Positions 1-32,907 of a stretch of 32,907 bases of DNA are shown here, piece after piece. The position numbers were made by a program, and so were the translations under genes. The notes below the pieces were generated by a model. It searched no databases. It worked only from the letters and a program-made list of their open reading frames with translations, and had not been told where the DNA came from. Numbering within the stretch: the first letter of the stretch is position 1; each line of letters begins with the position of its first letter. The DNA is from a virus: the IMG/VR virus record IMGVR_UViG_3300047463_000209, positions 1 to 32,907 of that record; one strand, written 5' to 3'.

Positions 1-223
1 ATAACGGGAGCTTGGATCCCTTCTTACGCTTCAGATAGTTTAGATCTTCTGCCTCAGCCTTCACCTTAGACTTAAGAACCCTATTCTTCTTGACTATATG
101 TGACACTGACTCTACGTCTAGACCGCGAGCCTCGCACCAGTAGACTATCGCCTCCATGTACGGGATGGAGAGAGTCTCGTGCAGCGTCTCGACCTCATCT
201 ATGAATTCGCTAGTGTTTATCAT
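1..223 (-). CDS. 33: gp33-like late transcription co-activator (3' end cut by window edge)
   Basis: The reading frame opens at an ATG at 223 and runs off the left edge after 74 codons, ending in ...SKLPL, so it is probably almost complete. The small protein begins MINTSEFIDEVETLHE and has a central EAIVYWCEARGLDVESV helix and AEDLNYLKRKKG near the end. This resembles the short gp33 homologues of cyanophage-type T4 relatives. In T4, gp33 links host RNA polymerase to the gp45 sliding clamp for late transcription. It is the last gene seen in the RNA-repair operon. In T4, 33 also lies near 59 and rnh. The family call rests on remembered sequence pattern. An unrelated small regulator is the alternative. 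Confidence 0.6.
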   Translation of the reverse strand, partial: MINTSEFIDEVETLHETLSIPYMEAIVYWCEARGLDVESVSHIVKKNRVLKSKVKAEAEDLNYLKRKKGSKLPL

Positions 224-246
224 GAAATACGCACACCATTCTGCAT
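220..246 (-). CDS. 8-codon leader peptide coupled to gp33
   Basis: The strongest ribosome binding site here, AGGAG at about 255-259, does not sit in front of the gp33 ATG. It precedes an ATG at 246 that encodes MQNGVRIS and stops at 222-220. That stop overlaps the gp33 start as ATGA. The arrangement would let ribosomes terminate and restart on gp33. Whether the peptide matters is unknown. Confidence 0.35.
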   Translation of the reverse strand: MQNGVRIS

Positions 247-263
247 AATTATTACTCCTATTA

Positions 264-743
264 TTAAGCTATTGTAAACACCGCGTCGAAGCCCTCTTCG
301 ATGGTCGGCATTTCGAACGAGAGAGCCATGTCATCGAGCACAGCTTGAGGGATGCACTTGCCAGGCCGAGCAGAGAGACGTCGCTTCCACTCAGCGTCTT
401 CTGGAGTCGGAAAGAAGTAAGCGTACTTCTTGTACGACTTAGGAACACGCGCCAAGAGACGAGCGCGCGACTTGCGCGAGAGGTTCGTACGATCGATCAT
501 GACGCTCTCGTTATTCTGAAGAGCAGAGCTCAGACGCCTGTTGAATACTTTCGTGGCGTCTTCGATGAAGAGCTTGAACCCCTGATCATAGTTAAGACCA
601 GCATTAAAGCACATTTCTTCTACGATATCGTCTGTAGAAAGTACAGTGATTCCGGGAGTAATCATCTTCTTTCGATAGGTCGACTTGCCAACACCAGGCA
701 AGCCGACCATTACTCCAAACGTCTTGTTCTTAGTCGTCGACAA
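264..743 (-). CDS. Polynucleotide 5'-kinase (P-loop kinase; kinase half of T4 PseT/Pnkp)
   Basis: A 159-residue P-loop kinase. Walker A is GLPGVGKST at residues 14-22, followed by STDD (D38/D39), equivalent to the substrate-binding NRDD of T4 Pnkp, and by IDRTN at 83-87, like T4 DTN. Residues such as RPGKCIPQAVLDDM near the end also match the T4 kinase domain. The likely role is phosphorylating 5'-OH RNA ends. The start appears to be TTG at 743: it follows GGAGAG at a suitable distance, and the first downstream ATG would remove most of the beta strand before the P-loop. It overlaps the RNA ligase stop by 14 bp. The phosphatase domain of T4 Pnkp is missing here and is encoded separately at 1920-2363. 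Confidence 0.82.
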   Translation of the reverse strand: MSTTKNKTFGVMVGLPGVGKSTYRKKMITPGITVLSTDDIVEEMCFNAGLNYDQGFKLFIEDATKVFNRRLSSALQNNESVMIDRTNLSRKSRARLLARVPKSYKKYAYFFPTPEDAEWKRRLSARPGKCIPQAVLDDMALSFEMPTIEEGFDAVFTIA

Positions 744-1881
744 GGATCTCTCTCCACTTAGCGGTTATAATTGAGTCGCACTTGGCAAATGACTTGTTAG
801 ACCCGAGGTGCTTTGACACGAAGTCCTTGACGGACTCAAGCGTGCAGCTGTCGCCCCAGTGCTTGAACATGAATGAGCGATGGATTGGATCAACCGCGGT
901 GCACTCTAGCGCGAAAGACTTGCGGTCCATGCCGGCCGCTCGAATCAGGTTCAGGCACGAGTTGATGTAGTCGCAGTAATCGAAGAGATCGCTGCGTACT
1001 CTAGCGGCAAACTGCTCTAGAGCGATTCTATCGTCGCCGAACAGCAGCGGCAGAAGGTCATCGACCTTCTCGTCTAGAATCAGTCGCACCACGTTTCTCT
1101 GTGACTCGAGCTCAGACTTGGCGCGGTGTAGAGCGACGTACGTGTCGGTCTTCACCTTGACCATGTGACCGTCGTCGAAGCGGATGACCACACCCTCGAT
1201 GTCCTCCCGCTTCCTCAGCTCTTCGGTGAACTTAGTCAGGTCGGAGATGGGCTCGAGCGCTGAGACCGTGGGAATACCATATTCTGACACGAGTCGATCA
1301 AATCGAGCATACTCGCCGGTGTCGTTATCGCGGATGGCGATGAGCACCAGCTTGTCCTCGGGATAGTCGATCACGATGCGCTGCGAGCGAGAGCACCACT
1401 CGAAGATGGGAGTGCAGTCCTGCTCGAGCAGGTTGAGCGCGAACGCGCGATAGTTGATAGACGAATTCTTAACGAACTTCTCGGCCTGAGCGGCCACGTC
1501 GGTAATACCCATCTTGGTGGCCCAGTGCAGCTCTCCGTTCACGATCATGGGAGTGATCATGGACCCATCCAGCTTCTCGAGCACTACGTGATGGCGAGAC
1601 ACGTCGATCTGAGAGACGTCCTCGCGCTCGCCAAGATTGAAGAACTTATGGAAGCGGCGCGAGATCAACCGACCCGCCGGGTCAAACACTAGACCGCGCA
1701 TCTCTCGCATGACAGCCGTGTCGCGGTCTACCACCGGAGGGTGGGTGTCCTTACCGGCCACGAGATAGTTGGCCACGACGTAGCCGTCTCTCTCGCCGAG
1801 AATAAAGTTAGGGTTACTCTCGACGATCTTGCGAACTTCGTCGAGAGTAACGTTGTGAGGGAACTCATAGTGCAGCGTCAT
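730..1881 (-). CDS. rnlA: T4 Rnl1-like RNA ligase
   Basis: At 383 residues this is close to T4 Rnl1 (374). Nucleotidyltransferase motif I is EKLDGS, with the adenylated lysine predicted at K103 (T4 K99). ATKMG follows at 121-125, FEW at 160-162 (motif III region), EGVVIRF at 229-235 (motif IV) and VKVK at 241-244 (motif V). The C-terminal 120 residues would be the Rnl1-type tRNA-specificity domain. The enzyme seals 3'-OH and 5'-phosphate RNA ends; in T4 it repairs host tRNA-Lys cut by PrrC. It sits between separate phosphatase and kinase genes, so the three make a complete end-healing and sealing set. A promoter lies directly before the ATG. Confidence 0.9.
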   Translation of the reverse strand: MTLHYEFPHNVTLDEVRKIVESNPNFILGERDGYVVANYLVAGKDTHPPVVDRDTAVMREMRGLVFDPAGRLISRRFHKFFNLGEREDVSQIDVSRHHVVLEKLDGSMITPMIVNGELHWATKMGITDVAAQAEKFVKNSSINYRAFALNLLEQDCTPIFEWCSRSQRIVIDYPEDKLVLIAIRDNDTGEYARFDRLVSEYGIPTVSALEPISDLTKFTEELRKREDIEGVVIRFDDGHMVKVKTDTYVALHRAKSELESQRNVVRLILDEKVDDLLPLLFGDDRIALEQFAARVRSDLFDYCDYINSCLNLIRAAGMDRKSFALECTAVDPIHRSFMFKHWGDSCTLESVKDFVSKHLGSNKSFAKCDSIITAKWREILVDD

Positions 1882-1887
1882 ATTAGT

Positions 1888-1916
1888 ATTATACCACTAT
1901 CGCCGCGCGATGTACA
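1888..1916 (-). promoter_or_regulatory. Putative early promoter of the RNA ligase gene
   Basis: On the minus strand, TGTACA (1916-1911) is followed by a 17-bp spacer and TATAAT (893-888 of kb 1, i.e. 1893-1888), with TGG just before it, which makes an extended -10. Six bases, ACTAAT, separate the -10 from the ATG at 1881. Transcription would therefore be predicted to start at or next to the ATG. Confidence 0.6.
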
Positions 1917-1919
1917 GGA

Positions 1920-2363
1920 CTAAAAATCACCAGGCGCTACCTGAGCGCAGATAATGCCGTTGGCTCTCCACATATCCACGACTCTCTTGCGATCGTCGAA
2001 GGCTATGGCTGGGTTATACCCATCGGCCTTGATCTGCTGCAGGAGCTCATACTTGATGATGTCGTCTGCCCTGTAGTCGCGAAACTTCCTCATGTAGAGA
2101 GGGTGAGTCATGACCCAGCCGCCCATGTGGGCGCTAAGCCACTCGCGTGTCTCGTCGTAATACTCCATGCTTCGGCCTGAGCAGAAGATAATCATGTTTC
2201 CATCGTCGTGCAGCGAGTTGATCACGTTGATCACGGGAGTGATCGGTGTGTCCTTGTGCAGCTCCTGGAAGAACATCTTCCAGTTCTTCGGCTTTGTAGC
2301 TACCCAGTGGCGGCGGTGGGTTAGATCTGCCACCGTCCCGTCTATATCACAGATTACGTCCAC
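1920..2363 (-). CDS. Polynucleotide 3'-phosphatase (HAD; phosphatase half of T4 PseT/Pnkp)
   Basis: A 147-residue HAD phosphatase. CDIDGT holds the nucleophile D6 and acid D8, CSGRS (S62) is motif II, K104 is a likely motif III lysine, and DDRKRVVDMWR (D123/D124) is motif IV. The end, VVDMWRANGIICAQVAPGDF, is strikingly like the T4 PseT C-terminus ([20 protein letters not shown]), which identifies the subfamily. It would remove 3'-phosphates or 2',3'-cyclic phosphates from cleaved RNA. The start is GTG at 2363, preceded by GAGG in the tail of the upstream gene. It stands alone, without the kinase domain it is fused to in T4. Confidence 0.87.
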   Translation of the reverse strand: MDVICDIDGTVADLTHRRHWVATKPKNWKMFFQELHKDTPITPVINVINSLHDDGNMIIFCSGRSMEYYDETREWLSAHMGGWVMTHPLYMRKFRDYRADDIIKYELLQQIKADGYNPAIAFDDRKRVVDMWRANGIICAQVAPGDF

Positions 2364-2366
2364 GGT

Positions 2367-3512
2367 TTACCTCACTACCCTGAGCAGGATTGTGTCCGTA
2401 GTAATCCTGCTGCTGAAACCGCCAGGCTTGGTGGTTATATTGTCCATGACAGTCCTGAGAGTTGGCTTACCGCCGCTGAGCACGCTCTGGAGAACGGACT
2501 CAGGCTTGCGCAGCCGCTTGCTGATCGAAGTGCTCTCGTTGTATCCAGTGATCCTTACGGTCTTCACGCCTAGGCCTCCCTGGTCCTGCGCTCGATAGAC
2601 CGTCAGCATCCTGTTCTTGGTGTTGAAGGTCCACAGCTCCTGCGCCGCCAAGATCTGCTGCGGGTCGATCGACACCAGCTTGTACTCCTGATCGTTCTTC
2701 TTGAACTTGAGGCGGCTGATCATCTTCTCTACCGAGATGGTCTTCGGCTTGCGGTTTGCCTTGCGCACTCGAGCCGCGTTCTGCGCGTACTGGTCAGCCT
2801 CGTCTACGAGTCGAGTATAGAACTCAAGCATCTTCTTGACCTTAGGCTTTGAGTAGTTGCGATACGCGTACTTGAGATCAGCGTCGTCGCCGGTCAATAC
2901 CTCGGTCAGCTCGTCCACCATCTTTTGGTAGTACGAAGCGATGTACGAAGAGTAGATAGCCGGGATCGGACCTCTCTGCATGAACTCGTAGAGCGAGAAC
3001 TCTTGACCTAGGTCGATCATGTGCTCTATCTGCCCGATAATATCTCGAGCGCGCTCGCGCACGGCGGCGTGCACGTCGGTAGGCTGTCGCTGCGGCTTGT
3101 CCTCTGACTTCTCATCTGCAGCGACATGCTGGTTTCGCTCGATGGCTCGAGTGACTCGATCCAGGAGAAACTCCTTGGAGCGGTCTGTGATCTTACCACC
3201 GCGAAGCAGGATTCGACACAGCCAGCCAGCCGTAGTCGGCGTCTGACCGTCTGAGAGACTCTTGACGAGACGCGCGACTTTCTTCTTGCCGATGCGCTCC
3301 ATGTACTGCACGATGTAGTCGCGCGCGTCTGAGGCGCGGCACATGTAGTTGTACCAGTTGTAAGCTTTGGTCAGCTGTAGATCAGTCAGCACCTCGCCGG
3401 TATACGTCGGCTCGTCACCGATGTACTTGGAGTTGATCAGGTACTCCTCGGTCTTAGTGATGCGATTCTTCTTCTCGCGCTTAAAGCGCCGGTCAGCGAT
3501 TCGCTTAGCCAT
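2367..3512 (-). CDS. Conserved phage protein of unknown function
   Basis: A 381-residue, Lys/Arg-rich soluble protein with a basic N-terminus (MAKRIADRRFKREKKN). The middle is mostly helical. The C-terminal third (about 270-381) contains SVEKMISRLKFKK, SIDPQQILAAQELWTFNTK and GLGVKTVRITGYNE, a pattern I associate with a conserved family in environmental T4-like phages that has no known function. It is first in the RNA-repair operon, with a strong extended -10 promoter before it and the 3'-phosphatase 3 bp downstream. A nucleic-acid-binding role in RNA repair is only a guess from basic charge and position. Confidence 0.7.
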   Translation of the reverse strand: MAKRIADRRFKREKKNRITKTEEYLINSKYIGDEPTYTGEVLTDLQLTKAYNWYNYMCRASDARDYIVQYMERIGKKKVARLVKSLSDGQTPTTAGWLCRILLRGGKITDRSKEFLLDRVTRAIERNQHVAADEKSEDKPQRQPTDVHAAVRERARDIIGQIEHMIDLGQEFSLYEFMQRGPIPAIYSSYIASYYQKMVDELTEVLTGDDADLKYAYRNYSKPKVKKMLEFYTRLVDEADQYAQNAARVRKANRKPKTISVEKMISRLKFKKNDQEYKLVSIDPQQILAAQELWTFNTKNRMLTVYRAQDQGGLGVKTVRITGYNESTSISKRLRKPESVLQSVLSGGKPTLRTVMDNITTKPGGFSSRITTDTILLRVVR

Positions 3513-3534
3513 GTCGTGTCTCCATCATGATTAA

Positions 3535-3563
3535 ATTATACCATGACCAGAACTAAAAGTACA
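3535..3563 (-). promoter_or_regulatory. Putative early promoter of the RNA-repair operon
   Basis: Minus strand: TGTACT (3563-3558), a 17-bp spacer, then TGG directly before TATAAT (3540-3535), a perfect extended -10. The predicted start is about 3528, and GGAG precedes the ATG at 3512. It lies immediately downstream of the DUF932 terminator, so it restarts transcription. Confidence 0.65.
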
Positions 3564-3565
3564 CA

Positions 3566-3595
3566 CAAAAGAGAAGGGGGAGATCGCTCTCCCCC
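3566..3595 (-). terminator. Rho-independent terminator after the DUF932 gene
   Basis: Minus strand: GGGGGAGA, loop GCGA, TCTCCCCC (3595-3576), an 8-bp perfect stem, followed by TTCTCTTTT. It starts 8 bp after the stop of the DUF932 gene. Confidence 0.8.
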
Positions 3596-3602
3596 TGTCT
3601 CA

Positions 3603-4559
3603 CTAGGCAGCTTCGGCCATCTCGACCGCGGTCTCAAGAGCTCGAGTCTTGAGCTTCTTGTTGTGGCCATACCAGGCGTTGGTCAGCCGGTTGTCGGCGC
3701 TCCGGCCGAGCAGGTGGTCGGTCATGTAGGTGACCGTGTTGAACAGCTGCCAGAAGGTGCCCTTGGCGAAGTCGGCGCCCGGCTGGGTGTTCATGATCTC
3801 CAGCGCTGTCTTGGCGTTGCGCGAGAGCTTGATCTCACCCTTCTCCTCGACACCACCGGGGAAGATGGTGCGGAAGTAGTCCATGGACTTCTCCTTCGTG
3901 GCGCGCTTGGAGCCGAGGAACTGAGCCATCTCCTTGTACTTGGAGAGCTTGTCCGTAGCGATTCCGAGCATCGACTTGACGTCCTCGGCCTGGAACTCTC
4001 GACGGTGAGAGATCTTGACCATGCGCTCGACCGTGGAGTTGAGCGAGAGGGTCAGCGTGTTGTCGCAGACCACCCGAATCGCCGTGAAGCGCACGTCGGT
4101 CGAGAAGCCGTACTTGTGGAAGTTGCTGAAGAGCAGGTAGGAGTCGATGCGATCGCCCTTGAAGAGCTCAAAGGACTCCTTGACCTTGGCGAGACCCCAC
4201 ACGATCTGACCGCCGCGGAGCGAGCCAGCTGTGTGCATCTCCATGTCGCCGGCCATGACGAACTCGTTGAAGAACTCAAAGGCCTCGCGGTTCTGAACCG
4301 GATTCCAGTCCTCAGAGACGACGTCGATCATCTTGCTGTCGGTGTTACGAACCAGCGCCGAGCGACCAACAGCGATCTTCTTGCCGTTGACGGTGGCGTA
4401 GGCCGGAATCTTCTCGACCGTCCAGTCGAGCTGAGCCGCCTTGAGCATCTGCTCGGGAGTCAGGTCCGCCGGGACCTCTTTTCCAAGTCCGTGCCAGGGG
4501 GCCTGTCCTGTGTAGGCCATCGCGACCTTACCGTTTACGCTCTCAATCTCATGTGCCAT
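3603..4559 (-). CDS. DUF932 family (phage/plasmid-like) protein
   Basis: A 318-residue protein that opens with AYTGQAPWHGLGKEVPADLTPEQML, the hallmark start of DUF932/TIGR03299 phage- and plasmid-type proteins. It continues with VSEDWNPVQNREAFEFFNEF and FTAIRVVCDNTLTLSL, also typical. The family has no firm biochemical role; members occur on plasmids and phages and often near recombination genes. Here the gene is a single-gene unit with its own promoter upstream and terminator downstream. By eye it is more GC-rich than its neighbours, which also explains the long empty antisense reading frame opposite it. ATG start with AGAAGGAAG upstream. Confidence 0.85.
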   Translation of the reverse strand: MAHEIESVNGKVAMAYTGQAPWHGLGKEVPADLTPEQMLKAAQLDWTVEKIPAYATVNGKKIAVGRSALVRNTDSKMIDVVSEDWNPVQNREAFEFFNEFVMAGDMEMHTAGSLRGGQIVWGLAKVKESFELFKGDRIDSYLLFSNFHKYGFSTDVRFTAIRVVCDNTLTLSLNSTVERMVKISHRREFQAEDVKSMLGIATDKLSKYKEMAQFLGSKRATKEKSMDYFRTIFPGGVEEKGEIKLSRNAKTALEIMNTQPGADFAKGTFWQLFNTVTYMTDHLLGRSADNRLTNAWYGHNKKLKTRALETAVEMAEAA

Positions 4560-4609
4560 AACTAAACTTCCTTCTCAATGTCTACAGGATGTTCTCATCC
4601 AATATAGTA

Positions 4610-4638
4610 ATTCTATATCATAAGAAAGACGATGTACA
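4610..4638 (-). promoter_or_regulatory. Putative early promoter of the DUF932 gene
   Basis: Minus strand: TGTACA (4638-4633), a 17-bp spacer, then TAGAAT (4615-4610). TGTACATCG is shared exactly with the RNA ligase promoter. Two small inverted repeats follow: ATATAG/CTATAT overlapping the -10, and GGATG/CATCC at about 4588-4601 in the leader. Confidence 0.5.
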
Positions 4639-4668
4639 CAATAAAATGATGAAATTTTGTTACTTTTT

Positions 4669-5334
4669 TCAGGCAGCCGCTGAAATGGAGTATCTCTTGA
4701 ACATGGATACCACCTCAGAGACGTAGTCAGAAGTCTTTTGGATAAAGACCTGTGGACCGTCGTGCTGGGTGCAGATGAGCACTACGATCTGAGGGATATG
4801 TACTCCATGACGCTCTCCTACCATGAGAGCGTAGCACGTGGACTGCTGGAAGTAACCGCGGATATCTTCGGCCTGCTTGGGATAAGACGCGGTCTTGAAG
4901 TCCACGATAGAGGGACGACCATCGAATTGCGCAACCACGTCGGTTCGGCCGGCGGTCTTAAGACGGTGAGAGTAGAGCGGGTGCTCTACTCCGTACACCA
5001 CGCCGATACGGCTGTCTACAGTCGGTCTCATCTCCTCGAAGAGATATCTGTTGAACGGCATGATCTTGTCGGCGTAGTTTGGATCGTTCAGTAGATATTT
5101 CTCAAATATCTTGTGGACCGCGGTGCCGCGCGCGGCGGCTTTATTCGCAATCTTCTGAGCGGTCTCCTTGCCTACTCGGCGGCGCCACTCGTATAGCCAA
5201 GTCTTGTCTGATAAGCTACCAATCACCGTGGTGACTGATGGATACTTCTCACCAGTCGGCGTTGTGTAGAACCTGCCGGTGTCCGTAGTTACTGACTTCA
5301 GCTCCTGCCTATCCAGCAGCTCATGTTTAAACAC
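4669..5334 (-). CDS. RecB/Cas4-like PD-(D/E)XK exonuclease
   Basis: A 221-residue nuclease. YPSVTTVIG near the start and RGTAVHKIFE (H74) are typical of the RecB-nuclease family, as are GRTDVVA (D132) and IVDFKTA (D145, K147), which supply the catalytic D-DXK set. A YFQQSTCYALM helix follows, as in Cas4/RecB-like exonucleases. It probably processes DNA ends in recombination or host DNA breakdown. The start seems to be GTG at 5334, overlapping the PhoH stop by 8 bp, because no ATG occurs in frame early enough. It is the last gene of the early operon that contains rnh and phoH. Confidence 0.78.
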   Translation of the reverse strand: MFKHELLDRQELKSVTTDTGRFYTTPTGEKYPSVTTVIGSLSDKTWLYEWRRRVGKETAQKIANKAAARGTAVHKIFEKYLLNDPNYADKIMPFNRYLFEEMRPTVDSRIGVVYGVEHPLYSHRLKTAGRTDVVAQFDGRPSIVDFKTASYPKQAEDIRGYFQQSTCYALMVGERHGVHIPQIVVLICTQHDGPQVFIQKTSDYVSEVVSMFKRYSISAAA

Positions 5335-6079
5335 TGATACCTAGTCTGTCTTTAGTTATGATGTAGTCTTTCACAAGCGCGCTTCGAACGATGTCGTTCT
5401 CGTTGAAGTCCACGAACTCAAACGAGCGCATGGCCTTCACGATGCTCATGAATTTCAGGATGCCAGACCTCTCGTTCTCTCGGCGGAAGTCCGACTGTCG
5501 AAAGTCGCCGCACATGATGACCTTGCAGTTCTTGCCGACTCTCGTGATTACAGAATCGAGCTCACCAAGGTCCATATTTTGAATCTCATCGGCGATAATG
5601 ATAGCATCGTTAAAAGTAGTGCCGCGTACGAAAGAAGTAGATATGAACTCCAAGAAGCCCTTAGAGTTAAGGTTCGCATAAGCGTCACCGCGGCCAAATA
5701 GCTCCGTGCATATAGCTGTGTAAGGTGCCTCATATACTCTAGATTTCTCCTTGTTGTTTCCCGGTAGGAAACCCATGTCACGCGTCGGTACGACGCTGCG
5801 TACTATAACCACTCTCTCGTACTGAGACTTGCCCTCTAGAACCTGCTTAAGCGACAGGTACAGGGACAGAAAGCTCTTTCCAGTTCCAGCGACGCCGTGC
5901 AGCAGTATGTTCTTATCGCGCTGAAAGTGCTCGAAGACTAATCGCTGATTATCCGTGAGCGGGGATATCGGCTTGATCTGAAAGCTGTGCTTAAAGAGAT
6001 AGTCGTAACCAATGTTTTCATCTATACCAGCCTGTCGAAGTTTTCTTTTTTCTTTTCTCGTCAGTCTTCTCTGCTGCAT
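5327..6079 (-). CDS. phoH: PhoH-like ATPase
   Basis: A 250-residue P-loop ATPase with Walker A GVAGTGKS (62-69), Walker B IIIADEIQN (D164/E165) and the PhoH-typical VIVRSVVPTRDMGFLPG and MCGDFRQSD segments. A basic tail (RRLTRKEKRKLRQ) precedes the domain. PhoH proteins are common in marine T4-like phages; ATPase/helicase or RNA-linked roles are proposed but not settled. The exonuclease gene overlaps its end and a small conserved gene lies 9 bp upstream. Confidence 0.92.
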   Translation of the reverse strand: MQQRRLTRKEKRKLRQAGIDENIGYDYLFKHSFQIKPISPLTDNQRLVFEHFQRDKNILLHGVAGTGKSFLSLYLSLKQVLEGKSQYERVVIVRSVVPTRDMGFLPGNNKEKSRVYEAPYTAICTELFGRGDAYANLNSKGFLEFISTSFVRGTTFNDAIIIADEIQNMDLGELDSVITRVGKNCKVIMCGDFRQSDFRRENERSGILKFMSIVKAMRSFEFVDFNENDIVRSALVKDYIITKDRLGISV

Positions 6080-6088
6080 TGTACTCTG

Positions 6089-6334
6089 TTAAAATGTGTT
6101 GATGGTACTCTTTGAGAACCCTCGCGAATGCTTCTTCTTCATCTCTTTGAGGTGGTCTCTAAACGAGTTGTCCGGCTTTCTCATGCCTAGGCGAACTGTG
6201 TCGCCTATGGCCGGCGCCCCGATGACCTGCTCTAGATGCTTGTTCTTTCTCAGAAACTTATCGAGCTCGGCGATAGACATATAGCTTGTGGTCTCCTCGC
6301 CTGTCTTTAAGTCTCTGAAGGTGTATGTCGGCAT
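6089..6334 (-). CDS. Small conserved T4-like phage protein (FmdB-like N-terminus)
   Basis: An 81-residue protein starting MPTYTFRDLKTGEE, like the beta hairpin of FmdB-type zinc ribbons but without cysteines. It continues MSIAELDKFLRKNKHLEQVIGAPAIGD and ends with FRDHLKEMKKKHSRGFSKSTINTF. The conserved pattern is familiar from marine T4-like phages; the function is unknown. Its ATG overlaps the stop of the upstream gene, so the two are probably translationally coupled. Confidence 0.8.
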   Translation of the reverse strand: MPTYTFRDLKTGEETTSYMSIAELDKFLRKNKHLEQVIGAPAIGDTVRLGMRKPDNSFRDHLKEMKKKHSRGFSKSTINTF

Positions 6335-6558
6335 TAGCTGCTCTCGTCTTTGTATTTATCGTTAACCACGTGATTTTCATCGTCGTAGTCGTCGTACTGC
6401 TCGAGCATCCCGTCTACGTCTCGTGTGCGCATCGCGCGGCTCAGGCGCTTAGCTCTCTTCTTCTCTAGATACTCAGACTTACGCCCGTAGGGGTTGAACT
6501 CATACTCCTGCTCGTCGTCGTACCGATCGCGGAAGCGGTTATTTCTGCTCTTGCTCAT
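6334..6558 (-). CDS. Small charged phage protein, unknown
   Basis: A 74-residue, highly charged protein: a basic middle (LEKKRAKRLSRAMRTRD) and a tyrosine/aspartate-rich end (LEQYDDYDDEN). It is probably disordered and has no recognised domain. It overlaps its upstream neighbour by 20 bp and its downstream neighbour by one base, which supports it as a real member of the operon. Confidence 0.65.
   Translation of the reverse strand: MSKSRNNRFRDRYDDEQEYEFNPYGRKSEYLEKKRAKRLSRAMRTRDVDGMLEQYDDYDDENHVVNDKYKDESS
6353..6360 (-). promoter_or_regulatory. Possible late promoter (GATAAATA)
   Basis: Minus-strand GATAAATA, one base from the T4 late element TATAAATA, inside the end of the 74-residue gene and 18 bp before the next ATG at 6334. 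It could allow late expression of the genes from 6334 leftward, including phoH. It may be chance. Confidence 0.25.
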
Positions 6559-6970
6559 CGCCCAAAAGTCCTGGAAATGCCTCTCTGACTAGCTGCGGGG
6601 TGATTCCCTTGTACGGGATCTTCTTGTCCTTGACGGCGCAGAGAAGATCGGCGTCTGCTGGAGCTAGTGATTCCAGCAGCTCAATGAATAGAGTCTCACG
6701 CCTGAGCGGCTTGAGCTGTTGATTACCGCCATCGACGAACAGGTAGAGCTTGCGAGCCTCGGCGTACAGCACGCTCTCGAGATCCACGAGCTCGTTCTTC
6801 TTGAACGGCGGCGTTCCCTCTGGAAGAAGCCAGACGACTCGAGGGTCGTAGGCTCCCTGCAGTATGGTCCTGAGCGCGAAGTTGTCGTGCTTCCTCAGCT
6901 CAGCGACCTTGTCAGACCTGCGCGATATCTTAGAGACTTTCTCTAAGATTTCCGCGACTCCAAGTTTCAT
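6539..6970 (-). CDS. Conserved T4-like phage protein, unknown function
   Basis: A 143-residue protein with WLLPEGTPPFKKNE, EARKLYLFVDGGN and RRETLFIELLESLAPADADLL, followed by KDKKIPYKGITPQLVREAFPGL. This is a well-conserved T4-like phage family (I believe annotated DUF6433 in databases) with no known role. It overlaps the RNase H stop by 4 bp (ATGA) and so is coupled to rnh, which suggests a role around DNA replication, but nothing more can be said. Confidence 0.8.
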   Translation of the reverse strand: MKLGVAEILEKVSKISRRSDKVAELRKHDNFALRTILQGAYDPRVVWLLPEGTPPFKKNELVDLESVLYAEARKLYLFVDGGNQQLKPLRRETLFIELLESLAPADADLLCAVKDKKIPYKGITPQLVREAFPGLLGDEQEQK

Positions 6971-7815
6971 GCGAAGTCTCCCATATGTTCCATTAGATTC
7001 TTTAGACGATTAGAGATGAAGTAGCTCATCATCTTGCTGCCATTCTTGTTAGACTGCTCGTTGTAGGACGCGCGAATCTTGTCCTTGAGCTCGGTCGGCG
7101 TGTAGCGCAGGTCGATAAGTCGACTGTTGCGCATGTAGCTGCGGTGGTACTGGTGGTCAAACTTACCGATAAGACCGAGCTCGATGAGATCGTCAATCTT
7201 CTTCTGAGTCAAAGTCTTCTGACGCTCACCGACGACAAAGCAGTTGTCAGACGACAGAATATTTGGAATGCCATCTCCCTTGTCTCCGCGAAGGATGTGC
7301 TGCTCTAGATATAGGTCCGGATCATCGCACACGATCATCTTCTTGCGAGTTGGATCAAACTGCTTGACGCCGTCGTGGTGCAGCTGGTTGAAGTCCTTGT
7401 CGCCGGACAGGATCATGATCGGGTCAGTCTTGCGAAAGTCTGAGACCAGCGTGCCGATCACGTCGTCGGCCTCGCAGCGCTCGATGTGAATGACTCGGTA
7501 CGGGAAGAACTCCTTGAGCTCGGAGCGAATCTTGTTCATGCACTCGAAGATGCTGGCCCAGTTGAGCTCAGACGTCTGCTGGCTCTTCTTGCGATTGGCC
7601 TTATAGTAAGGGAAGATATCGCGGCGCCAGCTGTTGGCGCCGTCTGCCGCAATCACGAGCTCGCCGTAATCACCTCGAAACTTGAGGTTTAGAGAACGGA
7701 TCGTGTTGAGGATCATGTGTCTGACCATGCCCTCGTCTACAGCGGCATTGGTGTGATTTCCAATCTGAACCATCAGGTTGGACAGCATGACCTGGTTGAG
7801 GTCAAGAATAAGCAT
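6967..7815 (-). CDS. rnh: Phage RNase H (FEN-type 5'-3' nuclease)
   Basis: A 282-residue flap-endonuclease-family enzyme like T4 RNase H (305 residues). Acidic metal ligands are visible: D5 (LILDLNQ), D58 (AADGANSWRRDIFPYYKANRK), E115/D117/D118 (ERCEADDVIG), D139/D141 (SGDKDF) and D178/D181 (GDKGDGIPN). It removes RNA primers from lagging-strand fragments and works with gp32 and gp45. It is 12 bp downstream of a small conserved gene and overlaps the next one by 4 bp, all driven by the promoter at 8239-8267. Confidence 0.93.
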   Translation of the reverse strand: MLILDLNQVMLSNLMVQIGNHTNAAVDEGMVRHMILNTIRSLNLKFRGDYGELVIAADGANSWRRDIFPYYKANRKKSQQTSELNWASIFECMNKIRSELKEFFPYRVIHIERCEADDVIGTLVSDFRKTDPIMILSGDKDFNQLHHDGVKQFDPTRKKMIVCDDPDLYLEQHILRGDKGDGIPNILSSDNCFVVGERQKTLTQKKIDDLIELGLIGKFDHQYHRSYMRNSRLIDLRYTPTELKDKIRASYNEQSNKNGSKMMSYFISNRLKNLMEHMGDFA

Positions 7816-7827
7816 GATGTAATACTC

Positions 7828-8211
7828 TCAGGTTTCTTTCTTGCTGGTGTCGATGAACCGCATGTTCAGCTCGTCAGCGATCGTGAACTCATCGTTCTCG
7901 TCGCGGACGAAGATCTTCTCGGCTAGATCCTGAAACGGGTGGTAGACGTCGTAGTACTTGCAGAGAAGCGAGTTCATGGCCTCGACTAAGAACGACCCGT
8001 ACTTGAGCTCGTTCTCGTCCTTGAACTGTGAGAAGTCAAATCCGGCTGAGTAGAGTCGCTCGAACAACATCTGAGACGCCGCCAGAAGTGTTTCATTTAC
8101 GTGCGTCAACTTCATTGAGTCGACGCCAGTCATTATATCTTCCTCGCTGTCCGGCGGCTTTGGAGACACTCGAGCGTTCTTAATCGGGAAGGTGATGATC
8201 TGAGCTGTCAT
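7828..8211 (-). CDS. Conserved phage protein, unknown
   Basis: A 127-residue soluble protein with a helical core (LAASQMLFERLYSAGFDFSQF, LVEAMNSLLCKYYDVYHPFQDLAEKIF). The HPFQDLAEKIF segment is reminiscent of a small family seen beside phage replication genes. No enzymatic motif is visible. It is the first gene of the rnh-phoH operon, with a strong putative early promoter and a palindrome in its leader. Confidence 0.7.
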   Translation of the reverse strand: MTAQIITFPIKNARVSPKPPDSEEDIMTGVDSMKLTHVNETLLAASQMLFERLYSAGFDFSQFKDENELKYGSFLVEAMNSLLCKYYDVYHPFQDLAEKIFVRDENDEFTIADELNMRFIDTSKKET

Positions 8212-8223
8212 AAGCTTTCTACG

Positions 8224-8237
8224 GTACTAGCTAGTAC
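8224..8237. promoter_or_regulatory. Perfect 14-bp palindrome at the predicted transcription start
   Basis: GTACTAGCTAGTAC is a perfect dyad that begins two bases after the -10 of the promoter at 8239-8267 and so spans its predicted +1. It could be an operator for a dimeric repressor or a short RNA hairpin at the 5' end. No regulator gene is visible in the window. Confidence 0.4.
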
Positions 8238-8238
8238 T

Positions 8239-8267
8239 ATTATATTTATTATCCGCGGGAAAGTACA
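8239..8267 (-). promoter_or_regulatory. Putative early promoter of the rnh-phoH operon
   Basis: Minus strand: TGTACT (8267-8262), a 17-bp spacer, TATAAT (8244-8239). Spacing and -35 match the promoters at 1888, 3535 and 4610. AATAAATA (8250-8243), a one-base variant of the late element, lies inside the same site, so early and late control may overlap. Confidence 0.65.
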
Positions 8268-8273
8268 CAACTA

Positions 8274-9299
8274 TTATCCGACCCTGTAGACAAATTTCTC
8301 CTGAAGCTTCTCTGGCGCTCTAGCGCCGGCTGGATACTTCTCAGCCAGTTCTTCTAGAGTATACTGCCACTTCTTGAGTATAAGCTTCAGGTCAAAGCGC
8401 TGGTTGGCGTAGGCAGACACCGCCTCGGCTCGGTCCAGCATCTTCTGGCGATTCGTCTTATACTGGTCTATGACAAAGTCTAAATTGCTGGCGAAGACGT
8501 TGGCGTGAGTCACGCGATCGCTTGAGCCGTGATACATGTAGGTCAGAGAGCCAGATGTATCTGGCAGAGCGCCATAGTTGGGATGAACACACGAGAGACC
8601 AGCCGACATCGACTCCATGAGAACTCGACATCCTGTCTCGAGATAGATCGACGGGTATGCCAGGATATGACACTTGGCCAGATGACTCTTGACCTCGTCG
8701 TTTGGCTTGAACCCGTGGTAGGTCATCTGCGGGTGCTCTCTGATGATCTTGTAGAGAGGCTCAAAGTTCTGGTCGGCGTCACCCCAGCCGTAGATCTTAA
8801 AGCTTGAGAATACGTCTAGGTGGATGTTAGGGTGCTTCTCGGCAAGACGCTGAAACACCGGTACTAGAATCTCAAGGCCCCTGTGCGGCGTCGAGCAGTA
8901 TACGAGACGAATCTTATCGTCCGCGAGCTTAGACTGCCAGTCGGGCTCGATCGGCGTGATCCCATTCTCGATCACGATATCCCGATCCGAATAGTCCATA
9001 CCAAGCACGTACTGATATCGCGAGTACTGCCAGTTGGATACGAATACGAACTTATGAAAGTTTTGCCTGAACTGTGGGTCTCTAAACTTAGCAGACTCGG
9101 GGTCTTCAGGAAGATCGTGGACGTTCATCACGCGGATCTTATCGTGCTTCAACTCACGAGGTCGAGAAGGTATGATCTGAAACTGCTCAAGTAGATCGCG
9201 CGAGATGGTGCCATCATAGATCGAGCGGAGCATTAGCTCGGTACCGCCGTTGGCATTGGCAGATATTTCATTAGTTTCAAGCAAATCATAGTTATTCAT
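8274..9299 (-). CDS. GT4-like glycosyltransferase
   Basis: A 341-residue GT-B-fold enzyme. It shows an N-terminal NGGTE (18-22), KFVFVSNWQYSRY, IENGITPIE, then LVYCSTPHRGLEIL (133-145), the start of the nucleotide-sugar-binding domain, and AYPSIYLETGCRVLMESMSAGLSCV (214-238) with the E-x7-E type motif of GT4 enzymes. It probably transfers sugar from an activated donor to phage DNA, a virion protein or the host envelope; the acceptor cannot be read. It overlaps the upstream GT-like gene by 4 bp. Confidence 0.82.
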   Translation of the reverse strand: MNNYDLLETNEISANANGGTELMLRSIYDGTISRDLLEQFQIIPSRPRELKHDKIRVMNVHDLPEDPESAKFRDPQFRQNFHKFVFVSNWQYSRYQYVLGMDYSDRDIVIENGITPIEPDWQSKLADDKIRLVYCSTPHRGLEILVPVFQRLAEKHPNIHLDVFSSFKIYGWGDADQNFEPLYKIIREHPQMTYHGFKPNDEVKSHLAKCHILAYPSIYLETGCRVLMESMSAGLSCVHPNYGALPDTSGSLTYMYHGSSDRVTHANVFASNLDFVIDQYKTNRQKMLDRAEAVSAYANQRFDLKLILKKWQYTLEELAEKYPAGARAPEKLQEKFVYRVG

Positions 9300-10555
9300 T
9301 GTGCACTCATTAGTTCGTTTACGAGCAATTGTTCGTAATCAGCTGATATTACATGTTGACGATTGAATTCAAGTGTTTCCTCGTGTGCAGTGATTATTTT
9401 CTGCAACTCGTTATATTTATGGAGATACTGAGCGACATTGTCGACTATGATCTCTTGTCGATCAATAACATTTTCTGCTGTATCATAACTCTCATTAAAT
9501 ATTCCGTCATAAGTCTTAAATCCAAATCGTTTTAGAGCTTGTAAAGAATATGGTCCGCCATTGATTATGAACGGTCTCATAAACAATATTGACTTAACAG
9601 TCTTTTCGGTAATAAGTGTAAGGTCTAGTGGATCTGGTAAAAAATAAAGAACTCCAGTCTCAGCCACTATATCATAATAACTATTCCACATTTGAATCGG
9701 ATACGGTGGCAGTGTTCCGGGCCTATTATCTGAAATATTTACTTCGTCTAATGTCATTTTTGGTATTGGCCCGTTTTTCATATCATTGATTACTAACTTT
9801 GCATATTCGGTATTAGATCTAACAGAATGCGGATTATAATGATATGACTCAAGAACACTAACATTACCCATGTTCAAAAGACCAAGTGCGCGTAAACCAT
9901 GCAGAAGTGACAATCGATGATATCGGCACCCTCTGTTTAATACGGTATACAATTTTGTCTTTTGTCTGGCATGAAGTTGAAGTATTTCTTCTCTCGATGG
10001 ATAAGCTTTAAGCAACTCGTCCGCACTGTACTTCATAACCATAGGAGATTGTATAAACTTAAATCTGTTATAAAAATAATCAGAGACGAATTTCTTTTGG
10101 TGTGGTATCAGTCCGGCTGCAGTCGTGAATATGATCTCATTCTGTATATCTGAGTAAACGCCACGCATTAAAAACAACCACTCAAGATGGTTTACAAATG
10201 CCTTAAAATCTAGGTGTGGAATTGTCTCCAGATCATGCGCAAATAACAGTGGTATATTATTATCATGCAATCGTTTAAGTTTTGACTTCCCGAGCATTTG
10301 AAAATACACCGAGAAGTCAAAATTGAAATGATCAAGCGATATAAAATAGAAATATTTTTTATTAGGATCAAAGTTTTCAATTTGGCTATAAGTCTGAAAC
10401 TTAATTCTGTTGCCAATTGCGCCTGTATAAGTTTTAAGTACTTCACTATTAAAGTGCTCTATCCACTCCGGCGATAGTGATTTGAGACGATCTGTTAGAG
10501 TATATGGAAAGCCGTAACGATCCACACTCTCAACCAGAAAGACTATCTGTGTCAT
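9296..10555 (-). CDS. Putative glycosyltransferase-like protein, AT-rich
   Basis: A 419-residue protein whose C-terminal part has TEKTVKSILFMRPFIINGG (316-334) followed by YSLQALKRFGFKTYDGIFNESYD. This matches a motif common in phage and marine bacterial glycosyltransferase-like or exostosin-related proteins. The N-terminal half (VFLVESVDRYGFPYTL, FISLDHFNFDFSVYFQML) is not recognised. The DNA is clearly more AT-rich than both neighbours, which suggests recent acquisition. Its ATG overlaps the speD stop, and it is coupled to the GT4-like gene downstream, so the two probably act on the same glycan. Confidence 0.6.
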   Translation of the reverse strand: MTQIVFLVESVDRYGFPYTLTDRLKSLSPEWIEHFNSEVLKTYTGAIGNRIKFQTYSQIENFDPNKKYFYFISLDHFNFDFSVYFQMLGKSKLKRLHDNNIPLLFAHDLETIPHLDFKAFVNHLEWLFLMRGVYSDIQNEIIFTTAAGLIPHQKKFVSDYFYNRFKFIQSPMVMKYSADELLKAYPSREEILQLHARQKTKLYTVLNRGCRYHRLSLLHGLRALGLLNMGNVSVLESYHYNPHSVRSNTEYAKLVINDMKNGPIPKMTLDEVNISDNRPGTLPPYPIQMWNSYYDIVAETGVLYFLPDPLDLTLITEKTVKSILFMRPFIINGGPYSLQALKRFGFKTYDGIFNESYDTAENVIDRQEIIVDNVAQYLHKYNELQKIITAHEETLEFNRQHVISADYEQLLVNELMSAQ

Positions 10556-10923
10556 TATGCCTGACGAGTGATGTAATTATGTCGAATTCTCTCAGCCTTA
10601 AAGTATTCTCTTACTAAGTCCATTACAATTTGGATGTCATATGGCTTGCATGAGAACACGTCGAGATACATATCGCTGCGACCGTCGCCGTTGTCTGGAA
10701 CGAAGTGACCAGCGATATTTGAGGTCTCGATGAGCTGGTCTAGAGTATAGCCAGCCTTGTTGCCGCTGCCGAAGTTGATAATGCGCGGCTCGTCGAAGGC
10801 CACCATGTCGATGTCCCTCACGAGCTGCTTGACGAAGTTATAGATGTTGTCGTAGCTGGTGATACTGTCCCTGTCGCAGTTAGCGCAGTCCAGAATCAGG
10901 TGATAGCCCCAGTAATCGCTCAT
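10555..10923 (-). CDS. speD: S-adenosylmethionine decarboxylase-like protein
   Basis: A 122-residue protein (MSDYWGYHLILDCANCD...) of the short bacterial/phage AdoMetDC type found in cyanophages. A catalytic cysteine is likely in DVFSCKPYD (C92). The self-cleaving serine is probably S68 in ETSNIAGH. In bacterial SpeH the residue before the serine is Glu (ESH); here it is Thr, as in the cyanophage version I remember. The enzyme would supply decarboxylated SAM for spermidine synthesis. It is coupled to the GT-like gene downstream. Confidence 0.82.
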   Translation of the reverse strand: MSDYWGYHLILDCANCDRDSITSYDNIYNFVKQLVRDIDMVAFDEPRIINFGSGNKAGYTLDQLIETSNIAGHFVPDNGDGRSDMYLDVFSCKPYDIQIVMDLVREYFKAERIRHNYITRQA

Positions 10924-10936
10924 GATTTATTATCCC

Positions 10937-11218
10937 TTAGTAGTTATTGTCTAGAACCTGTACGTACTCGACGGAGTCGACGCGGAACGATCGCCAGCCG
11001 CCGTTCTGAACGTCCCATACAGCTAAGACGTCAGGATTTGACTTATGGAATTCCTGCTCCTGCTCCTGCTCGGCGGCGTTGGCCTTGAAGCTCTCCGGCA
11101 GATAGTGCGGCATGAGAGTGCAGCGCATAGCGCGCCTCTCCCCGTTGACCTTGGTGAATGTAACCTCAATTATGCTGTTCCTAAGGTCTGACAGCAGGGT
11201 ATCTCTCTGATATTGCAT
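10937..11218 (-). CDS. WYL_2/Sm-like SH3-barrel phage protein
   Basis: A 93-residue protein with VTFTKVNGERRAMRCTLMPHYLP, VLAVWDVQNGGWRSFRVDSV and a Glu/Gln-rich loop (EQEQEQEF). This pattern fits the WYL_2 (DUF2693) Sm-like family common in T4-like phages. A ligand- or nucleic-acid-binding beta barrel is likely, with no known role. It lies 3 bp from glutaredoxin and 13 bp from speD. Confidence 0.75.
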   Translation of the reverse strand: MQYQRDTLLSDLRNSIIEVTFTKVNGERRAMRCTLMPHYLPESFKANAAEQEQEQEFHKSNPDVLAVWDVQNGGWRSFRVDSVEYVQVLDNNY

Positions 11219-11221
11219 GAT

Positions 11222-11482
11222 CTAGTCTCCAATCAATAGTTTTGATATGTTTTCCGAGCGTTTTTCCAGAAGAGTTGATAGCTCCTCATACCCCCCAATA
11301 TAGAATCCATCTACCACGATTACAGGATATGTCCTGGCAGTGGAATACTTCTCGACTAAGTTCTGCCTGGTGAAGTCTACGTCTAACTTATTCTCTATAT
11401 ATGGTATATTCCAGTTACGCAATAGAATCTTGGCTTTATCACAAAAACCACATCCTGGTCTAGTATAGATCTCAACGTGCAT
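11222..11482 (-). CDS. grx: Glutaredoxin (NrdC-like)
   Basis: An 86-residue thioredoxin-fold protein with active site CGFC (C11, C14), the cis-proline stretch ARTYPVIVVDG and GGYEEL near the end. It probably reduces the class I ribonucleotide reductase encoded at 14320-17926. It is slightly AT-rich and overlaps the zincin-like gene by 11 bp. Confidence 0.9.
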   Translation of the reverse strand: MHVEIYTRPGCGFCDKAKILLRNWNIPYIENKLDVDFTRQNLVEKYSTARTYPVIVVDGFYIGGYEELSTLLEKRSENISKLLIGD

Positions 11483-11966
11483 GTAACATCATCCTCTTCA
11501 ATAGTTCAAAATCTTTTTCCTCCTCATAGGGCTCTAGATCTAGATCTTTGGGTATCTTCTTGACCTTCTCACTGCCTATGAGCTTCATCTGTGGGTCTAG
11601 AAACTTGGTGTAGGCGCGCCAGTTGACTCCAGACTTTACAACGCGCTCGTGTTCTACATACGTCGCGATGTGGTGAGCCTGCTGGTAAGTAATGTTGAAC
11701 AGATCGAGGAGCGCTTTCTCAACTAGCTCGTGAGTCACGATAAGCCGCTCGACGTCCATGCTGTCCATCTTAGTCTTCAGGTGGCGGTCTATATATACAG
11801 TCTTAGCGTCATCGGAATATCCAGCGACGTATGGTACGTCGTAGGATCGATCTACTCTCACTCGACTAGCCATTGCCATACGGCGCTTAAACCGTCGGTC
11901 GTTGAGCATCCTCTTTACTCTAGAGGAGTGTATCTTTAGTATTGAGCTCTGCTTAACCCTGGGCAT
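11472..11966 (-). CDS. Zincin-like phage protein
   Basis: A 164-residue protein with a basic start. The central LIVTHELVEKALLD helix (H79, E80, E83), followed by AHHIATYVEHERV (H97, H98), resembles a zinc-binding HExx(H/E) metallopeptidase helix. The second histidine of the classic HExxH is Glu, so activity is uncertain. Such proteins are conserved in T4-like phages without a known target. It overlaps both neighbours (11 and 14 bp), as expected for a compact operon. Confidence 0.55.
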   Translation of the reverse strand: MPRVKQSSILKIHSSRVKRMLNDRRFKRRMAMASRVRVDRSYDVPYVAGYSDDAKTVYIDRHLKTKMDSMDVERLIVTHELVEKALLDLFNITYQQAHHIATYVEHERVVKSGVNWRAYTKFLDPQMKLIGSEKVKKIPKDLDLEPYEEEKDFELLKRMMLHAR

Positions 11967-12630
11967 TCATCGTCTTGGATAAATCATATAGGCTGTTGAC
12001 CGACGCGTCGTGCTCGCACATTTCTAGATATAACTTTCTGTCAGTCGACCAATTCTCGCCGGTCCACCACTCGAAGCCGTCTACCATAGACTTATACTTA
12101 CCGCTCTCGCCGTATCCTGATCCTATATATAAGAACTCTAGATCCGACAGACGAGCCTGCTCGATCTCTTGGTAGAGCATGTTACTGCTGAGAGACAGCT
12201 TTGGCTTGTGGTAGTTCCAGACGTTGAACGCGCTCTCCATGCCGCCGTCGTATCTGACCATCTTGGTAAACGCTACCGGTATTCCATCGTCTCTGGCGAC
12301 GAGCCAGAACGAGCGGTTGAAGTCTGTCTTGTAGTCGTAGCGCTTGAAGCGCTTCTTGGTCATGTAGTCTTCATATATCGCATCGAATGCGGTTTGATCA
12401 AAGCTCTCCACACTAAACTCGACGCCGTATATTCGCGGCGACGACTTAACGCGCACCTCGCTGATGCGAATTCTCGTGGATCTTGAGAAATACCACTCGC
12501 CATTGGATATAAGCCAACCGTTCTCCAGCGCTAATTTTTCATCTAAATCAGTTGTATCAAGGGATAATTTAGTAATCTCTAAGTCGTACTTCTCGTGTGA
12601 TCCGTATGTCGTGCTGAGTTTTATCCTCAT
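11953..12630 (-). CDS. Conserved phage protein, GNAT/aminoacyl-transferase-like
   Basis: A 225-residue protein. The middle (FNRSFWLVARDDGIPVAFTKMVRYDGGMES) looks like the beta sheet of an acyl-CoA/aminoacyl-tRNA N-acyltransferase fold, and LEFLYIGSGYGESGKYKSMVDGFEWW resembles the C-terminal region of arginyl/leucyl-tRNA-protein transferases. The link is by eye only. If right, the phage could tag proteins at their N-termini. It overlaps the zincin-like gene by 14 bp. Confidence 0.5.
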   Translation of the reverse strand: MRIKLSTTYGSHEKYDLEITKLSLDTTDLDEKLALENGWLISNGEWYFSRSTRIRISEVRVKSSPRIYGVEFSVESFDQTAFDAIYEDYMTKKRFKRYDYKTDFNRSFWLVARDDGIPVAFTKMVRYDGGMESAFNVWNYHKPKLSLSSNMLYQEIEQARLSDLEFLYIGSGYGESGKYKSMVDGFEWWTGENWSTDRKLYLEMCEHDASVNSLYDLSKTMNAQG

Positions 12631-12650
12631 CCCTCTGACGCTTTTGAATG

Positions 12651-12658
12651 TATTTATG
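12651..12658 (-). promoter_or_regulatory. Possible late promoter (CATAAATA)
   Basis: Minus-strand CATAAATA overlaps the stop of the RNase H-fold gene, 20 bp before the next ATG at 12630. It would give a short leader carrying AGAGGG. Confidence 0.35.
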
Positions 12659-13133
12659 CATTCAGCTTCATCAGGCTCTTGTATCTATCTGCGGCATAGG
12701 TTGCCGCGAAGGCGTTTGGCTTGATCATTGGTATCACGTTACACATAGACCTGACGTATCCGACGGCCTCCTGCATCACGCAGTATGAACCCTGGCGGTC
12801 GTCTGAGTTGATGTCCAGATGAATCTCAAAGTGGCGGTCTTCCAGAGCCTCAGCCAAATCGATATACAGCTTGGAGACTTTATAGACCTCGTTCATGAGT
12901 CTATAGCGAGGCCGATCTTTCCTCTGGTCGTAGTCGCGCTCGGTCTGGATCTCGCCGAATATCTTACAGCCGTGACAGCCGTCGTAGTGCACCACTATGG
13001 CTAGAGTGTAGTCTGCATACCAAGTATCACGTAGAATATATCTCTCAGAGTCTACACCGAGATATACGCGAGTTGCATCGGATGTGTTACGGATGAACTC
13101 ACGGACTTCATCTAGGTCAATCTTATTTTTCAT
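12654..13133 (-). CDS. RNase H-fold protein (DUF458/YkuK-like)
   Basis: A 159-residue protein with RVYLGVDSERY (D28), a KIFGEIQTERDYDQRKDRPRYRLMNEVYKVS segment, FEIHLDINSDDRQGS (D107) and FAATYAADR (D149). The spacing of acidic residues and the order of strands fit the DUF458 RNase H-like family seen in Bacillus YkuK and in T4-like phages. A nuclease or nucleic-acid-binding role is likely but unproven. Its leader contains the folded region at 13152-13221, just after the tRNA gene. Confidence 0.72.
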   Translation of the reverse strand: MKNKIDLDEVREFIRNTSDATRVYLGVDSERYILRDTWYADYTLAIVVHYDGCHGCKIFGEIQTERDYDQRKDRPRYRLMNEVYKVSKLYIDLAEALEDRHFEIHLDINSDDRQGSYCVMQEAVGYVRSMCNVIPMIKPNAFAATYAADRYKSLMKLNA

Positions 13134-13151
13134 TATGTATTCTCTTAGGGA

Positions 13152-13221
13152 AGTCGGGTAGGGAATAACCGTTAAGGACAGAGCCCTTCACCACGACCCT
13201 AGTCGGCCTAGGAACCCGACT
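13152..13221 (-). other. Structured RNA region between tRNA-Gly and the RNase H-fold gene
   Basis: An 8-bp perfect stem (AGTCGGGT at 13152-13159 with ACCCGACT at 13214-13221) encloses two hairpins: CCTAG/CTAGG (13198-13212, 5-nt loop) and AAGG/CCTT (13174-13188, 7-nt loop). An alternative hairpin, CCGAC with GTCGG, would compete with the closing stem. No TpsiC arm can be drawn, so it is not a standard tRNA. It could be a decayed tRNA, a processing guide or a leader switch for the gene starting at 13133. Confidence 0.45.
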
Positions 13222-13245
13222 GGCTGGTTTATACCCAGTATTGGT

Positions 13246-13320
13246 TGGAGCGGGTAGGGGGAATCGAACCCCTCGTCTTCTGCTTGGAAGGCAGAAGCTC
13301 TACCATTGAGCTATACCCGC
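13246..13320 (-). tRNA. tRNA-Gly (anticodon UCC), CCA encoded
   Basis: The acceptor stem GCGGGTA/TACCCGC is perfect. The D arm is GCTCAATGGTAGAGC, the anticodon stem CTTCTGC/GCAGAAG frames the loop CTTCCAA (anticodon TCC), and the T arm GGGG TTCGATT CCCC is standard. The discriminator U and CCA follow in the DNA. The variable loop is short, as in tRNA-Gly. Its likely job is to read GGA codons in phage mRNA. A minus-strand promoter inside the neighbouring HNH gene (13466-13474) is well placed to express it. Confidence 0.95.
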
Positions 13321-13326
13321 AAATAG

Positions 13327-13334
13327 CATAAATA
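13327..13334 (+). promoter_or_regulatory. Putative late promoter of the HNH gene (CATAAATA)
   Basis: Plus-strand CATAAATA, five bases (TCTTC), then the ATG at 13340. T4 late promoters start transcription six bases after the last A of the element, so +1 would fall on the A of the ATG. There is no Shine-Dalgarno sequence. Confidence 0.5.
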
Positions 13335-13339
13335 TCTTC

Positions 13340-13912
13340 ATGAATCATGACAATCAAATAATGATGTGGCTTGCTGCTCAGCGAGGCTGCAGCTGTGAGA
13401 TTTGTGGCGCTGGTACTTGGATTAAGTTTGCTCAGACCAAACAGGAGCTTCCTGACTATTTAGTATTATACCACAGGGACGGGCATAAAGAAAACAAAAA
13501 TATTAACAATCTAGCGCTCAGGTGCACATATTGTGCTGAGCACTCTAATATACTTCCCGAGAGTTTTAGACATCCAAGAAAAACGATAGACAGAAGTCAC
13601 GGCCATGCTGGAAGTGCGTGGTATAACAACGGCCTCATGAGTAAGTTTATCAAGCCGGCTGAGTTTGAGATATTCGAGAGGATGGGCTGGAAGCGCGGTA
13701 GGATGGTGCCTAGGGATAAGTTCCCGCCAAACCACAGGGGAAAGACTAGAATCACCAACGGTGTCATAAACAAGTGGATCAGCAGCGATCAGCCTATTCC
13801 GGACGGGTGGTGGCACGGAAAGCTGAACTACAGCAAGCTCGAGAGTCCGGAGTATAATAAGGCTAGGCGCGGGAAGCGATATAAGACTAGGCTTGGGCGG
13901 CGCGTCAGGTGA
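13340..13912 (+). CDS. HNH homing endonuclease
   Basis: The only convincing plus-strand gene: 190 residues. A zinc-knuckle HNH core has CEIC (C19, C22), LVLYHRDGHKENKNINNLAL (H45, N56/N57) and CTYC (C62, C65). The C-terminal half carries two units of the type N-G-x-x-(N)K-x-I...GW-x-x-G (about 94-120 and 138-161) and a basic tail, which should bind the DNA target. Such free-standing genes spread by cutting alleles that lack them. It sits beside tRNA-Gly and converges with a GIY-YIG gene, with 8 bp of overlap at the ends. Confidence 0.87.
   Translation: MNHDNQIMMWLAAQRGCSCEICGAGTWIKFAQTKQELPDYLVLYHRDGHKENKNINNLALRCTYCAEHSNILPESFRHPRKTIDRSHGHAGSAWYNNGLMSKFIKPAEFEIFERMGWKRGRMVPRDKFPPNHRGKTRITNGVINKWISSDQPIPDGWWHGKLNYSKLESPEYNKARRGKRYKTRLGRRVR
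13466..13480 (-). promoter_or_regulatory. Putative promoter for tRNA-Gly, inside the HNH gene
   Basis: Minus-strand GTGGTATAATACTAA (13475-13461) is identical over 15 bases to the RNA ligase promoter core at about 1882-1897. It has an extended -10, TGG-TATAAT (13474-13466); the -35 at 17-bp spacing is poor (TTTCTT). It points toward tRNA-Gly, 146 bp away, and the genes beyond it. Confidence 0.45.
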
Positions 13913-14306
13913 GATGGCCGGCGTGAACCTTCAGTGACAGCCATCTGTTGTAATAGCTCTCGTCTAAAAGCGCGTTGTACTCTATTATGAGACGGGCTTC
14001 GTGGTATGAGCAATCGCCCTTTGTCTTGCACAATATTAGTATCTCACGCTTGAACTTATCTGCGCCTATCTTCTCCACATCGGCGCACAGCTCATCGGAC
14101 GAACCGTAGTAGCTCTTCCAGTCCGACTCCAGCCGAACGCGCTTGGCGCGCTTTTTTCCCTTGATCTTCTTCTTGCGAGTCGACCAAAACCACTTCTTGC
14201 CGATGTACTTACGACCGTTAGTGGTGTTGGTTATCATATAGACGAAACCAAAGTTATCGCCTATGTCCTCACTCTCGAAGTTCTTTATACCATAGATCCA
14301 TGTCAT
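13905..14306 (-). CDS. GIY-YIG endonuclease (Seg-like)
   Basis: A 133-residue protein with FVYMITNTTNGRKYIGKKWF (21-40), a GIY-YIG variant in which GIY reads VYM and YIG is intact. SDWKSYYGSS (61-70), KFKREIL (R87) and E103 supply the remaining catalytic pattern of the SegE-like group. A long basic loop (KKKIKGKKRAKR) lies between. It has no separate DNA-binding domain, so it is compact. It lies directly after nrdB, a common spot for phage homing genes, and shares its 3' end with the HNH gene on the other strand. Confidence 0.8.
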   Translation of the reverse strand: MTWIYGIKNFESEDIGDNFGFVYMITNTTNGRKYIGKKWFWSTRKKKIKGKKRAKRVRLESDWKSYYGSSDELCADVEKIGADKFKREILILCKTKGDCSYHEARLIIEYNALLDESYYNRWLSLKVHAGHLT

Positions 14307-14311
14307 GGACC

Positions 14312-14319
14312 TATTTATG
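14312..14319 (-). promoter_or_regulatory. Putative late promoter of the GIY-YIG gene (CATAAATA)
   Basis: Minus-strand CATAAATA, five bases (GGTCC), then the ATG at 14306. Both the element and the distance are identical to the promoter of the HNH gene on the opposite strand. +1 is predicted at the A of the ATG. Confidence 0.5.
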
Positions 14320-15429
14320 CTAGAGCGAAAGACCCTTCAACGTGTCCTTGCTTACGTCCTGCTTGACTCCGCCGACGACGTACGATGTGATCTCCGTCTC
14401 CTGTGGAGCGACCTGAACCTCTGATCCACTGATCCACTTCTGTGTCCACGGCAGCGGGTTGGACCCACCCTTGTATGGAGTGTCGAGACCAACAGCAGTC
14501 ATGCGCTTGTTGGCGACCCACTCGACGTACTGGCACAGCAGCTGCTCGTTCAGACCGATCATCGACCCGTCCTTGAACAGGTACTTGGCCCAGGCCTTCT
14601 CCTGCTCTACGGCGTTAACGAACATCTGCACGCACTCCTTCTCAGTCTGCTTGGCGATCTTGACGAAGTCCTTATCGTCATGAGGCAGCGCCTTGAGAAG
14701 CTGCTGAGTGCCGGCTAGATGAAGGTTTTCGTCGCGACAGATAAACTTGATGATCTTAGCGTTACCCTCCATCTTCTTAACCTCAGCGAACGCCCACGAG
14801 CACGCGAACGAGACGTAGAAGCGAATACCCTCGAGAATATTGACTGACACGAGCGCTAACCAGATAGCTTTCTTGTGATCAAATGCATCATAAAAATCAA
14901 TTGGCTGCTTGTCGGCGATACCAAGAGGTCTGATATTATTAAACCAAATCATTTTATCATAATACTTGCCAATATCCTTGGCGCAGTCGACGATCTCCTT
15001 GACGTCCATGAGCTCGTCGAACACTTTGGACGGGTCGGGATATACGTTCTGGATCAGGTACGAGTACGACTTGGAGTGAATGGTCTCAGAGAACGCCCAT
15101 GCCGACAGCCACAGCTCTAGTTCTGGCAGAGAGCAGACGGGTCCGAATGCTAGAGTCGGAGCACGACCCTGCACCGAGTCGAGTAGGATCTGCCTCTTCA
15201 GGTTAGACGTGAAGATGTGCTGCTCGTGCTTGCTCAGCGCCTTGAAGTCTTTGGCGTCGCGAAGGACGTCTACTTCCTGCGGCCGCCAGAAGAACCCGTG
15301 CTGCTTCTCAGTAAGCTTGTCGAGCCACGAGTACTTGTGCTTGTCGTAGCGAGCTAGAGTTACCGGCTCGTCTAGAAAGATCTTGTTATTGGTCTGATCA
15401 CGCTTGCCGTCGACGTCAAATACTGTCAT
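14320..15429 (-). CDS. nrdB: Ribonucleotide reductase class Ia, small subunit
   Basis: At 369 residues this is near the E. coli length. Di-iron ligands and the radical tyrosine can be placed at E. coli-like positions: D84 (LLDSVQG), E115 and H118 (SETIHS), Y122, E199 and E233/H236 (DENLHL). It generates the tyrosyl radical that NrdA uses to reduce NDPs. It overlaps the small gene upstream by 4 bp; that gene in turn abuts nrdA. Confidence 0.96.
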   Translation of the reverse strand: MTVFDVDGKRDQTNNKIFLDEPVTLARYDKHKYSWLDKLTEKQHGFFWRPQEVDVLRDAKDFKALSKHEQHIFTSNLKRQILLDSVQGRAPTLAFGPVCSLPELELWLSAWAFSETIHSKSYSYLIQNVYPDPSKVFDELMDVKEIVDCAKDIGKYYDKMIWFNNIRPLGIADKQPIDFYDAFDHKKAIWLALVSVNILEGIRFYVSFACSWAFAEVKKMEGNAKIIKFICRDENLHLAGTQQLLKALPHDDKDFVKIAKQTEKECVQMFVNAVEQEKAWAKYLFKDGSMIGLNEQLLCQYVEWVANKRMTAVGLDTPYKGGSNPLPWTQKWISGSEVQVAPQETEITSYVVGGVKQDVSKDTLKGLSL

Positions 15430-15641
15430 TTCTTCTCAACAGCCCAGTTAACAGCAACAAAATCGTAAATACATTCTTGTCTAAGCTTATCTCTAAGCAT
15501 ATAATACGCATTGCTGTTCTTCATGTGTCCAACCTTAATTATTTGAGACCACCAGTATTCCCAATATTGATCCATAATCTGATCTTCGTTGATCTCAATC
15601 GGCTTTTCATCGCCTAGTTCATTATATACATAAGTTTTCAT
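15426..15641 (-). CDS. Small conserved protein between nrdA and nrdB
   Basis: A 71-residue acidic protein rich in aromatics (DQYWEYWWSQIIKVG, DFVAVNWAVEKK). A similar small gene occurs between nrdA and nrdB in marine T4-like phages as I recall it. It is coupled at both ends (one base with nrdA, four with nrdB), which argues for a role with RNR, but none is known. It is more AT-rich than its neighbours. Confidence 0.75.
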   Translation of the reverse strand: MKTYVYNELGDEKPIEINEDQIMDQYWEYWWSQIIKVGHMKNSNAYYMLRDKLRQECIYDFVAVNWAVEKK

Positions 15642-17926
15642 TATATCTTGCAGCTGTCGCAGTCTGCTTCCTCTGTCTTGGTTGCCTCGAGCTCTGGTAG
15701 AGCGATCTCACCGGCGTTGTCCGCCGTGTTGAAGTAGTAGAGCTGCTTGCCCCCGTACTTATAGAACATCACCATGTGCCTCATCAGCTCCGACATGGGA
15801 ATCTGCTCGCCGTCGTAGTGGCGAGGGTTATACGACGTGTTCACCGAGATGCCCTGGTCCACAAACTTCTGGATCACGGCGCAGATCTTCAGGTATCCCT
15901 CCGGCGACTTCTGGCTCCAGAGCAGGTCGTACTTGTTCTTCAGCTTTCGAACCTCAGGAACGACCTGCTTCATGACGCCGTCCTTGCTCTGCTTGACCGA
16001 CACCAGGGACCGCGGCGGCTCGATGCCGTTGGTGGAGTTGGACACCTGCGCAGATGTCTCAGCCGGCATAAGCGCCATCAGGGTTGAGTTGCGAATACCC
16101 GATTTCTTTGCCTTCTCACGCAGCGCGCTCCAGTCCATGCGATACACTGGTTTTACTAGCTCGTCGACTTCTTTTTTATACGTGTCGATGGGCATGACGC
16201 CGCGAGAATATTTCGTCTCAAACCAATTGTGGCAGGCACCCTTCTCTTCCGCGAGGTCTACTGACGCCTTAATAAGATAATATGACCAGGCTTCGAGATA
16301 TTCATGGAGCTTATCCAGGCCGGTGCTGTCCACGTCGCTATAGCGTATATCGTTCCTAGCAAGCCAATAAGCGAGGTTAATGACGCCAACGCCCAGAGGG
16401 CGTCGAGCCATGGTGGACACTTTTGCCGCAGCGACCGGATAGTCCTGATAGTCCAGAAGAGAGTCAAGAGCCCTAACGACAAGGTCGCAGGGCCGCTCAA
16501 AGTCAGAAGGCTCACGTATCTTTCCCCAGTTTATTGCGGCGAGCGTGCACAGACTGATCTCACCGGACGGATCGAGCACGTTATTTATTGGCTTGGTCGG
16601 GAGGTCGATCTCGCAGCACAGGTTCGACTGTCGAATCGGCGCCATCTCCTTGACAAACGCGCCGTGGTCGTTGGCGTGGTCTACGTTCATGAGGTAGATT
16701 CGCCCTGTGTCCTTGCGCTCCTGCAGGAAGTTGGAGAACAGCTCGATCGCTGGTATCGTCTTCTTCCTAAGCTTGGTATTCTTCTCGGCGCGCTCGTACA
16801 GCTCCCGGAACTTATCAACGTCGGTGAAGAACGCCTCGTACATCTCCGGGACGTCGTGCGGTGAGAACAGGGTTATGCTTTCACCGGACAGCAGCCGCTC
16901 GTACATGACCTTGTTGAACTGGACGCAGTAGTCCATGTGACGGATACGATTGTCCTCGGTACCCTTGTTGTTCTTCAGGACCAGAAGGTCCTCTACCTCC
17001 AGATGCCAAGCAGGGTAGTATAGAGTAGCCGCGCCGTTTCTAACGCTTCCCTGTGAGCACGATCGAACTGCTGATTGAAATAACCTGTAGAATGGAATAA
17101 CACCAGTATGGCTAGTATCCCCGTTGCGAACAGGAGACCCAAGAGCGCGAATACGACCGGCACCGATTCCAATACCAGCTTTTTGAGAAACGTACTTAGT
17201 GATAGCAGATGCCGTAGCAGTAATTGAGTCGAGAGAGTCGTCAGTCTCGATGAGAACGCAAGAGCTGAACTGCTTCTGGGGAGTTCTGAGTCCAGCCATG
17301 ATCGGAGTTGGGAGAGATATTTGGAAAGTAGATAGCGCATCGTAGAATTCCTTCACCCATTTAAGCCTTGTTTCCTTAGAATAACGCATAAATAAAATCA
17401 TAGAGATAAGCATCATAGCCATCTGAGGCGTCTCAAAGATCTTACCGGTAACGCGATTCTTTACCAGGTACTTACCGCGAAACTGCTCCATGCCGGCGTA
17501 GGCGATGTCGAAGTCACGGTCGTGATCGATGTAGCTATTGAGAACGGCCATCTCGTCCAGAGTATACTCGTTGAGAATCTCCTTGTCGTAATAGCCGTAT
17601 GATACAACTTCTATGATGTGATTAGACAGCTCCCATGGAACATGAGAATTATATACCTCCTTGCGGAGGTGGTAGTTGATAAGCCGGCCGGCCGCGTACT
17701 GGTATCCAGGAGTGTCTTCCGATATCAGGTCGGCCGCGGCCTTGATGAGAGTCTCCTGAATCTCCGACGTCTTCATCCCGTTGTAGAACTGGATGTGAGA
17801 TCGCATCTCGATCTCAGACGCCGACACCGTGCTTAAGCCCTCGCAGGCCCACATAGTTACTCTGTGAAACTTGTCGAGGTTCAACGGCTCTCTGCGACCG
17901 TCACGCTTAATTACGGTGAGCGTCAT
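15641..17926 (-). CDS. nrdA: Ribonucleotide reductase class Ia, large subunit
   Basis: A 761-residue protein, the same size as E. coli NrdA. An ATP-cone-like start (VIKRDGRREPLNLDKF) comes first. Active-site cysteines are placed at C223 (FSSCVLIETDDS), C437 in NLCCEI (N435, C437, E439) and C460 (GEISLCTLAA). The C-terminal pair C756/C759 (CDSC) accepts electrons from glutaredoxin. No intein or intron is visible. A strong AAGGAG precedes the ATG. It is the first gene of the nrdA-small gene-nrdB set, 32 bp from thyX. Confidence 0.97.
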   Translation of the reverse strand: MTLTVIKRDGRREPLNLDKFHRVTMWACEGLSTVSASEIEMRSHIQFYNGMKTSEIQETLIKAAADLISEDTPGYQYAAGRLINYHLRKEVYNSHVPWELSNHIIEVVSYGYYDKEILNEYTLDEMAVLNSYIDHDRDFDIAYAGMEQFRGKYLVKNRVTGKIFETPQMAMMLISMILFMRYSKETRLKWVKEFYDALSTFQISLPTPIMAGLRTPQKQFSSCVLIETDDSLDSITATASAITKYVSQKAGIGIGAGRIRALGSPVRNGDTSHTGVIPFYRLFQSAVRSCSQGSVRNGAATLYYPAWHLEVEDLLVLKNNKGTEDNRIRHMDYCVQFNKVMYERLLSGESITLFSPHDVPEMYEAFFTDVDKFRELYERAEKNTKLRKKTIPAIELFSNFLQERKDTGRIYLMNVDHANDHGAFVKEMAPIRQSNLCCEIDLPTKPINNVLDPSGEISLCTLAAINWGKIREPSDFERPCDLVVRALDSLLDYQDYPVAAAKVSTMARRPLGVGVINLAYWLARNDIRYSDVDSTGLDKLHEYLEAWSYYLIKASVDLAEEKGACHNWFETKYSRGVMPIDTYKKEVDELVKPVYRMDWSALREKAKKSGIRNSTLMALMPAETSAQVSNSTNGIEPPRSLVSVKQSKDGVMKQVVPEVRKLKNKYDLLWSQKSPEGYLKICAVIQKFVDQGISVNTSYNPRHYDGEQIPMSELMRHMVMFYKYGGKQLYYFNTADNAGEIALPELEATKTEEADCDSCKI

Positions 17927-17958
17927 TCATACTCCTTAATATTGCGATATATTTAGCC

Positions 17959-18624
17959 TCACCCGTGAAGGCTGTCGCGCAGGGTTGGAAATTCTCTTGT
18001 TAACTCATACCACGCGGAGGTAGCTACGTCGCGGTGCTCTCTCTGAGTACCGTTAGACATTCGAAGCTCGCAGTAGTGAATCCACGAGCGAACGGAACCG
18101 GCCATGTACATGCGAGACACAGTTAATCCCTCTGGCAGCACGGCGCGCGCCTGCTCCTTGGCTATGCCAGAATCGATGGCCCACTTATACACCTCGTTAA
18201 TGGTATCTAATACTTTTTGCTGGTAGTTGTCCCAATTATTTTGAAGGCGCTCGTCATCAGTTTCGATGCTGTTCTGCCTATTTTTAACGTCTTGTAAACG
18301 AGCTTTTCTATAAACAAAACCTAGGTCTTTAGTAGGATCGGCGTAGCGTTGACTGAACTCCTGAAACGAGAACGAGCGATGTCGCAGGATCTGGCGCGCG
18401 ATATCACGTGTTGTGGTGATCTCCATGACCACGTGAACCATCTCGAACGGAGACCAGTGCTTATTCTTCTTGAGATAAGTTATCAGCTTCGAAGCCGTCT
18501 CTTTATTAGACTGGTTAGCTGGATTAGAGACTCTAGCTACGTACGCGATAAACTCGTCTGCGTTGTAGCAGTCAGGGTTTAATCCTACTGGTTCTGTCTT
18601 TGCCACTAATCTCGCGTGATGCAT
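17959..18624 (-). CDS. thyX: Flavin-dependent thymidylate synthase
   Basis: A 221-residue protein with the ThyX signature RHRSFSFQEFSQR (81-93, RHRxxSxxxxSxR), plus HWSPFEMVHVVMEI and a C-terminal CELRMSNGTQREHRDVA segment. It makes dTMP from dUMP with FAD and methylenetetrahydrofolate, and supplements RNR. AGAGGAT precedes the ATG. The small gene upstream overlaps it by 53 bp. Confidence 0.96.
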   Translation of the reverse strand: MHHARLVAKTEPVGLNPDCYNADEFIAYVARVSNPANQSNKETASKLITYLKKNKHWSPFEMVHVVMEITTTRDIARQILRHRSFSFQEFSQRYADPTKDLGFVYRKARLQDVKNRQNSIETDDERLQNNWDNYQQKVLDTINEVYKWAIDSGIAKEQARAVLPEGLTVSRMYMAGSVRSWIHYCELRMSNGTQREHRDVATSAWYELTREFPTLRDSLHG

Positions 18625-18799
18625 CGTTATATCCTCTTATAAACTCAACCAACGGCTTCTTGCTCGCGAGCTTGCCGTATAGAAAGATCAGGCTGGGGTA
18701 CGCGTAATCGAGCCCGGCGCGCTCGTCGAGCGCGGCGTGCTTTCCCTCCAGCCTCGCGTAGAACATCTCCTGCTCGCTCAGGCAGCGACCCGCTTCCAT
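18572..18799 (-). CDS. Small conserved phage protein between primase and thyX
   Basis: A 75-residue protein, MEAGRCLSEQEMFYARLEGKH..., with DYAYPSLIFLYGKLASKKPLVEFIRGYNDA. The pattern is familiar from T4-like genomes but unassigned. It overlaps primase by 22 bp and thyX by 53 bp in different frames; the long 3' overlap is unusual. An ATG at 18766 is an alternative start, but AGGAG then touches the codon. The overlaps are the main reason for doubt. Confidence 0.6.
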   Translation of the reverse strand: MEAGRCLSEQEMFYARLEGKHAALDERAGLDYAYPSLIFLYGKLASKKPLVEFIRGYNDASREISGKDRTSRIKP

Positions 18800-19812
18800 C
18801 TGCTCAACTCCATCTCTGCTCTAAGCCCAGAATAGGTATTCGCGTCGATCACCGACACCAGCTGATCGCGCGACATATTCCCATATCTTACCATATCGTT
18901 GACGTCCTTGTACACTACATTTTCTGGCCAGAAACAGACCTTGAAACCCTGCCTGGCAGCTTTTCCCATCTTCTGGGCGGTCTCGCGAGATCGACGCTCG
19001 TTGTCATATACCACGACCATGTCTTCTATAGAGCACACCGACTGGGCAGCGCGCAGGTCACCGCCGGCTGTCGCGATCGCGTTTGGTAAAAACATGGAGT
19101 CGATCGGGCCCTCGAGAACGTAGGTCTTGCCCGCGCGGAGCTCGTCTAACCCGTAGATCTTCGGCACGCTCTCGTCCAGCACGATCGTGATATACTTTGA
19201 CTTAGATCCAGCGCTCATCGATCGACCCTGAAGAGCGTGGACCTTGGATTCACGATTGATGAATGGTATCACCAGCCGCGGCTCGTCGTGCGCCAGCGCA
19301 CCGTCAGAGAACTTACCAGGGATAAGCGTGTTGACGTAGGCGCAGAATGCGTCGGTGACGAACAGCTTGTAGTGGTACTCCGGCGGGATCTTTCGATCCA
19401 TCACATATTTCTTTATCGGGTCGTTGTGGTGCAGGGCGCTGACTCGAGTAAGACTCTTGAGCGGGTCTGACCTCTCAAACACCGGCCTGAAGTCGAAGCT
19501 TACCGGATGCACGATCTTTGGAGGGTTGAAACCTGGCGCGCCATCGCGCATGGACTCGAGCTTATACTCACGGTATAGACCCTCGTCCAATGTTTTAATT
19601 AACTTGGGCAGGCTCATGGACGCGTTGCAGTTATGGCAGTAGAAGCGACTCTTGCCAGACTTCTCAAAGATCCAACCACGGGCCTTAGTCTTACTCTTCT
19701 TTGAGTCCCCACAGATGGGGCACCGAAAGTTATAGCTGTTTCCCGACTTCTTCTTAAATCCAGTCAGCCTAGACGAGACTAGACCGATGTACTTGCTCTC
19801 GAGCCAGTCCAT
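18778..19812 (-). CDS. 61: DNA primase (T4 gp61-like)
   Basis: A 344-residue protein, the T4 gp61 length. A zinc-binding module has CPIC (C31, C34) and CHNC (C59, C62). The TOPRIM core has VLEGPIDSM (E234, D238) and VVVYDNE (D270). It makes RNA primers at the fork together with gp41. A good sigma70-type promoter lies 28 bp upstream. In T4, 41 and 61 are adjacent; here they are separated by about 11 kb of late genes. Confidence 0.95.
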   Translation of the reverse strand: MDWLESKYIGLVSSRLTGFKKKSGNSYNFRCPICGDSKKSKTKARGWIFEKSGKSRFYCHNCNASMSLPKLIKTLDEGLYREYKLESMRDGAPGFNPPKIVHPVSFDFRPVFERSDPLKSLTRVSALHHNDPIKKYVMDRKIPPEYHYKLFVTDAFCAYVNTLIPGKFSDGALAHDEPRLVIPFINRESKVHALQGRSMSAGSKSKYITIVLDESVPKIYGLDELRAGKTYVLEGPIDSMFLPNAIATAGGDLRAAQSVCSIEDMVVVYDNERRSRETAQKMGKAARQGFKVCFWPENVVYKDVNDMVRYGNMSRDQLVSVIDANTYSGLRAEMELSRWKRVAA

Positions 19813-19840
19813 AAAACACCACTAATAAAAGGCATAGCCT

Positions 19841-19869
19841 ATTATACAACCAATGACGGCTGTTGTAAA
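19841..19869 (-). promoter_or_regulatory. Putative sigma70-type promoter of the primase-nrd operon
   Basis: Minus strand: TTTACA (19869-19864), 17-bp spacer, TATAAT (19846-19841). The -10 is perfect and the -35 is one base from TTGACA. A short GGC-ATA-GCC hairpin follows in the leader. Confidence 0.7.
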
Positions 19870-19872
19870 CTA

Positions 19873-20265
19873 CTATTTTATGAGATGGAGTAGATTTATT
19901 GTAACGGTAGCTATCGAAATGAGGACGCTGAGACCGATGCTGAGACCAACGCCCATCCATATATAGCGCGCTAAACTGGTGATCTTATCGTTCAGACGGT
20001 TATGCTGATCAAGGCTTCTATCAGCATTCTTCTTGATTTCTTCCATAATACCAGAAGTCTTCTGATCTATCTCTTTATATAGATCGCCTGTAACGTCTTT
20101 TATTTCGAGACGTCTTTTCTCAACCTCGTCGCTCAGAATTTCATGTGTTTTTTCATGCTGGTTTAAACGCTGCTCGTGCAATGCTAACATCTTACTGATG
20201 TCCGCATGGATGTCTGCTAGCTTATCTATAGCACGACGTATATCTGATGTTCTAGCAGCTACCAT
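19873..20265 (-). CDS. Coiled-coil protein with C-terminal membrane helix
   Basis: A 130-residue protein. Residues about 5-90 are long heptad-like helices (IRRAIDKLADIHADISKMLALHEQRLNQHEKTH). The end, IWMGVGLSIGLSVLISIATVTINLL, is a single hydrophobic membrane segment with only LIK-like residues after it, so the coiled coil would face the cytoplasm. A similar conserved family occurs in T4-like phages. A role in lysis timing or superinfection exclusion is possible but not shown. It begins next to the end of its upstream neighbour. Confidence 0.75.
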   Translation of the reverse strand: MVAARTSDIRRAIDKLADIHADISKMLALHEQRLNQHEKTHEILSDEVEKRRLEIKDVTGDLYKEIDQKTSGIMEEIKKNADRSLDQHNRLNDKITSLARYIWMGVGLSIGLSVLISIATVTINLLHLIK

Positions 20266-20266
20266 G

Positions 20267-20536
20267 TTAAACTGGCTTTCTTTTGAACATCGAAAATTTC
20301 TTTAGCTTACGCTTACCAATCTGCAGCAGCGGGTCGTAAGTCTGAATTGGTCCCTGCGACGAGCTGGAAGCGCCCATGGCGTTGACGGGAGTAGTAGAGT
20401 CTGTCTCATTAACCATACGCTTGTCACGCTTGCGATCATAGACCTTCTTGCTCTTGACAACGCGCTTTGAGAAGCGAGCGTCCTTGAACAGCTCTAGAGC
20501 TCTGCGGGCAGTTCTATCTGGTTTCTTCTTTGACAT
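20267..20536 (-). CDS. Small basic conserved phage protein
   Basis: An 89-residue, strongly basic protein (MSKKKPDRTARRALELFKDARFSKRVVKSKKVYDRKRDKR). A neutral serine-rich middle (NAMGASSSSQGPIQTYDPLLQIG) and a basic tail (KRKLKKFSMFKRKPV) follow. It is probably DNA-binding or virion-internal; no domain is recognised. It overlaps the start codon of the upstream gene's stop by one base, as expected in this tightly packed set. Confidence 0.7.
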   Translation of the reverse strand: MSKKKPDRTARRALELFKDARFSKRVVKSKKVYDRKRDKRMVNETDSTTPVNAMGASSSSQGPIQTYDPLLQIGKRKLKKFSMFKRKPV

Positions 20537-20925
20537 CAGATCTTCCTCAGTCTCTCTACTATTACTGCGTCCATGGTTATCATGTCTAGATCCACGACGG
20601 TCGCCTCACCTATATTATATAGCTTGTCCGGAAGGACATTCAACAGCACCAGAAACGGCATGATGTGGCCAAAATAGTCGCCGAGCTTTAAGTACAGAAT
20701 CCTGCACACATGCTCAGCGCCAAACATATTATTCAATACTATAATATGATTTAGGATCAATCGCTCCTTGAGCTCACCGGTCTCTAAGTACCGGGTCAGG
20801 AGCTTCTTGATATACTTGAGTCTCTTGAGGTCTTCGAGAAACTCATCAGTCGAACAGCAATACGAGTTATCGTAATGCTTGGCCGCATATATCAAAAAGT
20901 TTTCATCACTTAGTGTCTCATGCAT
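20536..20925 (-). CDS. Conserved T4-like phage protein, unknown function
   Basis: A 129-residue helical protein, MHETLSDENFLIYAAKHYDN, with STDEFLEDLKRLKYIKKLLTRYLETGELKERLILNHIIVLNNMFG. This is a very well conserved T4-like family of unknown function. The hydrophobic stretch in the middle is amphipathic rather than a clear membrane helix. It lies just after a virion-type gene and is probably part of the late block. Confidence 0.8.
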   Translation of the reverse strand: MHETLSDENFLIYAAKHYDNSYCCSTDEFLEDLKRLKYIKKLLTRYLETGELKERLILNHIIVLNNMFGAEHVCRILYLKLGDYFGHIMPFLVLLNVLPDKLYNIGEATVVDLDMITMDAVIVERLRKI

Positions 20926-20929
20926 ATCA

Positions 20930-21547
20930 TTATGTTAGTCGAATTTTTACATTACCGTCTGAATCGTAGTAAAGTCCATTAATTGCTACGCCACCAGCAG
21001 CTGCCAATGTTGAATTTGCATACGGCCCAGATATATTATATGCAGTAGTTTGCTCGGTATTATCTGGAAAAACAATAGTATTAGTTTCAGGCTCAAATAC
21101 CCAGCTAGCTGCTTGACCATTAGATTTTGGTAACTCAATATTAAATGATACAGTATTTGGTGTCGAAAAGCTAGTTCTTAGATATGCATATCCAGTTACT
21201 TCGGTATTCGCGGCGTCATTTCCGGTATAACTGTATGCTAATGTTACCCAAATAGAACCTTCGCCGTCACTTGAGTAAATATCAATACCATTAGAAAGTT
21301 CTAAGTCGCCAATATAACCTACTGTATTACCAGTAGTTACTGTAATAATGCCAGTATTTGACATACTGAAAGTAGCATTAGAATTTCTCAGCCTTGACAG
21401 CGAGATAGAGTTTGCTACGTTGTTTAGAGAAACAGTACGAGTAGAAGGCGAAGCAGAGTTTGCCTGATAAAGGAATACTAAACGGTCCGAGCCGGCTATG
21501 GTATTAGCCGTAGCCAGCTCGGATGTCTTTTTAGCGGTGTCGGTCAT
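20930..21547 (-). CDS. Probable virion structural protein (fibre/appendage-like)
   Basis: A 205-residue, Ser/Thr/Asn-rich, beta-type protein. It begins TAKKTSELATANTIAGSDRLVFLYQ, a start typical of phage appendage proteins, and ends GGVAINGLYYDSDGNVKIRLT, a closing motif shared by many T4-like fibre-type proteins. The middle alternates short strands. It probably decorates the head or forms part of a fibre. It follows another virion-type gene in the late block. Confidence 0.65.
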   Translation of the reverse strand: MTDTAKKTSELATANTIAGSDRLVFLYQANSASPSTRTVSLNNVANSISLSRLRNSNATFSMSNTGIITVTTGNTVGYIGDLELSNGIDIYSSDGEGSIWVTLAYSYTGNDAANTEVTGYAYLRTSFSTPNTVSFNIELPKSNGQAASWVFEPETNTIVFPDNTEQTTAYNISGPYANSTLAAAGGVAINGLYYDSDGNVKIRLT

Positions 21548-21565
21548 AACCAGCTACTCGCTAGA

Positions 21566-22315
21566 TTATCTACCCGGATAGTAGGTGTTATCCGAAGAAG
21601 CGTCAGCCACAGTAGTAACGTCGCCGACCACACCAGTAGCCGATGTGGTGTTAGAGCCGAGAGAGCCCATGGCCACTAGCGTCTCTGTATGAACTCGACC
21701 AGCACGTCCTCCGGCTGTTACTACGAACCTAGTAACCGTAGTATTACCGGTAGCAGTTCCACCAGTAGAATTAGTGATGGCTAAGTTTGAAACTGGAATC
21801 GACGTTACTAAGAATCCAGCGCCAGGATTGGTGATCGTCAGCGCTACATTACCACCCGTTGAGTTAGTAGACATCGCGATAGCTGCGTTACCGCCGGCCT
21901 GTGTCGACTCAACTACTAGAACGTCATTATTATCGTAGCCAGACATGCCAGTCATGCTAGAAATCGTTACGCTTACTACTGGTCCGGTACCAGCCTTGCG
22001 ATACACCCAACCAGCATGAGCTGGATGATCAGCGGCATTATTATTGACGTTGTTAGCCATTTCCTGCGCGCTGACGCCGAAGATACCAGCAGCCATGCCA
22101 GTAATAAATGATCCTGGAGTAGCGTTTGAAAACATAGCTACGTCTACGCTAGCGCGAGAACCGGCCGAAGTGTTACCAAAGTGTGAGTTTGTTACCATCA
22201 CACTGGTACCACCCTTTACCAATGCCCAGGTACCGATCGGCGCGCCATTCGACGTTTCCTTAGTAGTCGTGCTGTTGGCGGTTACAGCCTGATCGTTTCT
22301 GCCCCATTGTGCCAT
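21566..22315 (-). CDS. Probable virion structural protein
   Basis: A 249-residue, Gly/Ser/Thr/Asn-rich beta protein beginning MAQWGRNDQAV. The end, GRAGRVHTETLVAMGSLGS...SSDNTYYPGR, is a pattern I associate with conserved structural proteins of marine T4-like phages. Repeated STGGN/GGTATGN strings suggest repeated short strands. An exact late promoter (TATAAATA) lies 30 bp upstream and AGGAG precedes the ATG, which supports late, high expression. Confidence 0.72.
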   Translation of the reverse strand: MAQWGRNDQAVTANSTTTKETSNGAPIGTWALVKGGTSVMVTNSHFGNTSAGSRASVDVAMFSNATPGSFITGMAAGIFGVSAQEMANNVNNNAADHPAHAGWVYRKAGTGPVVSVTISSMTGMSGYDNNDVLVVESTQAGGNAAIAMSTNSTGGNVALTITNPGAGFLVTSIPVSNLAITNSTGGTATGNTTVTRFVVTAGGRAGRVHTETLVAMGSLGSNTTSATGVVGDVTTVADASSDNTYYPGR

Positions 22316-22345
22316 ATCTTTGATCTCCTGATTAAATTCTTGACC

Positions 22346-22353
22346 TATTTATA
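22346..22353 (-). promoter_or_regulatory. T4-type late promoter (exact TATAAATA)
   Basis: Minus-strand TATAAATA, an exact match to the T4 late element, 30 bp before the ATG at 22315. The predicted start is about 22340, giving a leader with AGGAG. Confidence 0.75.
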
Positions 22354-22357
22354 GCTA

Positions 22358-22528
22358 TTAATCGCTCACGGTATAGTCAGCATGATCATGACTAGGGCTA
22401 ACACCCGAGTAGTCCTGATTAGCGCCGCGAAGAGGCGACGAGACGTTAGTCGGAGGAGTTGGATGGTCCTCCGACTTCTTCTTCTTAGCAGTCTTCCTAG
22501 CCTCACTGAAGCTTAAGAACTTCCTCAT
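22358..22528 (-). CDS. 56-residue protein with CTS-like start
   Basis: Begins MRKFLSFSEARKTAKKKKSEDHP, is serine/proline-rich in the middle and ends HDHADYTVSD. The ATG overlaps the upstream stop as ATGA, so it is coupled to the scaffold-like gene. The first ten residues resemble the amphipathic capsid-targeting starts of T4 internal proteins, with a possible cut after FSE. It is basic and probably disordered. No function is known. Confidence 0.6.
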   Translation of the reverse strand: MRKFLSFSEARKTAKKKKSEDHPTPPTNVSSPLRGANQDYSGVSPSHDHADYTVSD

Positions 22529-24303
22529 TTGGCTCCGATTGCGGACTTGAACGAGGCGTGAGAGGCCTGAAGCTTCTGAGTGAACTCGTCCTTTTCTGGA
22601 GCCTTCTTGAACGATCCGTGCATGTCCAGAGCCTTCTGAACGTGACCCGCGTCCACCTTGACCTTCGACCCGTCGTGGAAGTGAATCGGACGGTTGTTAG
22701 CGCCGAGAGACTTAGCCTTGCGGAGCTGCATCACGATGTGCTCCGGACCGTCGTGCTTCTCGTCCTCGTCGTCGGCCTCGTTGAGCTTGGCTAGGATGCG
22801 CGCTGTCTCCTCGTCGGAGAGAGCGATCTCTTCATTAGTATTCTTTTGTCTGCGCTTTAATTCTCTCGTCGCTGCTGCCTTTTGTAGACCACCTGGACTG
22901 TGTGGCGCTACATCACGCTTTGACATATCTTTCAAAAAATCATCATCAGATGTTTTAACTCTGTTCATAATATCTTTGGGTTTTGCATCAGATCCTGTGC
23001 CCCAACCCTGCAGACTACGTTTGATGTTCTTAACAATTCCTTCGTCAATTTCGGCGACATCTTCCTTCATCGAGGCGTTGGTCTTGGCGATGTTCTCGAC
23101 CTCTTCCTTGCGGATCTTCTCGATGTACGAGCCCGGACCCATGAGCTTTAAGCTCTTGTGAAACTCTTGAGCATCCTTGAGCTTCTTGAACGTACGCTGC
23201 CACCTGCTGGGCTCGTTCCGTACGCGATTTCGGATCGATCGCGCGTGAACTCGATACACGGTCTTCGTGGTGGAGTTTGCTTTCTTCATCTTGAAGTCTT
23301 GCTCGTCAAGCTTGCCGTTGTGATTTTTGTCCAGCTTCTTCTGGCCGCCCTTCAGCTCTTCGTTGGCTGTTTCTTCATCAAAATTTCCGCCAGGTGCAAT
23401 ACCATGCTTAGGATGAATTTCATCTCCAACGTCTGGCTTAACTTTATGACCATCAGGTGTAACCCAATGTCTAAGTTTTTCATAGCCATTTTTTGCATTT
23501 CCGGGACCGTGTGTTACGGCGACATGGCCACCTTTAATTTTATTTGCGGCTGCAAGCGCACTCTTTAGGTTTTTATGGGTGCCATGCATCTTTTCATCAT
23601 CGCCAAACTGACCTACTGATCTAACGTGAAAAGCTGAAGCCTCTTCTAGCTCAACTTCCTCGTTAGCAGTCTTCATGTTCGGCGCGATGTCGACCTTAGT
23701 CTTCTTGCCGTCCTTACCGATCGGCTTATCAGCATCATCCTCGTCGTCGCTGTCGTCTTTCTTAGCTTTCGCGTCTTTATCGTCAGCGTCGTCGTCATTC
23801 TTAGACGGCTTCTTCTTGTCGTCTTCGTCTTTCTTCGCGAAGGGGTTCTTACCCTCTAGAACAGAGCGAACAGCCGCTACTAGATCTTCCGGTAAATTAT
23901 GATACTTCTGTAAAGACATAGATTTCTCCTGATTTTCTATTATTTTTCTTTGAATCTCAGCTTGCTTAGCAATCTTAGACCGCGGATCCATAGGTCCTTT
24001 AGCGGTGTCTGGACGGCCGACGTTGACGACTTTGCGTCTCTCGTCGGTGTTTCGATCGGGGTCTGTTTCTTCTTTCGAGAGACGTTTGACGAGAGAACTT
24101 CTGTCGGCGCTTCGTTCTTTTTCTCTGCGAGATATCTCTTTTGCTTTTGCTTGTTCTTGATTCTGCTTGTCATTGATAGCTCTCTTCTCAAGACTGTCTT
24201 TACGTTGTGAACTCAGATTCATACTAGAAGCTAAACTCTTAGTCTTTCTCGACTTAAAAGATGAATCGGAACCGATATAAGTTCCTTTAGTTATAGTTCC
24301 CAT
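22525..24303 (-). CDS. Large internal-head/scaffold-like protein with nested start
   Basis: A 592-residue, highly charged protein from the ATG at 24303, which overlaps the Dps stop (TAATG). Modules in order: basic coiled N-terminus (1-128), KYHNLPEDLVAAVRSVLEGK (133-152), Asp/Lys-rich linker (157-205), a His-rich unit (about 220-300), an EF-hand-like loop DKNHNGKLDEQDF (325-337), a basic helical unit (347-401) and a C-terminal His-rich unit. LxE/IxE sites (LEE before AS, IDE before GI, LNE before AD) fit the T4 gp21 protease consensus. An internal ATG at 23919 (Met129) has a perfect AGGAG six bases upstream, so a 464-residue form is likely. A role as prohead core or packaged protein is inferred. 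Confidence 0.6.
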   Translation of the reverse strand: MGTITKGTYIGSDSSFKSRKTKSLASSMNLSSQRKDSLEKRAINDKQNQEQAKAKEISRREKERSADRSSLVKRLSKEETDPDRNTDERRKVVNVGRPDTAKGPMDPRSKIAKQAEIQRKIIENQEKSMSLQKYHNLPEDLVAAVRSVLEGKNPFAKKDEDDKKKPSKNDDDADDKDAKAKKDDSDDEDDADKPIGKDGKKTKVDIAPNMKTANEEVELEEASAFHVRSVGQFGDDEKMHGTHKNLKSALAAANKIKGGHVAVTHGPGNAKNGYEKLRHWVTPDGHKVKPDVGDEIHPKHGIAPGGNFDEETANEELKGGQKKLDKNHNGKLDEQDFKMKKANSTTKTVYRVHARSIRNRVRNEPSRWQRTFKKLKDAQEFHKSLKLMGPGSYIEKIRKEEVENIAKTNASMKEDVAEIDEGIVKNIKRSLQGWGTGSDAKPKDIMNRVKTSDDDFLKDMSKRDVAPHSPGGLQKAAATRELKRRQKNTNEEIALSDEETARILAKLNEADDEDEKHDGPEHIVMQLRKAKSLGANNRPIHFHDGSKVKVDAGHVQKALDMHGSFKKAPEKDEFTQKLQASHASFKSAIGAK

Positions 24304-24740
24304 TAAGCCCTCGTCAGAGCGGTAAGCATCCAAGAATGCTTATAATGAATATCAATTCTGTCTTCTAAAAAGTTTACTATGCCGTAGGCTTTGGCAGCTT
24401 CAGCCTCGTCGTGGGCTTTTACCAGCTCTTCGATAACTTTCTGATTATCGTCACGTAGTCTTGAAAGCATGGTCTGCGCGTTAGGGATATTGATCTCGTC
24501 TTCTACAACAGACAATTCCTTAAATCGTGAGAATGATCCCGGCACGTAGGCCTTGGTGGTGCGAATGTGCTCAGCTATAGCGTCCACCGCCAGCCACAGT
24601 TCGTTGTATAGAGTCTCTAAGAACGCATGATACTGCGAGAAGTCCGGACCCTCTACGTTCCAGTGATAGTTATGAGCTTTGAGATACAGACCGAATGTCG
24701 ATGCCTGCACCACCTTCATCTGCGCGATTAATTTTTCCAT
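24303..24740 (-). CDS. dps: Dps/ferritin-like protein
   Basis: A 145-residue four-helix protein. Ferroxidase residues have the exact Dps spacing: H26 and H38 (HWNVEGPDFSQYH), D53 and E57 (AVDAIAEHI). The end (DIHYKHSWMLTALTRA) matches the Dps helix D. It would oxidise and store iron and could protect or compact DNA. The start is taken as ATG at 24740, since the 14-codon mini-gene upstream ends on it (TGATG). Its late-block position suggests action late in infection or in the virion. Confidence 0.88.
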   Translation of the reverse strand: MEKLIAQMKVVQASTFGLYLKAHNYHWNVEGPDFSQYHAFLETLYNELWLAVDAIAEHIRTTKAYVPGSFSRFKELSVVEDEINIPNAQTMLSRLRDDNQKVIEELVKAHDEAEAAKAYGIVNFLEDRIDIHYKHSWMLTALTRA

Positions 24741-24784
24741 CACTCGCCACCCTTTGAACTTGAGCTCTTTGCTGGATACATCAT
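24740..24784 (-). CDS. 14-residue mini-gene coupled to dps
   Basis: Encodes MMYPAKSSSSKGGE and stops with a TGA that overlaps the dps ATG. No good ribosome binding site precedes it. It may only bring ribosomes to dps. The first 14 bp are one copy of a tandem duplication. Confidence 0.3.
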   Translation of the reverse strand: MMYPAKSSSSKGGE

Positions 24785-24798
24785 GCTGGATACATCAT
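24771..24798. repeat. 14-bp perfect tandem duplication
   Basis: GCTGGATACATCAT occurs twice without a gap (24771-24784, 24785-24798), just after the stop of the small basic gene. A 14-bp insertion shifts the frame, so the upstream copy reads MKMMYPA then stops, while the second copy opens the intact mini-gene. It looks like a recent slippage event. Confidence 0.85.
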
Positions 24799-24803
24799 CT
24801 TCA

Positions 24804-25091
24804 TCAGCAGTTCCATGCCCGACGAGACCAGTAGTTGGCAGACGTCTTCTTGTTAAGATTACCCTGACCTGACGAACGAGCGCAGTATGACTTCTTACGG
24901 CCCGGCTGGTTCTTCTTAATAGTCATATTCTTGTCGCCGAAGTTGACTTTCTTGACGTTACCAGTCTTTGGGTCTTTAACGAACACTTTAGACTTCTTCA
25001 CGTCACCCTTCATGGGCTTATTAAGGGGCACTTCGCGACCCTTATATTTTGCCTCTACGATGACCTTCTTGACGGTGTCTAACGTGCTCAT
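24804..25091 (-). CDS. Small basic conserved phage protein
   Basis: A 95-residue protein with KYKGREVPLNKPMKGDVKKSKVFVKDPKTGNVKKVNFGDKNMTIKKNQPGRKKSYCARSSG and a YWSRRAW end. This is a widespread small family in T4-like and other large phages (KxKGREV...VxFGDxxM...RxSxxAR). It is basic, cysteine-poor here, and probably virion-linked. The stretch IVEAKY at residues 11-16 is a possible LxE/IxE cut. An exact late promoter precedes it. Confidence 0.8.
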   Translation of the reverse strand: MSTLDTVKKVIVEAKYKGREVPLNKPMKGDVKKSKVFVKDPKTGNVKKVNFGDKNMTIKKNQPGRKKSYCARSSGQGNLNKKTSANYWSRRAWNC

Positions 25092-25110
25092 TCTCGCTCC
25101 AGCTTTGCAA

Positions 25111-25118
25111 TATTTATA
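25111..25118 (-). promoter_or_regulatory. T4-type late promoter (exact TATAAATA)
   Basis: Minus-strand TATAAATA, 19 bp before the ATG at 25091, with GGAGCGAGA as the ribosome binding site. It lies at the 3' end of the upstream gene. Confidence 0.7.
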
Positions 25119-25121
25119 ACT

Positions 25122-25508
25122 CTACTGACCTGGTGTGTCTCTCTTGTAGATGCGCACGGCTGAGTCAGTGGCGTCAAAGCGTGAGTCTGGATCATCAGAG
25201 TGAGTGGACTGAGGCTCTACTGTCTCCTTAGTCTTGAAGTGCTTGGTGCTATCGTGCACTGGCTTCAAGACACGCTTGATCAGTCGAGCTCTGTGCAGAG
25301 CAGGATTGACTGCTTCCTCGACAGATTCTTTCTGAGTGTATTGATCAGCGTCTACAACATTCTCTTCGCTCGTAGTCTGAGACGCTTTAAAGTCATCAGC
25401 TGTAGGAGCATCCTTAGAGCCTGGTTTGCGCATGCGTTCTCCCGAACCTCTCTTTATTCTCTCGCGTTTGGCGTGGATGTTGGCCCAGAGGCCTTTCTTC
25501 TTAGACAT
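25122..25508 (-). CDS. Conserved phage virion-associated protein
   Basis: A 128-residue protein starting KKKGLWANIHAKRERIKRGSGERMRKPGSKDAPTADDFKAS, a very common motif of T4-like phage proteins that often sits at the end of larger structural or head-core proteins. The rest is charged and probably disordered (SEENVVDADQYTQKESVEEA). The start overlaps the stop of the structural gene upstream. Function unknown. Confidence 0.75.
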   Translation of the reverse strand: MSKKKGLWANIHAKRERIKRGSGERMRKPGSKDAPTADDFKASQTTSEENVVDADQYTQKESVEEAVNPALHRARLIKRVLKPVHDSTKHFKTKETVEPQSTHSDDPDSRFDATDSAVRIYKRDTPGQ

Positions 25509-26827
25509 CAGAATACTACTTCTTCAAACTGTATACTACCACAGACGTTTGATGAATTTGTTCCACAAGTAACAGCTAAAGTCAAAGTTGATGTATTTCC
25601 AGTAAAAGTATTCCTTTCTAGCTGAAAGACAAATCTATCTCCAGATATAGTAGCCTGACCAGCTCCCTGCACTGTACTAGTAACATATCCTGAAATAAGA
25701 GTATTGCCTCCAGACATAGTAGCCGTAGTATTAGTATTATACTGTATCACTGAGCTAGTTACGTTAGCCCATTCAGCGCCGATTATATCAGCGTTATGCA
25801 CTAGCTGGTATCTATAGTTGCCAGAATTAATAGGCATAATATCTATGCCGTTCGGCAACACTATAGCATCAGGTGTATCAGGATTTAAGCGTATCGATAC
25901 TACTGGATAATAAGTTCCCGCTGTAGTCAAAGTGCGTTGTGTCGCAGCCTGAGGATCTAGTCCTATAGTTCTAGGACGACCAGACAACTCATATCCGCCT
26001 TCAGATATTACAGTAGAACAAATCTGTTTCAAGACGCTAGAAGTAGTAGTATTAGCAGTATTCTCTATTTCATATCGTATCGGCAAACAAGCAGTTTGAA
26101 TATACGGGCTGTTAGTAGAACTTGTTTGATTAGCATGATGAAATGCATGACATACTATCAATTCTCCATTTATCACAAATCCTATTCTGACAGAACCTAC
26201 TCCAAGCCATTCCATGTCCAAGAATAAAATCTGCGGATTATCTAGGTTCAGTGTTAAATGAGAAGGGCCATTTCCATCTAGCTTATCTACATTCCACTCC
26301 GCCTGATCTACGGAAACTTCATCTACTATTCCAGATACTTTAGATCTGCGCACTAAACATACACCGGTAGAAGTACGACTAGAACGTTCTAGATAATATC
26401 CATTATCAGATCCAAAATAACCTATTCTCTGTCTCAAACCAGTCTTGGCAGCATCCATCGAAAACGTAGTCATGAATAATAATGATTTTCCGGGTTGATA
26501 AGAAAATACACGCTTAGACTCACGATAAACGCTAGTATTCTGATTATTATCAACTGAAAGATTCATCGTACATGTATTAGCATTAAAATCACATGTTCCG
26601 CCCGCAGTATTAGCGGTATTAAACTTATTATTATCTTGATAACGATGATTCGAATCAAACAGTGTAAACGGATGTGAACTTCTAGCTCTACCGAACGCGT
26701 CTATTGCTGCGCCAGAAGGATTAGCCGCTCCGACCAAATTGCCATACTTATCAGCAAGCATGACGGTCTCAAAGAGAGTCTTCTCCTGATTGAGATACTG
26801 ATGCGTGTCTTTTCTAAACTGTGCCAT
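25508..26827 (-). CDS. Probable virion structural protein (conserved marine phage family)
   Basis: A 439-residue beta-rich protein. IDAFGRARSSHPFTLFDSNHRYQDNNKFNT, ESKRVFSYQPGKSLLFMTTFSM, GLRQRIGYFGSDNGYYLE, QILFLDMEWLGVGSVRIGFVINGELIVCHAF and SVLKQICSTVISEGGYEL recall a family that is frequent in marine phage genomes and virions, and probably carries a carbohydrate-binding-like sandwich. The N-terminus has no signal peptide. The C-terminal 150 residues (NTTATMSGGNTLISGY...) are a different, Thr-rich region and may be the variable part. The gene is AT-leaning. Confidence 0.7.
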   Translation of the reverse strand: MAQFRKDTHQYLNQEKTLFETVMLADKYGNLVGAANPSGAAIDAFGRARSSHPFTLFDSNHRYQDNNKFNTANTAGGTCDFNANTCTMNLSVDNNQNTSVYRESKRVFSYQPGKSLLFMTTFSMDAAKTGLRQRIGYFGSDNGYYLERSSRTSTGVCLVRRSKVSGIVDEVSVDQAEWNVDKLDGNGPSHLTLNLDNPQILFLDMEWLGVGSVRIGFVINGELIVCHAFHHANQTSSTNSPYIQTACLPIRYEIENTANTTTSSVLKQICSTVISEGGYELSGRPRTIGLDPQAATQRTLTTAGTYYPVVSIRLNPDTPDAIVLPNGIDIMPINSGNYRYQLVHNADIIGAEWANVTSSVIQYNTNTTATMSGGNTLISGYVTSTVQGAGQATISGDRFVFQLERNTFTGNTSTLTLAVTCGTNSSNVCGSIQFEEVVF

Positions 26828-27450
26828 TATTCATGTCCCATTGACTTACGCACGTCGTGAAATAACTCTTTCGCGTGCTCGTGGCTTACGTGTTCTGGTA
26901 CACCCTTACGAAACTCTTTGAAGTTCTTGCTCTTGGCGTGCTCGCGCATCTTAGACGCCGACATGCCCTCGGCACCCTCGGCATCCGGATCGCGGTGGCC
27001 AGCCGAAACCACAGAGATTTTCTTAAAGCTAAACGGGATGTTTCCCTTCTTATCAGGCTTTCCGTTATAGGTGTGCAGAAGCTTGTGGTACTCATGGACT
27101 CTGTCTGATCCAGCCACCATTATGAGATGGTCGTGACCAGCCTTGTTGAGGCGCGCGGCGTGATGCAGCAATGTAGGTTCTGTCTTAGTCGCGGCCCGAA
27201 TATTGGTATGCGGAAAGAAGCGCTTGGCGTGCTTGACCTTGGTCTCAGCGTCAAGCGGGTTCTTGTTCTTGTCGTGAGACGCAGACAGCACTACCTGGTG
27301 GTAGGCGCCGTGCTTCTTCGCCAGCTCGTGGACCTTGTCGACCAGCTTCGCGTGGCCGGTCGTCGGCGGGTTCATACGCCCGAACGCAAACACCACCGGC
27401 TTCTTCGGCGAGTCTGCGTCCTCGGCTAGAAAGTCTCTATAGCGCTTCAT
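26827..27450 (-). CDS. Nucleotidyltransferase (NMN adenylyltransferase-like) with CTS-like N-terminus
   Basis: A 207-residue HIGH-type nucleotidyltransferase. GRMNPPTTGH (24-33) is the HxGH-type motif, VAGSDRV (112-118) is the substrate loop and GMSASKMR (162-169) is the second nucleotide-binding motif (ISSTxxR type). NMN adenylyltransferase or phosphopantetheine-type activity is likely; phage NadM/NatV-like proteins exist. The first ten residues, MKRYRDFLAE, match the capsid-targeting sequence of T4 internal proteins (MKTYQEFIAE), with a gp21-type cut after LAE. The C-terminal region is rich in His/Lys. It overlaps the ligase-like gene by 4 bp. Confidence 0.78.
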   Translation of the reverse strand: MKRYRDFLAEDADSPKKPVVFAFGRMNPPTTGHAKLVDKVHELAKKHGAYHQVVLSASHDKNKNPLDAETKVKHAKRFFPHTNIRAATKTEPTLLHHAARLNKAGHDHLIMVAGSDRVHEYHKLLHTYNGKPDKKGNIPFSFKKISVVSAGHRDPDAEGAEGMSASKMREHAKSKNFKEFRKGVPEHVSHEHAKELFHDVRKSMGHE

Positions 27451-28652
27451 TCTTTTTCCTTCTTGGCCTGCTGCATCTTACCCATCAGGAAGTTCTGACG
27501 CGAGAACTGCTTCCTATTTACGAACTTTGACATGTCACCAGCCTTACTCACGGCCACCGCGCCCTCGGGACCGGTCTTAGCGCCGCCGATCGAGTGCTCA
27601 AACTCCTGATTCTTAGCCATCACTCCGGTGAGTACGTCTTTGGCGTGCTGGAGGTGCTTATGCAGCTCTAGAGCCCGGTCGAAGTGCTTCTTGTTGTCAG
27701 AGACGTGCTTCATGAAGCTGTCGAGCTTCTCGCGGCGCTGCTGCTTGGCCTTCTCGCTCTTTAGCTTATCTATGTCCTTAGAGATATTACCGGTAATGTG
27801 CTTGACGTATCCCTCAGTGGACGGCTCGCCGCCCTTCCTGACCATGTCGTTTACGTGAGCCTCAAGATTTGTCTCGTGACCCTTGAGCTTGTCAAGAGCG
27901 TCTGGATGCATCTTCGCGTACGTAGCCTTGGCCTTAGACATCGCGTCGTGATACTTCTGCTGCTCTTTCGGGGTATAGTGCGATGAGTCTGCCTTTATGG
28001 TAGGGTCTATGTTATGGACGTCGGGATGATGAGTAAACTTGTCGCGGTCGACGTGTGGCGTCGCGTGCATATTTTGAAGATCGCCTTTGCCCTCGTACTT
28101 CGTGTGTACGACGACGCCAAGCTTAGAGTTTCTGATCGCCTTGCCGTGAGCGCTGTCGACGTCGGTCGAGTACGTGATGGTGTTGGGCGTGAAGCTCAGC
28201 TTATTGCCATGCTTCTTGATGTCTTCCTTGGTGTGCATCACGTCGCCCTGGTAGACGCCGTGCTTGGGAGTTATCTTGGGCAGGTGCTTCAGGGCAGTCT
28301 TGAGCTTGTCCACCAGACCAGGCGCGTGTCCGTGGTTCTGCTCTATGTCTTTGTTGGTGTAGTTGATCTTTGGATTCTTGTTGAAGGCTGACTTGGTGCC
28401 GACGAAGAACCTGCCGTTCTTGGGATGGTATCCAAACACTATCGACGGAGCGCCGTCGTACTTTGTAGATAGATGTAGGTCTGTCTTCTTGCCCATGAGT
28501 GCGGCATGAGCGCCCTCGAGCGCGTGCCCGGCTTTGGCAACGCCCTCGTTACCTGAGTGAATGATGTGATCTTCCGTGTGCGTCAGATGCTTGAGAGGCT
28601 TACCGCCCTGGTCCTCAGCCTGCTCTGTCAAGAAATTAACGAAGCTCTTCAT
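27447..28652 (-). CDS. Nucleic-acid ligase/nucleotidyltransferase-like protein with CTS-like N-terminus
   Basis: A 401-residue protein. LSTKYDGAPS (61-70) has the KxDG nucleotidyltransferase motif I, with K64 as the predicted adenylation site. FFVGTKSAF, GVYQGDVMHT (motif III-like) and LGVVVHTKYEG (motif IV-like) follow in order. This fits the DUF6267-type family of phage proteins related to ligases. The C-terminal half is helical and basic and ends FVNRKQFSRQNFLMGKM. MKSFVNFLTE matches the T4 capsid-targeting sequence with a cut after LTE, so a packaged role is inferred. The substrate is unknown. Confidence 0.72.
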   Translation of the reverse strand: MKSFVNFLTEQAEDQGGKPLKHLTHTEDHIIHSGNEGVAKAGHALEGAHAALMGKKTDLHLSTKYDGAPSIVFGYHPKNGRFFVGTKSAFNKNPKINYTNKDIEQNHGHAPGLVDKLKTALKHLPKITPKHGVYQGDVMHTKEDIKKHGNKLSFTPNTITYSTDVDSAHGKAIRNSKLGVVVHTKYEGKGDLQNMHATPHVDRDKFTHHPDVHNIDPTIKADSSHYTPKEQQKYHDAMSKAKATYAKMHPDALDKLKGHETNLEAHVNDMVRKGGEPSTEGYVKHITGNISKDIDKLKSEKAKQQRREKLDSFMKHVSDNKKHFDRALELHKHLQHAKDVLTGVMAKNQEFEHSIGGAKTGPEGAVAVSKAGDMSKFVNRKQFSRQNFLMGKMQQAKKEKE

Positions 28653-29359
28653 GTACCATCCTTAATTCTCTTGCGCTCGTCCGGTGAGTAGAACGACATG
28701 CCGCCGTGCTCAGCGTCCTGATTGAACTTGTTTGCTACAGCTTTATTTACCCTGGTGTCTCCGGTATCCTCGTCGTGCTGGACGTGGTGAGCGACGAGCT
28801 TGACGCTCGGGTGGTGGCCCTTGAGGCCGAGAAAGTGAGTTAGGTTTTCCTTTGAGTCGTCGTAGAGGTGAACTTCGTCATAGCCGTGCTGGTGTATCAG
28901 GTTAGACACTATGTTGCGCTTGCGCTCAGCTGGTGTTCCCTTGTCTAGATTGCCGGCGCGCCTGACGTGAATCTTGTTGATGTCTATTCCGTGCTTCTTC
29001 AGGTGAGAGCCAAACTTGTCCTTATCGTCCATGTCAGATCTTGCCGTGAGGATCTCGACGTGTGGGTTACGGCGATGGATGTTCTTCAGCCGCTTGATCA
29101 TCTTGCGAATAGGGTGAGCTGACTTAGTGAAGACGTCCGATGACTTGAAGTCTGAGAAGTCGTAGTGGTGGTTGGGCTCTAGCTTGTGGTTGTTGAACTG
29201 AACGTTGGTGAGAGACTTTACACGCTCTCCGGCAGAATTGTTGACGTGAATCTTTGGTTCTGTCTTAGGATCCGGATAATGAAACAGAGTCTCGTCCATG
29301 TCAAAGACGTGTAGGATCTTTCGTTTATTTTCTTCAAGCAAGTTTGAAAAAGAATGCAT
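28649..29359 (-). CDS. HAD-superfamily phosphatase with CTS-like N-terminus
   Basis: A 236-residue HAD protein. HVFDMDETLF holds D20 and D22, ILTARSD (T105) is motif II, K140 a possible motif III residue, and YDDSKEN (D167/D168) motif IV. A long cap-like insert (about 30-95) separates motifs I and II. MHSFSNLLEE resembles the capsid-targeting sequence, with a possible cut after LEE, though it is less close than in the two downstream genes. A nucleotide or polynucleotide phosphatase role is likely; coupling to the ligase-like gene by 4 bp supports end processing. Confidence 0.75.
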   Translation of the reverse strand: MHSFSNLLEENKRKILHVFDMDETLFHYPDPKTEPKIHVNNSAGERVKSLTNVQFNNHKLEPNHHYDFSDFKSSDVFTKSAHPIRKMIKRLKNIHRRNPHVEILTARSDMDDKDKFGSHLKKHGIDINKIHVRRAGNLDKGTPAERKRNIVSNLIHQHGYDEVHLYDDSKENLTHFLGLKGHHPSVKLVAHHVQHDEDTGDTRVNKAVANKFNQDAEHGGMSFYSPDERKRIKDGT

Positions 29360-29364
29360 GTTTT

Positions 29365-30771
29365 TTAGAAAAGTTTGCCGAAGGGACCAAAACTTGGACC
29401 CTTCTTCATTGATATGAAGGTTAAATCTGTCATGAAGGCGTCTAGCTTATCTTGTGTTAGTTTAGTTAACTCATGAATAAAAGTCAACTGCATCAGCTTA
29501 GAGTTAGCCACGTGTGGTTGAGATAACAGTATAGAGTTAATATTATTAACAAACTCAGAGGAGTTCTGTACGCCGACATCTACTCCCTTATTCTTAACGC
29601 CGTTAAAGATGTTGACGAATTTGGCAGACTGACTATTAAACTGCTGCACGGTTTTTGGATAACTGTTGTGGTTGTTATCAAAAGATAAGCCATACTGCTT
29701 TAGTAAGCTTACTACCATGTCTACTGGCGCCTTGCCTAATCTTGCAGCCGCCGCGCCTGAAGCAGTAGACTCCCACTTTAAGTTTGAGTAAGAAGACGTG
29801 TTGTTACCCTGAATCTGAAACTTTATAGTTCCATAATTGTTTCCGTTGAGAGTAATTTTAGAGTCTTGAGTTCTAAATTTATTAGAACCTAAGCCAAGAT
29901 CTATCTTCTTATTAGTAACTTTAAACTTATAGCCATCACCGGACTCAAACATCACGTCGTCGGTGTTAACCTCTTCATATCTAGCCTTGCTCCCAGATAT
30001 CTTCTTAAGAGATATTCCAACTACACGACGCTGCTTAAACAACGTTCTGAGCAGCGCGTTTAGCTCGTTGATCGACTTTGACTCGCCGGTTCTGTTTATT
30101 AAACTGTCTATCTCGCTTTTTACTTTATTCTCATTCTGCACGAGCCATATGTCGGCTGGGTTCCAGGTATCTTTCTGAGATATTCCATACTTATTGTTGG
30201 CCACATCCGTGATATATTTCATGAACCCACCCTCGCGGGAGAACTCAGTAAACTTGGAGTCAGAGAACTCCTCAAGCATCTTCTCCTGCTGGAGGAAGAA
30301 AGACTTCAGCCATTCCTCATCATCATCGATCTCCGGATATATCTGTAGCAATTCTTGATACTTGTCATCAAGCTTTATGTCTAGATACGTGTTGTATTTC
30401 TTGTTATCTTGGAGAGCGCGTCTCATTATCCAAGCAGAAGCGAGCTCTTGCTTGCGAGTAGCCTGAGCGTCGGTCGTGGCGCCGCCGGCTTTTTTACGAG
30501 ATTTTTTGAATTGAATTTTATAGTCGAAGATTCCTATGTTGTATTTCTCACCGTCTTCGCGCCCGGCAATACTTTTCTTTATAAAGTCAAAGTTATCTTC
30601 ATTACACTTGATCTGCCATTGCGCCGTCTTATTCCTAGACCACAGGGAGTCGGCAAAAAATCCTTCTTTGGGGCTTGGTATTCTCTCAAGAAGCTTCTTT
30701 AGCCCTGCTCTAAGATCAGACGGGGCGTGTTCAAGCGTCTTATCGCGGTCTAGTGAGAAACTGGTAGCCAT
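29365..30771 (-). CDS. Possible PD-(D/E)XK-type nuclease, late gene
   Basis: A 468-residue protein with no familiar name. Motifs in order: RKQELASAW (E109), DTWNPADIWLV (D207) and VVGISLKKI (254-256, S-L-K in place of the usual D/E-x-K). The NPADIW plus SLK pair is what I associate with PD-(D/E)XK nuclease-like phage proteins. The second half is basic with FKVTNKKIDLGLG strands, and the end reads FISMKKGPSFGPFGKLF. It is the first gene of the late block, after an AATAAATA promoter. If correct it may act on DNA, but a virion role is also possible. Confidence 0.45.
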   Translation of the reverse strand: MATSFSLDRDKTLEHAPSDLRAGLKKLLERIPSPKEGFFADSLWSRNKTAQWQIKCNEDNFDFIKKSIAGREDGEKYNIGIFDYKIQFKKSRKKAGGATTDAQATRKQELASAWIMRRALQDNKKYNTYLDIKLDDKYQELLQIYPEIDDDEEWLKSFFLQQEKMLEEFSDSKFTEFSREGGFMKYITDVANNKYGISQKDTWNPADIWLVQNENKVKSEIDSLINRTGESKSINELNALLRTLFKQRRVVGISLKKISGSKARYEEVNTDDVMFESGDGYKFKVTNKKIDLGLGSNKFRTQDSKITLNGNNYGTIKFQIQGNNTSSYSNLKWESTASGAAAARLGKAPVDMVVSLLKQYGLSFDNNHNSYPKTVQQFNSQSAKFVNIFNGVKNKGVDVGVQNSSEFVNNINSILLSQPHVANSKLMQLTFIHELTKLTQDKLDAFMTDLTFISMKKGPSFGPFGKLF

Positions 30772-30791
30772 ATAGAACTCGTTGTTTACGC

Positions 30792-30799
30792 TATTTATT
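30792..30799 (-). promoter_or_regulatory. Putative late promoter (AATAAATA)
   Basis: Minus-strand AATAAATA, one base from the late consensus, 20 bp before the ATG at 30771 and just after the terminator at 30816-30842, so it can start the late block. Confidence 0.5.
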
Positions 30800-30815
30800 C
30801 ATATGAATACACACG

Positions 30816-30842
30816 AAAAAGGGGAGGTCTTAGGACCTCCCC
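30816..30842 (-). terminator. Strong Rho-independent terminator
   Basis: Minus strand: GGGGAGGTC, loop CTAA, GACCTCCCC (30842-30821), a 9-bp perfect stem, followed directly by TTTTT. It ends transcripts from gene 41 and from the late promoter at 30961. Confidence 0.9.
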
Positions 30843-30955
30843 CAATGAATAAAGCAGACTGGGCCGGGCGGAACCCCACCGTGATTCCCGGCTCTTCCTT
30901 GCTGATGTAGATACTCTGTGCCTCTTGCGCTGCAGCGCAATACCAGTCCGTCAGT
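30843..30955 (-). ncRNA. Candidate late-expressed structured small RNA
   Basis: About 113 nt between a late promoter and a terminator, with no reading frame of note. The fold is a three-way junction: closing stem GACTGG/CCAGTC (857-862 with 943-948 of kb 30), helix GCCGGG/CCCGGC (863-868 with 887-892) extended by CGG/CCG around a 7-nt loop, and hairpin TTGCGC-TGCA-GCGCAA (925-940). The closing stem and second helix abut and could stack. A 32-nt purine-rich single strand joins them. It does not fold as tRNA and matches no RNA family I know. Confidence 0.6.
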
Positions 30956-30960
30956 GGGTT

Positions 30961-30968
30961 TATTTATA
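30961..30968 (-). promoter_or_regulatory. T4-type late promoter (exact TATAAATA) before the structured RNA
   Basis: Minus-strand TATAAATA overlaps the stop codon of the small gene at 30964. No start codon with a usable gene follows before the terminator. The predicted +1 is the A at 30955, so the transcript would be about 140 nt long. Confidence 0.65.
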
Positions 30969-31152
30969 CGACGAAATCATCGTGGATGAAAAAATTAGGC
31001 GTCCAGCCGTTGAATCCCGCACCGCGGTTTAGCCTCTCCAGATAGGTCTCTACCACCTTCTCGCGGTCGCTGGCCATTATAATACGGTCGGTTGGTATCT
31101 CCCTGATGCAGAAGATACCCTCGTCGCTTAGGTCTATCACGTCGTATTTCAC
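30964..31152 (-). CDS. Small conserved protein coupled to gene 41
   Basis: A 62-residue protein, MKYDVIDLSDEGIFCIREIPTDRIIMAS..., ending in NRGAGFNGWTPNFFIHDDFVV. The GxGFxGWTPxFF ending occurs in small proteins of T4-like phages. It starts with GTG at 31152, overlapping the gp41 stop as GTGA. Function unknown; a helper of the helicase is a guess from coupling. Confidence 0.7.
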   Translation of the reverse strand: MKYDVIDLSDEGIFCIREIPTDRIIMASDREKVVETYLERLNRGAGFNGWTPNFFIHDDFVV

Positions 31153-32543
31153 TTGAACTCCATAAACATCTTCTTGTCAAACTTACCACCGGTGCGGTTC
31201 TTGTCTTCCTGACCAAACTTGGTGTTGTCCATAACCGGACCGTCCAGCAGGTTCTCCTGGGCGTCCTGCTCTACATCATAGAAACGCATCTTTCGACGAT
31301 CCACCCCAAGCATAAACCTGCGGTTAGACCCAACGTCAGAATAGCGATTCTTGAGCTGCTTAACCAGGACTTGATTGAGTGACTCAAACTCTTCGGTCGA
31401 GATGATTGCAAACATAAAATCAGCTGTGGCCGGGAGTCCAAAGGATTCTGATGTATCTTCCAGTCCCAAGTCGCTGCTCGTATATCCGCCTCGAGTTGTT
31501 TGAGTCGCAGAGACGACAGGTACATCGAACTCCACGGCAAGGCCTCGAAGCTCTTCTGCGATTGCCTTGATATAGGTATAAGAATTGACGTTGGCTCCAT
31601 GCTTAATCCTCGCCGATGCGCAGATGTTTAGATAGTCGATGTAGATAACATCGGGGATGAAGTTCTTCTTTATCTTCAGCTCCTCGATTAGGTGCCTGAA
31701 GTTACTCGACGAGGCGCACGCCGTCGGATACTCCTTGATGATCAAACGACCCTTTGTCTTAGACTTAAGGCGCTCGATCTTAGCCTCGTACGACTCCTTT
31801 GGTATCATCTCGATCTCGTCTAGAGATATGTCCAGGAGGTTAGCGTCTATTCGCTCGGCGATTCTCTCCTCGGCCATCTCGAGGGTGATGTACAGAACGC
31901 TCCTGCCCTCGGACAGGTTGTGAGCTGCTGCGTGGCACATGAACATCGACTTGCCCACGCCGGTACCGGCCAGCACGATGTTCAGAGTCTTTCTAGACAG
32001 ACCGCCCTTGGTGATCGTGTTGAACAGCGCGAGATCGAACGGTATCTTTTCCTCCTTGCGGCGATAGAACTCAAACCGCGACTCGGAGTCTAGCAGGAAG
32101 TCGTGACCGATGCTCGTGTCGAAGTTAACAGCCAAAGCGTCTGACAGCAGCTTAGGGATCGATCCCTTGGCCAGCTTACCGGTCTTGTCGTCGAGGATGT
32201 GGATCGACGTCATGATGGCGTTGTAGATCGCCTTGTCCTGGCAGAACTTCTCAGTCTGATCGACTAGCCACTGGAAGTCGCTGTCATCGAGATCCATCTT
32301 CTCGACGAACTCGGTGCACTGCTTGAAGTTCTCCTCACCCAAGTTCTGTCGCGACGAGAGCTCAACGGCTAGAGCCTCGCGCGACGGGAACTTATTATAC
32401 TTCTTAGAGTATGTGTCGATGAGCTCAAATATAGTCTTATCGACGCGGTCATGGAAGTACTCAGACTTGATGAATGGTATGACTTTCCTAGCGAACTCCT
32501 CGTTGAGCGCGAGGTTCGTTAGAATTACCTTTTCTAAGATCAT
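31149..32543 (-). CDS. 41: Replicative DNA helicase (T4 gp41-like, DnaB family)
   Basis: A 464-residue protein of gp41 length. An N-terminal helical domain (1-150) is followed by a RecA-type core: Walker A GTGVGKS (193-199), TLEMAEERIAERIDAN, Walker B DVIYIDYLNI (D303) and SATQTTRGGYTSSDLGLEDTSESFGLP, the DnaB H4-like region. It unwinds DNA 5'-3' at the fork and works with primase gp61. It follows uvsX by 5 bp, as in T4 apart from gene 40, which is absent. Confidence 0.96.
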   Translation of the reverse strand: MILEKVILTNLALNEEFARKVIPFIKSEYFHDRVDKTIFELIDTYSKKYNKFPSREALAVELSSRQNLGEENFKQCTEFVEKMDLDDSDFQWLVDQTEKFCQDKAIYNAIMTSIHILDDKTGKLAKGSIPKLLSDALAVNFDTSIGHDFLLDSESRFEFYRRKEEKIPFDLALFNTITKGGLSRKTLNIVLAGTGVGKSMFMCHAAAHNLSEGRSVLYITLEMAEERIAERIDANLLDISLDEIEMIPKESYEAKIERLKSKTKGRLIIKEYPTACASSSNFRHLIEELKIKKNFIPDVIYIDYLNICASARIKHGANVNSYTYIKAIAEELRGLAVEFDVPVVSATQTTRGGYTSSDLGLEDTSESFGLPATADFMFAIISTEEFESLNQVLVKQLKNRYSDVGSNRRFMLGVDRRKMRFYDVEQDAQENLLDGPVMDNTKFGQEDKNRTGGKFDKKMFMEFK

Positions 32544-32548
32544 TCAAA

Positions 32549-32907
32549 TCACTCATCGTCGTTCTGAAGGATGTTGCTCGTCCCGAGCTTATATTTATTG
32601 CGGAGGAAGGCCACGAAGCGATCGTCGTTGAGGATTGCCTTCCATACGTCAGCGTTAGACTCGATGTCTTCCTCCTTCATCTCCTTAGTCTTCACCTCGC
32701 CGGTATCCGGATCGGCTACTACGTAGCGACCGTTCTTCGGCTTGGCCACAAATCCAGACTCAAGCGCGTTCTCAAGCAGTCCAGACCAGCGGTTGATGCC
32801 TTCGGCGTGAGTCACGTTGATCAGGATCTTGCTCTTCTCCTTGACGAAGCGAGACTTGTCGACGTTGATCACAAAGTTATATCCAGCGACCTTCTTGTCG
32901 GCGTCCT
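32549..32907 (-). CDS. uvsX: UvsX RecA-like recombinase, C-terminal part (5' end cut by window edge)
   Basis: The frame enters from the right edge and ends at 32549. The visible residues, VAGYNFVINVDKSRFVKEKSKILINVT followed by INRWSGLLENALESGFVAKPKNGRY and a C-terminal FRxxY-type helix (DRFVAFLRNKYKLG), match the end of UvsX. An internal GTG at 32872 should not be taken as the start. UvsX pairs homologous strands and drives recombination-dependent replication. The ATPase core is outside the window. Confidence 0.9.
   Translation of the reverse strand, partial: DADKKVAGYNFVINVDKSRFVKEKSKILINVTHAEGINRWSGLLENALESGFVAKPKNGRYVVADPDTGEVKTKEMKEEDIESNADVWKAILNDDRFVAFLRNKYKLGTSNILQNDDE

Follow-up and report, generated by a model that had tools for sequence, protein, structure and literature searches.

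Why do three neighbouring genes of a T4-related phage, which specify a HAD-superfamily phosphatase, a DUF6267 protein and an NMNAT/cytidylyltransferase-like nucleotidyltransferase, open with nearly the same ten residues (hereafter, the tag)? The window considered here is the whole of IMG/VR record IMGVR_UViG_3300047463_000209, a 32.9-kb stretch (32,907 nucleotides) that, judged from its sequence, is a fragment of a T4-related phage; its ORF list includes a gp41-like helicase, primase, nrdA/B, thyX and phoH. The head genes of this phage lie beyond the fragment, and none for gp21, scaffold or capsid was found within its 32.9 kb. All three genes are on the minus strand, in the order HAD phosphatase (28649..29359, 236 aa), DUF6267 (27447..28652, 401 aa) and nucleotidyltransferase (26827..27450, 207 aa; T4-GC190 group), with 4-bp overlaps between HAD and DUF6267 (28649-28652) and between DUF6267 and the nucleotidyltransferase (27447-27450); their adjacency, coordinates, strand and starts are just as originally described. 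The operon begins with a gene for a phrog_1462 protein (29365..30771, minus strand), untagged in this phage, and continues after the nucleotidyltransferase, with a 1-bp overlap (26827), into a gene for a phrog_1645 virion structural protein (25508..26827, minus strand). One tagged member of phrog_1462 was noticed in a relative (L068).

The placing of these genes in a late block agrees with the promoter-like sites of the window. A T4-type late-promoter-like element, AATAAATA, precedes the operon by about 20 bp (30792..30799, minus strand), and an intrinsic terminator-like hairpin with a T run (30815..30843, minus strand), read from the sequence, divides the operon from the helicase region. The late-promoter-like site TATAAATA occurs three times, compared with 0.63 expected, and every one is on the minus strand (e.g., 30961..30968 and 25111..25118). 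The latter site is just upstream of another gene (24804..25091, minus strand) whose 95 aa product, with a net charge of +19 and an IVE|A site (residues 11-13) immediately ahead of a conserved domain, is a further candidate internal protein. A protein of C48C1 that has a domain resembling this one begins MKKFKQYIDE.

In phage T4, the internal head proteins IPI, IPII, IPIII and Alt carry a capsid targeting sequence (Mullaney and Black 1996; PMC9026906, PMC3012670), and in IPIII residues 4 and 7 serve targeting while residues 8 and 10 serve cutting (PMC9026906). IPII and IPIII begin MKTYQEFIAE, as the original prediction held and as can be read from NC_000866, and the N-termini of the window agree with this tag position by position. 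DUF6267 starts MKSFVNFLTE (28623..28652, minus strand; F4/F7) and the nucleotidyltransferase MKRYRDFLAE (27421..27450, minus strand; Y4/F7), for both of which gp21 cleavage is predicted after E10, and the phosphatase starts MHSFSNLLEE (29330..29359, minus strand; F4/L7), with a predicted gp21 site after E9/E10. The last of these, having Leu at position 7, is the weakest of the three and fits only a relaxed motif. The gp21-type site that had been claimed for each start, [LI]xE, is present in all three and ends at residue 10. The likeness to the T4 proteins covers the ten-residue pattern, the key positions 4, 7, 8 and 10, and the cut site, and it extends to the way that diverse cargo has the tag alone in common.

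Chance N-terminal composition as the source of the tag is ruled out by shuffles, by counts at internal methionines and by permuted motifs, all with genes called uniformly as the longest ORF with alternative starts allowed. The strict motif M.{1,3}[FY]..[FY][ILV].E begins 16 genes in a set of seven genomes or large contigs, where shuffling predicts about 0.5, and is matched once at some 4,000 internal methionines; most of the 16 sit in the block after gp41, as do the genes of the window. A search for the same tag in other genes had been proposed as a check, and among 3,182 non-redundant genes from related loci and the seven genomes it was found in 151, while 420 permuted motifs gave a mean of 2.9 matches and the best other permutation gave 34. 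The 151 genes form 25 clusters without mutual BLAST similarity, including an adenylate kinase, a RimK-type ATP-grasp ligase, and a protein whose HAD-like domain is fused to a segment weakly matching M78-peptidase. The strict tag is carried by 60 of 105 DUF6267 proteins, 19 of 39 HAD proteins and 22 of 69 nucleotidyltransferases, and tagged and untagged members coexist within all three families. Among cultured phages, Stenotrophomonas phage DLP_6 carries a tagged DUF6267, and Methylophilales phage Melnitz has near-tags. Untagged examples are the DUF6267 proteins of several cyanophages and the nucleotidyltransferases of P-HM2, Deifobo and RaK2 (the texts of the RaK2 and CBB papers do not mention virion detection of this enzyme). 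By these comparisons the tag can be parted from the folded domain and is common to unrelated proteins.

Equivalence with the T4 signal was also seen when a position matrix, built solely from the N-termini of the HAD, DUF6267 and nucleotidyltransferase families, was applied to all 283 called T4 genes: IPI, IPII and IPIII ranked second to fourth, behind gp61.1, a 54 aa protein that is encoded between genes 61 and 41 and begins MKTFKEFIKED. This bears on the view that the N-terminus which these proteins share serves the assembly of some other phage structure or enzyme complex and not entry into the head. In keeping with that view, the genes adjoin the structural family phrog_1645, and some untagged proteins of the same block are also found in virions, S-SZBM1_139 appearing in the S-SZBM1 virion list; but the proteins that the matrix recovers, IPI-III, are those whose tag directs them into the T4 head, and residues 8 and 10 of the gp21 site are conserved. 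An assembly signal of this kind is accordingly regarded as improbable.

Among close relatives of the window, pN/pS was 0.13 at tag positions 4, 7, 8 and 10 and 0.54 at the remaining tag positions, compared with 0.14 in the enzyme bodies; synonymous sites are near saturation, so it is the contrast that is meaningful and not the absolute values. Positions 4, 7, 8 and 10 are under strong purifying selection and the other tag positions are not. Alignment of the N-termini of relatives was another check proposed at the outset, and in 44 aligned DUF6267 sequences E10 is conserved to at least 90%. A conserved DNA or translation signal is excluded as the basis of the tag, since the tag, though nearly saturated at its synonymous sites, keeps positions 4, 7, 8 and 10. 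AlphaFold models predict that the tag is disordered in the phosphatase (mean pLDDT 47 for residues 1-10) and in DUF6267 (pLDDT below 50 for residues 1-18).

The protease family to which gp21 belongs (PF03420) is encoded in every complete genome of a relative that was examined, and in three large contigs. Outside the tag, the three proteins have no further [LI]xE site, where shuffling of their bodies gives an expectation of 4.06 and a probability of 0.013 for none. Per protein, the observed/expected ratio for internal sites was 0.81 versus 1.21, a clear difference that is nonetheless not significant when each cluster is counted once (p 0.09), and untagged DUF6267 proteins are equally depleted. 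Internal-site avoidance was therefore set aside as proof of exposure to gp21, and is suggestive only.

Virion proteomes of related cyanophages provide an external check. The nucleotidyltransferase family has been detected by mass spectrometry (MS) in purified virions of S-SM1 (as T4-GC190, a number that was tied to the nucleotidyltransferase gene in the present analysis; PMC3037559), S-SZBM1 (gene 140; PMC9146016), S-SCSM1 (ORF91; PMC9602691) and S-CREM2 (ORF154; PMC10665884). All four of these T4-like cyanophage proteins carry the strict tag (MKKFSAFLNEA, MKNFSSFLTEA, MRFRQFIIEA and MKSFLQFLKEA), and three of the four phages share with the window the neighbourhood from gp41 to gp61. The available S-SZBM1 list includes the tagged gene 140 and lacks the adjoining, untagged DUF6267 gene 141, while the untagged S-SZBM1_139, of the same block, is present. 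In their accessible text the four proteome papers name no targeting signal, describe no N-terminal processing and leave aside the DUF6267 and HAD partners, of which no virion peptides are reported.

When the matrix was applied to the 223 genes of S-CREM2, a SAM hydrolase, an APH/ChoK kinase (with a GTG start) and the cytidylyltransferase ranked first to third. In the MS virion table of that phage (PMC10665884), these are exactly the three proteins classed as 'regulatory', a coincidence expected by chance once in 1.8 million, and the fourth-ranked gene also specifies a virion protein. Across all S-CREM2 genes, the tag score does not separate the listed virion proteins from the others, which is no surprise, the majority of virion proteins being structural. 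A Cas9-like protein from the same table has, read by eye, a tag-like RFASFMAEA 17 residues in; the distance of this stretch from the start accounts for the protein's low matrix score.

Co-purification or contamination is named as an alternative in two of the proteome papers, including PMC9602691, as far as their accessible text goes, and it could be supposed that the enzymes act in infection only, that the virion nucleotidyltransferase is a contaminating, abundant late protein and that the tag is a compositional coincidence. Against this stand the tags on all four detected nucleotidyltransferases, the 151 matches compared with 2.9 in the permutation control, and the case of S-CREM2, where the best three tag scores of 223 fall on just those three regulatory proteins that are not structural; we consider it highly improbable. 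Where the cyanophage proteome papers left contamination open, the tag, in its agreement with their virion lists, argues for true packaging. The tag reading is supported because independent lines agree, namely the recovery of IPI-III, the S-CREM2 ranks, the four tagged nucleotidyltransferases, the selection on positions 4, 7, 8 and 10, and the presence of gp21 in every complete relative examined. The original reading of these starts as head-targeting N-termini of the T4 type is borne out by the same evidence, and it is very likely that the three enzymes are head cargo packaged through the tag.

What the cargo might do is best approached through DUF6267, which matches PF19782 (1.7e-95) and is predicted to be a covalent nucleotidyltransferase resembling RNA and DNA ligases. 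Motifs I, III, IV and V are recognizable as K64xD66G67, Q135-G-D137, E363GxV366 and K376, and are invariant in 44 sequences. VIA-align of its AlphaFold model (pLDDT 90.6) gave only RNA or DNA ligases among the best 50 rows, headed by Naegleria RNA ligase (Z 9.0, 184 residues, 3.7 A), with TbREL1 at Z 8.2 and T4 Rnl1 at Z 7.3. Foldseek returned no significant match with this model, and a profile search of the PDB detected no sequence similarity, ligases included; PDB chain sequences offered no useful match for any of the three enzymes. A Z of about 9 is modest alone, and the ligase reading is upheld by the unanimity of the rows and by the motifs as independent evidence. On the predicted structure, DUF6267 has an RNA-ligase-like fold with nucleotidyltransferase motifs, which sustains the KxDG ligase-like assignment first made from the sequence. 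It shares predicted fold and motifs I, III, IV and V with T4 Rnl1/Rnl2 and the eukaryotic NgrRnl, TbREL1 and Trl1, and differs from them in carrying the tag, in lacking detectable sequence similarity, and in that its ligase activity is a prediction.

The phosphatase has a complete set of HAD motifs (D20xD22xT24, T105, K147 and D167-D168), invariant in 26 relatives. Its match to Acid_phosphat_B (2.5e-5) is just under the Pfam cut-off, and a match to phrog_415, 'polynucleotide kinase' (1.2e-11), provides a weak link to polynucleotide kinase/phosphatase. Foldseek with its model (pLDDT 83.5) gave no specific function, the best rows being the Lem4 HAD domain (E ~1e-3) and generic Rossmann-like folds. 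The nucleotidyltransferase matches CTP_transf_like (PF01467, 6.1e-6) and phrog_3041 (1e-62) and has intact fold-family motifs, GRMNPPTTGH (HxGH-type) and SASKMR (SxTxxR/K-type). It had been described as NMN-adenylyltransferase-like, and the fold family stands on these motifs, but NMNAT proper does not, the score against TIGR00482 being 17.5 bits where the cut-off is 112.45; its sequence thus places it in the NMNAT fold family only. PADLOC returned no anti-phage defence family. In relatives the three frequently adjoin one another, DUF6267 having HAD as a neighbour at 33 of 104 loci and the nucleotidyltransferase at 64 of 104, and in S-PM2 DUF6267 and the nucleotidyltransferase are a single fused protein.

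An untagged, split RNA repair set of the T4 type (kinase 264-743, Rnl1-like 730-1881 and phosphatase 1920-2363) lies elsewhere in the window, so that similar enzyme classes occur with and without the tag in one phage. A role of the tagged enzymes in nucleic-acid end repair is a tentative suggestion. It could equally be speculated that they are packaged for NAD or nucleotide metabolism, combining an NMNAT-like step, a phosphatase and a ligase fold that acts as a small-molecule nucleotidyltransferase. The fold-family motifs of the nucleotidyltransferase, the presence of adenylate kinase among tagged cargo elsewhere, and a role in NAD synthesis suggested by the S-SCSM1 authors in the accessible part of their paper (PMC9602691) favor such a view, while DUF6267 aligns best with RNA ligases and the phosphatase matches the polynucleotide kinase/phosphatase family phrog_415, neither of which fixes the substrate. 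Taken singly, NAD or nucleotide chemistry is thought somewhat unlikely, and the two roles are about equally defensible.

The reading that best accommodates these observations is that a T4-type capsid targeting sequence of about ten residues, M-x-x-F/Y-x-x-F/L-I/L-x-E, on each enzyme would bind the scaffold core of the prohead. The enzymes would be enclosed as proheads form late in infection, gp21 would cut after the tag glutamate (E10), and the mature enzymes would be retained among the DNA in the head. They are probably carried into the bacterium along with the viral DNA, and entering the next host with it they could act during the opening minutes of infection to counter host nucleases or further defences, most likely through end-processing of nucleic acids by the phosphatase and ligase-fold enzyme together with a nucleotide or NAD reaction. 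From scaffold-core binding and gp21 cutting to retention, ejection, early action and function, these are steps that we infer beyond what the tag itself attests.

Of this picture, the mechanism was established in T4, and the nucleotidyltransferase had already been reported from virions. The original prediction knew of no description of the combination; in the part of the literature covered, where the one paper to connect capsid targeting with cyanophages was a review on T4, no description was found of the tag as the reason for the presence of the nucleotidyltransferase in virions. As far as the search went, the recognition that marine and freshwater T4-like phages put this tag on many unrelated enzymes appears to be new. 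The same applies to the ligase fold recognized in DUF6267, to the tags on DUF6267 and HAD as a pair, and to the prediction of cargo with a matrix. In T4 the cargo comprises an inhibitor of restriction, an ADP-ribosyltransferase and two proteins whose role is unclear. The candidate cargo here comes from a single operon and consists of an enzyme with a ligase fold, a phosphatase of the HAD type and one enzyme resembling NMNAT, and in relatives, unlike T4, the tag is spread over the 25 dissimilar clusters.

Little is known of what phages inject along with their DNA, since finding out takes proteomics of every single phage. A tag that predicts cargo in agreement with virion proteomes would allow injected enzymes to be read from genomes alone, in a group that is among the most abundant viruses of the ocean, and a single point mutation of the tag would suffice to test delivery. 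For DUF6267, whose function is unknown, the analysis provides a predicted fold and indicates where the protein is likely to act. It is conceivable, though not favored, that the HAD phosphatase, DUF6267 and the nucleotidyltransferase are a pre-made kit for healing and sealing ends, held in the heads of T4-related phages of sea and freshwater apart from their untagged, cytoplasmic RNA repair genes of the T4 type and delivered with the DNA, that this kit would undo the work of nuclease defences before the phage expresses its own genes, and that the tag marks a large and unread inventory of injected enzymes.

The small, very basic protein encoded at 24804–25091 on the minus strand (pI 10.4) carries an IVE|A site immediately before its conserved domain, resembles a tagged protein of C48C1 and a protein of HTVC008M, and is likely to be another internal protein. 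In the virion block, a basic protein of 602 aa (22525–24333, minus strand) contains six [LI]xE sites together with low-complexity segments; it might represent a gp21-processed polyprotein of the core or scaffold type. The gene for a Dps/ferritin-like protein (24303–24743, minus strand), also among the virion genes, lacks a tag. The T4-type RNA repair set of the window is split into three separate minus-strand genes, specifying a P-loop kinase (264–743), an Rnl1-like ligase (730–1881) and a PNKP-type phosphatase (1920–2363), none of which is tagged.

In other phages, the strict tag is present on a RimK-type ATP-grasp ligase of Melnitz (L147, 82–1131) and an adenylate kinase (L059, 1261–1863), both predicted to be head cargo. 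The Cas9-annotated protein of S-CREM2 (OR473000, 7704–10313, minus strand), detected in virions by mass spectrometry, has a tag-like RFASFMAEA 17 residues past its annotated start. Two mutually related small proteins with structural genes nearby are tagged, S-SZBM1_191 (L186, 27312–27629; start MKSFKSFLSESVNISGDFNG) and SSCSM1_30 (L219, 1216–1536; start MKTFKQFMSESVNISGDFNG), although the former is absent from the S-SZBM1 virion list and the latter has no virion-protein label in S-SCSM1.

Among all genes of T4, the highest tag score belongs to gp61.1 (NC_000866, locus L177, 18966–19130), a protein of 54 aa starting MKTFKEFIKEDM. It sits in the gp61–gp41 interval, the site of the tagged block in relatives, and is possibly an unrecognised internal protein of T4.

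Follow-up and report, generated by a model that had tools for sequence, protein, structure and literature searches.

Uncultured T4-like phages carry a genuine, previously undescribed family of structured late-type RNAs, of which more than 90 distinct copies were found downstream of gp41. The copy studied here is located on the minus strand at positions 30816 to 30968 of a T4-like phage fragment of 32,907 nucleotides (the window, meaning the whole stretch of DNA that was analysed) and comprises a late promoter, a folded RNA, and an intrinsic terminator. It very probably exists as a functional structured RNA, and the comparison of sequences among relatives makes it highly probable that the family consists of functional, separately transcribed non-coding RNAs. 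Judging from the promoter sequence, the RNA is likely to be made, and to be made late. T4-like phages are among the best-studied viruses, yet a large uncultured branch of them keeps a compact RNA that is absent from the catalogues searched. The invariant core suggests a conserved partner, and identifying what the RNA binds could reveal a new use of RNA in late infection. With the covariance model, metatranscriptomes can be searched for the family at once.

The RNA unit and its neighbourhood in the window

The window contains, in this order, uvsX, gp41, orf62, the RNA unit, a gene for a 468-residue protein, and a block encoding kinase-like and virion proteins. The parts of the unit and the adjacent genes are the following.

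31149-32543, minus strand: gp41, DnaB-like helicase, the upstream anchor gene
30964-31152, minus strand: orf62, small protein gene of 62 codons, relatives of which immediately precede the RNA in most loci
30961-30968, minus strand: T4-type late promoter, exact match to the element TATAAATA
30816-30955, minus strand: predicted late non-coding RNA, about 140 nt including the terminator (promoter and terminator, family conservation)
30855-30950, minus strand: conserved structured core of about 95 nt, matching covariance model R1 end to end with 81.8 bits (the window copy is itself among the 55 sequences used to build R1)
30943-30950, minus strand: 5' strand of P1, CGGACTGG, pairing with 30862-30855 (two-sided changes at all 8 pairs)
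30925-30940, minus strand: P2 hairpin TTGCGC-TGCA-GCGCAA (two-sided changes at five pairs, 93% of cells paired)
30919-30924, minus strand: near-invariant junction segment GAGGCA (GGC unchanged in all 55 aligned sequences)
30895-30898, minus strand: invariant GGAA just 5' of P4, GGAAUAG in most relatives (alignment of 55)
30887-30892, minus strand: 5' strand of P4, GCCGGG, pairing with 30868-30863 (100% of cells paired, two-sided changes at four pairs)
30869-30881, minus strand: P4b hairpin CGG-UGGGGUU-CCG (paired in 100% of cells, with 16 changes of pair on the gp41 tree)
30872-30878, minus strand: 7-nt loop of P4b, UGGGGUU, invariant in the 55-sequence alignment A2
30863-30868, minus strand: 3' strand of P4, CCCGGC (covariation, gp41 tree)
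30855-30862, minus strand: 3' strand of P1, CCAGTCTG, following P4 with zero gap (covariation)
30816-30842, minus strand: intrinsic terminator, 9-bp stem plus a G-U pair, loop CUAA, TTTTT
30792-30799, minus strand: second late-type promoter, AATAAATA, predicted from its sequence to serve the next gene, 20 bp before it
29365-30771, minus strand: 468-residue protein gene behind the RNA unit, phrog_1462 (no assigned function)

The exact TATAAATA (30968-30961, minus strand) and the 9-bp stem with five Ts (30842-30816) were found as stated in a preliminary description of this DNA, and the unit does sit between the replication genes (uvsX, gp41, and orf62) and the next gene. The same description had held that no gene lies between promoter and terminator. 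The unit is indeed separate, but TATAAATA overlaps the stop codon of orf62, a real gene with many relatives, indicating that the RNA unit abuts a gene. By analogy with T4, the 5' start of the RNA is expected near position 30955.

The window holds three copies of TATAAATA for 0.63 expected, a mildly unusual number that was equalled in 1 of 100 shuffled sequences. The two other exact copies (22346-22353 and 25111-25118, minus strand) are each located 20 to 31 bp ahead of a gene start, as would be expected for ordinary late promoters. The sole tRNA gene of the window encodes tRNA-Gly (anticodon UCC; 13246-13320, minus strand).

Comparative evidence for the fold

Folding energy of a single sequence was rejected as proof of structure. 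With the terminator, the window element gave a z score of -1.92, and 12 of 200 shuffled sequences were as good; once the terminator was removed, the score (-0.11) was not significant and no better than that of shuffled sequence. Across the family, the mean z score of the core was only about -1. Since energy is weak evidence, significance rests on the comparison among relatives.

Relatives identified through gp41 in viral contigs contained a similar sequence in the same place. P4 reads GUCGGG/CCCGAC in the closest of them, versus GCCGGG/CCCGGC in the window. We aligned 55 diverse copies without fitting them to the covariance model and added the structure by hand. In this alignment, 90.0% of the cells were paired, versus 75.5% in shuffled and 37 to 46% in slid controls, and two-sided changes numbered 207, versus 62 after shuffling. 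A search with the covariance model recovered 91 copies at E ≤ 0.01. For these 91 sequences and 22 pairs, the corresponding values were 96.3% versus 73.5% (shuffled) and 32 to 47% (slid), with 478 versus 130 two-sided changes, in an alignment that was fitted to the covariance model and leans towards it.

Relatedness of the copies was controlled for by placing pair identities on the gp41 tree (changes counted by parsimony on a quickly built tree of 62 copies). P4 switched between Watson-Crick pairs about 38 times in total (6, 11, 8, and 13 times for the individual pairs) and had 0 broken cells across all copies. The tree gave 16 pair changes for P4b, 13 of them at the outer pair, 51 for P1, with 6 to 8 at each of seven of its eight pairs, and 90 for P2 (8 to 22 per pair). 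In most relatives, P3 forms a hairpin at a constant offset, with a mean of 3.8 pairs versus 2.83 upon swapping of the arms, the best of 500 swaps reaching 3.22 pairs. By the shuffled and slid controls and by the counts on the gp41 tree, the helices are retained via compensatory changes beyond what relatedness accounts for. The element is not coding, since the length differences in P2 and P3 do not preserve a reading frame and the sequence of P1 is variable.

As read from this covariation, the family fold is one of P1, P2, P3, and P4 round a single junction, with P4 abutting P1. P1 closes the structure, P2 and, in the majority of relatives, P3 are formed, P4 and P4b adjoin P1 without a gap, and the core composed of GAGGCA, GGAAUAG, and UGGGGUU is nearly invariant. 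In the window copy, the P1 core helix GACUGG/CCAGUC (30862-30857 with 30948-30943) and P4 abut on the 3' side, and both are present in the minimum-energy fold. P2 is palindromic in this copy and varies in sequence and length among relatives. The preliminary description had proposed a three-way junction with two abutting helices and a palindromic hairpin. Both helices and the hairpin are real, but the family fold is a four-way junction; P3 is lost or weakened in the window copy and its nearest kin. The covariance search over related phages that had been suggested as a check found the RNA there, and the very two helices that had been named show compensatory changes. A GGAA-UUCC pseudoknot was considered and rejected, both strands being nearly invariant and thus providing no support apart from P4b. 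P4b was favoured, as covariation is seen at its outer pair.

Occurrence of the family and likeness to known RNAs

The relatives all come from metagenomic contigs. At least 120 stretches with the RNA were found in viral contigs by a pattern scan, in addition to 13 stretches of a second subtype, which has the loop UGGUGGUU. This subtype (loci L015, L018, L021, and L041 plus the 13 stretches) has a different linker between P2 and P4 and occupies one branch of the gp41 tree. In a diverged copy (L056, 5662-5769), the internal loop of P4 is longer by about nine nucleotides and the GGAAUAG segment is altered. Among 84,980 genomes of prokaryote species, the scan gave two matches, neither with the helices; a bacterial origin was rejected, both matches lacking P1 and P4. 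Model R1 found no convincing copy in 16 records of cultured T4-like phages, including T4, KVP40, pf16, phiM12, Cr30, S-PM2, P-SSM2, P-SSM7, DLP_6, Melnitz, and others, and the matches of the RNA to cultured phages in blastn were all due to chance or resembled terminators. In the gp41 tree, most of one large uncultured branch consists of carriers, and a neighbouring lineage (L065, L066, L074, and L077) and the cyanophages have no convincing copy. Thus, the T4 life style does not require the RNA, since no convincing copy was found in the sister gp41 lineage or the 16 cultured phages.

Rfam 15 contained no family matching the window or 19 relatives at the curated gathering thresholds. Permissive scans (the window, L050, L036, and L015) gave only weak matches, which scored far below threshold and mostly covered the terminator. 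We found no description of such an RNA in open-access papers. The claim that the unit encodes a structured non-coding RNA, about 140 nt long and new to T4-like phages, is therefore borne out by covariation, by the kept layout of the unit (see below), and by absence from Rfam.

The packaging RNA of phi29 is also a small phage RNA with a closing helix and a multi-way junction, and is known from phi29-like podoviruses. The RNA described here resembles it in these two elements and has no Rfam match. RNA is not known to take part in T4-type packaging, and the packaging-linked role that had been suggested was not supported, no link to packaging being found.

Structured RNAs of T4-like cyanophages, namely, manA, wcaG, PhotoRC-II, and glnA, have been discovered by covariation (PMC2864571, PMC9964418). 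Most are cis-regulatory and precede metabolic or photosynthesis genes, whereas the RNA described here forms an independent unit; all four are in Rfam and none matches it. CfrI, an antisense RNA of about 225 nt at psbA of cyanophage S-PM2, is summarized in PMC12197685 (citing Millard 2010). CfrI is likewise an intergenic non-coding RNA of a T4-like phage, but the RNA reported here differs from it in its location behind gp41, in having no antisense partner gene, and in its compact conserved fold. Model R1 did not match S-PM2. GOLLD and ROOL are likewise conserved standalone RNAs with no assigned function, found partly on phages (PMC12286853). They are several times larger than the RNA described here, have another fold, and form RNA-only oligomers.

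Possible partners of the RNA and its predicted transcription in relatives

Late machinery of the gp55, gp33, and gp45 type would start transcription at TATAAATA once DNA replication has begun, and the terminator would end it, also separating the RNA unit from the next gene. Variable helices surround an invariant junction and loop, indicating that the fold presents a fixed surface. We tentatively suggest that some conserved protein or large machine, such as a phage protein, the ribosome, RNA polymerase, or a nuclease, recognizes and binds this surface. The RNA would then act late, in trans, and as part of an RNA-protein complex. A bolder version, which we consider unlikely in its full form, is that of a new class of late phage ribonucleoprotein in which the RNA, perhaps with the orf62 protein, binds and redirects a universal host machine in virion production. 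Candidates for that machine would be the ribosome, RNA polymerase, a tRNA- or RNA-decay enzyme, or a defence complex.

Conservation of an exposed loop and a Rho-independent terminator with a U tail, as in many bacterial small RNAs, might instead indicate a base-pairing RNA that engages phage or host mRNAs late in infection through UGGGGUU or single-stranded GGAAUAG. Complements of GGAAUAG were somewhat frequent nearby (59 versus 33), with 4 of 60 controls equally high. However, 764 kb of neighbouring phage DNA showed no enrichment of complements of the loop (17 AACCCCA for 34 expected), GGAACCCCACC sites numbered 0 in the same DNA, and conservation covers the whole fold rather than a seed. Pairing of this kind is thus improbable, though it retains some merit. 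The antisense or sponge role proposed in the preliminary description fared no better, there being no clear enrichment of invariant-loop complements in neighbouring genes, and its proposal of a late regulator of gp41 or uvsX was not supported by any sign of control.

The obvious candidate for a protein partner is the product of orf62. In 136 of 159 loci, a relative of orf62 immediately precedes the RNA, and the gap between them stays short while the distance to gp41 ranges over 2 kb. The family consists of phage proteins of 60 to 80 residues with a C-terminal GGGFDGWTPxFF motif and conserved residues E18, N42, G44, F47, P52, and F54; relatives match phrog_29065, which has no assigned function. 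The predicted fold is beta-beta-beta-alpha (pLDDT 82). Adjacency and the conserved residues would suit an RNA-protein module, possibly a toxin-antitoxin or anti-defence system, as a special case of the ribonucleoprotein explanation favoured above. However, orf62 relatives also occur in the sister lineage that has no RNA, the predicted fold had no significant match in the PDB, and neither orf62 nor its relatives matched an RNA-binding or nuclease family. The adjacency may also merely reflect a fixed operon end. Type III toxin-antitoxin systems have RNA repeats beside a toxin nuclease gene, whereas the RNA unit is single-copy and no nuclease match was found. We regard a dedicated pair of orf62 protein and RNA as rather improbable. 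No similarity was found that would make orf62 a relative of Dmd, and tblastn of orf62 relatives against cultured phages gave only a weak match in an Ochrobactrum phage. T4, too, has a gene for 60 residues behind gp41.

The four helices follow one another in cloverleaf order and P4 abuts P1, raising the question of a tRNA-like decoy or tRNA-derived RNA in which P1 would be the acceptor arm, UA positions 8 and 9, and P4 the T arm. The two-nucleotide linker starting with U and the zero-nucleotide junction between P4 and P1 agree with this reading, as does the best match of R1 among cultured T4-like phages, the tRNA-Leu of KVP40 (21.9 bits, E = 0.004), although a single match of this E value among 16 genomes may be due to chance. 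Unlike a tRNA, the RNA has no CCA after P1 and no T loop, P4 ending in an internal loop and UGGGGUU, and the linker between P2 and P3 is long (about 10 nt). Neither ARAGORN nor the Rfam tRNA model (cmscan) gave a call. A tRNA-like nature is therefore decidedly improbable. The KVP40 tRNA-Leu (L222 1501-1575, corresponding to KVP40 173862-173936) shares AGAGGCA-GAG and the junction of acceptor and T arms with the RNA; this match may reflect chance or a distant tRNA origin, the two being indistinguishable.

The layout of the unit was compared among 91 distinct type I copies. The late-promoter core TAAATA was present upstream in 91 of 91, with the exact TATAAATA in 56, against a background of 3.3% of random 70-nt stretches for TAAATA and 1.4% of 110-nt stretches for TATAAATA. 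A terminator stem of at least 6 bp preceded the T run in 88 copies, and a second TAAATA core was located 3' of the terminator in 86 (exact TATAAATA in 68). The self-contained unit of the preliminary description is thus maintained in relatives, in the order promoter, RNA, terminator, and second promoter. The RNA was located 193 to 2427 nt downstream of gp41 on the same strand in 157 loci, some of which share contigs. Two further matches, in cultured phages, lie upstream of gp41 and were rejected as chance hits.

The sequence of promoter, structured domain, terminator, and gene is the usual order of an attenuator, and a cis-acting leader (riboswitch or attenuator) would sense something and control the terminator before the next gene. 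However, a second late-type promoter follows the terminator in nearly all copies, and no downstream gene is conserved, the next gene belonging to 19 unrelated families in 91 loci. Promoter, terminator, place, and varied next gene favour an independent late RNA over a leader, which is very unlikely. The element might also be the mere 3' end of the replication operon, its stems and terminator serving to protect the gp41 transcript or to end it, with TATAAATA being incidental. Its location right behind that operon and the ability of stems near a 3' end to stabilize mRNA agree with this reading. It is hardly credible, however, since such a role has no need of invariant loops and junctions and the late-promoter core is present in every copy.

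The slot behind the RNA unit (29365-30771 in the window) is filled by unrelated genes in relatives, and this replacement of the next gene suggests a hotspot for insertions where the replication genes meet the late genes.
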